Shown in pieces: positions 1 through 64,000 of a stretch of 64,000 nucleotides of DNA (its first letter is position 1; every line of letters starts with the position of its first letter). Source of the stretch: Clostridiales bacterium (GTDB lineage: Bacteria > Bacillota > Clostridia > Saccharofermentanales > Saccharofermentanaceae); assembly GCA_017940895.1 (NCBI GenBank), contig JAGAXM010000027.1, positions 1 to 64,000 of the forward strand. Direction: 5' to 3'. The translations under genes were made by a program, and so were the position numbers. The notes beneath the pieces were generated by a model. That model searched no databases and was not told the origin of the DNA. It worked only from the letters and a program-made list of their open reading frames with translations.

Positions 1-245
1 ATAGAAGTCAAGTGTTTTGTGAAGAGAAAGTCTTATTTTTCAAGGCTTTCGAGGTTTTTTGCACTCACAAGAAATCGTCACGTGTTTTGCTGATAAATGG
101 TATAATTTGTTTGTGATACCTTTGAAACTGTGAATAGTAACAGATGACCCGAAAAACAAATAAATGTTCTTTTAATAGGACACTCCATCTGTTATAATGA
201 TAAAAATAGTTTTGACCTGTTTCAGATATGGAGTAGTGCTTTAGC
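1..245. other. AT-rich upstream region, no gene seen
   Basis: No convincing coding frame runs through this stretch, which is clearly richer in A and T than the genes that follow. It holds two TATAAT hexamers (101-106 and 193-198). The second is close enough to serve the helicase gene. Nothing here identifies the gene to the left of the window. Confidence 0.5.
165..198 (+). promoter_or_regulatory. Candidate promoter of the pcrA gene
   Basis: A perfect -10 hexamer TATAAT lies at 193-198, about 48 bases before the GTG start at 246. The -35 side is poor (TTTTAA at 170-175 or TGTTCT at 165-170), so the assignment rests on the -10 and on its position only. Confidence 0.35.
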
Positions 246-2669
246 GTGAGTGAGAATAGTTTTAATAATGAAGACGGGCTCGATCTGTTCGATGAGCTCA
301 ATTCGCTGTATGAAGATGAATTAACAAGTAATGAACCTGACAGGGGTACCGATGCTTTGCTCGATGAGCTTAATCCTGAGCAGAAGGAAGCGGTAATGCA
401 CCTTGACGGACCTTTGCTGATACTCGCAGGTGCGGGTTCGGGTAAGACGCGCGTTATCACCTACAGGATTGCTTATATGATGGAGCGTTTTAACGTGGCT
501 CCGGGATCCATACTCGCGATCACCTTTACGAACAAGGCTGCAAATGAGATGAAGGAGAGACTCTCGGCTTTGGTCGGCGAGAGGTCCCAGTATATCTGGT
601 GCGGAACCTTCCACAGTATCTTCGCGAGGATACTTCGAAGACATGCGGAGGATATAGGCTACGGGAAGAACTTCACGATCGTCGATACGGACGATCAGCT
701 TAAGATCGTCAAGCAGGTAATGGAGATGCACGATATCTCCGAGAAGACCTATAAGCCGAGAGACTTCCTGTATGAGATAACCAATTCGAAGAATCACATG
801 ATCGGTCATAAGGAGTATGAGGCTCTCGCGGGCGGCGATACTTATAAGAGTCTTGCTTCCAAGGTGTATGAGGCATATGACAGACGTCTTCTTGAGACTA
901 ATGCGATGGACTTCGATGATATATTGCTGAACTTCGTTAAGCTTCTGCGCGAGCATGAGCAGATCGCGGATTTCTACAGGAATAAGTTCAGATACATCAT
1001 GGTCGATGAGTATCAGGATACGAATAAGCCGCAGTATGAGGCCGTAATGCTCCTCGGTAAGACACATACCAATGTGTGTGTAGTAGGTGACGACGATCAG
1101 TCGATATATGCTTTCAGAGGCGCGGATGTCAATATGATCCTGAACTTCGAGAAGGATTTTCCGGGTGCGAAGGTCATTAAGCTCGAGCAGAATTACAGAT
1201 CCACACAGACGATTTTAAGTGCTGCCAATGAGGTTATCGCGAACAATAAGCACAGGAAGTCCAAGGTCTTAAGGACCGAGGGTGACGAAGGCAATAAGAT
1301 CGTAGTCATGAATGCCGATAACGGTAATCTCGAAGCTATGTGGACTGCGGATACGATCAAGAGGATAGTCGATAAGGGCAGATGCAGCTACAAAGACTGT
1401 GCAGTTCTTTACAGAGTCAATGCGTTGAGCCGTTCGATAGAGTCGGCACTCCGCGAGAAGCGTATCCCGTTTAAGGTTTACGGCGGAATGCGATTCTATG
1501 ACCGTAAAGAGATCAAGGATGTTATCGCTTACTTAAGACTTATCAATGACGGCAGCGACGATCTGGCATTCGAGAGGATCATCAATGTACCGAAGAGAGG
1601 TATAGGTGATACGACCGTAGATAAGATAAGGCAGATTGCCCAAGATGAGAACACATCGATGTACGATGTAAGCGTCAGAAGCATAGAGTATCCGGATCTT
1701 GCCCGCGCTTCAGGTAAGCTTCTTGAATTTACATCGCTTATCGAGAGATTCAGAAGTCACCTTAATGAAGATGAAAGCTTCAAGGATTTCGTGGATTATG
1801 TCGAGAACGAGTCCGGTATTATCCAGGAGATCATCGACCAGAGGGAGAAGAAGGGAGAAGTTACCGACAGGGTGGAGAACCTGAAGGAGCTTTTGTCTGA
1901 AGCGAGTGAATTCGAGAAGAATCACCGTACGACTCCGGGTCAGGAAGAAGATGCCCGTAATGACGATGCTGATGACATCTATCTCGATGAAGAACTTAAG
2001 AAGGCCGATACTCTCTCGGGTTTGCTTTCCATCTATCTTGAGAATGCTGCCCTGTACTCAGCAGGCGATGAGTACAACGAAGGAGATGACTTCGTTAAGC
2101 TCATGACTGTCCACAGTGCCAAGGGTCTTGAGTTCGGTGCGGTCTTTATGATCGGTGTTGAAGACGGTATATTCCCGGGATATAAGTCGATAAGTGATTC
2201 AACGGCTCTTGAAGAAGAGAGAAGACTAATGTACGTTGCCATAACAAGAGCGAAGAGGGATCTTTTTATCGTGCTGACACGTCAGAGAATGCTCTTCGGT
2301 CAGACACAGTGCTTCCCGCCTTCGAGATTCCTTAAGGAGATCAATCCCGAGCACCTGTATAAGATCGGCGGAGCCAGGGAAGTCCGTAAAGATACAACTT
2401 CCGCTGCCGTTTCTTCTCCTGCCAGAGAGAAGGCAAGGAAGGAGATCTCAAGTGCGCTCAAGTCTTCGTTCGAGAAGAAGCCTGCGCGTAATCCCGGTCT
2501 GTCTGCCGATGCTTTCAGGGTAGGTATGAATGTAACTCATAAGAGATTCGGTGACGGCGTGATCATCAAGGTTGAGCCTGTCGCGGGAGATGCTCTTGTT
2601 ACGGTTGATTTTGACGGCATGAAGAAGAATATGCTCGCGAACTCCGCGGGATTGATGAGGAGGGAATGA
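246..2669 (+). CDS. pcrA: ATP-dependent DNA helicase PcrA/UvrD
   Basis: A superfamily 1A 3'-5' DNA helicase, acting in nucleotide excision repair and in clearing proteins from DNA. The Walker A motif GAGSGKT is at residues 62-68 and the Walker B motif DEYQD at 254-258; motif IV-VI sequences such as QNYRST and VAITRAKR follow. The C-terminal 50 residues (FRVGMNVTHKRFGDG and on) match the Tudor-like RNA polymerase/DNA-binding tail of PcrA, which separates it from RecB-type relatives. At 807 residues it is slightly long because of an acidic N-terminal extension of about 37 residues. The start is a GTG with GGAG at 230-233, a rather long spacing. The stop overlaps the next gene. Confidence 0.95.
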   Translation: MSENSFNNEDGLDLFDELNSLYEDELTSNEPDRGTDALLDELNPEQKEAVMHLDGPLLILAGAGSGKTRVITYRIAYMMERFNVAPGSILAITFTNKAANEMKERLSALVGERSQYIWCGTFHSIFARILRRHAEDIGYGKNFTIVDTDDQLKIVKQVMEMHDISEKTYKPRDFLYEITNSKNHMIGHKEYEALAGGDTYKSLASKVYEAYDRRLLETNAMDFDDILLNFVKLLREHEQIADFYRNKFRYIMVDEYQDTNKPQYEAVMLLGKTHTNVCVVGDDDQSIYAFRGADVNMILNFEKDFPGAKVIKLEQNYRSTQTILSAANEVIANNKHRKSKVLRTEGDEGNKIVVMNADNGNLEAMWTADTIKRIVDKGRCSYKDCAVLYRVNALSRSIESALREKRIPFKVYGGMRFYDRKEIKDVIAYLRLINDGSDDLAFERIINVPKRGIGDTTVDKIRQIAQDENTSMYDVSVRSIEYPDLARASGKLLEFTSLIERFRSHLNEDESFKDFVDYVENESGIIQEIIDQREKKGEVTDRVENLKELLSEASEFEKNHRTTPGQEEDARNDDADDIYLDEELKKADTLSGLLSIYLENAALYSAGDEYNEGDDFVKLMTVHSAKGLEFGAVFMIGVEDGIFPGYKSISDSTALEEERRLMYVAITRAKRDLFIVLTRQRMLFGQTQCFPPSRFLKEINPEHLYKIGGAREVRKDTTSAAVSSPAREKARKEISSALKSSFEKKPARNPGLSADAFRVGMNVTHKRFGDGVIIKVEPVAGDALVTVDFDGMKKNMLANSAGLMRRE

Positions 2670-3886
2670 TGGACACTTTATTTGACATGTTCGGTGACGC
2701 TCTCGGGAATCTCCCGGTAGAACCTCAACTCATTAATAATTACAAGGATCTCAAGGAGATCGAACTTATACGTCAGGAGAGGGAGAAGACTCTGTCTCCT
2801 TTTGCCATGAGAACGGAGAACTCCAGAGGAAGGAAGACTGCCGAAGAACCCTGTACCATCAGAAGCCCGTACGAGAGGGACTTGGGAAGGATCATATTCT
2901 CCCAGTCATTCAGACGCCTCCGTCACAAGACACAGGTATTCTTCAATCCTGTTAACGATCATATTTGCTCGAGAATAGAGCATGTTATCTACGTTAACTA
3001 CATCTCAACGATCATAGGACGCGCGCTTAATCTTAATATCGATCTCATTCAGGCGATCGCATTAGGCCACGATATCGGACATTCTCCTTACGGTCATACG
3101 GGAGAGAGGGTGCTTAACAAGTGCATACAGTCTGTGGATCCGAATCTGTATTTCGAACATGAGGTGCACAGCTTAAGAGTGCTTGACGTTCTCGAGGAGC
3201 ACAGACCCGGAGAGTATGGTCTTAACCTTACTTTCGAGGTGCGCGACGGCATCGTCTCACACTGCGGGGAGACTTACGATGAGTACCGTCTTACGCCGTA
3301 CAGGGACAAGACGGAGAAGGAAGTCTCGGATAAGCCTGCAAAGGACAGGACGAGACCTGCGACACTCGAAGGATGTGTAGTCAGATTTGCCGATAAGATC
3401 GCTTACGTCGGCAGAGACATCGAGGACGCAAGAAGAGCCGGTATCATCGGAGGCAACGATCACGTAAGTTCCGAAGCGGCAAAGAGACTCGGAACCACGA
3501 ATGCCGAGATCATCAATATCCTGGTAGGTGATATTGTTCACAGCAGTCTTAACAAGGACGAGATCAGCATGAGCAAAGAGAACTTCGAGGCGATGAACGA
3601 ATATCTCAATGCCAATCTGCACGGCATCTATCTTGCACCGAAGATCAAGACTTACGAGGATATGGTAAAGCTTCAGATCGAGGCTATCTTTGATGCGTTC
3701 ATGGAAGCCGTTGATGACATCGAGAAGGCTGCCGCTTCACGGAATGAAGCCGTTAAGAGTTTTGCCAATTTCTATATCAAGCATCCGGAACCGGGCTGTG
3801 CTCCGGTAAGGAAGGTCGTCGATTATATCGCGGGTATGACGGATACTTATGCGAATGCATGTTTCGATGAATTGTACAGAGTATAA
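2666..3886 (+). CDS. dgt: dGTP triphosphohydrolase-like HD-domain protein
   Basis: Predicted deoxynucleoside triphosphate triphosphohydrolase, which converts dNTPs to nucleoside and triphosphate and so affects dNTP pools. The signature LGHDIGHSPYGHTGE is present with the metal-binding His135-Asp136 pair, and the N-terminal block SQSFRRLRHKTQVF is typical of the family. Length (406) is normal. Two adjacent ATG codons (2666 and 2669) are possible starts; AGGAGG at 2658-2663 leaves 2 bases before the first and 5 before the second, so 2669 is the better spaced. The start overlaps the stop of pcrA, indicating translational coupling. Followed by a second HD nucleotidase, so the cluster looks like DNA repair plus nucleotide-pool cleaning. 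Confidence 0.9.
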   Translation: MMDTLFDMFGDALGNLPVEPQLINNYKDLKEIELIRQEREKTLSPFAMRTENSRGRKTAEEPCTIRSPYERDLGRIIFSQSFRRLRHKTQVFFNPVNDHICSRIEHVIYVNYISTIIGRALNLNIDLIQAIALGHDIGHSPYGHTGERVLNKCIQSVDPNLYFEHEVHSLRVLDVLEEHRPGEYGLNLTFEVRDGIVSHCGETYDEYRLTPYRDKTEKEVSDKPAKDRTRPATLEGCVVRFADKIAYVGRDIEDARRAGIIGGNDHVSSEAAKRLGTTNAEIINILVGDIVHSSLNKDEISMSKENFEAMNEYLNANLHGIYLAPKIKTYEDMVKLQIEAIFDAFMEAVDDIEKAAASRNEAVKSFANFYIKHPEPGCAPVRKVVDYIAGMTDTYANACFDELYRV

Positions 3887-3899
3887 CGAGGGAATCAAT

Positions 3900-4514
3900 A
3901 TGGATAAGAATTACGCTTTTTTTGCTTTGCTCGACAGAATGCAGTATATCAACCGCTGGGCTCTTATGAGGAACAGCCGTTATGAGAATATCAAGGAACA
4001 CAGCTTCGACGTTGCGGTAGTGGCTGAGTCTTTGGCCGTGATACATAACCGACTGGTCGAAGAGGGAAAGACATCGGTTAAGGTCGATCCGTATAAGATC
4101 CAGGCACTCGGCCTTTATCACGACTGTACCGAGATCATTACAGGCGATATGCCTACTCCCATCAAGTACAGGAACAGCACGATCAAGAGTGCATACAGGG
4201 AAGTGGAGCATGAAGCTGCCGAGAGTCTGGTATCACAGCTTCCCGATTATATGCAGGATTACTACATGTCTTTGCTGTCGCCCGTATATGAGGGAGACGA
4301 GGGATATCTTTATAAGAGAATCGTCAAAGCTGCAGATAAGATCACTGCATACATTAAGTGCATAAGAGAGAAACTGGCGGGTAATACCGAATTTGGGTCG
4401 GCTATGGCGACATTAAAGGAAACTATTGATAAGATAGATTTACCTGAGGTCAAGATCTTTATGGATGAATTCATTCCTCCGTTCGGTCTGACTTTGGATG
4501 AACTTAACAAATAA
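3900..4514 (+). CDS. yfbR: 5'-deoxynucleotidase, YfbR family HD protein
   Basis: Predicted HD-domain hydrolase that dephosphorylates deoxynucleoside 5'-monophosphates. The metal ligands are visible as EHSFD (His34, Asp37) and YHDCTE (His74-Asp75), and the family hallmark NRWALMRN lies at the N-terminus. The start chosen is ATG 3900, with GAGGG at 3888-3892 seven bases upstream; the reading frame is open further upstream to 3849 but that region overlaps dgt and has no ribosome site. It sits 13 bases after dgt and its end overlaps the next gene by 17 bases. The two HD enzymes together suggest salvage or sanitation of deoxynucleotides. Confidence 0.88.
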   Translation: MDKNYAFFALLDRMQYINRWALMRNSRYENIKEHSFDVAVVAESLAVIHNRLVEEGKTSVKVDPYKIQALGLYHDCTEIITGDMPTPIKYRNSTIKSAYREVEHEAAESLVSQLPDYMQDYYMSLLSPVYEGDEGYLYKRIVKAADKITAYIKCIREKLAGNTEFGSAMATLKETIDKIDLPEVKIFMDEFIPPFGLTLDELNK

Positions 4515-7101
4515 CGGGGACAAAGTGGCAGCACCGGTTAAGAAGACAAAAGAATATCTCATCATTGCAGGTGCGGTGCTTATCGTATCTGTGATCGCCG
4601 TTATCTTAGGCGGAATATCTCTTGCCGGAATGTCGGTTCCGTACGGTGAACCCGATTCTTCTGAAGAAGACATAATACTCAGGGCATCGGCTTTGACCTC
4701 GAATGAAGATGCGAACAGGATCGCGCTTCACAGGGTAGGATCCGGCTTTTATACGGCAGGAGACTATGTACTTAATATCTTTACGAGTTCCGATTACCTC
4801 GTAGCAGGTAAAGATGATGCGGCATTCGCATCGGATCTGTCGGCTGTAATAAGCGGTGCTCCCGATCAGCAGATGATCAACGATGCGGTATCGATGCTTT
4901 CGAGCAGTTCGAGAATGTATGTAATTAACGAGATGCTCGCTTCGGAAGACCGCTCTCTTAAGGCTTCTTCGAGTATTCCGGATACGCCGGGCGACAGCTT
5001 CACAGATTGTATCCTCACTTCGTCTTTGGAAGGCGATAACGGAGTCACCCTCGGCATCAGAAAGGTTCAGGGAAGCTTCGTGACGACCGGTGACGGCATA
5101 AGAACGGACTTCTTTGTCGACGGTATCTGTTATCAGGGCAATATCAATATCACCGATTCGGGCGACGGCTCGAAGAATTTCGTCATGGCGTGGAACAGTG
5201 AAGGAGTCAGCGCCGGAAGTCATGAGGTGCTTATCCTGCTTCGTTCGTCGGACGGAAGAGGAACAGTACTGACCGGAGGCGAGATCTTCGTTCCGGATAC
5301 GATGACGCTTGTAAACAACAACGTACAGCCGGGAACGATCGGCGAGAGCCGTCAGGCTTCCTGGTATGTGCTTAACGCAGGTGATTCTAATGCATATATC
5401 AACTTCGTTAATCTCTCGGGAGATATCAAAGTATCGATCTTTGATGCTTACGGGAACCTGATCGGAAGCAATGATCTTGAGGGTACGGACTGTGAGATCT
5501 TAAGGGCATTAAGGCAGGATACGGCTGCAATAACCGCAGACACCGGACTTGCCGGAGTGACGAATACTTTCTATGTTAAGGTCGAGCGCGGTGCTCTTAA
5601 TGAGGACCATACGGGTGCGGTAAGTTATACGATGGTTCAGAGCCGAGAGGTCGCTTATTACGACGGCGGGTATGTCGCGGTTATAGATACTGATTCCGAT
5701 GATCCGAATGCATCCGTTGTCGATATCAGTTCTCCTGCTTTCTACGGCAAAGAGATCGATATCCAGGATATGAACAATAACATCATGACCGTAGGGTATG
5801 AGGATCTGTCCTTCATTCCGCTTAACGGAGTGCTTGAAGATTTTGCCGTTACATATACGGGTACCGGTATGGACTTCGGATATGTTCCTTCATTCGAGCC
5901 CAAGCTTATGAATTACGGCTATATGTCCGTTGACGGCATCAGTGACCTTACTCTTAATGCTTCTTCGAGGGAAGGCAACTTCGCGACGGTCACGGCAATC
6001 CTCGAGACATCGGCAGGAACTTCTGATGTGCCGCTCGGCAGCTCGTTCTCGTTACAGCCCGGTGAGAATAAATTGACGGTTTCCGTTCATTCGTTTGACG
6101 GTATTACCAATAACTACAGCTTATATGTGCTCGTAGGTGATGATGACGGCACATTCTGTGAAGACACATTATCACAGTTCCCGGTAAGTTACGGAAGCGG
6201 ACTTTGGCTTCTGCATTCACTGCATCCGAATTATATCTTCACTCCGTTTAATACCGGAATGGATTTCTACACTGTTCTTGATTATGAGGACAGCGGCTCG
6301 AGGAGCCTTGCCAATATCTACTCCAACCCGTCATGGACGGATTCTTCGAGTCCCGAGTATGACGGCGGAGGATGGCATGCTGCTACGAATGAGGCGGTAA
6401 GGTATTTCCTTGATCCGAGAAACTATCTTGATCAGGTTCACATATTCTCTTTCGAGACATTGTCGTTTAACGGAGCCGTGCAGTCGATCGACGGTGTAAG
6501 TACGATGATCGCGGGAAGCTTTATGGATACGGATGATCTTGATTATGCCCAGATCATCTATAATGCAGGACAGACCGCAGGCGTATCGCCGTATCTTCTG
6601 TCGAGCAGGATCATCCAGGAGATGGGATATAACGGACAGTCTGCTCTTTGCTCCGGTACGTTGCCGGGATATGAAGGCTACTACAACTTCTTTAATATCG
6701 GATCGGTACCGGATCCTTCGGTGGAGAACGGAGCGCTGATCAACGGTGCTCGATATGCGATGTGGGGATCGTCTCCCGACCTCGAGACTATCGATGATGC
6801 CGAAGCGGCTCTGCTGCTTCCCTGGGATAATGTAAGCGATGCCATAACGGGAGGTGCTCTGTGGATAGCTCAGAGCTACATCGCCGTTGACCAGAATACG
6901 CTGTACTTCCAGAAGTTTGACGTTATCAATAACAACGACGGACTGTATAACCACCAGTACGCTCAGAATGTGGCGATGGCATATATGGAAGGTCAGAGAT
7001 ATTTCAGAAGCTATGCTGCGAACGGAATGCTCGATGAGCCGTTCGAATTCATAATCCCCGTATATTCGGGACTGCCTGATTCGTTCGGACAGATGCCTTA
7101 A
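4498..7101 (+). CDS. Membrane-anchored beta-N-acetylglucosaminidase-domain protein
   Basis: Predicted cell-wall hydrolase cutting the glycan strands of peptidoglycan. One N-terminal membrane segment (about residues 20-45) is followed by a long extracellular beta-rich region, a cadherin-like beta-sandwich domain (PF12733-like, about 465-545), and a C-terminal glucosaminidase domain (about 635-840). That domain has the family blocks FLDPRNYL, SRIIQEMG (Glu708 is the candidate catalytic acid) and YYNFFNIG. ATG 4498 overlaps yfbR by 17 bases; an in-frame GTG at 4525 with GGGGA just upstream is a credible alternative start. The next gene also carries a cadherin-like domain, so both probably act at the cell surface together. 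Substrate is inferred from the family. Confidence 0.8.
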   Translation: MNLTNNGDKVAAPVKKTKEYLIIAGAVLIVSVIAVILGGISLAGMSVPYGEPDSSEEDIILRASALTSNEDANRIALHRVGSGFYTAGDYVLNIFTSSDYLVAGKDDAAFASDLSAVISGAPDQQMINDAVSMLSSSSRMYVINEMLASEDRSLKASSSIPDTPGDSFTDCILTSSLEGDNGVTLGIRKVQGSFVTTGDGIRTDFFVDGICYQGNINITDSGDGSKNFVMAWNSEGVSAGSHEVLILLRSSDGRGTVLTGGEIFVPDTMTLVNNNVQPGTIGESRQASWYVLNAGDSNAYINFVNLSGDIKVSIFDAYGNLIGSNDLEGTDCEILRALRQDTAAITADTGLAGVTNTFYVKVERGALNEDHTGAVSYTMVQSREVAYYDGGYVAVIDTDSDDPNASVVDISSPAFYGKEIDIQDMNNNIMTVGYEDLSFIPLNGVLEDFAVTYTGTGMDFGYVPSFEPKLMNYGYMSVDGISDLTLNASSREGNFATVTAILETSAGTSDVPLGSSFSLQPGENKLTVSVHSFDGITNNYSLYVLVGDDDGTFCEDTLSQFPVSYGSGLWLLHSLHPNYIFTPFNTGMDFYTVLDYEDSGSRSLANIYSNPSWTDSSSPEYDGGGWHAATNEAVRYFLDPRNYLDQVHIFSFETLSFNGAVQSIDGVSTMIAGSFMDTDDLDYAQIIYNAGQTAGVSPYLLSSRIIQEMGYNGQSALCSGTLPGYEGYYNFFNIGSVPDPSVENGALINGARYAMWGSSPDLETIDDAEAALLLPWDNVSDAITGGALWIAQSYIAVDQNTLYFQKFDVINNNDGLYNHQYAQNVAMAYMEGQRYFRSYAANGMLDEPFEFIIPVYSGLPDSFGQMP

Positions 7102-7111
7102 GGTGATATCC

Positions 7112-8557
7112 ATGAGCATCGGAAGAAGGAGCAAAAAAGTAAAAGCATTGGCTGCCGCATCGGCTTTGATCGCGGTCTGTTCCGTGTTTACAGGTTTGCT
7201 CTCTGCCGATACCACGGTATTGATATCATTAACCACTCAGACTTCAACCGTTAATCCCGGCGATATCATCAACTTTAATGTAAACTGCGATACATTCGAT
7301 TATGTGTCTGAATTCGGTCCGATCGATGTCGTCTACGATGCCGACCAGTTCGAGTTCGTATCGGTGACTTATGCCGATGTATTGTCGGGATATGCATTTG
7401 AATATGATACTTCGGAAGCGGGGACAGTCTCGGTGACGGCGGATTTTATTGAGGTAACTGATGAGGAGACTGGTCTTGATGTAGAGCCTTTCCATTCCGA
7501 AGTCGAGACTATGCTGTTCCAGGTTTCCTTGAGAGCGAGATCCGATGCTTCAGGTGATACTTCTGTCCGGATAAGTTCGACCGGAACATTTACAAGAAGT
7601 GACGGGACCGTGATAGGTTCGTACAGTGCAGAACCCGTTACCGTAAGCATAGCTCACGGAGTGTCGACAGATGCGACTTTATCCGCGCTGTCCATCGAAG
7701 GAATAACGATGACTCCTCCGTTCGATCCTCAGGTGTTCGAGTATTCGGCAACCGTAAGCCGTGACGTGGAGAGCGTATCGGTTAATGCGGTTCCGACTAA
7801 TCTGCAGGCATCTGTCTCCGTTGACGGTGCAGACGAATTGTCGTCGGGTGAGAATATCGTATCGGTAAGAGTTCTTGCCCAGGACGGTATCAGATGGAGA
7901 GAGTACAGGATCTTCGTTAACCGTCAGGAGAACTATATCCCCGAAGGTTCGGGTTTTATAGATTCCCAAGGCGTGACATTTACTTTCATGACTTTCCCGT
8001 CCAACCTTGTCATCCCGGAAGGGTTTATCCAGACCATGAGGACTATCAACGGATACTCGGTTCCTGTCTTTGCTAAGGACGGAGTTGTCAGTGTCCTGGT
8101 CTATGTTTACAATGGAACTGATGAGCCCGCGCTTTATTTCTATAACCCGATCTCCGGCGTGGCGACAGTCTACAGGGCTGAAGCGACGGTTATATCCGTA
8201 GGTCGTGTGTTAACGACCGTTGAGGTCCCTGAAGATGTTCATATACCGAGAGGATTTGAAGCCGGTGTGTATACTGTCGGTGATAACGAGATGGAAGGAT
8301 ATATCAACGACGACGGAAACTTCATAGCCTACATGCGTGATGATACGGGCAACAGCAGTTTCTATTATTATGATCCGGCCGATGAACATTTCTACGAATA
8401 CAAGAGCGTTGAGCGTACGACGGAGAGAGTTTACCGAAATCTCTTCTATCTGTTCCTCGGACTCAGCGTATTGCAGTCTGGCTTTATCGTTGTCATGACC
8501 TACCTTATCAGGAAGGTAGTCAACAACAGAGCCAATCCGAGACCGAAGAGAGTCTGA
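7112..8557 (+). CDS. Cohesin-like and cadherin-like surface protein with C-terminal anchor
   Basis: An exported protein of unknown role. After a signal peptide (about residues 1-30) comes a cohesin-like module (about 35-185: TVNPGDIINFNVNC, VVYDADQFEFVSV, a beta-rich core), then a cadherin-like beta-sandwich domain (DATLSALSIEG to EYRIFVNRQ), then a third extracellular region, and a single membrane segment near the end followed by a basic tail. This N-out/C-in layout anchors it in the membrane. ATG 7112 is preferred over GTG 7103 because AAGGTG at 7100-7105 is properly spaced from it. It follows the glucosaminidase gene by 10 bases, as one operon. Whether the cohesin-like fold binds a dockerin is unknown; no dockerin was seen in the window. 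Confidence 0.72.
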   Translation: MSIGRRSKKVKALAAASALIAVCSVFTGLLSADTTVLISLTTQTSTVNPGDIINFNVNCDTFDYVSEFGPIDVVYDADQFEFVSVTYADVLSGYAFEYDTSEAGTVSVTADFIEVTDEETGLDVEPFHSEVETMLFQVSLRARSDASGDTSVRISSTGTFTRSDGTVIGSYSAEPVTVSIAHGVSTDATLSALSIEGITMTPPFDPQVFEYSATVSRDVESVSVNAVPTNLQASVSVDGADELSSGENIVSVRVLAQDGIRWREYRIFVNRQENYIPEGSGFIDSQGVTFTFMTFPSNLVIPEGFIQTMRTINGYSVPVFAKDGVVSVLVYVYNGTDEPALYFYNPISGVATVYRAEATVISVGRVLTTVEVPEDVHIPRGFEAGVYTVGDNEMEGYINDDGNFIAYMRDDTGNSSFYYYDPADEHFYEYKSVERTTERVYRNLFYLFLGLSVLQSGFIVVMTYLIRKVVNNRANPRPKRV

Positions 8558-8559
8558 CA

Positions 8560-9132
8560 ATGACAGCCAGAGAGTTATTCTTCGGAAGCGATACCTTAAC
8601 ACCCAAACAGGAGAATATAAGACAGTTGGTAATGTATCCTTTTGCCGGTATATTCACGGCGCTTGCCAATTTTCTGTCATTCGTGATCATTGACTTCATT
8701 CTGAAGGATCCTGTCATGATTCATCCGTTCGGCTTTGAATACGATCTGACACTTGTAATTAAACAGTTCGTATCCTGGGTAGTTACGATAGTTACCGCTC
8801 ACTCTACCAACCGTATCTTCGTGTTCAGATCGCACGGTAATTATTTTCTGGAGCTTCTGGGATTCGCGGCAGCAAGGCTTTTTACTTTTGCAACGATTGA
8901 AGTATTATTATTCTCGTTGATGGTGAGGTGGTCGAATACGTTTCTCGGACTCGATCAGCATGATGTGCTGTTCTCGATAATCGGATTCGATATTACCTGC
9001 ATTTATATCGTTAAGATCGTGAGCAATATTGTCCTGATAAGCGTTAACTTCATAATGAGTAAATGGATCGTATTCAGGGCGAAGAATCCGTCACGCAGGA
9101 AAGGAAAAACGGCTGAAGATGTCACAGACTGA
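8560..9132 (+). CDS. GtrA-like family membrane protein
   Basis: A small four-helix membrane protein of the GtrA type (190 residues). Members are linked to polysaccharide or teichoic-acid modification, possibly by moving lipid-linked sugars across the membrane. The sequence has the family start PFAGIFTALANFLSF with further hydrophobic helices near residues 60-80, 95-120 and 145-170, and a basic C-terminus. It starts two bases after the previous stop and overlaps folC by 14 bases. Its place after two surface proteins fits a cell-envelope role; the actual substrate cannot be read from the sequence. Confidence 0.8.
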   Translation: MTARELFFGSDTLTPKQENIRQLVMYPFAGIFTALANFLSFVIIDFILKDPVMIHPFGFEYDLTLVIKQFVSWVVTIVTAHSTNRIFVFRSHGNYFLELLGFAAARLFTFATIEVLLFSLMVRWSNTFLGLDQHDVLFSIIGFDITCIYIVKIVSNIVLISVNFIMSKWIVFRAKNPSRRKGKTAEDVTD

Positions 9133-10504
9133 TGTGCCTGAATTTATAAAGGATTCTGCCAAGTTCGGAATCAATCTCGGACTTGAGCGTATGGATGAGC
9201 TCGACAGGCTTCTCGGCAATCCCGAGAAAGATCTTAAGGTCGTTCATATAGCGGGAACCAACGGTAAGGGGTCTACGGTAACATTTATCAGTACCTGTCT
9301 TGCCGAAGCAGGGTACAGGGTAGGTATCTATACATCTCCTTTCCTCGAGAGATTCTCCGAAAGGCTGAGGATAATTGACGGGAAGGAAGGCCTCGACAGA
9401 CTGCTTCAGGATGAGACCGAAGGTGAGATCAAAGACGATGATCTTAACAGGCTCTCCGCAAGAGTCGAGGAGGCCTGCAACGAGATGACTTCCGACGGCT
9501 TCGAGCATCCTACCGAGTTCGAACTGATGACGGCTCTGGGCTATCTGTGGTTTAAGGAGCAGGAGACGGACATTGTTGTTCTTGAGACTGGGTTGGGCGG
9601 CAGACTTGATTCCACCAATGTATTTGATAAGCCTCTTGCGACTGTCATAACTTCGATCGGATTCGATCACCAGGACAGGCTCGGAAACACCATAGAGGAG
9701 ATTACTTCCGAGAAAGCTGGGATCTTCAAGAAGGGCGTTCCCGCATTCTCCTCGGAACCGTCACAGATGCTGATCGAAAGTTCCGAGCAGGAGAAGATCC
9801 GTCAGACACTGCTTAAGTGCGCATCGGAAAAGGAAACGGCGGGACTTGTCTTTGTAAATGCAGATCCCGGCAGTGCCGTGTTTACGGAAGACGGAAAGAT
9901 GGTTTTCGAAGCTTGCGGCAGGAAATACGAGACGAGACTTCAGGGGCGCCATCAGGTTCTTAATGCCGCTCTTGCCGTAAGGGTGCTGCAGGATGTTTTC
10001 GGACTTGAAGATGACGTGATAGCCGCGGGCATCTCGAAAGCAAGGTGGAAGGGCAGGGCAGAGCTTCTTTGTAATGATCCTGCGGTGATACTCGACGGCG
10101 GGCATAACGTGCAGTGTGCCGAGAGTCTCATGACTGCCTTGAAGGAGATGTGTGCCGGCAGATTCGGTGATATGAGATTCCGCGTAGTGATGGGCGTCAT
10201 GGCCGATAAGAACGTACAGGGGATGATTGAGACGTACCGTGATATGGGTCTCGATCCTGCCGAAGTGTATGCAGTCAGGGTGGATAATCCGCGCTCGATG
10301 TCCCCCGATGATCTTTCTTTATTAATAAAAATAGTGTATAATAACTCGATTATGCCTGTATCCTGTGACAGTGCCGAGGAAGCGGTGTCCGAAGCCTGTC
10401 GTAAGACAAGAGAGGACGGGATACCGTTATTGGTAACAGGTTCCCTCTACCTTATAGGCGAAGTGAGAGGTAAGTTATGCACGATTACAGACAACTGGCG
10501 CTGA
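9119..10504 (+). CDS. folC: Folylpolyglutamate synthase / dihydrofolate synthase
   Basis: Mur-ligase family enzyme that adds glutamate to dihydropteroate and to folates with ATP. The P-loop GTNGKGST begins at residue 46, followed by TSPFLERFSERLRI, the LETGLGGRLDSTN block and a C-terminal ligase domain with DGGHN. Length (461) is normal. AGGAAAGGAAAA at 9097-9108 lies ten bases before the start, inside the end of the GtrA gene. The following gene starts inside the folC end, so they are co-transcribed. No other folate genes are in the window. Confidence 0.93.
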   Translation: MSQTDVPEFIKDSAKFGINLGLERMDELDRLLGNPEKDLKVVHIAGTNGKGSTVTFISTCLAEAGYRVGIYTSPFLERFSERLRIIDGKEGLDRLLQDETEGEIKDDDLNRLSARVEEACNEMTSDGFEHPTEFELMTALGYLWFKEQETDIVVLETGLGGRLDSTNVFDKPLATVITSIGFDHQDRLGNTIEEITSEKAGIFKKGVPAFSSEPSQMLIESSEQEKIRQTLLKCASEKETAGLVFVNADPGSAVFTEDGKMVFEACGRKYETRLQGRHQVLNAALAVRVLQDVFGLEDDVIAAGISKARWKGRAELLCNDPAVILDGGHNVQCAESLMTALKEMCAGRFGDMRFRVVMGVMADKNVQGMIETYRDMGLDPAEVYAVRVDNPRSMSPDDLSLLIKIVYNNSIMPVSCDSAEEAVSEACRKTREDGIPLLVTGSLYLIGEVRGKLCTITDNWR

Positions 10505-11379
10505 TGCTCCGACCCATAGAGGAGAAAGACCTGATCCTCTATGATATGAGTGCTGATGATAAAGCCCATGTAGTTAAGCAGTTTAACCGTGCACTTTTAA
10601 ATGCCCAGAGAGACGGAACCGACGTCGCACAGATTATTTTGAAGCCGTTGATCACCAAGTATCCTACTTGGGGTGACACGGCTCTTGTTTACGGTCTTTG
10701 TCTTGCAAGAGAAAGATCTTTCAAGAGAGCTGCCGATGCGATCGAGTACGCGGTAAATAATTCGCTTGCTTCCGAACAGCATCTGACGGTAGCACAGGAA
10801 GCTATCAAGATGATAAGGGCAGATGAGAATGAGCCCGATCCCATTCCCGAAGTTCGAAGAGGAAAGAAGAGTGTTTCTTCCATGGTAGGCGAAGGCACAG
10901 ATAAGCCTGCCGCCAGAACCGCGATGCAGGCTCCGATCCTGATGCGCGCATCTTCGGGTACCAATGACTTTAAGATGGCATCCGAGAGGGAGCGCCGCGA
11001 TATCATGATGAGATCAAGCTCGGGCGGCGACGAGATGAGTGACGACATCAATGTCGAGAATGTACGAACTCCCGCGGATAATATGCGTCTGGCGGTTAAG
11101 ATCATAACAGGCGTTCTGATCGCAGGTGCCGTATGCGCGTTAATCTTCTTCGTGATAATCCCGACATGGTCAAGCGTCAAGAACGCATCCGATACTACAG
11201 ACAGACTTGATTTCCTGATCCAGAAGCTTGACGAGAACAAGAATGATCCGGAAGTCGCGAATATAATCGAACAATATGCAGCAAATTACGGCGAAACCGG
11301 AAGTACTGCGCAGACAGTTCAGGAGACACAGCCTGCAGCAACACAGTCCGAAGCCGCTGAGAGTGAGGTAGCACAATGA
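10477..11379 (+). CDS. Unrecognised protein with one membrane segment
   Basis: No family recognised. The first 115 residues are alpha-helical and resemble a short tetratricopeptide-like repeat region (ALVYGLCLARERSFKRAADA). A low-complexity linker rich in Ser, Arg and Met follows, then one clear transmembrane helix at about 203-228, then a coiled-coil-like stretch and a Gln/Thr/Ala/Glu-rich end. The helical repeat is therefore probably cytoplasmic and the tail outside. The start has GAGAGG at 10465-10470, six bases upstream, and overlaps folC by 28 bases; the stop overlaps thrC by ATGA. It may be a scaffold or envelope protein, but this is inference. Confidence 0.7.
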   Translation: MHDYRQLALMLRPIEEKDLILYDMSADDKAHVVKQFNRALLNAQRDGTDVAQIILKPLITKYPTWGDTALVYGLCLARERSFKRAADAIEYAVNNSLASEQHLTVAQEAIKMIRADENEPDPIPEVRRGKKSVSSMVGEGTDKPAARTAMQAPILMRASSGTNDFKMASERERRDIMMRSSSGGDEMSDDINVENVRTPADNMRLAVKIITGVLIAGAVCALIFFVIIPTWSSVKNASDTTDRLDFLIQKLDENKNDPEVANIIEQYAANYGETGSTAQTVQETQPAATQSEAAESEVAQ

Positions 11380-12881
11380 AATACATAAGCACAAGAGGAT
11401 TTGAAGGTAAGTTCTCCGCACAGGAAGCGATCATCAAGGGTATCGCACCCGACGGGGGTCTCTTCGTTCCCGAGTCTATTCCGGTACTTACGGATGATGA
11501 TATCGAGCAGATGAAGAATATGCAGTTCTGCGAGATCTCTGCCAGAGTCCTTTCTAAGTATCTCGATGATTTCTCCGAGGACGAGCTTCTCGGATTCGCA
11601 AGAGAGGCTTACAGCGAGGAGAAGTGGGGAGAAAATCCGGTTCCTCTCGTTCAGCTTAATTCCTACAATGAGCGCGAGTACATCCTCGAGCTGTGGCACG
11701 GACCTACGTGTGCATTTAAGGATGTTGCTTTGCAGATGCTTCCCCATCTTATGACTGCTTCCATGAAGAAGACAGGCGAGAACAAGAAGATCTGTATTCT
11801 TACGGCTACATCCGGTGATACGGGTAAAGCAGCCCTTGAAGGCTTCAAGGATCTTCCCGGAACAGAGATCATCGTATTCTATCCCACGGGCGGAGTTTCC
11901 GAGGCTCAGAAGCTTCAGATGGTAACGACAACAGGCGACAATACGCATGTTATCGCAGTTAACGGATGCTTCGATGATGCACAGACAGGTGTTAAGAATA
12001 TCTTCGCCGATAAGGCATTTAACGATGAACTCCTCGCAGGCGGCATCAAGCTGTCTTCAGCGAACTCGATCAACTGGGGCCGTCTTGCTCCTCAGATCGC
12101 TTACTATGTTTATTCCTACATCGAGCTTCTCAGAACCGAGAAGATCGAGAAGGGTGAGTCCATCAATATCGTAGTTCCTACGGGTAACTTCGGAAATATC
12201 CTTGCCGCATGGTTTGCAAAGCAGATGGGTATCCCCGTAAGAAAGCTCATCTGTGCTTCGAACAGAAACAAGGTACTGTGCGACTTCTTCTCGTCCGGTA
12301 AGTACGACAGGAACAGAGAGTTCTATAAGACGACATCACCTTCGATGGATATCCTTATCTCTTCTAACCTTGAGCGACTCCTGTTCGAGATCACGGGCGG
12401 CGATTATAAGCAGGTCAGCGAGTGGATGAACGCTCTTAATACAGAGGGTGTCTACAAGGTTGACGATAAGACATTAAAGGAGATGCAGAGACTCTTCGTC
12501 GGAGGTTTCGCAGATGAGACCGGTGTCGCTAAGACGATACTTGATGTCTATGACAGAACAGACAATGTAGTCGATACGCATACTGCCGTCGGCTTCAATA
12601 TCTATAACCGTTATCACCAGAGATCCGGAGACGAGACGAAGACCGTATTTGCTTCTACGGCTTCTCCGTTCAAGTTCTCTGCTTCCGTTATGGACGCGTT
12701 AAGAGGAGAAGGTTTCTCCGAAGGAAAGTCCGTAGAGGAAGTAATCAAGGAGCTGTCTGATGAGAGCGGCCTTCAGATTCCTGAGGCGATCAAAGATCTT
12801 TCCAGTAAGCCTGTCCTCCATAAGGACGTTATCGAGAAAGAAGACATGGAATCTAAGGTAAGAAGCATTCTGCTTGGGTAA
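11376..12881 (+). CDS. thrC: Threonine synthase
   Basis: Pyridoxal-phosphate enzyme converting O-phosphohomoserine to threonine. The PLP lysine is in the block GPTCAFKDVALQ; the N-terminus YISTRGFEGKFSAQEAI and the blocks TATSGDTGKAAL and VPTGNFGNILA are those of the long (about 500-residue) bacterial form. It begins inside the stop of the preceding gene (ATGA). The other threonine-pathway genes (hom, thrB) are not in the window. Gap to carB is 29 bases with an AGAGG ribosome site. Confidence 0.95.
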   Translation: MKYISTRGFEGKFSAQEAIIKGIAPDGGLFVPESIPVLTDDDIEQMKNMQFCEISARVLSKYLDDFSEDELLGFAREAYSEEKWGENPVPLVQLNSYNEREYILELWHGPTCAFKDVALQMLPHLMTASMKKTGENKKICILTATSGDTGKAALEGFKDLPGTEIIVFYPTGGVSEAQKLQMVTTTGDNTHVIAVNGCFDDAQTGVKNIFADKAFNDELLAGGIKLSSANSINWGRLAPQIAYYVYSYIELLRTEKIEKGESINIVVPTGNFGNILAAWFAKQMGIPVRKLICASNRNKVLCDFFSSGKYDRNREFYKTTSPSMDILISSNLERLLFEITGGDYKQVSEWMNALNTEGVYKVDDKTLKEMQRLFVGGFADETGVAKTILDVYDRTDNVVDTHTAVGFNIYNRYHQRSGDETKTVFASTASPFKFSASVMDALRGEGFSEGKSVEEVIKELSDESGLQIPEAIKDLSSKPVLHKDVIEKEDMESKVRSILLG

Positions 12882-12910
12882 TAAATTTTAAGATATAAGA
12901 GGTAACGCAA

Positions 12911-15900
12911 ATGCCAAAGAGAGAAGACATCAACAAGATCCTTATCATCGGTTCTGGCCCGATCATCATCGGTCAGGCATGTGAGTTCGACTATTCGGGA
13001 ACTCAGGCTTGTAAGGCGCTGAGGAAGCTCGGATACGAGATCGTTCTCGTAAACAGCAACCCCGCTACGATCATGACCGATCCCGACGTAGCCGACAGAA
13101 CTTACATCGAGCCTTTGAACGTCAACAGGATCGAGCAGATCATCGCAAAGGAGAAGCCGGATGCTCTTCTTCCCAACCTCGGCGGACAGTCAGGTCTTAA
13201 CCTTTGCTCCGAGCTTTCCAAGGCGGGTGTACTCGACAAGTACGGCGTACAGGTAATCGGCGTACAGGTTGATGCCATCGAGAGAGGTGAGGACCGTATC
13301 GAGTTCAAGAATACAATGAATTCCCTGGGAATCGAGATGCCGAGATCTCACGAGGCTTACTCAGTCGAGGAAGCTCTCAAGATCGCTGAGGAGCTGCATT
13401 ACCCTGTAGTATTGAGACCTGCTTACACCATGGGCGGTGCCGGCGGCGGTCTCGTATATAACGTAGAAGAACTCAAGGTAGTCTGCGAGAGAGGTCTTCA
13501 GGCTTCACTGATCCATCAGGTTCTTGTAGAAGAGTCCATCGCAGGATGGGAAGAGCTCGAGCTCGAGGTAGTAAGAGACGCCAAGAATAACAAGATCACA
13601 GTCTGCTTCATCGAGAACATCGATCCTATCGGCGTTCACACAGGTGACTCATTCTGTTCGGCACCTATGCTCACGATCTCCGATGATGTTCAGCAGAAGC
13701 TTCAGGAGCAGTCCTACAAGATCGTAGAGGCTATCCAGGTTATCGGTGGTTGTAACTGCCAGTTCGCACACGATCCCGTATCCGACAGAACGGTAGTTAT
13801 CGAGATCAATCCCAGAACATCCAGATCTTCTGCTTTGGCTTCCAAGGCAACAGGTTTCCCGATAGCTTTCGTATCTGCACTTCTTGCATGCGGTCTCACA
13901 TTAGACGAGATTCCCTGCGGCAAGTACGGAACACTCGACAAGTACGTCCCCGACGGTGACTATGTAGTTATCAAGTTCGCGAGATGGGCTTTCGAGAAGT
14001 TCAAGGGAGCTTCCGACAAGCTCGGAACACAGATGCGTGCCGTAGGTGAGGTAATGAGCATCGGTAAGACTTACAAGGAAGCTTTCCAGAAGGCGATCCG
14101 AAGCCTTGAGAAGGACAGATACGGCTTGGGCTTCGCGAAGAACTTCAACGAGCTTACAAAGGAAGAGCTCCTTGCAAAGCTGGTTTACCCGACATCTGAG
14201 AGACAGTTCGTTATCTACGAGGCACTTCGAAAGGGTGCTACCATTGACGAGATATTCGAACTTACCAAGATCAAGCACTGGTTCTTGGAGCAGATGAAGG
14301 AACTCGTCGACGAGGAGAATGCACTCATCGCCATGAAGGGCAGCGTTCCCTCCGAGGATATCCTGCGCAAGGCTAAGTGTGACGGTTTCTCCGATAAGTA
14401 TCTTTCCAAGATCCTCGAAGTATCCGAGGAGGATATCAGAAACAAGCGTTATGAGTACGGTATCAAGGAAGCATGGGAGGGTGTACACGTAAGCGGAACA
14501 CAGGATGCTGCTTATTACTACTCCTCATATAACATCCCTGAGGATAAGTCTCCTTCTTCCAAAAACAAGAAGGTCATGATCCTTGGCGGCGGCCCCAACA
14601 GAATCGGTCAGGGTATCGAGTTCGACTACTGCTGCGTACATGCTGCACTTGCTCTTAAGAAGCTCGGCTTCGAGTCCATCATAGTTAACTGCAACCCTGA
14701 GACGGTTTCCACAGACTACGACACATCAGACAAGCTCTACTTCGAGCCTCTGACACTCGAGGATGTACTCGCTATCTACGAGAAGGAGAAGCCCCTTGGC
14801 GTTATCGCTTCATTCGGCGGCCAGACACCTCTGAATCTTGCTGCAGACCTTAAGAAGTACGGCGTAAACATTCTCGGTACTTCACCTGAGACCATCGATC
14901 TTGCTGAGGACAGAGACCTGTTCCGTGCAATGATGGATAAGCTTCAGATCCCCATGCCTGAGGCAGGTATGGCTTCCACTGTCGAAGAGGCAGTTGAGAT
15001 TGCTAATAAGATCGGCTATCCCGTAATGGTTAGACCTTCCTATGTATTGGGCGGACGCGGAATGGAAGTCGTTCACGATGACGACATGATGAGGATCTAC
15101 ATGGCCGCTGCCGAGGGTGTTACACCTGACAGACCTATCCTCATCGACAGATTCCTGCACCACGCTACAGAGTGTGAGGCTGATGCTATTTCCGACGGCG
15201 AGAACTGCTTCGTTCCTGCTGTCATGGAGCATATCGAGCTCGCAGGCGTTCACTCCGGTGACTCCGCTTGTATGCTGCCTTCACAGAACCTCACAGAGGA
15301 GCAGGTAGCTGCTATCAGAGAGTACACGAAGAAGATTGCCGTAGAGATGAACGTAGTAGGTCTCATGAACATGCAGTACGCCATCGAAGACGGTGTCGTA
15401 TATGTTCTCGAGGCTAACCCCCGTGCATCAAGAACAGTACCGCTCGTATCCAAGGTTACATCGGTTAACATGGTAAGAATCGCTACTGACATCATGACAA
15501 GATCCATCACAGGCAGACCTTCACCCGTTAAGGATCTTAAGAATAAGAAGATCAATCACTGCGGTGTTAAGGAAGCCGTATTCCCGTTCAACATGTTCCA
15601 GGAGGTTGACCCTGTCCTCGGCCCTGAGATGAGATCCACAGGTGAGGTTCTCGGTCTTTCCGATAATGTCGGTGAAGCTTACTACAAGGCACAGGAGGCA
15701 ACACAGACAGTTCTTCCTCTTGAGGGCAACGTATTGCTCTCGGTATGCGACAGAGATAAGGGAGACCTCCTCGAAGTTGCAAGAGGCTTTAACGAGATCG
15801 GATTCAAGATCTTTGCAACTGGCGGAACATACGACATGATCAATGCCGACGGAATTCCCGTAACAAAGGTTAAGAAGATCTATGAGGGCCGTCCGAATAT

Positions 15901-16132
15901 CTCCGATATGATCACGAACGGTGAGCTCGACCTTATCATCAACACTCCTGCGGGTAAGACTTCCGTCTATGATGACTCTTACATCCGTAAGGAAGCTATC
16001 AGACATAAGGTTCCTTATATCACGACGATGGCCGCGGCCAAGGCATCCGCTGACGGAATCAAGGCAGTCAAGAACAATAATCATATCGGCGTTAAGGCCC
16101 TTCAGGACTTTCACGCTGAGATAGGAGAGTAA
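12911..16132 (+). CDS. carB: Carbamoyl-phosphate synthase large subunit
   Basis: Makes carbamoyl phosphate from bicarbonate, ammonia and two ATP for pyrimidine and arginine synthesis. The 1073-residue length and the two homologous halves are complete: ATP-grasp domains at about 125-335 and 670-860, the oligomerisation region between them, and a C-terminal MGS-like allosteric domain (about 935-1060) with FATGGTYDMINADGI. Repeated blocks GSGPIIIGQACEFDYSG and GGGPNRIGQGIEFDYC mark the start of each half. The glutaminase subunit gene carA is not adjacent on either side, which is uncommon since carA and carB are usually paired. Confidence 0.97.
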   Translation: MPKREDINKILIIGSGPIIIGQACEFDYSGTQACKALRKLGYEIVLVNSNPATIMTDPDVADRTYIEPLNVNRIEQIIAKEKPDALLPNLGGQSGLNLCSELSKAGVLDKYGVQVIGVQVDAIERGEDRIEFKNTMNSLGIEMPRSHEAYSVEEALKIAEELHYPVVLRPAYTMGGAGGGLVYNVEELKVVCERGLQASLIHQVLVEESIAGWEELELEVVRDAKNNKITVCFIENIDPIGVHTGDSFCSAPMLTISDDVQQKLQEQSYKIVEAIQVIGGCNCQFAHDPVSDRTVVIEINPRTSRSSALASKATGFPIAFVSALLACGLTLDEIPCGKYGTLDKYVPDGDYVVIKFARWAFEKFKGASDKLGTQMRAVGEVMSIGKTYKEAFQKAIRSLEKDRYGLGFAKNFNELTKEELLAKLVYPTSERQFVIYEALRKGATIDEIFELTKIKHWFLEQMKELVDEENALIAMKGSVPSEDILRKAKCDGFSDKYLSKILEVSEEDIRNKRYEYGIKEAWEGVHVSGTQDAAYYYSSYNIPEDKSPSSKNKKVMILGGGPNRIGQGIEFDYCCVHAALALKKLGFESIIVNCNPETVSTDYDTSDKLYFEPLTLEDVLAIYEKEKPLGVIASFGGQTPLNLAADLKKYGVNILGTSPETIDLAEDRDLFRAMMDKLQIPMPEAGMASTVEEAVEIANKIGYPVMVRPSYVLGGRGMEVVHDDDMMRIYMAAAEGVTPDRPILIDRFLHHATECEADAISDGENCFVPAVMEHIELAGVHSGDSACMLPSQNLTEEQVAAIREYTKKIAVEMNVVGLMNMQYAIEDGVVYVLEANPRASRTVPLVSKVTSVNMVRIATDIMTRSITGRPSPVKDLKNKKINHCGVKEAVFPFNMFQEVDPVLGPEMRSTGEVLGLSDNVGEAYYKAQEATQTVLPLEGNVLLSVCDRDKGDLLEVARGFNEIGFKIFATGGTYDMINADGIPVTKVKKIYEGRPNISDMITNGELDLIINTPAGKTSVYDDSYIRKEAIRHKVPYITTMAAAKASADGIKAVKNNNHIGVKALQDFHAEIGE

Positions 16133-16150
16133 TCATTTAGGGGTGTCGTG

Positions 16151-17794
16151 ATGAGAAATAGGTTTCTGATCGATCTGAATCTTGCAATCTGCATCATTCT
16201 TCTAATATTCATAGTTTTCCTCTTCCTTTACAAACTTGACGGGGGGAACCTGAATTCTAAGGACGAGCAATTTTCAGACGGATGGACCTATGAAGACGGC
16301 ACCCCTGTTGACTTCTCCAATCTGAGATATGCACCTGAAGAGGGGACGATTACGAAAACTGTCTCACCTGAGCAGGTGAGCGGGGCAGATTTGTGCTTCG
16401 AGAGCAGAAGCCTGTTCTTCACCGTTTATATCAATGATACTGCGGTCTATGATTTTCATCCGGATCTTATCAGGATATACGGTAATTATTATGGCGAATG
16501 CATTCATACGGTAGATCTGCCGGCAATTGAAGAGAATTCAGAGATCAGAATAACCTATACGACTCTGCATGAAGCTTTGACTTCATCCTTCTACTCAATG
16601 AAGATTCAGGAGGGGGCAGAATTCGTCAAGGTAACTGTTGCCGAGAATTTTGCTAATTACCAGCAATGCTTTGTTATCATGGTCCTGGGTGTAGTCCTGA
16701 TCGTTGTCGGATTCCTTTTTACTTCTGATCCCAACAGTGTCATCGAGACTATCTCACTCGGAACTACGGCCATAGTGCTTGCACTGTGGACCAGCTCGGG
16801 TTCGAGGATACCTCAAATCATAAGTGAGAATTCGGCGATGGTAAGGGTAATGGACTACATGTGTCTTATATTTCTTCCGGTGCCGGTAATAATCCTCATA
16901 GCTTCGGTATCCAAGCAGCTGGATTCCATTCTGCCTAAGATCCTTATCGGGCTTTGCGGTCTTAATCTGGTCCTGAATGTAGTATGGGTGCTTGTACTTG
17001 GCAGGGACTACAGCGAGGTGCTGATCATCACTCATATCATCCTCGGTATCGGCGTACTGTTCATTGTTCATTTAACGATAGGTGCATATAAGAAATCCGG
17101 CAAGTTCGGTAAAAACATGAAGGTTATCGTGGCTGGATTCTCTGTGCTTATAGCTGCCGGAATCCTTGATATTATCAGATACTATCTGTTTAATGCTGCG
17201 GATGCGTCTCTTTTTACAAGGCTTGGACTTCTGTATTTTATTATCCTGTTCACCATCTACGAGCTGAATCTGTTCCTTAATATCATCAGGAAGAGTGCTC
17301 AGACTGAAGTAATGGAGAAGCTTGCATACAATGACGGACTTACAGGTCTTCTTAACCGTCTGGCTTTTACTCAGGAAGAGAACCGGATCAAAGAGAAGGA
17401 GTCAGGCAAGTACGTTCTTGTCCAACTGGATATAAACTTCTTAAAGCAGGTCAACGATAACTATGGACATGCGGAAGGTGACAGATTTATAATTGCCGCT
17501 GCCGAACTCATAAATGATACATTCGGTCGTTACGGCAAGTGTTACCGCATAGGCGGAGATGAGTTCTTTGCCATCCTCGACGGCAAGCACAGCGAAGAGG
17601 ATTATGACAAGGCGATTGAGCTTTTCGAAGAGAAGATAAAGGAAGTAAATGACAGGAATGAGTTCCACATTCCCCTGTGCATCGCATACGGTAAGGCTGT
17701 CTATGTTCCGGGTAATGACTCTTTTGACGAGGCGGAGAAGACTGCGGACAACCTGATGTACGAGCACAAGAAGTTGCTTAAAGAGAATACATAA
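16151..17794 (+). CDS. Membrane diguanylate cyclase (GGDEF) with extracellular sensor
   Basis: Predicted to make the second messenger c-di-GMP. Residues 8-27 form a membrane helix, about 30-170 an extracellular beta-rich domain like those in 7TM-DISM or jelly-roll sensors (FSDGWTYEDGTPVDF), about 175-375 a multi-helix membrane region, and the rest a GGDEF domain with an intact catalytic motif RIGGDEFF near residue 468. The usual RxxD product-inhibition site is absent (the aligned residues are GRYGKCYR). ATG 16151 is preferred to the adjacent GTG 16148 because AGGGGTG at 16139-16145 is spaced five bases from it. The ligand is unknown. A matching HD-GYP protein is at 48807. Confidence 0.87.
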   Translation: MRNRFLIDLNLAICIILLIFIVFLFLYKLDGGNLNSKDEQFSDGWTYEDGTPVDFSNLRYAPEEGTITKTVSPEQVSGADLCFESRSLFFTVYINDTAVYDFHPDLIRIYGNYYGECIHTVDLPAIEENSEIRITYTTLHEALTSSFYSMKIQEGAEFVKVTVAENFANYQQCFVIMVLGVVLIVVGFLFTSDPNSVIETISLGTTAIVLALWTSSGSRIPQIISENSAMVRVMDYMCLIFLPVPVIILIASVSKQLDSILPKILIGLCGLNLVLNVVWVLVLGRDYSEVLIITHIILGIGVLFIVHLTIGAYKKSGKFGKNMKVIVAGFSVLIAAGILDIIRYYLFNAADASLFTRLGLLYFIILFTIYELNLFLNIIRKSAQTEVMEKLAYNDGLTGLLNRLAFTQEENRIKEKESGKYVLVQLDINFLKQVNDNYGHAEGDRFIIAAAELINDTFGRYGKCYRIGGDEFFAILDGKHSEEDYDKAIELFEEKIKEVNDRNEFHIPLCIAYGKAVYVPGNDSFDEAEKTADNLMYEHKKLLKENT

Positions 17795-17818
17795 CAATTA
17801 ATATTAGAGGGGGCATTT

Positions 17819-19387
17819 ATGCTTGAGGCTTTAGCGCGGATTAACGATGTCGTTAATTCATTTGTGTGGACAAAGACGGGAGTTTGGCTTCTGATCGCGA
17901 CGGGTATCCTGATGACGTTACTTACCAAGGGATTCCAGTTTACACACATGGGACACTGGTGGAAGAAGACCATCGGTTCGTTACTTAATAAGAATGTTAT
18001 CGGACACACTGAAGACAAGGCTACAATATCGCAGTTCCAGGCTCTTTGTACCGCTTTGGCTGCGACGGTCGGTGTAGGTAATATCGCAGGTGTATCTGCA
18101 GCGATCATCACAGGCGGCCCCGGTGCAGTATTCTGGATGTGGTTCGCAGCGATCTTCGGTATGATGACGAACTACTCCGAGAATATCCTCGGTATCTATT
18201 TCAGACGTAAGAATCATGCTGACGAGTGGTCCGGCGGTGCTATGTACTACCTTCAGGACGGACTCGGAAGTTATCCTCGCATGAAGGTCGTCGGTAAGGT
18301 CCTCGCAGTTATCTTCGCTATTTGCGCGGTGCTCGCTTCATTCGGTATCGGCAACATGGGACAGGTAAACAAGATCGTTCTTAACTTCACTTCGTCCTTC
18401 GATATCAAGCCTTTATCAAGCAAGATCCTTTACACTTCGAACGGAACCGACATTACGCTTTATATGCTGGTCGTAGGCATCGTGCTTATGGTACTCGTAG
18501 GCGTAGTAGTTATCGGCGGTCTTCAGAGAATTGCCACTGTAGCAGAGAAGATCGTTCCGGTCATGGTACTTATCTTCATTGCGGGATCGCTTACGATCAT
18601 CCTTGTTAACTTCGACGCGATCGGACCTGCATTCAATGCTATCTTCTCCGGTGCATTCAACGCTCCTGCAGTATGGGGAGGCGCTACCGGTGTTGCATTC
18701 AAGACGATTATCACACAGGGATGTAAGAGAGGCGTGTTCTCGAATGAGGCAGGTCTCGGTTCATCCGTTATGGTTCACAGTAATTCCAACGTTAAGGAGC
18801 CCGTTAAGCAGGGTCTGTGGGGTATCTTCGAGGTGTTTGCCGATACGATCATCGTATGTACAATGACGGCTCTCGTTGTTCTTACATCAGGCGTTATCAA
18901 TCTTGAGACAGGTGCTATCGAGACAGAGTCGGATGCGCTTCTCGTTGCAGATGCATTTAATACGGTATTTAAGTTCGGCGATGTCGACGCAGGCCGCATG
19001 TTCGTAGCTCTTGCGATCCTCGTATTCGCTTTCACAACCGTTCTCGGCTGGTCCCAGTACGGTTCCAAGGCTGTAGAGTATCTTGCGGGAAAGCACGCTG
19101 CCATTGCAACGAGAGTATACAGGATCCTCTTCGTTCTCCTGATCCTCTCGGGCGCACTCATGACATCTTCCATCGCATGGGATATCTCCGATACATTTAA
19201 CGGTATGATGATGATCCCGAACCTTATCGGTGTTATCGCGATGAGCCCGCTTGTAATGAAGATCACAAACAGCTATGTAGCAAGAAGGATCAAGGGAGAT
19301 AAGACTGCAGAGCCGATCCTCTCCTATGATCCCAAGATCAATGAAGAGAATGCCAAGGCTTTGGCAGAAGATCCTAATCTCGACTGA
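17819..19387 (+). CDS. Sodium:alanine/glycine symporter (AGCS family)
   Basis: Inner-membrane transporter taking up alanine or glycine with Na+. It has about eleven hydrophobic helices and the family blocks ATVGVGNIAGVSAAI, GPGAVFWMW and RGVFSNEAGLGSSVM. At 522 residues it is at the upper end of the usual size, with a hydrophilic C-terminal tail of about 40 residues. A strong AGAGGGGGC precedes the ATG. Promoter not evident; gap to the GGDEF gene is 24 bases, so co-transcription is possible. Confidence 0.92.
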   Translation: MLEALARINDVVNSFVWTKTGVWLLIATGILMTLLTKGFQFTHMGHWWKKTIGSLLNKNVIGHTEDKATISQFQALCTALAATVGVGNIAGVSAAIITGGPGAVFWMWFAAIFGMMTNYSENILGIYFRRKNHADEWSGGAMYYLQDGLGSYPRMKVVGKVLAVIFAICAVLASFGIGNMGQVNKIVLNFTSSFDIKPLSSKILYTSNGTDITLYMLVVGIVLMVLVGVVVIGGLQRIATVAEKIVPVMVLIFIAGSLTIILVNFDAIGPAFNAIFSGAFNAPAVWGGATGVAFKTIITQGCKRGVFSNEAGLGSSVMVHSNSNVKEPVKQGLWGIFEVFADTIIVCTMTALVVLTSGVINLETGAIETESDALLVADAFNTVFKFGDVDAGRMFVALAILVFAFTTVLGWSQYGSKAVEYLAGKHAAIATRVYRILFVLLILSGALMTSSIAWDISDTFNGMMMIPNLIGVIAMSPLVMKITNSYVARRIKGDKTAEPILSYDPKINEENAKALAEDPNLD

Positions 19388-19405
19388 TAAAGGGAGGATA
19401 AGAAG

Positions 19406-20206
19406 GTGCCGTTATTCGAGATCACATATATTGCGGTATTTACGATAGTACTCGCATTCATATTCGGAACCGTGCTTGCAAGCTTTATTACCTGTACTGC
19501 AGGAAGAATTCTTGCGGGTATGGATTGGATCAATGAGCATTCGCACTGCGATACCTGCGGTCATCAGTTGGGAGCTCTCGACCTTTTCCCGATCTTCTCC
19601 TATGTTCTTCTGGGAGGCAAGTGCCGTTACTGCGGATCCAAGGTGCCGATCAGATGTCTGATCTCGGAAGTGCTCCTCGGCGTCGTGTTCGTCGGTGTGG
19701 TTCTTGCACACGGCATGATCGATGCCGTCATGGTAAGAAATCTTCTTCTTGCCATGCTCATGATGGGAATCTCCTTCTGCGATATCGACGGCAAGGTGGT
19801 TCACGAAGGATTTACTACGGCGATCCTCGCAGTATGGATCGGCGCTCTGCCTTTTGTTCCCGAGATGAAGCTGTACACAGCTGACGGCGTTATCGCCTGT
19901 GTTCTTATCGCAGGCGGCATGATGATTTACTCATATGCAAGAACATCCGCGAAGAAGACGGGGATAGACGGCAAGCTCATAAAGCTTACTGCCGTTTATC
20001 TTCTTTATACGGGACTTTGGGAAGGTGCAGCTGCACTTGCGGCAACACTTATCATCTGGCTCATCACCGGACGCAAGAAGCCGGTAGTGCCAATTATGTC
20101 GATTTGTATTATAATCTGCCTTTGTGCCGGAGAGAGACTCTTCGGAAGTTCTGTCTCCGCTTATGTCGGAACAGTATACGAATTTGTAAGATCATTTGGA
20201 TTCTGA
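19406..20206 (+). CDS. Prepilin peptidase (A24 family), type IV leader peptidase
   Basis: Membrane aspartyl protease that cuts and N-methylates type IV pilin or type II secretion pseudopilin leaders. The N-terminal cytoplasmic loop has the zinc-binding four-cysteine set CDTC and CRYC. The two aspartates are seen in FCDIDGKVVH and in the degenerate GxGDxKL-type block TGIDGKLIKL. About eight hydrophobic segments follow. Start GTG 19406 has GGGAGG eight bases upstream. No pilin, ATPase or secretion genes are in the window, so the substrates lie elsewhere. Confidence 0.85.
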   Translation: MPLFEITYIAVFTIVLAFIFGTVLASFITCTAGRILAGMDWINEHSHCDTCGHQLGALDLFPIFSYVLLGGKCRYCGSKVPIRCLISEVLLGVVFVGVVLAHGMIDAVMVRNLLLAMLMMGISFCDIDGKVVHEGFTTAILAVWIGALPFVPEMKLYTADGVIACVLIAGGMMIYSYARTSAKKTGIDGKLIKLTAVYLLYTGLWEGAAALAATLIIWLITGRKKPVVPIMSICIIICLCAGERLFGSSVSAYVGTVYEFVRSFGF

Positions 20207-20217
20207 GGTAATAATTA

Positions 20218-21837
20218 ATGGCTTTGACTGACGTCGAACAGATAAAGAGAAGAAGAACATTCGCGATCATATCGCACCCTGACGCGGGTAAGACGACCAT
20301 GACTGAAAAGCTCCTTTTGTACGGAGGAGCCATCCACCTCGCAGGTTCCGTTAAAGCGCGAAAAGCTTCACGCCACGCTACATCAGACTGGATGGAGATC
20401 GAGAAGCAGAGAGGTATCTCCGTTACGTCTTCCGTAATGCAGTTCGAGTACGACGGATACTGCATCAATATCCTCGATACTCCCGGACACCAGGACTTCT
20501 CCGAGGATACATACCGTACACTGTGCGCTGCCGATGCTGCTGTCATGCTTCTTGACGGCGCGAAGGGTGTCGAGGCACAGACGATCAAGCTGTTCGAGGT
20601 ATGCCGTAAGAGAGGTATCCCGATCTTTACATTCATCAACAAGATGGACCGTGCCGCCAAGAATCCGTTCGACCTCGTAGATGAGCTCGAGAAGGTGCTC
20701 GGCATCAGATCCACTCCTATTAACTGGCCTATCGGTACTGACGGTAATTTCGAGGGCGTGTACGAGAGAGCAACCGGCGAGGTTCTCCTCTTTGACGCGG
20801 ATAACAGAGACCACGGTGCTTCCATGGTTACGCAGTCCACCTCGGGTATCGATGACCCGACTCTTAAGGATCACATGACGGCAGCCCACTACGAGCAGCT
20901 TAGAAACGACATTGAGCTCCTCGATATGGCTGGCGACGAGTTTGACTTGGAGAAGGTTCTTGCAGGACAGCTCACCCCCGTATTCTTCGGATCTGCTATC
21001 ACGAACTTCGGTGTAGAGCCTTTCCTTAAGAAGTTCCTCGAGATCGCACCGGAGCCTGCGCCTCATCACGTTTCTGATGATCAGGGTGACGTGCTTCCGA
21101 CGGATGAGATGTTCTCCGGATTCATCTTTAAGATTCAGGCTAACATGGACCCGAACCACAGAGACAGAATGGCATTCCTGCGTATCTGCTCGGGTAAGTA
21201 CGAGAAGAACATGACAGTTAACCACATGAGACTCGGCAAGAAGATCACTCTTGCGCAGCCTCAGCAGTTTATGGCTCAGGACAGAAATATCGTAGAGCAG
21301 GCCTTCGCTGGCGATATCATCGGTATCTTCGATCCCGGTCACTTCAGGATCGGCGACACGCTGATCTCAACTAACAGAAAGTTCGAGTTCGATCCTATCC
21401 CTGTATTCGCTCCCGAGAACTTCGCGAAAGTTTTCCCGAAGGATTCCATGAAGAGAAAGCAGTTCCTGAAGGGTATCGAGCAGCTGTCCGAGGAAGGTGC
21501 CGTACAGCTTTATAAGCAGCCTGATATCGGTACCGAGACGTTCGTAATGGGTGTCGTAGGTATCCTCCAGCTCGACGTTCTCGAGTACAGACTTAAGACG
21601 GAGTACGGCGTTGATATCGTAAGACAGCCTCTGTCTTACAATCTTGCAAGATGGGTTAAGTCTGATGCTGAAGGCGGATTCGACTATAAGGATATTACGC
21701 TTACATCCACATCCATGATCGTTCTCGACCGTGATGACGAGCCTGTCGTCCTGTTCGAGTCTGAGTGGGCGATAGATTGGGTCGTACAGCATAACGAAGC
21801 GATGAAGCTTCGCTTCGAGAATATCCATTCCAAGTAA
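20218..21837 (+). CDS. prfC: Peptide chain release factor 3
   Basis: Translational GTPase that releases RF1 or RF2 from the ribosome after termination. The G1 motif SHPDAGKT is at residues 19-26, the G3 motif DTPGHQDFSEDT follows and NKMDR is G4. Length (539) and the C-terminal VGILQLDVLEYRLKTEYG block are typical of RF3 rather than EF-G. AGGTAA lies upstream of the ATG. The gene starts 11 bases after the prepilin peptidase, with which there is no obvious link. RF1 (prfA) is at 27463. Confidence 0.96.
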   Translation: MALTDVEQIKRRRTFAIISHPDAGKTTMTEKLLLYGGAIHLAGSVKARKASRHATSDWMEIEKQRGISVTSSVMQFEYDGYCINILDTPGHQDFSEDTYRTLCAADAAVMLLDGAKGVEAQTIKLFEVCRKRGIPIFTFINKMDRAAKNPFDLVDELEKVLGIRSTPINWPIGTDGNFEGVYERATGEVLLFDADNRDHGASMVTQSTSGIDDPTLKDHMTAAHYEQLRNDIELLDMAGDEFDLEKVLAGQLTPVFFGSAITNFGVEPFLKKFLEIAPEPAPHHVSDDQGDVLPTDEMFSGFIFKIQANMDPNHRDRMAFLRICSGKYEKNMTVNHMRLGKKITLAQPQQFMAQDRNIVEQAFAGDIIGIFDPGHFRIGDTLISTNRKFEFDPIPVFAPENFAKVFPKDSMKRKQFLKGIEQLSEEGAVQLYKQPDIGTETFVMGVVGILQLDVLEYRLKTEYGVDIVRQPLSYNLARWVKSDAEGGFDYKDITLTSTSMIVLDRDDEPVVLFESEWAIDWVVQHNEAMKLRFENIHSK

Positions 21838-21939
21838 CAAATTTTGTTTACTTCCTGTTCAAAAGTGCACTTTTGATTAGTGTTATAATTTTCGAGTGGG
21901 CAAAAATGCCCGCTTATGACACATTTGGAGGTTTGAATT
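21838..21939 (+). promoter_or_regulatory. malQ regulatory region with palindromic operator-like site
   Basis: A perfect 18-base palindrome lies at 21859-21876 (half-site TCAAAAGTG). It covers the place where the -35 of the promoter with -10 TATAAT at 21884-21889 would fall. Downstream, GTGGGCA/TGCCCGC can form a seven-pair hairpin at 21896-21913 with an AAAA loop. AGTAACAAATTTTGTTTACT at the prfC stop is a weak AT-rich hairpin. The layout suggests repression or sugar-dependent control of malQ; the regulator is unknown. Confidence 0.6.
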
Positions 21940-23511
21940 ATGCAACGTGGCGGCGGAGTACTTATGCATATCGCATCTTTACCCGGACCCTTTGGTATAG
22001 GAGTGTTGGGCGAGGAGGCTGTGGCTTATGCCAAGCAGCTTAAGAAACAGGGAATGAAGTATTGGCAGATCCTGCCTTTGTCTTACCCCGGCATGGGAGA
22101 CAGCCCGTATCAGAGTTTCTCAGCATTCGCTGGTAACTGGCTTCTCATCGATCCCAGAAGTCTCATGAAGATGGGTCTCCTCACAGCAGAAGATGTCGTT
22201 AAGGCTGAGTACAATGAGAATAAGTGGAGAGTAAACTACGATTTTCTTAGAGTTGACCGTGAGGCACTCTTGCGCAAGGCTTATTCCAGAGCAGACAGTG
22301 AGCTTCTTAAGAAAGTTGATAAGTTCCTCAAGGACAATAAGTGGGCAGATGATGTAGCACTTTATCAGGCTGCCAAGGATAAGTTCGACCAGAAGGCATG
22401 GTGGCAGTGGGAGGATAAGGCTCTTGCTTCTTATGACGAGAAGGCAGTTTCTAAGTTAAGAGGAACGGAAGATTATCAGTTCCACGGCTTCGTTCAGTAT
22501 CTGTTCATGACGGAGTGGACTGACATCAGATCCCAAATCAATGCCGAGGGCGTTCAGATCATCGGCGACATGCCTATCTACGTATCCGGCGATTCGGCTG
22601 ATGTATGGGCTGCAAGAGATCTGTTCAAGATGGCTACTGAAGCACAGAAGAAGGCAGCACGTAAGGCATGGATCAAGGAGAATCCCGACAAGGATCCTGA
22701 TAAGGACTATGAGGATATTGTTTTCGAGTGCGGCGCGGGTGTACCTCCGGATTACTTCTCTGCTGACGGTCAGCTGTGGGGCAACCCCATCTACGACTGG
22801 AAGAAGCACAAGGAGACGGGTTATGCCTGGTGGATGGAAAGATTAAGAGAGAACTTCAAGCTCTACGACATCATCAGGATCGACCACTTCAGGGCTTTCT
22901 CTTCCTATTGGGAAGTACCTGCAGGCTCCAAGACTGCTAAGACAGGTAAGTGGGTCGACGGTCCGAAGATGGATTTCTTCAAAGTGTTCGACAAGACATT
23001 CGGTGACAGATCCAAGCTTATCGCTGAAGATTTGGGTGAGGTAACAGCCGATCTCGAGAGCTTCCTCGAGGAAGTCGATCTTCCAAGAATGAAGGTTATG
23101 CAGTTTGCATTTAACCCTGATGACAACAGTTCTTATCTGCCTCATAACTATGTACAGAATTGTGTTGCCTATACGGGAACACACGATAACAACACTTTGC
23201 TCGGCTGGCTTTGGGAAGCTAAGGACAACGAGCGCCGCGAGTGTCTCAAGTACTGCGGCTTCGAAGGTGATAACTGGGGCGACGGAGGCGTGAAGTCTGC
23301 GTCCTGCCGTGCTATTATTAAGACGCTCTGGGCAAGCTGCGCCAATACGGTCATCATACCTATACAGGATATGTTGGGCTACGGCGGAGACACGAGAATG
23401 AATATTCCCGGCACGCCCGAGGGCAACTGGAGAGTCAGATTCTCCAAGGAGGATCTGGATTCACTCGATAATGATTGGTACAGGGAGCTTAACAGGCTTT
23501 ACAGAAGGTGA
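21940..23511 (+). CDS. malQ: 4-alpha-glucanotransferase (amylomaltase)
   Basis: GH77 cytoplasmic enzyme that moves maltosyl or longer units between alpha-1,4-glucans, used in maltodextrin and glycogen metabolism. The three catalytic carboxylates sit in RIDHFRAF, AEDLGE and THDNNT. Length is 523. TTGGAGG precedes the ATG. It has its own promoter region with a palindromic site, and its end overlaps glpK, so malQ, glpK and the AEC transporter gene probably form one carbon-control operon. No maltose transporter is nearby. Confidence 0.95.
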   Translation: MQRGGGVLMHIASLPGPFGIGVLGEEAVAYAKQLKKQGMKYWQILPLSYPGMGDSPYQSFSAFAGNWLLIDPRSLMKMGLLTAEDVVKAEYNENKWRVNYDFLRVDREALLRKAYSRADSELLKKVDKFLKDNKWADDVALYQAAKDKFDQKAWWQWEDKALASYDEKAVSKLRGTEDYQFHGFVQYLFMTEWTDIRSQINAEGVQIIGDMPIYVSGDSADVWAARDLFKMATEAQKKAARKAWIKENPDKDPDKDYEDIVFECGAGVPPDYFSADGQLWGNPIYDWKKHKETGYAWWMERLRENFKLYDIIRIDHFRAFSSYWEVPAGSKTAKTGKWVDGPKMDFFKVFDKTFGDRSKLIAEDLGEVTADLESFLEEVDLPRMKVMQFAFNPDDNSSYLPHNYVQNCVAYTGTHDNNTLLGWLWEAKDNERRECLKYCGFEGDNWGDGGVKSASCRAIIKTLWASCANTVIIPIQDMLGYGGDTRMNIPGTPEGNWRVRFSKEDLDSLDNDWYRELNRLYRR

Positions 23512-25067
23512 TAGGGTTGGACGAATGCATACTGGCCGTTGATCAGGGAACAACTTCTACCAAGGCGTTCCTGCTCGGCTCGGACGGGAATCTTATCAAG
23601 TCCCGTCCTCAGATTCTAACGCAGCATTATCCTGCGCCCGGCTTTGTCGAACACGACGCGAAGGAGATATATCTGTCAGTGCTTAAGGCTATGGCGGATG
23701 TTCTGCTTGATAATCCCTGCATCAATATCGACTGTGTGGCTCTGACCAACCAGCGTGAGACGACCATAGCATTTAATAAGGATACGGGTGAGCTTTACTG
23801 CAACGCCATTGTATGGCAGTGCAGAAGGACAGCCGATATCTGCAGAAGAGAGAATATCCTCGCACGAAGAGATGATATCTCCCGAATAACGGGACTTCGT
23901 ATCGATCCGTATTTCTCCGCGACGAAGATGAGATGGATCATGGAGAATGTCCCGGGTACCGAGAAGGCTGCGCTGTCGGGCGAACTGAAGTTCGGCACCG
24001 TAGACGGATATCTTGTGTATATGCTTACCGGTAAGCAGAGCTTCTTAAGCGATTATTCCAACTGCTCGAGAACGATGCTGTTCGATATCAATAAGCTTGA
24101 ATATTCCGATGATATGCTTGAACTGTTCGGCATCCCGAGAATAACTCTCGCGGATCCCGTACCTTCATGCAGTGACTTCGGCAGGATCGCTCTTGACGAG
24201 AAGGAGCTTAAAGCGCTTGGGCTTAACGACGATGAGTGCAAGGCTCTGCTCACGTTGAACGGCAAACATATCAATGCCGTCGCAGGCGATCAGGCTGCGG
24301 CGTTGTTCGGGCAGGAGTGCTTCGAAGAGGGCTCTGCCAAGACCACATACGGTACCGGCTGCTTTACTCTGATGAATATCGGCGATAAGCCGAGATTTTC
24401 CGATAACGGACTTCTTACGTCGGCTGCATGGTCGATAGACGGGAAGACCGTTTATGCCCTCGAAGGAAGTGTCTTCCAGGGAGGGTCGGTGATCACATGG
24501 CTTAAGGACAGTATGGGGCTTATTGATGCACCTGATGAATGCGATCCTGTATGCGCTTCGATCGAAGATAACGGCGGCGTGTATCTTGTGCCTGCATTCT
24601 CGGGACTCGGAGCTCCTTACTGGAACCCCGACCTTCGCGGTACGATAACAGGTATCACGGGAGGGACGGGCCGTGCTCACATAGTAAGAGCCGCGGTCGA
24701 GTCTATCGCATATCAGGTAACCGAGCTTGTTGATCTCATGATGAGTGATACGGGTATAACATCGACGCATATGAAGGTCGACGGAGGAGTGTGCGCATGC
24801 GAGTTTCTTATGCAGCTGCAGGCGGATCTTCTCGGAATTACGATAACAAGAGCCAAGTCAGATGAGATGACGGCCAAGGGTGTAGGCATGCTCGCGGGAC
24901 TTCAGTCCGGCTTCTACGAATCGCAGGAGAAGCTTCTGGACCTGTACAAGAGCAGCAAGGTGTATAAGCCTGCAAGGTCATCGAATGAGGCACGTAAACT
25001 TCTTGAGGAATATAAGAGCGCCGTAAAGGCCTCCGAGGCTACCTCCGGAAAGGAAGCAGGTACGTGA
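23508..25067 (+). CDS. glpK: Glycerol kinase
   Basis: FGGY-family kinase phosphorylating glycerol to glycerol 3-phosphate. The phosphate-1 motif AVDQGTTSTKAF is at the N-terminus, followed by the glycerol-kinase blocks TNQRETT, VWQCRRTAD, RIDPYFSATKMRW and DYSNCSRTMLFD. Length is 519, slightly above the usual 500. GTG 23508 overlaps the malQ stop, but TTG 23517, preceded by AGAAGGTGA, has better ribosome-site spacing and gives an N-terminus closer to known GlpK, so the true start may be 23517. No glpF or glpD is adjacent. Confidence 0.9.
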   Translation: MIGLDECILAVDQGTTSTKAFLLGSDGNLIKSRPQILTQHYPAPGFVEHDAKEIYLSVLKAMADVLLDNPCINIDCVALTNQRETTIAFNKDTGELYCNAIVWQCRRTADICRRENILARRDDISRITGLRIDPYFSATKMRWIMENVPGTEKAALSGELKFGTVDGYLVYMLTGKQSFLSDYSNCSRTMLFDINKLEYSDDMLELFGIPRITLADPVPSCSDFGRIALDEKELKALGLNDDECKALLTLNGKHINAVAGDQAAALFGQECFEEGSAKTTYGTGCFTLMNIGDKPRFSDNGLLTSAAWSIDGKTVYALEGSVFQGGSVITWLKDSMGLIDAPDECDPVCASIEDNGGVYLVPAFSGLGAPYWNPDLRGTITGITGGTGRAHIVRAAVESIAYQVTELVDLMMSDTGITSTHMKVDGGVCACEFLMQLQADLLGITITRAKSDEMTAKGVGMLAGLQSGFYESQEKLLDLYKSSKVYKPARSSNEARKLLEEYKSAVKASEATSGKEAGT

Positions 25068-25996
25068 GTCAGCTCTACATTGTCTTCTTCGAAATGGCGG
25101 TTGTCCTTCTCATAGGATTCGTTCTAGCCAAACAAAAAGTTATAGACGACAGGGGAAGGAAGACTTTAAATGACCTTCTTCTTAAGGCTGTTCTGCCTTT
25201 CACGATTATATCTTCGAGTCAGTATGAGTTCTCGACTGACATGATGCGCTCGATAGGAGCCGTGGCTCTGGGTTCAGCCCTTTATTATCTGCTGACTCTT
25301 ATTGTTTTAAGGATCGTAGTGTTCAGAACTAAGATCGCAGATGCCGAGAGGAGAGTTTTTATCACGACTTCTGTTTTTGCCAATACGGGATTCGTCGGTA
25401 TGCCTATCATGTATTCTCTGTTCGGCAATCCCGGACTTCTTCTTGCCGCTATCTATAATCTCGTATATAACGTATTCTTCTACACATACGGAGTTCATCT
25501 GTTATCCGGAAAGAAACCTTCCGTAAGTGAATATCTCAATCCGGTATCCATTGCATCCGTATTCGCTATAGCCTTGTTTATTATCCCGTGGAGAGCTCCT
25601 GCCGCGGTAGTCAATGCCATCGACCTTGTCGGCAACATGACCTTCCCGCTGTCGATGATAATAATGGGATCGACATTGTCGACGATCGATGTGAAGAGAC
25701 TTTTCGCTGACGGTAAGTCCTATGTCGTATGCTTTTTAAGACTTATATTGTTCCCGGCGCTTATGACGCTCGCGATGATACTTGTTAAGAATTATGTTGC
25801 GGTGCTGCCGGCGACTCTTATAACGCTTATCATCATGACAGCGCTCCCGTCCGGAACGATGAGTGTAATCTACTCAGAAAGATATGACTGCGCGCCCAAG
25901 TTCTGTGCAAGGACCGTATCGCTTACACTGCTGTTCATGGTAATCACGTTGCCGCTCATGATCGCGCTGTGTCTTACTGCGTTTACGTCGGCTTAA
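25064..25996 (+). CDS. AEC-family membrane transporter
   Basis: Auxin-efflux-carrier-type permease with about ten helices (310 residues). Bacterial members move malate, other carboxylates or unknown substrates. The N-terminus carries the AEC block GFVLAKQKVIDDRGRKTLND and the first half ends with TGFVGMPIM. Start is GTG 25064, overlapping the glpK stop by four bases, so it is translationally coupled to glycerol kinase. The substrate is not readable; export of a fermentation acid would fit but is a guess. Confidence 0.85.
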   Translation: MSQLYIVFFEMAVVLLIGFVLAKQKVIDDRGRKTLNDLLLKAVLPFTIISSSQYEFSTDMMRSIGAVALGSALYYLLTLIVLRIVVFRTKIADAERRVFITTSVFANTGFVGMPIMYSLFGNPGLLLAAIYNLVYNVFFYTYGVHLLSGKKPSVSEYLNPVSIASVFAIALFIIPWRAPAAVVNAIDLVGNMTFPLSMIIMGSTLSTIDVKRLFADGKSYVVCFLRLILFPALMTLAMILVKNYVAVLPATLITLIIMTALPSGTMSVIYSERYDCAPKFCARTVSLTLLFMVITLPLMIALCLTAFTSA

Positions 25997-26005
25997 GGAG
26001 AAGGA

Positions 26006-26749
26006 ATGGATCAGGATATCTTTGTTCATGATGAGATAAGAAACGATGAGCTTTTGAAGCTCATGCATGATATGAGGCAGGAAAGAACCACCGAGAAGAT
26101 GCTCGAGGTTCTTAAACTAGCCGCCGCTTCTCCCTTTATCGTACCTGTTGATGTTAAGCCGGACGGAGGATTCAGCTTCCATGCTGTTGGCGATAACAAG
26201 GGAAGAAGATTTATAGTGGCTTATTCGGACACTGGATCTTTTATGACTTCCGAGAAGAGTGAAGATCCGAAGGGCGTTAAGTCTTCATTCGAGGACTTGA
26301 TGGAGGTCGTTACCGCCAAGGGGTTAAGACTCGACGGCGTGATCATCAACCCCGGTGCTTCCGAGGTTATCTTTGGCAAAGAACTCATCGAGTCAATCAA
26401 GGGTCAGATGGCGCCGCAGGAAGAAGAACCTACTCTTGATATGCATGTGGCGACTCCTTCCGAATATCCTCCGAAGCTTAAAGAGATGATCGCAGAATTC
26501 TGCCGTGATGAAGATCGTATCTCGAAGGTGTTCGTAAGACTGCTGGTTACACCTGACGGAAATACCATGAGATGGCTGCTCGGTGTGAAGACATCTTCAC
26601 AGGGCGAAGAGCGTCAGTACCTTCTCGATACTTTCAAAAGGTTCATCACTCCTTATCTTCAGAACATAGAACCGATCGTATCTTCAACTGACGAAGACTT
26701 TGTTAAGCAGGCGGTAAAGGACGCCGATCCATTCTATGAACGGACGTAA
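26006..26749 (+). CDS. SseB-domain protein
   Basis: Resembles SseB (enhanced serine sensitivity) family proteins, whose function is unknown. The N-terminal SseB domain is seen as AAASPFIVPVDV to GVIINPGASEVIFGKE, and a C-terminal domain about residues 150-240 predicts ester-like binding as in SseB_C proteins. No signal peptide or membrane helix. AAGGAGAAGG precedes the ATG. Its end overlaps the next gene by 14 bases; it thus lies in a tight cluster running into prfA. Confidence 0.72.
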   Translation: MDQDIFVHDEIRNDELLKLMHDMRQERTTEKMLEVLKLAAASPFIVPVDVKPDGGFSFHAVGDNKGRRFIVAYSDTGSFMTSEKSEDPKGVKSSFEDLMEVVTAKGLRLDGVIINPGASEVIFGKELIESIKGQMAPQEEEPTLDMHVATPSEYPPKLKEMIAEFCRDEDRISKVFVRLLVTPDGNTMRWLLGVKTSSQGEERQYLLDTFKRFITPYLQNIEPIVSSTDEDFVKQAVKDADPFYERT

Positions 26750-27473
26750 TGCCCCAATAGTCATAATACTTCTGGTCATAGCGGGCGCGATCATCTTCTA
26801 TATGATGTACGCCGTGCGTAAGATCGACAACAGTCTCGGGAATAATCAGGCCGAGCAGAGGACCGAAGAGCTGACGGCTTCGCTTAACGAGAATGATTAC
26901 GAGATTTATTGGATAGGTCAGATGCCCGAGTACATGGACGGGATAAGTGAGCATGTTACGCTCATGACTGCAGGTCAGGCGAACAGTTCCGTACTTCCGG
27001 TTACTGACGGCGGTCTGAGTTTTACGGCCTATGATCCCGACGGTAATATGATCAGTCATTCCGAGCAAAGAGACTATGCAGATCATATGATGATAATAGT
27101 AAATACTCAGGATGAACTGTCTCAAGATACCCTTGCGGTGCTTCAGGACTGCACGGTAAATAATCATGTACCGATACTTATCGTAGGAGAGAATAATATT
27201 CAGGCATTCAGGGATTATCTGATCCTTATACATCAGGATTACGATCAGAATTCTTCCTTCTTTTTCGAGATTACCAAAGCTCCTGTTGATGATCCGATAG
27301 CGCCGGAAGTTGTTGCTGCCGGCGGCAGAGAGTATGCAGATGCGCTTCTTACGTGTATAATCGAGACCTTCGAGGACCCTGCGGTCGTTTATGTGACACC
27401 GGGAGCGTATCCGTCACAGGCACAGGAGACCTATGAGACTGTAATTACGGAGGAAACAACGGATGCCGCTTGA
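26736..27473 (+). CDS. Unrecognised single-pass membrane protein
   Basis: No family recognised. An N-terminal membrane helix at about residues 7-27 is followed by a mixed alpha/beta extracytoplasmic domain with blocks such as [16 protein letters not shown] and [17 protein letters not shown], which look like a Rossmann-like fold with alternating strands and helices. The C-terminal 30 residues are Glu/Thr-rich. It overlaps the SseB-type gene by 14 bases and prfA by 11, so the three are coupled. The DNA shows no sign of transfer. Confidence 0.68.
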
Positions 27474-28536
27474 TGAGAGCAAAGCCCTCGCGATAACAAG
27501 CAGATATGATGAACTGTTGTCTTCTCTGTCCGATCCTTCCGTCGTGGCCGATCAGGACAGATATCTTAAGCTGTCCAAAGAACTTGCCGAGATAACACCC
27601 AAGGCGGATGCCGTTAAGAAGTATTTCGATGCCAAAGCCGAGATGGAGGAGGCGCTCGAACTCCTTAAGGAGAACGACGAAGAGATAAAGAAGCTTGCTT
27701 CCGAGCAGCTTACATTAAGCAAGCAGACTATTGAAGACAGCGAGCAGGAGCTTGTGCTGATGCTTCAGGAAAGAGACCCCCGCGACGACAGATCCGTAAT
27801 CATGGAGATAAGAGCGGGCGCCGGCGGCGAGGAAGCTGCTTTGTGCGCTGCGACGATATACAAGATGTATCAGGGCTATGCCGCGCGCAGAGGATTCGAC
27901 ATCAGCGTCATTGACTGCAACGACACCGAGCTCGGAGGTTACAAGGAGATCGTATACGAAGTTAAGGGACACGGTGCTTACAGCAGACTGAAGTTCGAAA
28001 GCGGCGTGCACAGGATACAGAGAGTTCCCGTTACAGAGTCGGGAGGAAGGATACATACTTCCACCGCGACCGTTGCCGTTCTTCCCGAGGCTGATGCGAC
28101 CGACGTAGTAATTAATCCCGAAGATCTGAAGATCGACAGATACAGAGCGTCGGGTGCAGGAGGCCAGCACATCAATAAGACCTCGTCTGCCATAAGGATC
28201 ACGCATCTTCCGACCGGACTTGTCGTTCAGTGTCAGGATGAAAGATCCCAGTTCGCGAACAAGGAGAAGGCAATGGCCGTTCTTCAGAGCCGTCTGTGGG
28301 CTATCGCGAAGTCCGGTGATAAGGACGCCGAAGACCAGACCCGCCGTGAGCAGGTCGGAACAGGCGACCGCTCCGAGAGGATAAGGACGTATAATTATCA
28401 CGACGGCAGAGTAACGGATCACAGGATCGGTTTGACTCTTTATAAGCTTGATGACATCCTGGGCGGAGATCTCGATGAGATCGTGGATGCGCTTACGGTT
28501 GATCTGGCAGCTAAGAAGGAACAGGAAGGCTCATAA
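27463..28536 (+). CDS. prfA: Peptide chain release factor 1
   Basis: Class I release factor reading UAA and UAG stop codons. The catalytic GGQ motif is at residues 233-235 within [14 protein letters not shown]. The 357-residue length is full. The start overlaps the previous gene and the stop TAA overlaps the ATG of the next gene by one base (TAATG). The methyltransferase prmC, usually beside prfA in Firmicutes, is not here; the neighbour is the Sua5 gene. Confidence 0.96.
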
Positions 28537-30293
28537 TGGAACGCAGTAAGATATACGACACGAAGTTTATACAGGGCAGCGATGAAGACGGCTTAAAGCA
28601 GGCGGCTTCATATATTAACGAAGGCCTTGTTGTAGGTTTTCCGACCGAGACCGTCTACGGACTCGGAGCCGATGCTCTTAATGCCGGAGCCGTAACGAAG
28701 ATATTCGAAGCGAAGGGAAGACCCGGTGATAATCCGCTGATCGTCCATATATGGGACAAGTCACAGATCAACGATCTTGTAAGTGAGATCACACCTGCGG
28801 CACAGGCACTTATCGATGCTTTTATGCCCGGACCGATCACGGTCATCATGAAGAAGAAGGAAGCCGTTCCCGATGAAGTGACGGCAGGTCTTGATACGGT
28901 CGGTATCAGAATGCCTTCGCATTCTCTTTGCAATAAGTTCCTTAAGCTGTGCGGCTGCCCCGTGGCGGCGCCTTCGGCAAATCTGTCCGGAAGTCCCTCT
29001 CCTACGACAGCCCTTCATGTAATGAATGATATGGACGGCTACGTAAGTGCCGTTATTGACGGCGGTGAATGTCAGGTCGGTCTCGAATCCACGGTAGTGG
29101 ATGCCACGGGAGAAGTTCCCGTTATCTTAAGACCCGGTGCCGTCACGTCCGCCATGATAGACGAAGCGCTCAAGACTCATTCCGAATATGCGGGTGCGCT
29201 TGCGAAAGGTCAGGTGCCCGCGTCGCCGGGAATGAAGTACAGGCATTACGCCCCCGGCTGCGAAGTGAAGATCCTGACTTTGCCGGAGAATATCGGTCAG
29301 ATCGATCCTCACGATGAGAAGTTGACGGATGAGCAGAAGCAGAAGCTGTTTGCCGTAGTGTCTCCGTTTATCCTCGAGGCTCAGGATATCCTTAAAGAAA
29401 ACCCTGCGGCCCGTATCGGTATCTTCGCGGGAAGTGAGGTCAAGGCACTCGCCGATATGGCAGGTGACGAGATCCTGAATTCTCACATAAACTTCTATAT
29501 CTACGGAAATACATGCGATGTCGAAGCGGCTTCACACAGCCTTTTCGACGGGTTGAGGCTGCTCGACAGGCAGGAGGTAGACATTATACTTGCGGCGGGG
29601 TTCAAGGGCGACGGGCTCGAGGTCGCGTATATGAACCGTCTGTCGAAAGCTGCGGGCAAGTCGGGCGACGACGTTCCTTCGAGGGCTTACGAAGAGCTTG
29701 AGAACGGTATCTCGCAGATCCCGCTCGATCATTTCGACGATCTGTTCACGGCGTCCGTCGTGTTCATAAGCGACGACGACTGCAACCTCGGAGCGATAAC
29801 GGAAGGCATTTTCACGGATCTTCTGAGACGTAAAGGACCTTTCTGCTGCGCCGAGAACGAGAAGATCGGCGCCGAGCTCTATGCGGAGTCCGCAGGTCTT
29901 TATGCGGGTGAGGGGAACAGTCCCGATGAGACCGCGTGCAAGGCATTCTCCCAGATCATGGACGGTACGATCGCGCATCATCTGTCCAGAAGAGCGGATG
30001 TGTCGGTCTATGACGGCAATGACCTTATCCTGACCATTAACGATTCGCAGGCGTATGAGATATTAAATTCATTTCCGGAGCTTCAGGGAAGAGTATATTC
30101 GCTCAGCTCCTACATGGCGTCCAAGGGCCTTGTAATGAAGGGTGATGACGGACGTATCGCTTCAGTTGCCGTTACGGATCCGTCGGGGGAGGATATCTTC
30201 ACTTATAAGCATACGGTGCTTGCGCTTAAGGCGTGGATAGAGATACTTTTCCCGTATATCCTTAAAGATCTCAATGCGATGAGATTCTGCTGA
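28536..30293 (+). CDS. Sua5/YwlC threonylcarbamoyl-AMP synthase fused to inactive LMW-phosphatase-like domain
   Basis: Residues 1 to about 225 are a YrdC/Sua5 domain making threonylcarbamoyl-AMP for tRNA t6A (TETVYGLG, KGRPGDNPLIVHI, SANLSG). A Sua5 C-terminal domain follows to about 375. Residues about 405-585 align with low-molecular-weight protein phosphatases such as YwlE. In the phosphate loop the catalytic Cys is Ser412 and the Arg is Leu418 (region FISDDDCNLGAITEGIF), while the acid-loop DPSG (Asp548) is kept. Activity as a phosphatase is therefore unlikely. In Bacillus the separate genes ywlC and ywlE are near neighbours, so a fusion is understandable. Fusion and loss are seen; function of the second domain is unknown. 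Confidence 0.85.
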   Translation: MERSKIYDTKFIQGSDEDGLKQAASYINEGLVVGFPTETVYGLGADALNAGAVTKIFEAKGRPGDNPLIVHIWDKSQINDLVSEITPAAQALIDAFMPGPITVIMKKKEAVPDEVTAGLDTVGIRMPSHSLCNKFLKLCGCPVAAPSANLSGSPSPTTALHVMNDMDGYVSAVIDGGECQVGLESTVVDATGEVPVILRPGAVTSAMIDEALKTHSEYAGALAKGQVPASPGMKYRHYAPGCEVKILTLPENIGQIDPHDEKLTDEQKQKLFAVVSPFILEAQDILKENPAARIGIFAGSEVKALADMAGDEILNSHINFYIYGNTCDVEAASHSLFDGLRLLDRQEVDIILAAGFKGDGLEVAYMNRLSKAAGKSGDDVPSRAYEELENGISQIPLDHFDDLFTASVVFISDDDCNLGAITEGIFTDLLRRKGPFCCAENEKIGAELYAESAGLYAGEGNSPDETACKAFSQIMDGTIAHHLSRRADVSVYDGNDLILTINDSQAYEILNSFPELQGRVYSLSSYMASKGLVMKGDDGRIASVAVTDPSGEDIFTYKHTVLALKAWIEILFPYILKDLNAMRFC

Positions 30294-30300
30294 AAATTGT

Positions 30301-30314
30301 AACAAACGTTTGTT
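30301..30314. promoter_or_regulatory. 14-base perfect palindrome before the rpsF promoter
   Basis: AACAAACGTTTGTT reads the same on both strands. It ends nine bases before the -35 hexamer of the first rpsF promoter and starts eight bases after the Sua5 stop. It lacks a T-run, so it is not a terminator. A regulator site is the simplest reading, without identity. Confidence 0.4.
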
Positions 30315-30323
30315 TGAAAATCG

Positions 30324-30352
30324 TAGACAAATGACATTTTGGCCGTTATAAT
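30324..30352 (+). promoter_or_regulatory. Promoter P1 of the rpsF operon
   Basis: TAGACA at 30324-30329 and TATAAT at 30347-30352 are separated by 17 bases, a near-consensus housekeeping promoter. Transcription from it would give a leader of roughly 190 bases before the rpsF start. Confidence 0.75.
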
Positions 30353-30430
30353 GTTCTCAAAACGGTTTTTGATTTGACGCAGATTACTAAGACTACGAGA
30401 GATTAAGAAAGAACAGATTAAGTATTTTAC

Positions 30431-30460
30431 TTGACTTTACGGCTTTTGCTGTGCTATTCT
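30431..30460 (+). promoter_or_regulatory. Promoter P2 of the rpsF operon
   Basis: TTGACT at 30431-30436 and TATTCT at 30455-30460, 18 bases apart, with an extended -10 TGC at 30452-30454. It lies about 90 bases upstream of rpsF and would give a shorter leader still including the S6:S18 hairpin. Confidence 0.5.
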
Positions 30461-30492
30461 CACCCTTGCGGTTTTTTAAGACGGCCGCATAT

Positions 30493-30534
30493 CCTTGTTC
30501 GATACTAAGATATCGGACCGAATGACCATAAGGA
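30493..30534 (+). promoter_or_regulatory. S6:S18-type leader hairpin before rpsF
   Basis: CGATA (30500-30504) pairs with TATCG (30511-30515). The 3' side has the bulge GACCG (30516-30520), and GTT upstream pairs with AAT. CCTT (30493-30496) can pair with AAGG (30530-30533) of the ribosome site. A hairpin with a CCG-containing 3' bulge is the published binding motif for the S6:S18 complex in rpsF leaders, so autoregulation of the operon is likely. The TGCGG/CCGCA pair at 30467-30489 forms a further stem. Confidence 0.6.
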
Positions 30535-30546
30535 GGTGAATATTTT

Positions 30547-30834
30547 ATGGCAAATCAGTATCAGTTGGTAGTAGTTCTCAATCCTGCTTCCGGCGAAGAG
30601 GCTGTAAACGCTCTTATCGAGAGCATTCAGTCCAAGATCGCTAAGGTTGGAACAGTTGATGCTCTCGACAATCTCGGAACAAAGAAGCTTGCTTACGAGA
30701 TCAATGATGCTAAGGAAGGAACATACTTCAAGGTTCTTTTCACAGCACCCGTTGAGTTCCCCAGAGAGCTTGAGCGTGTTCTTAAGATCACTGCAGGCGT
30801 TCTTCGTTTCTTAGTTGTCCGCGTCGGTGAGTAA
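30547..30834 (+). CDS. rpsF: Ribosomal protein S6
   Basis: Small-subunit protein of 95 residues that pairs with S18 on the 16S central domain. The sequence shows the S6 pattern QYQLVVVLNPASGEEAVNAL and GTKKLAYEINDAKEGTYFK. AAGGAGGTGA upstream is a very strong ribosome site. First gene of rpsF-ssb-rpsR. Confidence 0.97.
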   Translation: MANQYQLVVVLNPASGEEAVNALIESIQSKIAKVGTVDALDNLGTKKLAYEINDAKEGTYFKVLFTAPVEFPRELERVLKITAGVLRFLVVRVGE

Positions 30835-30858
30835 AACCCCGATCACGGAGGAAGAGAC

Positions 30859-31413
30859 ATGAACAAAGTTATTTTAATCGGAAGACTTACTAAGGATCCT
30901 GAAGTCAAGAATACTGCTTCGCAGGTTACTGTATGCAGATTCACGATTGCCGTTGACAGACGTTTCAAGGATAACAACGGTCAGCGCCAGGCAGACTTCA
31001 TCAGTTGTGTTGCTTGGAGACAGACAGCAAACTTCATCAGTTCTTATTTCCATAAGGGCTCGAAGATCGCTGTAGTCGGAAGCATTCAGACAAGAACTTA
31101 TGACGATAACAGCGGTCAGAAGCGTTACGTCACCGAGGTAGTTGTTGACGAGGCAGAGTTCGCAGATTCCGCGAACGGTGCAGCTAACGGCACAGGTAAT
31201 GCCGGAGCACGTCCTGCTTACAATAACAACAACGGCGGTTATCAGAGATCTTCGTATGATGCACCTGCAAGCGGAACAGCTGCACAGGCTCCCGTAGCAC
31301 CTAACAGACAGATCAATCCGGATATGGGCGGTGACGATTCATTCTCCGGATCCGATGACGAGTTAAGTCTCCCATTCCCCATCGACGACGATGCGGGTAA
31401 CATCAGTTTTTAA
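30859..31413 (+). CDS. ssb: Single-stranded DNA-binding protein
   Basis: OB-fold protein of 184 residues. The OB domain runs to about 105 (MNKVILIGRLTKDPEV, FISCVAWRQTANF). A low-complexity Gly/Asn/Ala linker follows, then an acidic tail. The tail ends in DDDAGNISF rather than the usual DDDIPF, though LPFPIDDD is just inside; the end Phe is kept. This tip binds partner proteins, so the variant may matter. Conserved position between rpsF and rpsR. Confidence 0.96.
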   Translation: MNKVILIGRLTKDPEVKNTASQVTVCRFTIAVDRRFKDNNGQRQADFISCVAWRQTANFISSYFHKGSKIAVVGSIQTRTYDDNSGQKRYVTEVVVDEAEFADSANGAANGTGNAGARPAYNNNNGGYQRSSYDAPASGTAAQAPVAPNRQINPDMGGDDSFSGSDDELSLPFPIDDDAGNISF

Positions 31414-31426
31414 GGAGTAAAGACAA

Positions 31427-31705
31427 ATGGCTGAGAACAATGTTAGAGAACCCAAGGCCGGCCGCGAATTCAGCGGTAGTCCGATGAGACCCAGAAGAAA
31501 CAGAAGAAAGACTTGTTCATTCTGCGCTGAGAAGGTAGAGCAGATCGATTTCCTCGATTCTACACGTCTTGGCAAGTACATCTCTGAGAGAGGCAAGATC
31601 CTCCCCAGAAGAATGACAGGAACATGCGCTAAGCACCAGAGAGAGCTCACAACAGCAATCAAGCGTGCTCGTCAGATCGCTCTTCTGCCTTACGATGCAG
31701 GCTAA
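31427..31705 (+). CDS. rpsR: Ribosomal protein S18
   Basis: Small-subunit protein of 92 residues with a basic N-terminal extension. The core [19 protein letters not shown] and [19 protein letters not shown] is characteristic; the N-terminal Cys pair is that of the zinc-binding form of S18. End of the operon: a strong terminator starts 40 bases later. Confidence 0.97.
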
Positions 31706-31744
31706 TAGACAGATAGAAAAAGCCTATCGGATGGTATATAATTA

Positions 31745-31773
31745 TCGGGCACCTCAAGGGGTGCCCGATTTTT
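31745..31773 (+). terminator. Rho-independent terminator after rpsR
   Basis: A nine-base-pair stem TCGGGCACC / GGTGCCCGA with a six-base loop is followed by TTTTT. It ends the rpsF-ssb-rpsR transcript before rplI. A TATAAT at 31737-31742 sits just before it without a clear -35. Confidence 0.9.
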
Positions 31774-31800
31774 AATTTTAAGACACTTTCGGAGGGATAT

Positions 31801-32244
31801 ATGAAGGTAATTCTTTTACAGGATGTTAAGGGACTCGGCAAGGAAGGCCAGGTCGTAGAAGTAAGTGACGGATACGGCAGAAATTTCCTGTTGAAGAAGA
31901 AGCTCGCGAAGGAATCTTCCGTTGCTAATTTGAACGAAGTAAAGCTCAAGCAGGGTGCACGTGCAGAGCACGAGAAGAGAGCTTTGCAGGCTGCCGAGGA
32001 CTTAAGCAAGGATCTGGGCGGTAAGAGCTTCACATTGAAGATGAAGAGCGGCGAGGGCGGAAAGCTCTACGGCGCAGTTACAAATGCGGATATTTCCGAT
32101 CTTCTTAAGAAGAACGGTTACGATATAGAGAAGAAGCAGGTAGTTATCGAGGCTCCCATCAAGGCTGTAGGTACATTCGGTGTTAGAGTCAAGCTTCACC
32201 CCAAGGTATCCTGCCAGATCAACGTTGAGGTTGAGTCACTTTAA
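31801..32244 (+). CDS. rplI: Ribosomal protein L9
   Basis: Large-subunit protein of 147 residues with the normal two-lobe layout: N-terminal [25 protein letters not shown], connecting helix, and a C-terminal domain. TTCGGAGGGATAT precedes the ATG. In most Firmicutes the c-di-AMP phosphodiesterase gdpP and yybS precede rplI; here they are absent. Stop and dnaB start overlap as TAATG. Confidence 0.96.
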
Positions 32245-33863
32245 TGTCTGACCGGGATCTTCAGGACAATCTCATAGATGAGATTCCCCAGCAGCCTTCA
32301 CAGGCTGCATCTTATAATGCTTTGGAGGCCGAGAAGGCAGTCCTTTCTCTTTGCATGAGAAATAAAGAGGCTCTCGACAGTTCCGTTGTTAAGGCTGTCG
32401 CCCCCGGAGATTTCACTGATCCGAAACATGAGCTTATCTTTAAGGCCATATCCTCCATCTATATGGATAACAGGCGTGTAGACCGTGTAGGTGTATGCGA
32501 GTGGCTTCGAACCGAAGGACTTATCGATAAGGCGGGAGGAGACAAGTATGTTTATGACGTCGCCAATTACAGCGACAGCGTCATGTCTCTTCTTGATACA
32601 TATGTCAGCGCCGTAACGGCCAATGCACAGTCCAGAAAGCTCCTTGCGACCCTTAACGAGCTTACGGCTGAGGCCAAGAAACGTAAGACATCCGTTAACG
32701 ATATCGTCGACCTGGGCGTCGCAAGACTCAATCTTCTTAAGACCAAAGACGATACGAGCGGATTCGAGCCTCTGGCAGATATCCTTAAACGTAACATCAA
32801 TAACCTCAAGGAAGCCGCGCACGGCGGCGGAGACCGTAACGTCGTTAAGACCGGTTTCTCTTATCTTGATAACATTACGGGCGGTTTTAAGCCCGGCTCG
32901 ATCAATGTCATCGCGGCAAGACCGGGTATGGGTAAGACGGCACTTGTTCTTAATATCGCTACCAATGTAGCGGGTATTTACGGTAAGAAGGTAGCGATCT
33001 TCTCACTCGAAATGAGTAAGAGCGAGATCGCGAACCGTATTCTCGCCGCTCAGTCCAAGACGAACTTCAAGAAGATACAGCGTGCCAATATCTCTCCGGA
33101 AGACGAGGCTGATCTCGAGGAGACTTTGGGGCGTATCTCTCCCATGCCTATCTATATCGATGAGAAGACGGATACCAATCCTCTGGATATCATGTCCAAG
33201 TGTAAGGAGCTGATCGCCGAGGGACCTTTGTCTCTTGTTATTATCGACTATCTGCAGCTTCTTACTTACCCAGGAAAGGAAAGCGGCTCAAGACAGAATG
33301 AGATCGCTGCGATATCCCGTGCACTCAAGGTGCTTGCCAAGGATCTTCAGGTTCCGGTAATTGCTCTGTCACAGCTCAACAGAGGTACCGAGAACGGAGA
33401 TGACGACGACCATATTCCTACTCTGGCGAACATCAGAGATTCGGGTGCGATCGAGCAGGATGCCGACTGTGTAATCTTTATTCACAGACCCGATTACTAT
33501 AACAAGAAGAAGGATTCGACGAACAAGCCCATGTTCGAGGATGCACAGCTCATCGTCGCCAAGAACAGACACGGTGAGACGGATACCGCTTATGTTAAGT
33601 GGTACGGCGCCAAGACCTTGTTTATCGAGCCTGACCGTAAAGGCGATCCTCAGGATCCCCAGGGCGGACAGGGTTCGTCTTACACCAGGACGACCACGTC
33701 CGACAGTGCGGCGGGCGATTACCATTTCGAACCGGAGCCGGAACCTGAATCTTATGAGCCGGAGCCTGTGCCGGAAGAGGATGACGGATTCATGGACAAC
33801 AGCGAGAACGATGAGTTCTTCGGTGAAGGCGAAGTCCATGATGATCTGCCGGGCGATTATTGA
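32244..33863 (+). CDS. dnaB: Replicative DNA helicase
   Basis: Hexameric fork helicase (DnaB, named DnaC in Bacillus). The N-terminal domain is followed by a RecA-type domain with Walker A ARPGMGKTAL (GMGKT at residues 228-232) and the DnaB blocks SLEMSK, IDYLQLL and SQLNRGTE. A C-terminal tail of about 70 residues is rich in Pro, Glu and Asp (EPEPEPESYEPEP), beyond the usual 440-460 residues, so the 539-residue length is explained by this tail. It overlaps rplI by one base and tilS by one base. Confidence 0.95.
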   Translation: MSDRDLQDNLIDEIPQQPSQAASYNALEAEKAVLSLCMRNKEALDSSVVKAVAPGDFTDPKHELIFKAISSIYMDNRRVDRVGVCEWLRTEGLIDKAGGDKYVYDVANYSDSVMSLLDTYVSAVTANAQSRKLLATLNELTAEAKKRKTSVNDIVDLGVARLNLLKTKDDTSGFEPLADILKRNINNLKEAAHGGGDRNVVKTGFSYLDNITGGFKPGSINVIAARPGMGKTALVLNIATNVAGIYGKKVAIFSLEMSKSEIANRILAAQSKTNFKKIQRANISPEDEADLEETLGRISPMPIYIDEKTDTNPLDIMSKCKELIAEGPLSLVIIDYLQLLTYPGKESGSRQNEIAAISRALKVLAKDLQVPVIALSQLNRGTENGDDDDHIPTLANIRDSGAIEQDADCVIFIHRPDYYNKKKDSTNKPMFEDAQLIVAKNRHGETDTAYVKWYGAKTLFIEPDRKGDPQDPQGGQGSSYTRTTTSDSAAGDYHFEPEPEPESYEPEPVPEEDDGFMDNSENDEFFGEGEVHDDLPGDY

Positions 33864-35380
33864 TGGCGCTGTCCGTGTTTGCCGACAAAGTTTATGAATA
33901 CTGCACCGACAAAGGTCTCTTTGTCGGTGTTTCGTGTATTGTAGCGGGTCTTTCCGGAGGTCCCGATTCCGTGGCGCTTATAAGTGTTTTATCGGAGATC
34001 GCACAGAACAAGCGTGACTTCCCGAAGGTGCTTGCCGTTCACGTTAACCACGGCCTGAGGGAAAGCGCCGGCGATGACGAATACCTGGCATTGTCTTTGT
34101 GCGATAAGCTCGGGATTCCATGCAGGGTGTTCAGTTACGACGTAAGGCAGGAGGCTTCTAAGCTCGGAAGAGGACTTGAAGAGACCGGCCGCATATTAAG
34201 ATATGAGACCTTCGGACAGTGTGCAGAAGAAGAGGCGGGCAGCCTCGGTGTAAGCCGCGATACGGTCAGGATAGCCACCGCTCACCATAAAGGGGATCTT
34301 ACGGAGACCTTTATGATGAATCTGTTCAGAGGAGCGGGTCTTGAGGGTCTTACGGCGATGACGTCAGATTCCGGGATCATCCGTCCGCTGCTTAATGTAA
34401 GCAAGGACGAGATCTTTTCGTACCTTAAGGAGAACGGGATCTGCTATGCGGTGGATGAGACCAATCTTGAATCCGATGTGACGCGTAACAAGTGGCGTAA
34501 CGAGATCATTCCCATTATAGGGGAAGTATCCGTCAAGACTCCCGAGGATGCCGTGTGTGATACATACAGGCTGCTGTCACGTGATGAGGAATTCATAACC
34601 GGGGCGGCAAATGAGGCTTACGGAAGATGCGCTGTAAGGGAAGGCAGATACGTTTTCCTTAAGACGGATCGAGTCTGTGCGCTTCATCCCGCGCTCGGCA
34701 CGCGTGCCGTAAGACTTCTGTGGGAAGAGACGTTCGGCAATCTTACCGACTTCGAGATGAAGCATGTCGACATCGTTATGGGGCTTATAAGCTCACAGTC
34801 GGGCACGAGAAGCGCGGATATGCCTTTCGGAAGGACGGCTGTGGTATGTAACTCTCTGCTGGGGTTCACAGACGGCGGCGACGGAACAGGGCTTGCCTGT
34901 GCGATGGCCACATATATGGGATTTCCTGCCGTTCCGTCAGGATTCGGCTTTCATGTGAACGTAAATGAGCTTCTAAACGGGGCGCGAACCTTTGATTTGC
35001 CCGATTCCGAACTTGTTATAGAGGCGTCTGTCGTTGAGAATAACGAGGCTATAGTATATAATACTTATTCGTGGATTTGCGCCGAAGAAGACCTTGATAT
35101 CGGTGTAAGTCCGGCCGAAGGGACCATCAGGAAGGCGGGAAGCCCGATCAATGCCGATATACGTAAGGTAATGAGCGACCTGAAGGTGCCGAGGGATGCC
35201 AGACAGCATCTGATAGCCGTAAGTTCCGGCGGGAAGATACTGTGGGTGCCCGGGATCGGTCACACCGACGGCTTCGTGTCTTCGAAGTCACGGGACAAAT
35301 GGCTCGGGCAGGAGGGGAATGCCTCTAAGGGCAGACTCATAAGGCTCGAAGTCTTAAGAAAGGAACAGACGGGTGGATAA
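33863..35380 (+). CDS. tilS: tRNA(Ile)-lysidine synthase
   Basis: Attaches lysine to C34 of the tRNA(Ile) that reads AUA. The PP-loop ATP-binding motif SGGPDS is at residues 31-36, and the blocks AVHVNHGLR and ATAHHKGDLTET follow; the C-terminal domain with an ATIRKAGSPI-like region is present. Length 505. ATG 33863 is preferred to the TTG at 33860 because it forms the usual TGATG overlap with the dnaB stop. Part of the dnaB-tilS-hpt-ftsH row. Confidence 0.92.
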   Translation: MALSVFADKVYEYCTDKGLFVGVSCIVAGLSGGPDSVALISVLSEIAQNKRDFPKVLAVHVNHGLRESAGDDEYLALSLCDKLGIPCRVFSYDVRQEASKLGRGLEETGRILRYETFGQCAEEEAGSLGVSRDTVRIATAHHKGDLTETFMMNLFRGAGLEGLTAMTSDSGIIRPLLNVSKDEIFSYLKENGICYAVDETNLESDVTRNKWRNEIIPIIGEVSVKTPEDAVCDTYRLLSRDEEFITGAANEAYGRCAVREGRYVFLKTDRVCALHPALGTRAVRLLWEETFGNLTDFEMKHVDIVMGLISSQSGTRSADMPFGRTAVVCNSLLGFTDGGDGTGLACAMATYMGFPAVPSGFGFHVNVNELLNGARTFDLPDSELVIEASVVENNEAIVYNTYSWICAEEDLDIGVSPAEGTIRKAGSPINADIRKVMSDLKVPRDARQHLIAVSSGGKILWVPGIGHTDGFVSSKSRDKWLGQEGNASKGRLIRLEVLRKEQTGG

Positions 35381-35886
35381 GCTTGATCTAATGATCCCTG
35401 AAGAAGAGATCATCAACAGAGTCAAAGAAGTAGCCGATCAGATCAGCCGTGACTATAACGGCGAGCCTGTGACTGTCATAGGCGTTCTTACCGGTGCTTT
35501 TATATTCTGTGCGGATCTTGTAAGGAATATGAGCGTGCCCGTTAACATAGATTTTGTTCAGGTCTCAAGCTACATCGGTGATACTTCCACAGGTGAGCTT
35601 AAGATCAAGAAGGACATCTCGACCGACATCAAGGGTAAGAATGTCCTGATAGTTGAAGACATTATAGATACGGGAAGAACGCTTCTTAAGCTTCGGCAGA
35701 TGCTTAATGAGCGCGGACCCAAGTCAATAAAGATATGCACCGCATTTGATAAGCCGAGCAGAAGAGTGGTGGAGCTCGTACCGGATTATAACTGCTTTAC
35801 TATCCCGGACAGCTTCGTCGTCGGTTACGGCCTGGATTATGACGGTGAGTATCGCCAGTTTAAAGATGTAAAGATAGTGAGGATAG

Positions 35887-35906
<20 letters not shown>
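35373..35906 (+). CDS. hpt: Hypoxanthine phosphoribosyltransferase
   Basis: Salvages hypoxanthine and guanine with PRPP. The PRPP-binding motif VLIVEDIIDTGRTL is complete and the 177-residue length is normal. Start GTG 35373 overlaps tilS by eight bases, with AAAGGAA about seven bases before it. In the same order as in Bacillus (tilS-hpt-ftsH). Confidence 0.95.
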
Positions 35907-37983
<2,077 letters not shown>

Positions 37984-37991
37984 GGTGAATG

Positions 37992-38576
37992 ATGAAGGCT
38001 CTTGAAGACAAGATTCGTGCCGAAGGCGAGGTGCTTACAGGAGACGTCCTTAAAGTAGGAAGTTTCCTTAACCAGCAGGTCGATACCGACTTCATGAATC
38101 TTATCGGTCAGGAGGGTGCAAGGATCTACAAGGATGCCGGCATCACAAAGGTGCTGACCATCGAGGCTTCCGGCATAGCGGTTGCTTTCGCTGTCGCTTC
38201 CAATCTTCACGTTCCCATGGTATATGCCAAGAAGTACGGCGGCACTAATATATCCTCCGAGGTATACAAGACGTCCGTCTATTCTTATACACACAAGAAG
38301 ACATTCGATATCGTAGTAAGCAAGAAGTACATCAAGCCCGACGATGTCATACTGCTCGTCGACGATTTCCTTGCTCTCGGTAATGCGTTGAATGGACTTA
38401 TCCATATCGTGGAGCAGTCCGGAGCCTCTCTTGCAGGTGCTCTTATCGCGATCGAGAAGGGTTATCAGCAGGGCGGAGACCTCTTAAGAGAAGAGGGCAT
38501 CAGGGTAGAGTCGCTCGCGATAATCGATTCCATGGAAGACGGACAGATCGTCTTCAGGGATGACGGACAGTCATGA
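37992..38576 (+). CDS. xpt: Xanthine phosphoribosyltransferase
   Basis: Converts xanthine to XMP with PRPP. The PRPP site is VILLVDDFLALGNAL and the N-terminus MKALEDKIRAEGEVLTGDVL matches Xpt closely. ATG 37992 is preferred to the adjacent ATG 37989 because of the GAGGTGA at 37982-37988. No guanine riboswitch is upstream, unlike xpt in Bacillus; here it is read through from ftsH, eight bases away. The stop overlaps the next gene by ATGA. Confidence 0.93.
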   Translation: MKALEDKIRAEGEVLTGDVLKVGSFLNQQVDTDFMNLIGQEGARIYKDAGITKVLTIEASGIAVAFAVASNLHVPMVYAKKYGGTNISSEVYKTSVYSYTHKKTFDIVVSKKYIKPDDVILLVDDFLALGNALNGLIHIVEQSGASLAGALIAIEKGYQQGGDLLREEGIRVESLAIIDSMEDGQIVFRDDGQS

Positions 38577-39685
38577 GAAGACCCGTAAGTCTCCTGATCG
38601 CATCATCGTTGCTTTGTGCCTGTTTTATGTCAGGCTGTGAAGGGTTTGCCGAAGAGACGCAGGTGCCTCAGGTAACCGTCCCTGTTGCTGCACAGGGTGA
38701 ATTCATTGTCGGTGTTATATGTCACGGCAACAAAAGAGATACTGAAGGTTTCGATGCCGCTCACATAGAGGCGGTAAGGGCTGCTGCCGACGGCCTCGGT
38801 GTATCGACAGTCCGTATATCCGATGAAGTCGAAGGCGATGTTGCCGTAAGAAATGCCGTTGAAGATCTTGCGGAATACGGCTGCGATATTATCTTCGACA
38901 TTGACTTCGATCACATGAGTGCATTCGCGGATGCGGCAGAGGAGTACCCCGATATCGCGTTCTGCCAGTACGGCGGATATTTTAATAACGAGACTAACTT
39001 TATCAACTACAGCGGTCGCATGTATCAGGCTTCCTATCTTGCGGGTATTGCAGAAGGATACCGTTCTCTTTCTTCCGGTAATAATGAGATAGCATATGAG
39101 GCTTATGAGTTCGCGGGACCTTCTCAGCTTCATTCTATGGCAAATGCTTTCGCGCTCGGTGCACAGGCTGTAAATCCTGATGCGACAGTCGATCTTCAGT
39201 TAATCGAGCCCGATGCCGAATCTACAGAAGAAACTGCCGAAGCCCTTTCTGCAGAGCCTGTCGTTATCGACACGTCGGATATGCTTACATACCCCGTTGA
39301 GGACCTTCAGTCTTTCTATGAGCTTGCCATAAGCACTTCCATGTACGAGGCATCCGCATCTGAGTTTGTAAGCAACATGGGCGGTGATTTTTACGGAGGT
39401 CTTTTTGACGGCTATGTATCTTGGGCACCGCTGTCTGAGTCATGTCCGCCCGAAGCTTCGGAGGCGATTGCTCTTGCTTACGATCTCATGTTGTCGGGAC
39501 AGTGGGATGTATTCTCCGGTACGGCGCTTGTTTTCGAAGGTGATGCGGGCAACGTCAGCGTGACTCAGGTCCCGCAGGATCTTACCGCTGCGGGCGGCAA
39601 TGTCATCGTCGAGGCGGGATCGCCTTCGCTGTCGGATAACGTAATCCGCGGCTACATGGATTTCTATGTTGAGGGAATAGATTGA
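38573..39685 (+). CDS. BMP-family substrate-binding lipoprotein
   Basis: Extracellular solute-binding protein of the BMP (basic membrane protein, PnrA-like) family, whose known members bind nucleosides. A signal peptide ends in the lipobox MSGC, so it is a lipoprotein. The fold is indicated by FIVGVICHGNKRDTEGFD, CDIIFDIDFDHMSAF and SYLAGIAEGY. It overlaps xpt by ATGA, which fits uptake of purine nucleosides, but no permease or ATPase is next to it. Confidence 0.75.
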   Translation: MRRPVSLLIASSLLCACFMSGCEGFAEETQVPQVTVPVAAQGEFIVGVICHGNKRDTEGFDAAHIEAVRAAADGLGVSTVRISDEVEGDVAVRNAVEDLAEYGCDIIFDIDFDHMSAFADAAEEYPDIAFCQYGGYFNNETNFINYSGRMYQASYLAGIAEGYRSLSSGNNEIAYEAYEFAGPSQLHSMANAFALGAQAVNPDATVDLQLIEPDAESTEETAEALSAEPVVIDTSDMLTYPVEDLQSFYELAISTSMYEASASEFVSNMGGDFYGGLFDGYVSWAPLSESCPPEASEAIALAYDLMLSGQWDVFSGTALVFEGDAGNVSVTQVPQDLTAAGGNVIVEAGSPSLSDNVIRGYMDFYVEGID

Positions 39686-39734
39686 TGTGACCTTAACGGA
39701 CACTCTACCGTCTTAATTGATGTAAGGAGGGTGT

Positions 39735-39740
39735 TATAAT
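39735..39740 (+). promoter_or_regulatory. -10 box before the sigma factor gene
   Basis: TATAAT 35 bases before the sigma start, without a good -35 (CTTAAT at 39712-39717 is the correctly spaced hexamer). AAGGAGG at 39724-39730 just upstream would be an ideal ribosome site for an ATG at 39739, which opens an out-of-frame 35-codon frame to 39846. The two readings are mutually exclusive. Confidence 0.4.
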
Positions 39741-39775
39741 GAATACAGTTATTCATCAAAGGATAGATTTATCGA

Positions 39776-40342
39776 ATGGAAGATCAGCTCATTATCGATA
39801 TGTATTTCGCGAGGGACGAGCAGGCCATCGCGTGTACGCGGGATAAATACGGCAGGCTCTTAAGAAGCATCGCTTACGGCATCTTAAAGAGCCACGAGGA
39901 TTCCGAAGAGTGTGAGAATGACACATATCTTAAGACCTGGAACGTTATCCCGCCGACAAGACCCGCGGCACTTCAGGCTTTCCTGGCGAAGATCACGCGT
40001 AATCTCTCGCTTGACCGCTACGACCAAATGCATGCGGCTAAGAGAGGTGCAGGCGAGGTTCCCATTATGATAGAGGAACTCGAGGAGTGCATCGCAGATC
40101 AGGGTGCGACAGCGACGGATGATGAGACTGAAGATGAAGAGCTCAAGAGGATACTTAACAAGTTCCTCGAGTCGCTTCCCCAGGATGCCAGAAAGATATT
40201 TATGAGACGTTACTTCTTCGGAGATTCCGTGAATGAGATCGCGGAGCGGTTCGGCTTCGGCAAGAGCAAGGTCAAGATGAGCCTGTCGAGATCTCGTGAC
40301 AGCTTGAGCGTGCTTCTCAAGAAAGAAGGTTACAATGGATAA
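39776..40342 (+). CDS. Sigma-70 family RNA polymerase sigma factor
   Basis: Small sigma factor of the extracytoplasmic-function type (188 residues). Region 2 shows ILKSHEDSEECENDTYLKTW and the DNA-reading block ITRNLSLDRYD; region 4 shows RKIFMRRYFFGDSVNEIAERFGFG. The start at 39776 has only a weak AAAGGA twelve bases upstream. The next gene begins inside its end and encodes a membrane protein likely to be its anti-sigma factor. Target genes are not visible. Confidence 0.9.
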   Translation: MEDQLIIDMYFARDEQAIACTRDKYGRLLRSIAYGILKSHEDSEECENDTYLKTWNVIPPTRPAALQAFLAKITRNLSLDRYDQMHAAKRGAGEVPIMIEELEECIADQGATATDDETEDEELKRILNKFLESLPQDARKIFMRRYFFGDSVNEIAERFGFGKSKVKMSLSRSRDSLSVLLKKEGYNG

Positions 40343-41153
40343 GAATGTTAATGTTAAGCGTCTGCTCCGTGCAATGAGCGACGTCGATGACAAATATATA
40401 GAAGAGGCTATGGAGACTTCTGCCCCTGCGCGCAGGGCGGTTACCACATCGCTTCGCCGTTACTCCGGCATAATCGGTGTCGTGGCTGCAGCTGCGATCC
40501 TGTTGTTTATCGGAGGTGCACTGATGCGCTTCATGAGCTCCTCAAGCACTCAATCCGAATCGGCAGATTATGAACCCGCAGCTCATAATATGGAGGTCCA
40601 TTCTTATTCGGATAATGCGGTTGCAGGGGAAGAGCAGAGTGATTCGTATGCTTATGCACAGGGCGGCTCTGCTGACCCGCAGGGTACAACAGCGGCTGTT
40701 GCCGAGATCGAAGAAGGGGAATTAAGTCTTCGGGATTCAGATACTTGTGACTATATGCGCCTGGTATTTGACTCGCTTGATGATCTCGAGGATTCCGCAC
40801 AGTTTGATTTCGGTGTGCCCGAGGAAGTGGACGGAAGTACAACCTGTAATTATTTCAATTATGTTTACGACAACGGCTTTAATATTGCCGAGGTCCAGTA
40901 CCTTGACGACGACGGCAATCTTATCTGCGTTATCAGAAAGGCTCAGGGAGAAAGAAATATCTCAGACTGCGACGACTGCTTCAGCGTAGAGCGCAGGGTA
41001 GATGTTGATGATATCGGAACGGTCAATCTTTCCGGCAATAACAGAGGATATGCGGTAGCATACTGGATCCATGGCGGTTATTCATACTCCGTTACTACTG
41101 TTGAAATACTCTCAGAAGACGCTATGCTCGAGCTCGTCTCGCAGGTCAGCTGA
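40335..41153 (+). CDS. Probable anti-sigma factor, single-pass membrane protein
   Basis: N-terminal cytoplasmic part of about 43 residues, one membrane helix (about 46-66), then an acidic extracellular region. No zinc-binding HxxxCxxC motif is present, so it is not a classical ZAS protein. The role is inferred from position: it overlaps the sigma factor by eight bases, and such pairs are usually sigma and anti-sigma. The extracytoplasmic part could sense a signal. Confidence 0.65.
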   Translation: MDKNVNVKRLLRAMSDVDDKYIEEAMETSAPARRAVTTSLRRYSGIIGVVAAAAILLFIGGALMRFMSSSSTQSESADYEPAAHNMEVHSYSDNAVAGEEQSDSYAYAQGGSADPQGTTAAVAEIEEGELSLRDSDTCDYMRLVFDSLDDLEDSAQFDFGVPEEVDGSTTCNYFNYVYDNGFNIAEVQYLDDDGNLICVIRKAQGERNISDCDDCFSVERRVDVDDIGTVNLSGNNRGYAVAYWIHGGYSYSVTTVEILSEDAMLELVSQVS

Positions 41154-41180
41154 CTGATTCTATCGCACTAAAGAGATTCG

Positions 41181-41189
41181 TGGTACAAT
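41181..41189 (+). promoter_or_regulatory. Extended -10 box before the amino-acid ABC transporter
   Basis: TGGTACAAT combines TACAAT with the TGn extension, 46 bases before the ATG at 41235. No clear -35. It fits a promoter for the three transporter genes. Confidence 0.45.
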
Positions 41190-41234
41190 ACCCGAGTGTT
41201 TATAACATTCAGTTATAGAAAGAAGGGTTTTATC

Positions 41235-42029
41235 ATGAAGAAAATTTTGACTTTGGCTCTCGCAGCAGCAATGCTCGTTATGCCCATTACAGCATGTGCT
41301 GCTGAAGGTGAGGCAGAGAGTACCGGCGCTGCAGCATCCGACGGACAGTTCGTTGTAGGCTTCGATGCTGAGTTCCCTCCTATGGGATTTATGGAAGACG
41401 GCGAGTATAAGGGTTTTGACCTCGATCTCGCAGCTGAGGTAGCTGACAGACTCGGTCTCGAGTTCGTAGCTCAGCCTATTGCTTGGGATTCCAAGGACCA
41501 GGAGCTTAACTCCGGCAACATCGACTGCATCTGGAACGGCTTTACAATCAGCGGTCGTGAGGACCAGTACGCTTGGACAGAAGCTTATATGGACAACAAC
41601 CAGGTAGTTGTTGTAAGAAGCGATTCCTCTATCGCATCTCTTGCTGACCTTGAGGGTGCAGTAGTAGCAGTTCAGAAGGATTCTTCCGGACTTGCAGCTC
41701 TTGAGGAGAATACAGAACTTATGGGTTCTTTCGCTGAGCTCGTTCAGGTTGACGACTACTTGAACGCAATGCTCGAGCTTGAGTCCGGCGCTATCGATGC
41801 CATCGTAATGGACGAGATCGTAGCTCGTTACGAGATCCAGCAGTCCGGCAGAGATTTCATCGTTCTTGACGAGGCTGTTGCTTCCGAGGAGTACGGTGTA
41901 GGATTCGCTCTCGGCAACGAGGCTCTCCGTGATCAGGTTCAGGCTACTCTCGAGGAGATGGCTGCAGACGGTACACTCGCTCAGATCAGTAACGAGTGGT
42001 TCGGCGAAGATATCACAACTATCGGATAA
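41235..42029 (+). CDS. Amino-acid ABC transporter substrate-binding lipoprotein
   Basis: Polar amino-acid binding protein of the SBP_bac_3 family. The signal peptide ends in the lipobox ITAC. The mature domain shows FVVGFDAEFPPMGFMEDGEYKG, GFDLDLAAEVADRLGL and DCIWNGFTIS. ATG 41235 is preferred over more upstream codons because AGAAGGG at 41221-41227 is well spaced. First gene of a complete three-gene transporter. Ligand not readable. Confidence 0.9.
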   Translation: MKKILTLALAAAMLVMPITACAAEGEAESTGAAASDGQFVVGFDAEFPPMGFMEDGEYKGFDLDLAAEVADRLGLEFVAQPIAWDSKDQELNSGNIDCIWNGFTISGREDQYAWTEAYMDNNQVVVVRSDSSIASLADLEGAVVAVQKDSSGLAALEENTELMGSFAELVQVDDYLNAMLELESGAIDAIVMDEIVARYEIQQSGRDFIVLDEAVASEEYGVGFALGNEALRDQVQATLEEMAADGTLAQISNEWFGEDITTIG

Positions 42030-42032
42030 TTA

Positions 42033-42704
42033 ATGGCTGAACTTGCTTCAACATTAAGTCAGCTTGCAAGCGGATTAAGATTCACATTAGGGATCTTCTT
42101 TCTGACATTGCTTTTTTCCATACCCCTCGGGCTTATTGTAGCCCGGGGGCGTATGTCTAAGAATAAGATCGTCGCAGGCATCGTACGTATCTACATCTCG
42201 ATAATGAGAGGCACTCCGCTGATGCTTCAGCTGCTCCTCGTTTATTTCGGCCCGTATTACATCTTCAGCGTGAAGCTCGCGGACCTTGATGTAGGACCGT
42301 TCAAGTACAGATTTGTCGCGACTATCATCGGATTCTCGTTAAACTATGCTGCATACTTCGCAGAGATCTTCAGGGGAGGCATCCAGTCCATGCCTGTAGG
42401 TCAGTACGAAGCAGCGCAGATACTCGGATTCTCGAAGATGCAGACATTCTTCAGGATCATACTGCCGCAGGTTATCAAGCGCGTCCTGCCGTCTGTGACG
42501 AACGAAGTCATCACACTCGTTAAGGACACTTCTCTTGCACAGGTGCTCGCCGTAGCTGAGATGTTCACGATGGCAAAGAACCTCGCGTCCTCGCAGGTGT
42601 CCGTAATGCCTTTCATCGCGGCGGGCGTTTTCTACTATGTGATGAACGGCGTCATCGAGATCATCATGAACCATGTCGAGAAATCAATGAGATATTATTC
42701 GTAA
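42033..42704 (+). CDS. Amino-acid ABC transporter permease
   Basis: Inner-membrane permease of the polar amino-acid uptake family (223 residues, about five helices). It has the HisM/GlnP signature MRGTPLMLQLLLVYFG and the EAA loop QYEAAQILGFSKMQTF. Only three bases separate it from the binding-protein gene, and the ribosome site is weak, so translation is probably coupled. Confidence 0.92.
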   Translation: MAELASTLSQLASGLRFTLGIFFLTLLFSIPLGLIVARGRMSKNKIVAGIVRIYISIMRGTPLMLQLLLVYFGPYYIFSVKLADLDVGPFKYRFVATIIGFSLNYAAYFAEIFRGGIQSMPVGQYEAAQILGFSKMQTFFRIILPQVIKRVLPSVTNEVITLVKDTSLAQVLAVAEMFTMAKNLASSQVSVMPFIAAGVFYYVMNGVIEIIMNHVEKSMRYYS

Positions 42705-42713
42705 GGGGTATTT

Positions 42714-43466
42714 ATGAACGTACTTGAGATGAAAGACATACATAAATCGTTCGGACCCCTTGAAGTTCTTAAGGGTATCGATCTCGAAGTCAAGAAGGGT
42801 GAGGTAGTAGGCATCATCGGGCCTTCCGGCGGCGGAAAGTCAACACTTCTAAGATGCGCCACAACACTCGAACATATAGATAAGGGCGAGATAAAGATCG
42901 CGGGCGAGACACTGGTATCCACATCGCGCTCCGGTCTTACGCAGTACACGGATAAGAAGAAGGTACAGGAGATAAGAAGCAAGTTCGGACTCGTCTTCCA
43001 GAACTTCAACCTGTTCCCGCACTTCTCCGTAAGAAGGAACATCACCGAGTCGCTCATACACGTGCACAAGAAGAGCAAGGAGGAGGCGAACGCCGTCTGC
43101 GACCAGCTCCTTAAAAAGCTCGACATGCTCGAAAAGGCTGACGCATACCCCTGCAACCTCTCGGGAGGACAGCAACAGAGAGTATCCATAGCAAGAGCAC
43201 TCGCACTTAATCCGGATATCCTTTTCTTCGATGAGCCGACTTCCGCGCTTGACCCTGAGCTTACGGCAGGCGTCCTGAAGGTTATTAGGGAACTTGCCGA
43301 GGAGAAGATGACCATGGTCATCGTAACGCATGAGATGGCTTTCGCGAGGGATGTCGCGGATAAGCTCGTATTCATGGATGGCGGCGTGATCGTGGAGCAG
43401 GGAAGCGACATCATAAGCAACCCTAAGCAGGAGCGTACAAAGGAGTTCCTAGCAGGCTACGGCTGA
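42714..43466 (+). CDS. Amino-acid ABC transporter ATP-binding protein
   Basis: Energising subunit with Walker [10 protein letters not shown], the signature LSGGQQQR and Walker [13 protein letters not shown]. Length (250) and the order binding protein-permease-ATPase are typical of polar amino-acid importers. Ends just before the ilv promoter; no terminator hairpin was seen between. Confidence 0.94.
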
Positions 43467-43476
43467 TGAGGTTTTA

Positions 43477-43505
43477 TTGACATAAAGCCAAACAAGTGTT
43501 TTAAT
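43477..43505 (+). promoter_or_regulatory. Promoter of the ilv T-box operon
   Basis: TTGACA at 43477-43482, 17 bases, TTTAAT at 43500-43505, with the TGn extension at 43497-43499. Near-consensus, and directly upstream of the T-box leader. Confidence 0.8.
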
Positions 43506-43511
43506 TATTGG

Positions 43512-43788
43512 AAAGGCGCTGAAGGGAAAAAAGATGCGTGTCCCCTGTTAAGAGAGCCGGCGGTTGGTGCGAGACGGTACAGGAAACGTAATGATAAGTC
43601 ATCCCGGAGCCATAAGACTTAAAGTTTATTCGAGTAGGTCTTATCGGGTTCTCCCGTTACAGAGAAAGGTGTTGATAGACACCGCTGAGTGAGGTCCATG
43701 ACCTAAGAAGAGTGGTACCGCGGAAATAAAGTCTTTTCGTCTCTTCTTCGTGCAAGTTAACTTGCTGCGAAGAGGAGACTTTTATTTT
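43512..43788 (+). promoter_or_regulatory. T-box riboswitch, probable valine specifier
   Basis: Transcription-attenuation leader that binds uncharged tRNA. The T-box bulge TGGTACCGCG is at 43713-43722. Stem I shows a kink-turn (GCTGA / GGAGC), the helix GGGA/TCCC (43524-43527 with 43602-43605), the distal AGAGAGCCGGCGGTTGGTG motif and the helix TGCGT/ACGTA. The specifier loop on the 3' strand is ATGATAAGTCA; the triplet just before the last A is GTC (43598-43600), a Val codon. Genes that follow make valine, isoleucine and leucine precursors, consistent with this. Confidence 0.88.
43739..43788 (+). terminator. T-box attenuator terminator
   Basis: A twelve-pair stem (43739-43750 with 43768-43779, one G-T pair) encloses an inner stem GCAAG/CTTGC, followed by TTTTATTTT. 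It forms when charged tRNA does not stabilise the competing antiterminator. Confidence 0.88.
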
Positions 43789-43808
43789 ACAGAAAAGGAG
43801 AGAACGTC

Positions 43809-45485
43809 ATGAAACTCAAAGGAGCGGAAATCGTAGTAGAGACGCTTATCGAGCAGAACATAAAGACGATCTTCGGATACCCGGGCGGTACCGTAATCGA
43901 TATTTATGATCAGCTTTATAAGAAGAGCGACCGTATCAATCACGTCCTTACCGCACATGAGCAGGGCGCGGCACATGCAGCCGACGGTTATGCGAGAGCA
44001 ACAGGTGACATCGGTGTCGTCCTCGCAACATCAGGTCCCGGAGCGACGAACCTCGTCACGGGTATCGCTACTGCTTATCTTGATTCCGTACCTCTTCTTG
44101 CCATAACGGGTAACGTTCCCAATACCCTTATCGGAAGAGACAGTTTCCAGGAGATCGATATCACGGGTATCACTCTTCCCATCACGAAGCACAACTTCCT
44201 GGTACATGATGTAGAAGATCTTGCAGATACGATAAGAGAGGCTATCAGGATCGCGAAGTCCGGCCGTCCGGGCCCCGTACTCGTTGATATCCCGAAGGAT
44301 GTTCAGGGTGCTTCCTGTGAATTCACATACAAGGCTCCCGTAGAGAAGACTGCGCTTAAGCCTGCCGATGATAAGCTCGTTCACGATGCTGCGGCTCTTA
44401 TCGCAGAGTCCAACAGACCTTATATCTATTTCGGAGGCGGTGCCGTAAGAGCAGGTGCAGGTGCACTTATCTCTGAGCTTGCAGACAAGATCGATGCAGT
44501 CATCGGATGCTCAATGATGGGCTTGTCCGAGCTTCCCACACAGCTTGACAGATTCCTCGGCATGCAGGGAATGCACGGTCATTACGCATCATCCAAGGCT
44601 ATGGCTAAGGCTGACCTCATCATCGGTGTAGGCGTAAGATTCTCGGACCGTGCCACAGGCGACACGGAGAAGTTCTCCAAGGGCGCACGTAAGATCCAGA
44701 TCGATGCAGACTTCGCAGAGCTCGGCAAGAACGTTGATCTCGAGCTCGGATGTGCATGCGATATCAGCGATTTCTTAAGAAAGCTCATCGATGCGGTTGA
44801 CTACAAGCGTAATCCGAACTGGATGACAAAGATCGATAAGTTAAGAGAGCAGGAGGCTGCCCAGGAGTATCAGGGATTCCTTCCCAGAGATGCCGTAATG
44901 GCTGCAGCAGCTCTTAATGATGAGGATACGGACGTTGTAACAGACGTTGGTCAGCATCAGATGTGGGTTGCCCAGTACTATGACTTCAAGAAGAAGAGGA
45001 CATGGATCTCATCCGGCGGTCTCGGAACTATGGGCTTCGGTATGGGTGCCGCTATCGGTGCAGCATACGGCAGTAAGAAGAGAACGGTTCTTTTCACGGG
45101 TGACGGAAGCTTCGGCATGAATCTTAATGAGCTTGCCACGGCTGTTACTTACAACGTTCCCGTAACGGTAGTTCTGTTTAACAACGGCGTTCTCGGCATG
45201 GTTAGACAGTGGCAGACACTGTTCTATAACAAGACTTATTCGAACACGACACTCGACCGTAAGACCGACTTCGTTAAGCTTGCCGAGAGCTTCGGCGCGA
45301 AGGGCTATAAGGCAGAGAACCTCGAAGAGTTCAAGGAAGCATTCGCAGAAGCGAATAAGGCAGAGGGACCGGTTGTTATCGATCTTACTATCGACAAGGA
45401 TGATCTGGTTATGCCTATGATGAAGCCGGGCGGATCCTTCGACAGACTTATACTTGCGACAGAGGAGGAGAACAGACATGAGTAA
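43809..45485 (+). CDS. ilvB: Acetolactate synthase large subunit
   Basis: Thiamine-diphosphate enzyme joining pyruvate with pyruvate or 2-oxobutyrate, first step of valine/isoleucine synthesis. The TPP-binding GDGSFGMNLNELATA block, the N-terminal FGYPGGTVIDIYD and the FAD/TPP domains are complete in 558 residues. AAAAGGAGAG upstream is a strong ribosome site. First gene after the T-box. Overlaps ilvN by eight bases. Confidence 0.96.
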   Translation: MKLKGAEIVVETLIEQNIKTIFGYPGGTVIDIYDQLYKKSDRINHVLTAHEQGAAHAADGYARATGDIGVVLATSGPGATNLVTGIATAYLDSVPLLAITGNVPNTLIGRDSFQEIDITGITLPITKHNFLVHDVEDLADTIREAIRIAKSGRPGPVLVDIPKDVQGASCEFTYKAPVEKTALKPADDKLVHDAAALIAESNRPYIYFGGGAVRAGAGALISELADKIDAVIGCSMMGLSELPTQLDRFLGMQGMHGHYASSKAMAKADLIIGVGVRFSDRATGDTEKFSKGARKIQIDADFAELGKNVDLELGCACDISDFLRKLIDAVDYKRNPNWMTKIDKLREQEAAQEYQGFLPRDAVMAAAALNDEDTDVVTDVGQHQMWVAQYYDFKKKRTWISSGGLGTMGFGMGAAIGAAYGSKKRTVLFTGDGSFGMNLNELATAVTYNVPVTVVLFNNGVLGMVRQWQTLFYNKTYSNTTLDRKTDFVKLAESFGAKGYKAENLEEFKEAFAEANKAEGPVVIDLTIDKDDLVMPMMKPGGSFDRLILATEEENRHE

Positions 45486-45981
45486 GAATAATTTCGTTAT
45501 CGCTGTTTATGTCGAGAATAAGTACGGTGTTCTTACCCGTGTCACAAGCATGTTCACACGCCGCGGATTCAATATCGACACTCTGACGGTGGGTGAGACC
45601 GAGTCTCCCGAGTATTCGAGAATCACGATCTCGCTGTCGGGCGACAGGACGGACCGCATGCAACTTGTTAGTCAATTGACCAAGTTATATAATGTCAAGA
45701 AGGTTGAAGTGCTGTCGAACGAGGAAGCGATCAAGAGAGAGCTTCTTCTTATCAAGGTTAAGAACGATCTTGATAACCGCGCGCAGATCATGGATGCTGT
45801 TAACGTATTCAAGGCCAAGACAGTCGACTATTCGTCACAGGCTATGTGCTTTGAGGTTACGGGCGATTCCAACAAGATCGATGCTTTCATCGATAACATG
45901 AAGCCTTTCGGTATCATCGAGATGTGCCGTACGGGTATCGTGGCGTTAGAGCGCGGTCCCGACAGCATTCTGTCTGAATGA
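45478..45981 (+). CDS. ilvN: Acetolactate synthase small subunit
   Basis: Regulatory subunit carrying an ACT domain (FVIAVYVENKYGVLTRVTSMF) that binds valine for feedback control. ATG 45478 is preferred because AGGAGGAG at 45463-45470 lies seven bases before it; the frame is open to 45454. Length 167. Confidence 0.94.
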   Translation: MSKNNFVIAVYVENKYGVLTRVTSMFTRRGFNIDTLTVGETESPEYSRITISLSGDRTDRMQLVSQLTKLYNVKKVEVLSNEEAIKRELLLIKVKNDLDNRAQIMDAVNVFKAKTVDYSSQAMCFEVTGDSNKIDAFIDNMKPFGIIEMCRTGIVALERGPDSILSE

Positions 45982-45994
45982 TACGATCAATTAA

Positions 45995-47047
<1,053 letters not shown>

Positions 47048-47074
47048 TTAAGTTCGGGCTTATAGATATGTTGA

Positions 47075-47105
47075 AGGGCTGCACCGATCTTAAGTGCGGC
47101 CCTTT
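47075..47105 (+). terminator. Hairpin between ilvC and ilvD, weak terminator or processing site
   Basis: AGGGCTGCAC pairs with GTGCGGCCCT (one G-T pair) over a nine-base loop, then TTTACGCTT. The T-run is broken, so termination would be partial; it lies 26 bases before the ilvD start. Confidence 0.5.
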
Positions 47106-47131
47106 ACGCTTAAAAGGAAGGATAATCACAT

Positions 47132-48793
47132 ATGATCAAAGACACTTTGGTTGACGGTTTTGCAAATGCACCTCACAGATCCTTATATCACGCACTGGGA
47201 CTTACCAAGGAGGAGATGGATCGTCCTCTTATCGGAATCGTAAACTCATATAACGAGATCGTTCCGGGTCACATGAACATCGATAAGATCGTCGAGGCTG
47301 TTAAGGCAGGCGTAAGAATGGCAGGCGGTACTCCCATCGAGTTCCCGGCTATCGCAGTATGCGACGGTATCGCTATGGGTCACATCGGTATGAAGTATTC
47401 TCTCGTTACCCGTGATCTGATCGCGGATTCGACAGAGTCCATGGTAATGGCTCACGGCTTCGACGGCCTTGTAATGATCCCTAACTGCGACAAGAACGTT
47501 CCGGGTCTTCTCATGGCTTCTGCAAGACTTAATATTCCTACGGTCTTCGTAAGCGGCGGTCCGATGCTCGCCGGTAAGGTAGACGGCAAGAAGCGTTCAC
47601 TCTCAGCGATGTTCGAAGCTACGGGCGCTTATGCGGCAGGTAAGATGGACGCCGACAAGCTCGAGGAGTTCGTTAACAAGGTTTGTCCTTCCTGCGGTTC
47701 ATGCTCAGGTATGTACACGGCTAATTCCATGAACTGCCTTACCGAGGTTCTCGGTATGGCTCTGTCCGGTAACGGTACGATCCCCGCGGCTTACTCCGAC
47801 AGACTTATCCTTGCCAAGCACGCAGGCATGCAGGTAATGGAGTGCGTTAAGAATAATATCCGTCCGAGAGACATCATGACGGCTGAGGCATTCGAGAATG
47901 CCATCGCAGCAGATATGGCTATCGGCTGTTCGACCAACTCCATGCTTCATATCCCGGCAATCGCCAACGAGTGCGGCATTAAGATCGACCTTGACCACAT
48001 CAATGAGATTTCCGCGAGAACTCCCAATATCTGCCACCTCGCACCTGCAGGCCCGACTTACATGGAAGACCTGAACGAGGCAGGCGGCATCTATGCCGTA
48101 ATGAAGGAGCTTCTCGATGAGGGTCTGCTCTACGGCAATGTCATGACGGTAACCGGCAAGACCCTGCGTGAGAACGTACAGTACAGCAAGGTTATGGATC
48201 CCGAAGTTATAAGACCTCTGGATAACCCGTTCATGAAGGAAGGCGGGCTTGCTATCCTGAAGGGCAATCTCGCACCTGACGGCTGCGTAGTTAAGAGATC
48301 TGCCGTTGCTCCCGAGATGCTCGTTCATGAAGGTCCGGCAAGATGCTTCAACAGTGAGGAAGAGGCTATCGCCTTCATCTATTCGGGCAAGGTTCAGGCA
48401 GGAGACGTTATCGTAATAAGATACGAAGGTCCTGCAGGAGGCCCCGGAATGAGAGAGATGCTCTCTCCGACATCAGCCATCGCAGGTGCAGGTCTTGATA
48501 AGGATGTTGCGCTCATCACTGACGGAAGATTCTCAGGAGCTACAAGAGGCGCGTCTATCGGACACGTAAGCCCCGAGGCCATATCAGGCGGTAACATCGC
48601 TTACGTTAAGGACGGAGATATCATCTCCATCAACATCCCCGAGTACAAGATCGAGCTTAAGGTATCGGACGAAGAACTCGCGGACCGTAAGAAGAATATG
48701 AAGCTCCTTGAGAAGCCGGAGCTTACAGGATATCTCAAACGTTATTCAAAGATGGTCTCATCAGCCGATAAAGGTGCTATAATAAATTATTGA
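47132..48793 (+). CDS. ilvD: Dihydroxy-acid dehydratase
   Basis: Iron-sulfur dehydratase, third common step of branched-chain synthesis. The cysteine blocks PNCDKNVPG and [17 protein letters not shown] are intact and the 553-residue length is full. GGAAGGATAATC before the ATG. Last ilv gene; the HD-GYP gene follows 13 bases later, possibly on the same transcript. Confidence 0.96.
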
Positions 48794-48806
48794 GATTTAT
48801 CAGCCG

Positions 48807-50018
48807 ATGAAGAATAAAGAATACAACGTAATCAGAGTTCTGATATTGACACTTGTATTGCTGATCGCTGTGACGGCAGCTTACTTTCTTTATGTCGGCA
48901 AAAGCTCCCAGAAGGTAAGAGTATTCGAATCCGGTTCCGATGAAGTCGTATTGACCGTATCTAACCCCGAAGGAAAGATATGGGAGGATATCTACAGATA
49001 TCCGGGACTTCCGTGCGGAGCCGAGTATTCTTTTGTAGTAACAAATTACGATAAGAGGAAGCTTACCGACTGGTCGGTATGTATCGAGTTCGATGCTCCG
49101 TTGGATATAGATTCTTCATGGAACGGTGAATATTCCGTAGACGGCAACTGCCTGTACTTTACTCCGGATCAGGAGATGAGTCTTGTTAAGGTCGATGACG
49201 AGAGTTATTTCGGTGCGGTAATCTATTCGAGATATCTTCTTAACGTGACGGGATACCGTATCGAGGGCAAGATGCCGCTCGACCCGAAGACGATGCCGCT
49301 CACTTATGTTATCTTCGCGCTGTATCTTATCTGGTTCATCTATCTCGGAGCGCACATACTGTCGCACAATAAGATTGAGAAGATCCAGAAGCAAAGAGAT
49401 CACGATATCGAGATCCTGAACCAGTCCATAAGGACGTTTACATACTTCATCGACGCCAAGGACAGATATACGCGTAACCACTCGGTTCGTGTAGCTATCT
49501 ATGCCAAGGAGATCGGAAGAAGGATCGGTCTCCAGGAAGAGGATCTTCAGAATCTGTACTACGGTACGCTGCTTCATGATGTAGGCAAGATCGGTATCCC
49601 CGATGAGATCTTACGTAATGAAGGACGTCTTAGTGATGCGGAGTATGAGATCATCAAGACTCATCCCATGAAGGGCGTAGAGATGCTTAAGCACTTTACG
49701 GCTATCCCCGATATCTCGGACTGTGCGCATTATCATCATGAGAGATATGACGGCAAGGGTTATCCCGAGGGCATCAAGGGAGAGCAGATCCCGCTGTTCG
49801 CACGTATCGCGACGGTAGCGGATGCTTTCGACGTTATGTCGCTCGATCGAATGTATCAGAAGGCTATGGGCTATGAAGATATAATCGCGGAGTTTAAGAA
49901 GAACTCAGGAACACAGTTCGACCCGAAGCTTGTTCCCGTTATCATCGAGATGATGAATGACGGTTTTGCCGATAAGGTACGTGCGGAATACGGTCCCGGC
50001 GTTACTGATAAGATCTGA
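48807..50018 (+). CDS. HD-GYP protein with CBM2-like extracellular domain
   Basis: Predicted c-di-GMP phosphodiesterase. A membrane helix (about 8-28) is followed by a domain of about 110 residues with the spaced Trp/Asn pattern of family 2 carbohydrate-binding modules (FVVTNYDKRKLTDWSVCIEF, SSWNGEYSVDGN, and an FGAVIYS block), then a second helix (about 165-185), a coiled-coil linker and an HD-GYP domain with intact HD (His257-Asp258) and GYP (318-320). No strong ribosome site is seen. It lies right after ilvD and converges with the next gene two bases away. Carbohydrate sensing is inference. Confidence 0.8.
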   Translation: MKNKEYNVIRVLILTLVLLIAVTAAYFLYVGKSSQKVRVFESGSDEVVLTVSNPEGKIWEDIYRYPGLPCGAEYSFVVTNYDKRKLTDWSVCIEFDAPLDIDSSWNGEYSVDGNCLYFTPDQEMSLVKVDDESYFGAVIYSRYLLNVTGYRIEGKMPLDPKTMPLTYVIFALYLIWFIYLGAHILSHNKIEKIQKQRDHDIEILNQSIRTFTYFIDAKDRYTRNHSVRVAIYAKEIGRRIGLQEEDLQNLYYGTLLHDVGKIGIPDEILRNEGRLSDAEYEIIKTHPMKGVEMLKHFTAIPDISDCAHYHHERYDGKGYPEGIKGEQIPLFARIATVADAFDVMSLDRMYQKAMGYEDIIAEFKKNSGTQFDPKLVPVIIEMMNDGFADKVRAEYGPGVTDKI

Positions 50019-50020
50019 TA

Positions 50021-51229
50021 TCACAAGAGGTAATCTACAATATCCGGCAGGTAGCTTGAAGCGAACTGACCCATCTGGATCACGATAAAGCACCAGAACA
50101 AAGGAGAGCTTAATGAGTTCCCGATGATCTTTCCCAAGGAAGGTTCATCGGGACTTTTATACGGCTTGAATCTCTTACGGAAGACGATAAGAAGAATGAA
50201 TCCCGTTACTGCGATCATACCGAGCAGAAGCATCCAGAAAGTCAATGTCAGGAACAGAAGCTGAATGTCGTACGGCATTTCGGTCAGATTATCGGCATCG
50301 TCGATATAGGGCAGAAGCTTGATATAAAGTGTCGTGGTAACGACCGATGTCGTAAGGTTGACCGTCATGTGCATGAGAATCGTGTAGATCACGCGGCCGG
50401 TCCTTATGAAGACGAAGGCGAAAAGCATGCCAACAAAACTTGCGAAAAAGAACTGCTGGAAATTACCGTGGAACAGACCGAACATGAATCCCGACAGGAG
50501 TATGCTGAAGGTCTCGCCGTATCTTATCGTGCGGCTTACAAGAAGCTTTCTGAATATAAGCTCTTCGAATACGGGAGCGAGTACGCCTACTACGATCACG
50601 CGGTCAATAAAAGAAGAGTTCTGCATGATCTCGGCGATGTGGTTGATCTGATCTGACGAGTCTGCGCTCTTGAAAGGCTCTGTAAGGAGCATCTCGATAG
50701 GAAGTCCTATAATGACGCCCGCAAGACACAGACCCGCTGTTACCGCAAGACAGAGAATAAAGAACGAAAAGCCCATCCTTCTTTTCTCGATCTTCATCAC
50801 GGGAACTTTACGCAGTGTCAGCAGAAGGAACGGGAAGCCCGTAAGGTAGATCGTTACTACTGTGACAAGGAAAGAAGCGCGCGCAGGATCGTTCTCGGCG
50901 AAGTTTTCAAAGTCAGGGATAAAGGCGTAAAGCAGTACCTCGAAGATGATCGGAAGTACCGCAAGGATAACGACAAAGCCCGTGTATCTGCAGTTTAGGG
51001 CTTCGACACGCTCGGTCATCGGATCGTATATGCGGTTAACACGTGCCGTAACAAGTGCGAGGACTATAACAAGTATTGATAATACCAATGCCGTTAAGGC
51101 GCTTATTCTTAACAGCGTAATATCCATGTCGATACTCATGCCGACGATAAAAAATACATATAGTACGGAAAACAGCACAGTCGCTGCAAGTGTAGCCCAC
51201 GGCAACACCTTATTCTTCTTATAATCCAT
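50021..51229 (-). CDS. CPBP-family intramembrane metalloprotease
   Basis: Multi-pass membrane protease of the CPBP/Abi type (402 residues, about eleven helices). The family motifs are EELIFRKLL and FGLFHGNFQQFFFASFVG, plus FVFIRTGRVIYTILMHMTVN. Its stop ends two bases from the HD-GYP stop with no terminator between. GGAGGGATAGAGG lies just before the ATG. Targets unknown; some relatives protect against bacteriocins or mature peptides. Confidence 0.9.
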   Translation of the reverse strand: MDYKKNKVLPWATLAATVLFSVLYVFFIVGMSIDMDITLLRISALTALVLSILVIVLALVTARVNRIYDPMTERVEALNCRYTGFVVILAVLPIIFEVLLYAFIPDFENFAENDPARASFLVTVVTIYLTGFPFLLLTLRKVPVMKIEKRRMGFSFFILCLAVTAGLCLAGVIIGLPIEMLLTEPFKSADSSDQINHIAEIMQNSSFIDRVIVVGVLAPVFEELIFRKLLVSRTIRYGETFSILLSGFMFGLFHGNFQQFFFASFVGMLFAFVFIRTGRVIYTILMHMTVNLTTSVVTTTLYIKLLPYIDDADNLTEMPYDIQLLFLTLTFWMLLLGMIAVTGFILLIVFRKRFKPYKSPDEPSLGKIIGNSLSSPLFWCFIVIQMGQFASSYLPDIVDYLL

Positions 51230-51248
51230 CCTCTATCCCTCCGGATTA

Positions 51249-51276
51249 TTGACATACGTAAGTAAAATGCCATACT
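51249..51276 (+). promoter_or_regulatory. Promoter of yunG
   Basis: TTGACA at 51249-51254, 16 bases, CATACT at 51271-51276. The ATG at 51287 then lies about where transcription would begin, and no ribosome site is present. Confidence 0.5.
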
Positions 51277-51286
51277 TATTATACTT

Positions 51287-51760
51287 ATGGCGGATATAAC
51301 TGAAAAGAGAATTTATAACTTCTACGGATGGCAGGATGCGGATGTGTATCCCTGCGATCCCGCATATAAAAACGCGGGTACACCCCGTGATCTTTATGAT
51401 CTTCTTGACGGTATCTGGTGCAGGAAGACCTGCGCCCCGAGAATGCAGGATGAGTGGAGCGAAGACAACAAGACGCTCGGGCAGTGCTCGATAACGGCTT
51501 TCCTCGTGCAGGATATCTACGGGGGCAAGGTGTACGGCATATTAAGACCCGGCGGGAACTACCACTGTTATAACGATGTTGACGGTCATGTATTCGATCT
51601 GACCTCTGAGCAGTTCGGGGAAGAGGCGGCGCTCCTTGTCTATGAAGGCAACCCCGAGCAGTTGCGCGAGGTGCATTTCGCGAAGGAAGAGAAAAAACTT
51701 CGTTATGAGTATTTAAGAGCGCAGGTGCGAGAAGCACTTCACATAAAGGAGGAGACATAA
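51287..51760 (+). CDS. yunG: YunG-family protein
   Basis: Conserved hypothetical of 157 residues. The YunG core is seen as LGQCSITAFLVQDIYGGKV and YHCYNDVDGHVFDLTSEQF. The conserved Cys and His suggest an enzyme fold but no reaction is known. Start has no Shine-Dalgarno sequence, see the promoter entry. The stop overlaps the DUF815 gene (TAATG), so they are coupled. Confidence 0.8.
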   Translation: MADITEKRIYNFYGWQDADVYPCDPAYKNAGTPRDLYDLLDGIWCRKTCAPRMQDEWSEDNKTLGQCSITAFLVQDIYGGKVYGILRPGGNYHCYNDVDGHVFDLTSEQFGEEAALLVYEGNPEQLREVHFAKEEKKLRYEYLRAQVREALHIKEET

Positions 51761-52956
51761 TGTCGGACGTATTAAGAGAGATATGTTCTCTGGCGATGTT
51801 CCGTAACGTAAGGGAGAAGGAACCCTTAAGAAGCCTTTGCGATTTCCTCCTTAAGATGGGTCCCGGGTTCTCGATGGAAGAGATGATCGACAGCTACGGT
51901 CATTTCGTATCCGTGCTGTATGAGATGAGAGCCGATGCGGATCTGTCCGCTGCCATCTGGGATACTCTGTCGGAGGATATGAACCCGTACCTTCGCCACA
52001 GGATAGATTCCATAATACGTCCCGATGAGGCGCCGAAGGCAAGTTCTCTTATGAGACTTACGGCAGAGCGGGAGCTCGATCTTCTTACGAGGATCGGAGG
52101 ATATACTTCGTTCGACTTCAAGGACGCGATGGTCTATGACGGATATCTTCCTGATTTCAGAACATCGAATATTGACTTTAAGAAACGATACATGACAATG
52201 ATGGATCAGATCGAGTCGAAGGGATACGGCATCTATGCGAAGTATCACTTCTTCCGTATCAAGGAAGGAAAGCTTGTTCCTGTCACGTCTCCCGATCCGA
52301 TCAGCGTAGATGATCTGTTCTGCTATGAGAAGCAGCGCGGACGCGTCATCGAGAATACAAGAAAGTTCTCGGAAGGAAAGCCTTTCGAGGATGTGCTCCT
52401 GTACGGCGATGCGGGTACGGGCAAGTCATCTACGGTCAAGTCGGCAGCGCGAATGTTTATTGATTCCGGCGTGCGCCTTGTTGAAGTTCCGAAGACTGAG
52501 CTTCACGGCTTGTCAGAGATAATCGAGATGCTGATGCAGATACCTTTAAAGTTCATCATTTTCATCGATGATGTTTCTTTCGACGCGGATGACGACAGGA
52601 TAGGTACGCTTAAGTCCGTGATCGAGGGTGCGGCTTCGGGTGCGCGTAAGAACATCGCGATCTATGCGACGAGCAACAGGCGTCACATGATCAAGGAGAC
52701 TTTCTCCGCGCGTGAGAATGAGATACATACATCTGATACGATCGCAGAGCAGATGAGCCTGTCCGAGAGATTCGGTATCAGGATCCTGTTCGATAAGCCT
52801 AACAAGGATACGTACCTTGAGATCGTGAAGGGCCTTATGAGACTTCGCGGAGTTACAATGGATGAGGATAAGCTGTCTGTCGCTGCGGAGCAGTTCGCGA
52901 TAAGAGGCGGCGGCAGGTCTGCGAGGATGGCCAGACAGTTCGTTGATTCTTTGTAA
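51760..52956 (+). CDS. DUF815-family AAA ATPase
   Basis: ATPase of unknown role, 398 residues. An N-terminal helical part of about 190 residues precedes a AAA module with Walker A GDAGTGKSSTV, Walker B KFIIFIDDVSF and a sensor-like ATSNRRHM block. The family is widespread in Clostridia and Proteobacteria without a defined substrate. Coupled to yunG. Downstream is the gene-poor region. Confidence 0.88.
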   Translation: MSDVLREICSLAMFRNVREKEPLRSLCDFLLKMGPGFSMEEMIDSYGHFVSVLYEMRADADLSAAIWDTLSEDMNPYLRHRIDSIIRPDEAPKASSLMRLTAERELDLLTRIGGYTSFDFKDAMVYDGYLPDFRTSNIDFKKRYMTMMDQIESKGYGIYAKYHFFRIKEGKLVPVTSPDPISVDDLFCYEKQRGRVIENTRKFSEGKPFEDVLLYGDAGTGKSSTVKSAARMFIDSGVRLVEVPKTELHGLSEIIEMLMQIPLKFIIFIDDVSFDADDDRIGTLKSVIEGAASGARKNIAIYATSNRRHMIKETFSARENEIHTSDTIAEQMSLSERFGIRILFDKPNKDTYLEIVKGLMRLRGVTMDEDKLSVAAEQFAIRGGGRSARMARQFVDSL

Positions 52957-52984
52957 GAATCCTTTGCCACAGTTTTAACTAACT

Positions 52985-53150
52985 TTATTAAATCTTAGGT
53001 AACACATGCCCCCGTGTGCGGGTGGTAAGATAAAACCATCAAACAAACAAGTCACGAGAAAGGGGTGAGACCGATGTACGAAGAGCAAGATGTGACGGGA
53101 CTTAGGTCTCGCACAATGATTACCTCCTAAAGGATTTGGTTTTATTTCTT
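52985..53150 (+). ncRNA. Candidate structured RNA in the gene-poor stretch
   Basis: The 270 bases between 52957 and 53229 have no gene longer than 20 codons. Inside are stems ATCTTA/TAAGAT (52992-52997 with 53026-53031) around a hairpin CCCG-TGTG-CGGG (53011-53022), a long-range stem ATAAAACCA/TGGTTTTAT (53030-53038 with 53137-53145), and GAGACC/GGTCTC (53067-53072 with 53105-53110). Near the 3' side TTACCTCCTAA (53120-53130) resembles the 16S anti-Shine-Dalgarno sequence. A strong terminator follows at 53176. Alternative pairings exist, strand is inferred, and no known RNA family was matched. Confidence 0.4.
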
Positions 53151-53175
53151 TAACATATAGGCATTCTACATAAGA

Positions 53176-53205
53176 AAAAGGGAACTTCGATCGAAGTTCC
53201 CTTTT
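53176..53205. terminator. Perfect 30-base palindromic terminator
   Basis: Fifteen base pairs without mismatch, flanked by T-rich sequence on both strands (TTTTCTC on +, TTTTTCTTAT on -). It can end the DUF4190 gene on the - strand and any + transcript from the left. Confidence 0.85.
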
Positions 53206-53229
53206 CTCATTTGTTGTTGTGACTTTCTA

Positions 53230-53544
53230 TCAGCCGAGGAACTGAGAGTAGTCGATAGGGTTGATGGCATTGTAGATGATACCGATAACCCAGATGATGC
53301 ATCCGATGATACCGAGGATCAAACCTGCTGTAGCCTTACCGGACTGATTGCCCTTGTTCTTTGCTGTGATAGCAAGGATGATAGCTGCAACAGCGCAAGG
53401 TCCGCAGCAGACAACGCCGAGGATACCTGTAACCAAAGCTGCAGTAGCCTGACCGTTACCTGCATCAGAAGAGGGAGCGTCGTTGTTCCATGTAGGCTCC
53501 GGCTGCTGATAGTACTGGGGTGCTTCGTTATTATTGTTATCCAT
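53230..53544 (-). CDS. DUF4190 small membrane protein
   Basis: Protein of 104 residues with a hydrophilic N-terminus (Asn/Gln/Pro-rich, about 35 residues) and two hydrophobic helices. The block ALVTGILGVVCCGPCAV and AGLILGIIGCIIW are typical of DUF4190/TM2-like proteins. The ATG at 53544 is preferred because AAGGAGA lies nine bases before it. Ends in the palindromic terminator. Pairs with the DUF2752 gene upstream. Confidence 0.8.
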   Translation of the reverse strand: MDNNNNEAPQYYQQPEPTWNNDAPSSDAGNGQATAALVTGILGVVCCGPCAVAAIILAITAKNKGNQSGKATAGLILGIIGCIIWVIGIIYNAINPIDYSQFLG

Positions 53545-53599
53545 GCACAATAATCTCCTTCCATGAAATTATTTGTAATATATCATAAATAAATGATGT

Positions 53600-53971
53600 T
53601 TACCATGAAAACAGGATACGTAAAACGCCGAATGTGCAAAGAAGAACTGCGAAGATACTGATCAATATGACATTTCCGCGCGGGATATCCTTGCCGGATT
53701 CGTGTCTGTAAAGCATGTAAATGATCTCGCATACGACCAGCGGCCACGTGAAAAACAGGAACTGGTTCTCCTTGTAAGCCCCCGCGAAATCAAGATGAAG
53801 AAGGTCGATGATCATGTGTGATATACCGCATGAAGGACAGCGAAGACCGGTTATCTCACGGAAGGCACAGGGAATCCCCCAACCGGTGAACCTGTAGATC
53901 AGATAATATACAAAGCCTATAAGAAGGATAATGATCACATCGCGGATCGTTTTTTTCCATGCGTCAGTCAT
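53600..53971 (-). CDS. DUF2752 small membrane protein
   Basis: Protein of 123 residues with about three helices and the motif LRCPSCGISHMIIDLL that defines DUF2752. The Cys pair suggests metal or redox binding, but nothing is known. Its ATG has no ribosome site; TATAAT on the - strand (53978-53983) places the expected transcript start at the A of the ATG. DUF4190 and DUF2752 genes often sit together. A + strand -10 TATAAT at 53985-53990 for the next gene lies beside it. Confidence 0.8.
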   Translation of the reverse strand: MTDAWKKTIRDVIIILLIGFVYYLIYRFTGWGIPCAFREITGLRCPSCGISHMIIDLLHLDFAGAYKENQFLFFTWPLVVCEIIYMLYRHESGKDIPRGNVILISIFAVLLCTFGVLRILFSW

Positions 53972-53984
53972 AGAACGATTATAG

Positions 53985-53990
53985 TATAAT
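53985..53990 (+). promoter_or_regulatory. -10 box of the yfcE-like gene
   Basis: TATAAT 30 bases before the ATG at 54020, back to back with the - strand -10 at 53978-53983. No clear -35 on either strand. Confidence 0.4.
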
Positions 53991-54019
53991 CAATGGATAA
54001 AAGCATTGGAGTTTGTTTT

Positions 54020-54538
54020 ATGAGGTTTTTGGTCGTTTCCGACATTCACGGCGACAGTTACTGGGCGCAGCGCGCAGTAGAGGTCTATGAGCAGGAGGGC
54101 GCGGACAGGCTGGTGCTTCTGGGCGACATACTGTACCACGGTCCCCGTAATGATCTTCCGGCGCATTACGGGCCCAAGAAGGTGATAGAGATCCTTAATC
54201 CGCTTGCAGGTAAGATCCTTGCCGTAAGAGGCAACTGCGAGGCGGAGGTCGACCAGATGGTCTTAAAGTTCCCGTGCATGGCTGACTACATCTACCTTGT
54301 AAGCGGAGACGTTACTTTTTTCTTTACACACGGGCACACATATAACAGTGAGAACCTGCCGGCGCTCATAAGCGAGGGTACGGTCTTCATCTCGGGACAT
54401 ACGCATGTCACGAAGGACTGCAAGATAAACGGCATAAGATTCATGAACCCCGGTTCGCCTTCGATACCTAAGGAGGGAAGCAAGCCCTCTTACATCGTGA
54501 TCGAAGACGGCACTGCCGAGTTAAAGGAGTTTACATAA
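54020..54538 (+). CDS. YfcE-family metallophosphoesterase
   Basis: Calcineurin-like phosphodiesterase (172 residues). Metal-site blocks are VSDIHGD, LLGDILYHG, GNCEAE and SGHTHVT. ATG 54020 is preferred to 53993 because TTGGAG lies eight bases before it and 53993 would precede the transcript start. The substrate is unknown in this family. Three bases separate it from the hydrogenase gene. Confidence 0.88.
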   Translation: MRFLVVSDIHGDSYWAQRAVEVYEQEGADRLVLLGDILYHGPRNDLPAHYGPKKVIEILNPLAGKILAVRGNCEAEVDQMVLKFPCMADYIYLVSGDVTFFFTHGHTYNSENLPALISEGTVFISGHTHVTKDCKINGIRFMNPGSPSIPKEGSKPSYIVIEDGTAELKEFT

Positions 54539-54541
54539 GTT

Positions 54542-56017
54542 ATGGTTAAGAACGACGAAGGCATAGTAAAGCTTAAGCACCATATCATCGAGGAGGTATG
54601 CCGACTCGCGTGGAAGAATGAGCTTACACCCGAGAACGAAGAGAAGCTCGTATATAAGATAAGTCCCGGACCCAAGCCCGAGTACCGCTGCTGTGTCTAC
54701 AAGGAGCGTGAGATCAACCGTCAGAGGATCCGTCTTGCCAAGGGTCTGTGTCCTACGGCCGAGCCCGATAAGCAGCACCACAATGTAGTGCAGGTAATTA
54801 ACCCTGCGTGCGACTCGTGCCCTCTGCAGTCTTTCGTTGTTACCGACAACTGCAGATTCTGCCTGGGAAAAGCGTGCCTTAATTCATGTAAGTTCGATGC
54901 GATCTCCAAGGGCGAGCTTCGCATGCATATCGATCCGCATAAGTGTAAGGAGTGCGGCAAGTGTGCGAATGCCTGCCCTTATGAAGCGATCATCCACCAG
55001 ATCCGTCCCTGTAAGAGAGTGTGCCCGGTAGGCGCCATCACTTACGATGAGTTCGGTCTGTGCCAGATAGACGAGACCAAGTGCATTCACTGCGGTCACT
55101 GCATCCACAGCTGTCCGTTCGGTGCCATCGGTTCCAAGACATATCTTGTAAACATCATTCAGGACATCCTCGCGGGCAAGGAAGTCATCGCCATGGCGGC
55201 TCCCGCGACAGAGGGGCAGTTCGGTCCCGACATCACTATGGCATCGATCCGCAAGACTCTGATGGATATGGGCTTCGCGGATATGGTCGAGGTCGGTCTC
55301 GGCGGAGATATGACAGCGGCTTACGAAGCTCTTGAATGGGCGGAGGCATTGAAGGAAGGACGCAAGATGACGACGTCATGCTGCCCTGCGTTCAAGTACA
55401 TGCTCAAGAAGCACTTCCCCGATCAGTATAAGGAGAATATGTCACAGACGGTATCGCCTATGGTCGCCATCAGCCGTTACCTGAAGCTTATGCATCCCGG
55501 CTGCGTGACGGTCTTCATAGGACCGTGCATCGCGAAGAAGTCAGAGGCAAATGACAAGACTATTCCGGGTACTGCTGACTACGCCGTTACTTACGGTGAG
55601 CTTCGCGCCCTGATCCGCTCTCGTGACATGGAGATACAGCCTGTCGGCGACGAGTATCAGGAGGCTTCCGTATGGGGCAAGAGGTTTGCCACGAGCGGCG
55701 GTGTTGCCAATGCAGTTATGGAGGTAATGCGCGAGCGAGGCATCGATACGGATTCGATTACACTCGAGCGCTGCGCTGGCGGCGACGAATGCCGTAAGGC
55801 TCTGCTCCTTCTTAAGGCGGGCAGGATACAGGCTGACTTCATCGAGGGCATGATCTGTCCCGGCGGATGCGTCGGAGGTCCGTCCAAGCACAAGACGGAA
55901 GCCGAGATCACGAAGGCAAGAGAATCACTGCTCGAGAAGGCTGACGGCAGAGGTGTTCTTGATAATCTGAAGAACTATCCTATGGATAAATTCTCGATGC
56001 ACAGGGACGGACATTAG
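54542..56017 (+). CDS. Monomeric [FeFe]-hydrogenase, group B-like
   Basis: Predicted iron-only hydrogenase making or using H2. The N-terminal part has several Cys clusters for 4Fe-4S centres (CKECGKCANACP, CIHCGHCIHSCPFG). The H-cluster motifs are the variants TSCCPAF (Cys280), GPCIAKKSE (Cys329) and GMICPGGCVGGP (Cys439 and Cys443), like group B enzymes rather than the standard TSCCPxW, MPCxxK and MACPGGC set. Length 491. AAAGGAG precedes the ATG. The HydEFG maturation genes are not in the window. Confidence 0.85.
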   Translation: MVKNDEGIVKLKHHIIEEVCRLAWKNELTPENEEKLVYKISPGPKPEYRCCVYKEREINRQRIRLAKGLCPTAEPDKQHHNVVQVINPACDSCPLQSFVVTDNCRFCLGKACLNSCKFDAISKGELRMHIDPHKCKECGKCANACPYEAIIHQIRPCKRVCPVGAITYDEFGLCQIDETKCIHCGHCIHSCPFGAIGSKTYLVNIIQDILAGKEVIAMAAPATEGQFGPDITMASIRKTLMDMGFADMVEVGLGGDMTAAYEALEWAEALKEGRKMTTSCCPAFKYMLKKHFPDQYKENMSQTVSPMVAISRYLKLMHPGCVTVFIGPCIAKKSEANDKTIPGTADYAVTYGELRALIRSRDMEIQPVGDEYQEASVWGKRFATSGGVANAVMEVMRERGIDTDSITLERCAGGDECRKALLLLKAGRIQADFIEGMICPGGCVGGPSKHKTEAEITKARESLLEKADGRGVLDNLKNYPMDKFSMHRDGH

Positions 56018-56064
56018 TGTAAAATGGGTGTCGGCTATTTTTTAAATAAGGGAATACTTCTTTA

Positions 56065-58275
56065 ATGGATCAGAACAAATTCATAGATGATCTTATAAGT
56101 CAGATGACGGTGGAGGAGAAGGCAGCCCAGATGCTGCAGGTCCCCGTCTCCGTTGTCGGCATGGATGCTGCGCGCGAATGGGCAAGAAAGGGCGTAGGCT
56201 CTTTCCTTAATGCGTTAGGCTCCGAGATGGAGGAGTTGCAGAAGGTCTCCTGTGAGGAATCAAGACTTAAGGTTCCGGTAATCTTCGGTATCGATGCGGT
56301 TCACGGTCATGGTCTTAACAGGAAGGCAACGATCTTTCCTTCGCAGCTTGCGATGGCAGCTTCATGGAACAAGGACATTGCCCATAAGGCGGCCGAGGTA
56401 ACTGCAACGGAAGTTGCGACTGACGGCATTCACTGGAACTTCTCTCCCGTACTCTGTCTTGCAAGAGATCCGAGGTGGGGAAGAACGGACGAGACTTTCG
56501 GCGAGGATAAGTATCTTGCAGGAGAGCTCGGCGCCGCGATGATCGAAGGCTACCAGGGAGACGACTTAAGTGACGATACTTCGGTGCTTGCGTGCGCGAA
56601 GCATTTTATCGGTTACGGTGAAGCCACGGGTGCACGTGACTCCTATGATACGGAGATTACTTTTCGCAAGATAAGAGACGAGTTCCTGCCGCCTTTCAGG
56701 AAGGCTATAGACGCAGGCTGCGCCACGGTAATGTCTGCGTACGGCTCAATAGACGGCACTCCGCTTACGGTCAACAAGAAGGCTCTGCGCGGAATTCTTC
56801 GCGATGAGATGGGATTTGACGGTGTCACGGTAACCGACTGGGATACGGTAAATGCATTGATCACCAGACAGAGAGTATGCGGCAACCACGGCGATGCTTC
56901 GAGGCTCGCGGCTGATGCCGGTAACGATATGATCATGTGTACTATGGAGTACTACGATGCGGTTATCGAAGAGGTGAAGTCGGGAAGACTCGATGAAGCC
57001 GTTCTCGATGAGGCGGTAAGACATATACTTACGGTCAAGTGCCGTCTCGGAGTATGGGAGAAGCCGCTTAAGACAGGTAAGCCCGGAAGCATCGGATGCG
57101 ACGAACACCACGAGGCCGCACTCGAGGCTGCAAGAGGGTCGGTCGTCCTTCTTAAGAACGACGGAATCCTTCCTTTGGATCCCGGCAAGAAGATCAGAAA
57201 GATCGCGGTCATCGGACCGAATGCGGATGACATCCGTGCGCAGTACGGTGACTGGACATACTTTACACATCCCGTGCCCGGCATCGAGAAGGAACCGGAG
57301 CGCCCCTATGTTACTTTGCTCGAAGGAATCAGAGAGCAGACAGAGAGTACGGGCATCAAGGTGGAATATTCATACGGATGCAGCGTCAACCGCATGGGTT
57401 ACTACAAGGGCAACTTCGCCGGTATCCCCGAGTTCATGGAGCAGTGCTATAAGGATAATGCGCACCGCTACGACAGCTATAAGGAGATGCCTTATATCAA
57501 CGAGGCAGCGGCGATGGCAAGAAGCGCGGATATCATTATCCTCGCGTTAGGAGATAACTATAACCAGCACGGTGAATATAACGACAGAGCGGACTTAAGA
57601 CTGTCAGGCATGCAGGAGGCGTTGTTCAGAGTATTGAGCACACTTCATATTCCGCTTATAACGGTGCTTATATCGTCCAAGCCTTTGGCGATTCCCGAGG
57701 TGGTAAAGAAGTCCGATGCTGTCATCTGCGCATTTAACGGCGGTATGTACGGCGGACGTGCTGTGGCAGAGACGATCTTCGGTAAGCTCAATCCTTCGGG
57801 AAGACTACCCATATCATTCCCGTACACGACAGGTCAGGTGCCCGTATACTACAACCAGTTCCCGGGATGGCATGAGGGACGTTATGTCGACTGCCCCGAG
57901 AAGCCGCTGTTCGCTTTCGGCGAGGGCCTTTCTTATACGTGGTATGAGTATTCGGATCTGAAGTTCGATGCTGCATCTAAGACGGTCAGCGTTAACGTAA
58001 AGAATACGGGTGATAAGGCAGGTACGGAAGTAGTCCAGATCTATGTCGAAGACGTCGTTAGTTCCGTTATGACAGCTGTGAAGAATCTTGCGGGATTCTC
58101 ACGTGTAGAGCTTCAACCCGGCGAGAGTAAAGAGGTCAGCATCAGGCTTGATGATGAAGCATTTATGATCACGCGTCCCGATGAGACACGTGTGATAGAA
58201 CCCGGAGAGTTCGTGATCTATGCAGGTCACAGTTCGAAGGACGAAGACTTATTGAAGGTATCGGTAACTTTATAA
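56065..58275 (+). CDS. bglX: GH3 family beta-glucosidase
   Basis: Glycoside hydrolase cutting beta-linked glucose from oligosaccharides. It has the two GH3 domains and a C-terminal fibronectin-III-like domain (about 640-736). The nucleophile is Asp258 in VTVTDWDT; IDAVHGHG and HFIGYGEATGARD are other family blocks. No signal peptide is present, so it acts inside the cell on imported oligosaccharides. Length 736. Its stop overlaps cysK. Confidence 0.93.
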   Translation: MDQNKFIDDLISQMTVEEKAAQMLQVPVSVVGMDAAREWARKGVGSFLNALGSEMEELQKVSCEESRLKVPVIFGIDAVHGHGLNRKATIFPSQLAMAASWNKDIAHKAAEVTATEVATDGIHWNFSPVLCLARDPRWGRTDETFGEDKYLAGELGAAMIEGYQGDDLSDDTSVLACAKHFIGYGEATGARDSYDTEITFRKIRDEFLPPFRKAIDAGCATVMSAYGSIDGTPLTVNKKALRGILRDEMGFDGVTVTDWDTVNALITRQRVCGNHGDASRLAADAGNDMIMCTMEYYDAVIEEVKSGRLDEAVLDEAVRHILTVKCRLGVWEKPLKTGKPGSIGCDEHHEAALEAARGSVVLLKNDGILPLDPGKKIRKIAVIGPNADDIRAQYGDWTYFTHPVPGIEKEPERPYVTLLEGIREQTESTGIKVEYSYGCSVNRMGYYKGNFAGIPEFMEQCYKDNAHRYDSYKEMPYINEAAAMARSADIIILALGDNYNQHGEYNDRADLRLSGMQEALFRVLSTLHIPLITVLISSKPLAIPEVVKKSDAVICAFNGGMYGGRAVAETIFGKLNPSGRLPISFPYTTGQVPVYYNQFPGWHEGRYVDCPEKPLFAFGEGLSYTWYEYSDLKFDAASKTVSVNVKNTGDKAGTEVVQIYVEDVVSSVMTAVKNLAGFSRVELQPGESKEVSIRLDDEAFMITRPDETRVIEPGEFVIYAGHSSKDEDLLKVSVTL

Positions 58276-59201
58276 TGATCTGTAATACAATTCTCGATGC
58301 AGTAGGCAATACACCTCTTATCAGACTTAACAGGCTCGTTCCCGAGGGGAGCGCAGAAGTGCTTGTTAAGTTCGAAGGTCTTAATGTCGGAGGTTCGATC
58401 AAGACGCGTACAGCACTTAACATGATCGTTAAGGCAGAGCAGGAAGGTATACTTACGCCCGACAGCGTTATCGTGGAGCCGACTTCCGGCAACCAGGGAA
58501 TCGGACTTGCACTCATCGGTGCAGTAAGAGGATACCGCACGGTGATCATCATGCCCGACTCGGTAAGCGTCGAGAGAAGAAAGCTCGTCGAGCATTACGG
58601 GGCGGAAGTTGTTCTTACACATGATGACGGTGATATAGGACGCGCGATCAAAGAGTGCATCGATATCGCATATAAGATGAAGGAAGAAGATCCCCATGTG
58701 TTTATCCCGCAGCAGTTCGAGAATCCCGCGAACGTAGAGGCTCAGTATACCAGTACGGCGCGCGAGATCCTGGAGGCATGCGGCAAGCCTGTCGACGGAT
58801 TCGTATCCGGTATCGGAACGGGCGGAACGATCACGGGTATCGGCAAGGCTTTAAGAGAGGCTAACCCTGATGTAGTCATCTGGGCGGCTGAGCCTGAGCA
58901 TGCTGCGATCCTGTCCGGCGGCTCTATCGGAACCCACATACAAATGGGTATCGGAGACGGACTGATTCCTGCTATACTTGATACGGCAATCTATAATGAC
59001 ATCGCGATCATTACGGATGAAGAAGCTCTTACCATGAGTAAGGAGCTGGCTTCCAAGGAGGGAATCCTGTGCGGTATCTCTTCCGGAACGAATGTGGCAG
59101 GTGCCATTAAGCTTGCGAAGAAACTCGGGGCGGGGAAGACGGTTGTTACTGTTCTTCCCGATACGGCGGAAAGATATTTCTCGACTCCGCTGTTCGAATA
59201 A
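58275..59201 (+). CDS. cysK: Cysteine synthase (O-acetylserine sulfhydrylase)
   Basis: PLP enzyme making cysteine from O-acetylserine and sulfide. PLP lysine is Lys43 in GGSIKTRTA. The substrate loop reads TSGNQG (Gln74) where CysK normally has TSGNTG. GIGTGGTITGIG and LPDTAERYFSTPLF are standard. The ATG overlaps the GH3 stop by one base (TAATG), coupling two unrelated functions. Length 308 is normal. Confidence 0.92.
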   Translation: MICNTILDAVGNTPLIRLNRLVPEGSAEVLVKFEGLNVGGSIKTRTALNMIVKAEQEGILTPDSVIVEPTSGNQGIGLALIGAVRGYRTVIIMPDSVSVERRKLVEHYGAEVVLTHDDGDIGRAIKECIDIAYKMKEEDPHVFIPQQFENPANVEAQYTSTAREILEACGKPVDGFVSGIGTGGTITGIGKALREANPDVVIWAAEPEHAAILSGGSIGTHIQMGIGDGLIPAILDTAIYNDIAIITDEEALTMSKELASKEGILCGISSGTNVAGAIKLAKKLGAGKTVVTVLPDTAERYFSTPLFE

Positions 59202-59234
59202 GTTATTCAATTTTAAAAAGGGAGGATATAAAAA

Positions 59235-60137
59235 ATGAAGATGAAAAAAGCAGTTGCGTCAGTGCTCGTGCTTTCCCTTATGGCAGGCGTGGCAGGTTGC
59301 TCCAAGGTAAAGTCCATTACCGGCGAAGAGGCTGTTAATGCCTTGGAAGAACTCGGGTATGAGGAAGTCGATCAGGATGAGATGGAAGATGTCACCGATC
59401 CCGACGATGACTATTTCAGAGACGGAATCTATGTGGTTCTGGATCATGATACTATAGAGGATAAATACACTGATATCATGCCTTATATCAGAATGACGGG
59501 TCTGGATATCGGTATCGATATCGATAATGTCGAAGAGGCTACAATCTTCGTAAGATTTGAAGGTGTTGACGAGCTTGAGGATATGGAAGAGCCGAGTGAC
59601 CTCGAGGATGTCGAGCTTAATATGTTCGGAGGCGCTCAGATAACTCTTGATGAATATGATCAGGATGTTCTCGATGATATCGCCGACGGACTTGATGATC
59701 TTCTTCGTAAGATCAACGTCGACATCGATGACTTAAGTGACGATGAATATAAGCTTAGCAAGAATTCTCTCTTCCTTAAGGTGCATGTATCTGTCTGGGA
59801 CTTCGCAGCTGCTTTGCTGGAGTCTGATTTCTATGATGCACTTATCGAGACTGCTCCGAATGACGATGAGGTTGAGCAGCTTGATGAAGCTTTGCAGAAT
59901 ATCACGGGTGATATAAGCGTTGCTGTTTATGTTTCCGACGGCAACATTCTGTTCGTTCTCGGAGGTTCTGTTAACGGTGAGCCTACATTCTTAAGCGACT
60001 TCTGCAGCGAGGCAGGCGTTGCTGATCCTACGGATATGCCGAGCAGCGAGGCTGTAACAGAGGCTATCATCGATACTCTTGATGATTATGCAGCTTTGTT
60101 CACCGCACGTTCCGACTATTCACTTTACGGCTTCTGA
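59235..60137 (+). CDS. Very acidic lipoprotein, copy 1
   Basis: No family recognised. A signal peptide ends in the lipobox GVAGC, followed by a long domain very rich in Asp and Glu. It is a paralogue of the next gene: both begin with MKMKK, share the lipobox SVKVK-like start CSKVK, a DDLSDDEY/DDLSSDEY block and a C-terminal YVSDGNILFVLGG / YISGENMVIVMGA block. GGGAGG precedes the ATG. Membrane-surface location inferred. Confidence 0.8.
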   Translation: MKMKKAVASVLVLSLMAGVAGCSKVKSITGEEAVNALEELGYEEVDQDEMEDVTDPDDDYFRDGIYVVLDHDTIEDKYTDIMPYIRMTGLDIGIDIDNVEEATIFVRFEGVDELEDMEEPSDLEDVELNMFGGAQITLDEYDQDVLDDIADGLDDLLRKINVDIDDLSDDEYKLSKNSLFLKVHVSVWDFAAALLESDFYDALIETAPNDDEVEQLDEALQNITGDISVAVYVSDGNILFVLGGSVNGEPTFLSDFCSEAGVADPTDMPSSEAVTEAIIDTLDDYAALFTARSDYSLYGF

Positions 60138-60143
60138 TATCGC

Positions 60144-60172
60144 TTTACTTTTAGATAGTTGTCAAGTATATT
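60144..60172 (+). promoter_or_regulatory. Promoter before the second acidic lipoprotein
   Basis: TTTACT at 60144-60149, 17 bases, TATATT at 60167-60172, with the expected start at about 60179 and AGGAGG at 60190-60195 before the ATG. Confidence 0.5.
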
Positions 60173-60205
60173 TATCATGATTTATCAACAGGAGGATAGA
60201 TTACT

Positions 60206-61099
60206 ATGAAAATGAAGAAGATTATGGCTGCTGTTCTGGCTGTTTCCGTTATGGCTTCAGTTGCAGGATGCTCCAAGGTTAAGAAGATCACACACGACGA
60301 CTTCGTCAATGCATGTGACAAGATGGGCGCTGAAGAGGTCGATTATGACGATTCAAACGACGTAGAAGATTCCGATCTTGAAGACGGTGTTTACTGCGTT
60401 CTCGACAGCGATGATATCGAAGATGTGTACTCTCAGTATGATAGTTCTTCGAGTTCCGGAATGTACGGCATGTCAGCACCTGACTTTGATTCAGTCATCG
60501 AGGCTGAGGATATGCAGGATATGACAGTTTTCGTCAAGATGGATCAGAACATTGATGATATCTCTGATGCCGAGGATCTCTCCGGACTCGAGGTTAATGC
60601 AGTGATCGGTGTTCACATCACTTTGACCGAGGCTGATATGGCAGAGGAGATCATGGGCAATCTTGCTGATCTGATGGATGACCTCGATGTTGAAGTAGAC
60701 GATCTTTCATCTGATGAGTACTACACAGGCAAGAACGAGGGTTACCTCAAGTTTGATATCGATGCAGAAGATCTTATCGCTGCTTTCCTCGAGTCCGAGA
60801 CATGCGGTTATCTCGAGATGATGGATGCAGGTGTTGAAGAGTACGTTGAAGGACTCGAAGGCTGTGTTGGTGTTGCTGTATATATCAGCGGCGAGAACAT
60901 GGTAATCGTTATGGGCGCAGGAGTTAACAACGCTCCCGATTACCTCGATGAGTTCTGCGGCGACCTCGGTATCGCAAGCCCTTCCAAGCTTGAATCCAAT
61001 GCAATGATCGCTCAGGCAATCTGCGACTATGTCGACGATACGCTCGGTTCGATGCTCTCATCATTCGCAGCTCTGGCTACATCTTCTTACGATTTCTGA
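60206..61099 (+). CDS. Very acidic lipoprotein, copy 2
   Basis: Tandem paralogue of the gene at 59235 (297 residues). Lipobox SVAGC, then an Asp/Glu-rich domain and a C-terminal ACT-like hydrophobic core. It has its own promoter candidate and a strong terminator after it. Function unknown; no homology to a transporter binding protein is evident. Confidence 0.8.
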   Translation: MKMKKIMAAVLAVSVMASVAGCSKVKKITHDDFVNACDKMGAEEVDYDDSNDVEDSDLEDGVYCVLDSDDIEDVYSQYDSSSSSGMYGMSAPDFDSVIEAEDMQDMTVFVKMDQNIDDISDAEDLSGLEVNAVIGVHITLTEADMAEEIMGNLADLMDDLDVEVDDLSSDEYYTGKNEGYLKFDIDAEDLIAAFLESETCGYLEMMDAGVEEYVEGLEGCVGVAVYISGENMVIVMGAGVNNAPDYLDEFCGDLGIASPSKLESNAMIAQAICDYVDDTLGSMLSSFAALATSSYDF

Positions 61100-61124
61100 T
61101 AGAAGATATTAACCTAAGTAAATG

Positions 61125-61151
61125 ACAGGCGGGATTTCCCGCCTGTTTTTA
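61125..61151 (+). terminator. Rho-independent terminator after the acidic lipoproteins
   Basis: Nine pairs ACAGGCGGG / CCCGCCTGT with a four-base loop ATTT, then TTTTTA. A strong terminator. Confidence 0.92.
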
Positions 61152-61169
61152 TGTGATAAGAATAATCAA

Positions 61170-61178
61170 TGCTATAAT
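61170..61178 (+). promoter_or_regulatory. Extended -10 promoter of the DUF6935 gene
   Basis: TGCTATAAT combines a perfect -10 (61173-61178) with TGn. The -35 is poor. The ATG at 61210 follows with AAGGGGGAT. Confidence 0.6.
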
Positions 61179-61209
61179 TGTTCTGTATGTAATTTACAAG
61201 GGGGATATT

Positions 61210-61701
61210 ATGGAAATCGTTTTCGACAGACTTCCCGAGAACCTTGAGGAGCTTAAGGCTCTTCCCGCGGCTTCTCTTAATGAGCCCGAGTACGGTGCGG
61301 CTTTATTCCTTGCAGCCATGATGATGTATGAGAAGGACAGGGAGCAGACCTGGCAGATGCTTGAGTTCTTATACGGTCCTGCAGGTCTTTCCACTTTTAC
61401 GAAGCAGTTCATAAATGACCGCATGCAGGACAACAAGTTCTATAAGGTTAAGTCCTATTTCAAGGGCTCAAGTCCCGAGAATAACTATGAGCCGTCAATG
61501 CCGCTTACAACGGTGGAGATCCAGAGAAGAGACGATTCCATGGTGGAGGGCAGATGCAGACTGTTTATGAAGTCTACGGGTGCCGATACTCCCAGAGAGA
61601 TAAGAATGAGACATAAGCCTTCGACGAATCAGTGGTTTGTCGAAGATCAGATGCTGCTGGCAGATATCAGAGTGCCGGTCGCTTCGGATTCGTGGGCATA
61701 A
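61210..61701 (+). CDS. DUF6935-like protein
   Basis: Protein of 163 residues without signal peptide. Blocks such as LPENLEELKALPAASLNEPE, AALFLAAMMMYEKD, QFINDRM and SYFKGSSPENNYEPSMP fit the Clostridia family DUF6935, of unknown function. ATG 61210 is preferred to upstream 61153 because it has a good ribosome site and follows the promoter. Followed by the CAP protein. Confidence 0.65.
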   Translation: MEIVFDRLPENLEELKALPAASLNEPEYGAALFLAAMMMYEKDREQTWQMLEFLYGPAGLSTFTKQFINDRMQDNKFYKVKSYFKGSSPENNYEPSMPLTTVEIQRRDDSMVEGRCRLFMKSTGADTPREIRMRHKPSTNQWFVEDQMLLADIRVPVASDSWA

Positions 61702-61711
61702 AGGGGGACAT

Positions 61712-63055
61712 ATGTTGATCAACAGATTTAAGAAGATAATTGCGGTCGTAATTGCTGCGGCGATCATTCCTGCGGCACTCGGCACACCCGCTGCGGTAAG
61801 AGCTGACGATACTGTCGATTCCGCTGCCATTATCGCGGATGCTTTGGCGAACGGAGCTCACAGATGTAATGTTAATGCTCCGAGATCGGGCAATGTCTTT
61901 GTACAGCTGTTCGGAACCTTCGATACTACTTCGAGCGATGCTATCCTGAATCAGCTTAACAGCTACAGACTCGAGGCATGCCAGAACGGTTACCGTGATC
62001 CGAGAAATCCGAGCAGGGGACTTACGATGGCAGACTATGTTCCGCTTCACTGGTCTCACGGACTTGAGGAGATGGCGATGCTTCGTGCAGCTGAGGCTTC
62101 ATATACGAACCACCACCTTAAGACAACAGGCGAGGACTTCTACAATTCAAGCTATGATGTAGCTTCTTTCGGCGAGATCCTCGCGTGGGGCAGCAATATG
62201 GCAGGTGGTCTTTCTCTGTGGTATTCCGAGAAGTCCGCATGGTGTTCCGGTCAGACAAGCTCGAGCGGCCATTATGCACAGATCATCAATCCTTCGTATA
62301 CATACTGCGGAATTGCAGGATTCAATAACACACAGGCAGGCGAGTTCACGACTCAGACCGGACTTGATGAGAGCAAGGTAAATGTATCCCAGTACAATTC
62401 CCAGCTTGCAGAGGTACATGCCATCAATGTATCTGCAGTTACGATCATCTGTCCTACAGGTTCTGTCCTTGTAGGCTCTACTAATAAGGTCGCTGCTGTA
62501 GGTACTATCAGTGTATTGGGCTACAGCAAGAGATATTCCTATTCGGGTATCAGGATCCTTCCCACGACATTCTGGACTAATACTCCCAACTTCATGACTG
62601 TTGATAATGTCGGTAATGCGACGGGACACTGCCCGGGAATGGCTAATGTATTCTGTAAATTAAACGGAGTGACTTATTCGGCTACCATAAGAGTCGGAGA
62701 CGGAACGCTCGTACGTAACTTCGCTACGAGGCTGTACTCTGTAGCTCTTAACCGTACACCGGATCAGGCAGGTCTCGATTACTGGACAAACAGACTTGCT
62801 TCAAGACAGATCACGGGTACGCAGGCAGCATACGGATTCTTCTTCAGTGCAGAATTCCAGAATGCACATCTTTCAAATGAGCAGTATATCCAGAGACTCT
62901 ATCAGACATTCCTCGGAAGAGATCCGGAGCCTGCAGGTTATAACTACTGGCTCACAAGAATGGCTGACGGTGCCTCAAGAACAGAAGTCTTCTACGGATT
63001 CTCGGGTTCTGCCGAGTTCGCAGGCATCTGCGCTTATGCAGGTATCAACCCTTAA
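61712..63055 (+). CDS. Secreted CAP-domain and DUF4214 protein
   Basis: Exported protein of 447 residues. Signal peptide about 1-31, then a CAP (SCP-like) domain about 60-215 with HWSHGLEEMAMLRAAEAS and GHYAQIINPSYTYCG, then a beta-rich Ig-like region, and a C-terminal DUF4214 domain (NRTPDQAGLDYW and GRDPEPAGYNYW repeats). No sortase motif. AAGGGGGA precedes ATG 61712. DUF4214 is found in secreted glycoproteins; adhesion or wall remodelling is inferred. Confidence 0.85.
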   Translation: MLINRFKKIIAVVIAAAIIPAALGTPAAVRADDTVDSAAIIADALANGAHRCNVNAPRSGNVFVQLFGTFDTTSSDAILNQLNSYRLEACQNGYRDPRNPSRGLTMADYVPLHWSHGLEEMAMLRAAEASYTNHHLKTTGEDFYNSSYDVASFGEILAWGSNMAGGLSLWYSEKSAWCSGQTSSSGHYAQIINPSYTYCGIAGFNNTQAGEFTTQTGLDESKVNVSQYNSQLAEVHAINVSAVTIICPTGSVLVGSTNKVAAVGTISVLGYSKRYSYSGIRILPTTFWTNTPNFMTVDNVGNATGHCPGMANVFCKLNGVTYSATIRVGDGTLVRNFATRLYSVALNRTPDQAGLDYWTNRLASRQITGTQAAYGFFFSAEFQNAHLSNEQYIQRLYQTFLGRDPEPAGYNYWLTRMADGASRTEVFYGFSGSAEFAGICAYAGINP

Positions 63056-63064
63056 GGAAAGAAT

Positions 63065-63502
63065 ATGCCGCTTTTTATCATTCAGGGAGATATAACGAGA
63101 CTCAAGTGCGACGCGATCGTTAACGCCGCGAATAATTCGCTTCTCGGCGGAGGCGGAGTAGACGGTGCGATCCACTGTGCCGCAGGTCCCGAGCTTCTTG
63201 AAGAGTGCAGAAATCTTCACGGCTGTGATACGGGAGACGCCAAGATCACGAAAGGATACAAGCTTGATGCCAAGTATGTTATCCATACGGTAGGTCCGAT
63301 CTGGCACGGCGGAGGAAGAGGGGAAGAGAAGCTCTTAAGATCCTGCTACAGGAAAAGTTTAGAGCTTGCATATTCCCATAACTGCGAATCCGTTGCTTTC
63401 CCTATGATATCTGCGGGCGTTTACGGTTATCCTTTTGAGGATGCCATGAACGTCGCCGTCACGGAGATAACGAATTTCTCGCAGATTCCGAGGAGGATAT
63501 GA
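63065..63502 (+). pseudogene. Macro-domain protein, 5' part of a split gene
   Basis: ADP-ribose-binding macro domain, probably an O-acetyl-ADP-ribose deacetylase type. The motifs [18 protein letters not shown] and [12 protein letters not shown] are intact. The frame stops after 145 residues, before the last beta strand of the domain. The missing strand and the family's C-terminal part are encoded in another frame from 63499, overlapping by ATGA. In relatives these form one protein. So this is a frameshift, an error in the sequence, or two coupled proteins. Confidence 0.75.
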
Positions 63503-64000
63503 CGGTCTATATCGTTATCTTCAACAGACGCGACTATAAGCCTGACCGTAACAGGCTTTTTGATGAAGTTAACCGTTATGTAAAGAGCAGGATGGTCTTC
63601 AAGGAGAACCGTCTGCTTGCATTCGGCAATGCTCCTGCTTCTGCGGCTGCGGCGAAGTGCGCCTGCAATGATGCCGTTGTTAATGAAGAGGCAGCGGGCT
63701 CAGTCGAAGATTATGTTAAGTCCCATATTGATGAGAGCTTCTCACAGATGCTTCTGCGCCTTATCGACGAGAAGGGCATGACAGACGTTGAGTGCTATAA
63801 GAAAGCGAACGTTGACAGGAAGCTGTTCTCGAAGATCAGGAGCAATCCTTCGTATCATCCGCGCAAGACCACGGTGCTCGGCTTTGCCATAGCATTGAAG
63901 CTCACCCTCGATGAGACGGATGAGCTTCTGATGAAGGCGGGCTATGCCCTGTCTGATTCGAACTGCGGGGACCTCGTCGTCGAGTATTTCATCAGTAACG
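63499..64000 (+). CDS. C-terminal part of macro-domain protein, runs off the window
   Basis: Starts with [13 protein letters not shown], the expected last macro strand. The rest contains the block [20 protein letters not shown] and [18 protein letters not shown], a helical, helix-turn-helix-like C-terminal domain usual in Clostridia macro proteins. In the same frame, EFLADSEED precedes the ATG, matching the linker of intact relatives. AGGAGG lies only two bases before the ATG. The end is outside the window. Confidence 0.6.

Follow-up and report, generated by a model that had tools for sequence, protein, structure and literature searches.

A structured spacer in a rumen clostridial genome probably encodes an independent, self-silenced small mRNA

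The spacer between a DUF815 AAA gene (51760-52956, + strand) and a DUF4190 gene (53230-53550, - strand) on contig JAGAXM010000027.1 of a Clostridiales bacterium raises the question of what kind of RNA, if any, is made there. By the window we mean the whole 64,000-nucleotide stretch that was analysed. A sequence-only reading had seen in the spacer an orphan structured RNA, possibly an independent regulatory RNA. The elements that it named lie where it placed them, the palindrome at 53176-53205 being perfect over 30 bases, and the region is indeed structured, with a fold of -66.9 kcal/mol versus -48.3 kcal/mol in dinucleotide shuffles (z -4.31, 0/200 as low, terminator included). The unit is not a non-coding orphan: an 18-codon ORF with its RBS, at 53074-53130, had been missed, and a small ORF is present in all 72 copies of the unit that we counted. 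What survives of the regulatory RNA is an independent structured unit, as judged by sequence, which carries a small ORF with an RBS. We regard it as probably a self-silenced small mRNA, with a promoter and a terminator of its own and translationally silent by default. The spacer contains, in order, a TAACACA box, an extended -10, a short leader, the RBS, the 18-codon ORF, a U-rich tail, and the palindromic terminator, with the following positions.

52999 to 53007, + strand: upstream promoter box GTAACACAT, at about the -35 position, with a presumed promoter role
53023 to 53031, + strand: extended -10 TGgTAAGAT, from which the transcript would be expected to start at about 53037-53039
53059 to 53065, + strand: RBS AAAGGGG, invariant or nearly so across 10 subfamily members
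53065 to 53072, + strand: 5′ strand of helix P1, GTGAGACC
53074 to 53130, + strand: 18-codon ORF MYEEQDVTGLRSRTMITS, stop TAA, of 18 codons in 10/10 subfamily members
53105 to 53112, + strand: 3′ strand of helix P1, GGTCTCGC, inside the ORF
53120 to 53127, + strand: in-ORF anti-Shine-Dalgarno sequence TTACCTCC, of which UUACCUC can pair with GGGGUGA at 53062-53068 (read off the sequence)
53136 to 53151, + strand: U-rich 3′ tail TTGGTTTTATTTCTTT, which can pair with 53059-53074 (16 pairs, many of them G-U)
53176 to 53205, + strand: perfect 30-base palindromic terminator, probably serving both converging units

A BLAST search with the region against 85 genomes of the genus yielded 10 close relatives, a number that includes the window's own genome, together with two weak matches, one of which (L026) looks like chance and lies on a different contig from the counted copy of that genome. 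In all 10 the locus is flanked by a DUF815 and a DUF4190 gene, and the ORF has exactly 18 codons, beginning M/V-Y-(D/E)-(D/E). A first model, R1, made from the window's subfamily and including the long-range stem, matched the same 10 genomes only, so a broader pattern and models were used. The pattern (RBS, start, and partner strand) matches 23/85 genus genomes and its reversed control none; on broader genome contigs it picks out 111 stretches, many in unrelated phyla and probably due to chance. Model R2 matches 64/85 genus genomes at E up to 1 and 59/85 at E up to 0.01, and outside the genus 1/103 genomes of the order, weakly, a genome that model R3 did not confirm. R3 itself matched 10 of 25 genus genomes, seven of them weakly, and 0/30 genomes of other genera in the family, a search run without a positive control. 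Taking R2, R3, synteny, and the pattern together, we count 72 copies in 70/85 genomes of the genus, usually one per genome, which leaves 15/85 without a counted copy.

Several features of this count bear on how it is to be read. R2 and R3 include P1 and hence lean towards it. The copy in G028 was missed by both models and entered by synteny only, and that seen in G098 was left out as its leader is broken in the assembly. Six copies with weak scores (E 0.05-0.35; G017, G075, G077, G079, G086, and G096) were accepted by eye for their RBS, start, acidic residue, and terminator (except for contig or scan failure). Comparisons of P1 variants, codons, terminators, and tail matches cover 67 copies; RBS:ORF energies, ORF features, and promoter and motif counts cover 72; RBS:3′UTR energies cover 71, as G095 has a run of N; and neighbours were compared at 52 loci. 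G011 and G022 each carry two units in tandem (L025, minus strand, and L252), every copy with its own promoter.

The covariance check against Rfam that had been proposed was carried out and returned no match at the window or at the loci of 11 relatives. With gathering and relaxed thresholds alike nothing credible appeared, the best relaxed E-values coming from microRNA models that score the terminator palindrome. Phage and plasmid collections gave no match to the unit, and a literature search on Saccharofermentans small RNAs and riboswitches gave no paper titled on this RNA. Elsewhere in the window, a T-box leader is recognized at 43510-43747 (+ strand; Rfam RF00230, 108 bits).

The view that the spacer is not an ordinary leader is borne out. 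No + strand ORF of at least 60 codons starts between the terminator and 53993; in the window the terminator is followed by a convergent gene, and across the family the neighbours vary. The largest group lies in a YceG-peptidase U32-AI-2E transporter neighbourhood, with a U32-type gene at 28/52 loci, an anthranilate synthase gene is downstream at 8/52, and DUF815 is the neighbour in the window's subfamily and some others (Pfam names taken from one locus each). A Trp-attenuator idea suggested by the anthranilate synthase loci was dropped because 6/8 of these ORFs have no Trp codon and a terminator intervenes. In G002, G009, G066, G084, G102, and G029, a gene of about 160 codons lies just upstream of the unit; its product resembles the DUF815 protein in the N-terminal, non-AAA portion alone.

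The ends of the unit are conserved as well. TGnTAnnnT occurs 5′ of the ORF in 65/72 copies versus 6.7 in shuffles, and an upstream TAACA in 54/72, with the exact TAACACA in 38/72. The extended -10 of the window is absent from the output of a simple sigma-70 scan, and the promoter is assigned here because of its conservation. Downstream of the ORF, 63/67 copies have a stem-loop with a T run at -12 kcal/mol or lower; that of the window is the sole terminator-like site in 52000-54500, a stretch whose shuffles average 1.7. Promoter-like box, terminator, and differing neighbours together support a stand-alone transcription unit, as far as sequence comparison can indicate. In the largest subfamilies (e.g., L269) an inverted repeat, TGTCAGAA...TTCTGACA, flanks the upstream box of the promoter, with exact arms in 13/72 copies and looser ones in 31/72; it looks like an operator for some regulator. 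Many relatives also have a 5′ hairpin upstream of the RBS, seen by eye, with clade-specific sequences (GTTAAG/CTTAAC, ACCTA/TAGGT, GAACC/GGTTC). An antisense reading, in which AGGAGGTAA precedes a minus-strand GTG in some members, was dropped, as start and frame vary between members.

Which of the possible stems matter can be judged from the relatives. The nine-pair long-range stem of the sequence-only reading, ATAAAACCA at 53030-53038 with TGGTTTTAT at 53137-53145, is complementary as described, and 97.8% of its cells are paired in the 10 relatives; yet none of its pairs has changed on both sides, so that nothing supports reading it as an RNA stem. Its 5′ arm overlaps the likely -10 (53023-53031) and ends at about the first expected base of the RNA; the complementarity is probably a coincidence with the promoter. 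The pairings that do find support are two, one between the RBS region and a strand within the ORF, which is family-wide, and one between the RBS and the 3′ tail, in the window's subfamily.

The first of these, P1, joins the eight bases preceding the start codon (GTGAGACC and variants) to a stretch within the ORF that usually lies 31-36 bases past the start. All eight pairs form with the copy's own ORF in 59/72 copies (59/67 before the tally was extended; G017, G075, G077, G079, and G096 have no full P1), versus 1.4/67 for shuffled ORFs taken with 12 bases past the stop. The two strands show compensating changes, with matched variants GTGATTCC/GGAATTGC, GTGAGTCC/GGATTCAT, GTGGTTCC/GGAATTAT, GCAAGACC/GGTTTTGC, and GTAAGACC/GGTCTTAC. 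Nine of the 10 copies with GTGATTCC, GTGAGTCC, or GTGGTTCC pair fully with their own ORF; tried against the ORFs of 53 usual members, these elements pair in 0/530 combinations, and in the reciprocal swap the usual element pairs with variant ORFs in 8/530. The tandem copies also differ by compensating changes in P1 (GCAAGACC/GGTTTTGC and GCAGGACC/GGTTTTGC versus GTGAGACC/GGTCTCAC and GTAAGACC/GGTCTTAC), with the usual element fitting the ORFs of the tandem-copy variants too, via G-U pairs.

Alignment A4, built from sequence only on 36 diverse copies with members added that models or synteny had found, has 93.5% of P1 cells paired, 19 double-change cells versus 6.1 in shuffles, and a covariation score of 0.335 versus 0.203, with 0/500 shuffles as high in any of the three, although the copies are related, so that such counts are not independent and covariation scores can be inflated. 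Pairs with a double change (4 versus 3.1; 172/500 shuffles as high) and further pair types (14 versus 11.8; 29/500) are less distinct. An earlier alignment, A3 (26 copies), most of whose members had been picked by the pattern that fixed the helix, gave a covariation count no better than shuffles. The sequence-only reading had staked its RNA on compensating base changes among relatives, and it survives on this point because such changes are present in the wider family, with none within the 10 closest relatives. The 3′ strand of P1 occupies all three codon phases across the 72 copies, which points to selection on the RNA.

As an energy, the RBS:ORF duplex has a mean z of -2.24 and p at most 0.05 in 50/72 copies (versus 200 shuffles). 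In several distant members P1 extends over the RBS, as in G033, where GAGGAGGUGAUUCCAA stands opposite UUGGAAUUGCCUUUUU with 16 pairs, and G075 and G086 have an explicit in-ORF anti-SD, CTCCTCC; CCTCC occurs inside the ORF in 34/72 copies. The window's own P1 is modest, with 8 pairs and a duplex p of 0.05, and in its subfamily part of the 3′ strand can alternatively pair with 53096-53101 in a small hairpin. The string TTACCTCCTAA at 53120-53130, earlier likened to an anti-Shine-Dalgarno sequence, is present, but it consists of the last codons of the ORF (I-T-S-stop) and can pair in cis with the unit's own RBS. Its core TTACCTCC is kept in 9/10 subfamily members, G067 having TTGTCTCC.

In the window's subfamily the main partner of the RBS is the 3′ tail. 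Over the family the RBS:3′UTR duplex reaches p at most 0.05 in 17/71 copies (mean z -0.87, versus 200 shuffles); in this subfamily it is significant in 10/10, with z from -2.5 to -4.5 and up to 16 pairs, and the tail is the minimum-energy partner of the RBS in 9/10. Two of its members, G065 and G073, have a weak ORF partner (z about +0.4) and a strong tail (z -3.3 and -4.1). Among the subfamily members neither structure has a pair that is altered on both strands, and shuffles score equally well; the evidence for the 16-pair RBS:tail helix therefore consists of energies and one-sided changes and not of covariation. Since one or the other duplex is significant in 58/72 copies (neither in 14/72, tallied from both lists), hiding of the RBS seems to be maintained while the partner strand changes. 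This is the strongest evidence for such maintenance, although the tail is also retained in some lineages whose RBS strand has lost part of its match to it.

These observations suggest how the preferred self-silenced mRNA would work. Transcription would begin at the unit's own promoter and end at its own terminator, giving about 170 bases here as judged from the conserved sequence, and the RNA itself would then pair away its RBS and start region, leaving translation silent by default. In most members the partner would be the in-ORF strand of P1, made shortly after the RBS itself. The window's subfamily would rely mainly on the tail just past the stop codon (pairing of 53059-53074 with 53136-53151); the in-ORF strands at 53105-53112 and 53120-53127 would pair more weakly or at an earlier stage. 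The comparisons show that the potential to pair is kept; that pairing silences translation we infer by analogy with known SD-hiding hairpins. The structure would have to be opened, be it by an RNA or protein acting in trans, by trimming at the 3′ end, or by some other signal, after which ribosomes would read the 16-28 codons to a stop usually near the tail.

A different role for the same elements would be a dual-function regulatory RNA, in which other mRNAs are bound through the U-rich tail or CCUCC, the ORF being incidental or else a switch whose translation masks the tail. We consider this possible but on the whole unlikely. It agrees with a stand-alone unit among differing neighbours, with a P1 3′ strand found in every reading frame, and with stops that start no more than 12 bases from a tail-like motif (loose pattern) in 61/72 copies, the distance being greater in 3 and unassigned in 8. 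The tail motif may have another job, because it persists in lineages where the RBS strand (GTGATTCC, GTGAGTCC) no longer matches it fully. However, the full tail GTTTTATTT occurs in only 23/72 copies and is changed in the largest subfamilies, and the RBS, start, and stop are all kept. The stand-alone dual-function sRNAs of the SR1/SR1P type in Firmicutes likewise contain a small ORF, but differ from the unit, whose peptide is not clearly selected and whose RBS would be occluded in cis. Its ORF is presumably about half as long as SR1P. Small RNAs that contain coding ORFs are common (PMC5521070).

A plain small-protein gene, with the peptide as product and the hairpin merely tuning its amount, is the doubtful next candidate, and the ORFs themselves speak on both sides. 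They have an RBS before the start in all 72 copies (67 and 5 added later), start with ATG (70) or GTG (2), and stop with TAA (62), TGA (5), or TAG (5) after 16-28 codons. An acidic residue stands at position 4 or 5 in 70/72, M-x-x-(D/E) being the sole widely kept feature of the peptide, and an SSRQLVSLGS-type sequence is common within subfamilies. Against this, the synonymous share among single-change codons is 0.15, 0.29, and 0.28 in three groups, where 0.25, 0.26, and 0.27 are expected, and is clearly above expectation solely in the five-copy MN group (0.42 versus 0.26); three of the four groups thus have a small excess at most, a result that gives a functional peptide no particular support, as far as a codon test can tell. 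The stop also moves within one subfamily, from 16 to 21 codons. In L039 and L044 (G023 and G074) an early TAG cuts the ORF to 16 codons and the DNA past it is still relative-like, as if the C-terminal codons mattered as RNA.

Since little of the peptide is conserved apart from M-x-x-acidic, either its short N-terminus or the act of translation may matter more than the rest of it. A further step, which we put forward as a speculation with rather little chance of being right, is that translation itself would be the signal: opening of the RBS would let ribosomes reach the stop beside the tail and so change what the tail binds. Evolution would then keep the RBS-hiding fold and a frame ending near the tail, while the hiding strand is swapped and the peptide drifts.

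Self-inhibition of this kind recalls type I toxin mRNAs. Those of the hok and tisB type encode membrane toxins and require processing. In their primary transcripts the RBS is occluded, as it would be in the unit; hok is mentioned also in PMC6733600. In the AapA3/IsoA3 system of Helicobacter pylori, a short toxin mRNA has hairpins that cover its SD while it is being transcribed, and a 3′ segment locks the RNA once it is finished (PMC6733600). That our unit is the messenger of a type I pair is nevertheless very improbable. Its silencing logic would be that of AapA3 and potential SD sequestration extends to the 58/72 copies above, but the peptides are poorly conserved and for the most part polar (hydropathy between -1.07 and 1.13 over 72 copies, with a median of -0.16; -0.67 in the window), antisense -10 boxes do not clearly exceed chance (19/72 versus 13.7 in shuffles; stricter boxes 10 versus 19.1), and the unit is near genus-wide and usually single-copy. 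We have filed it by analogy as working like the AapA3 mRNA and not as a member, because it lacks a hydrophobic peptide and its antisense strand gave no clear promoter signal.

There is little room for mere chance pairing within an intergenic spacer: U-rich tails do pair readily with purine-rich RBSs, and the window's subfamily on its own has no covariation, but compensating changes occur family-wide and promoter and terminator are conserved. An overlooked 6S or other known structured RNA can be practically dismissed, for although Rfam 6S goes uncalled in the window's genome under strict filters, the window has no covariance-model match to RF00013, the relatives' loci match nothing in Rfam, and nine unit-carrying genomes (G003, G006, G011, G015, G017, G022, G028, G030, and G033) have a 6S match on a separate contig, at E at most 0.001 but under the Rfam gathering score.

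In summary, the spacer belongs to an RNA family that has no Rfam match and is present in most of the genomes examined from one genus of rumen bacteria. Annotation would usually overlook the unit, given the shortness of its ORF. If the self-silenced mRNA is the right reading, RBS self-occlusion, well known in toxin mRNAs, would here be found in a gene that is not toxin-like, and as the occluding partner varies by subfamily between a strand of the ORF and the 3′ tail, the family may serve as a natural experiment on the purpose of such folds.
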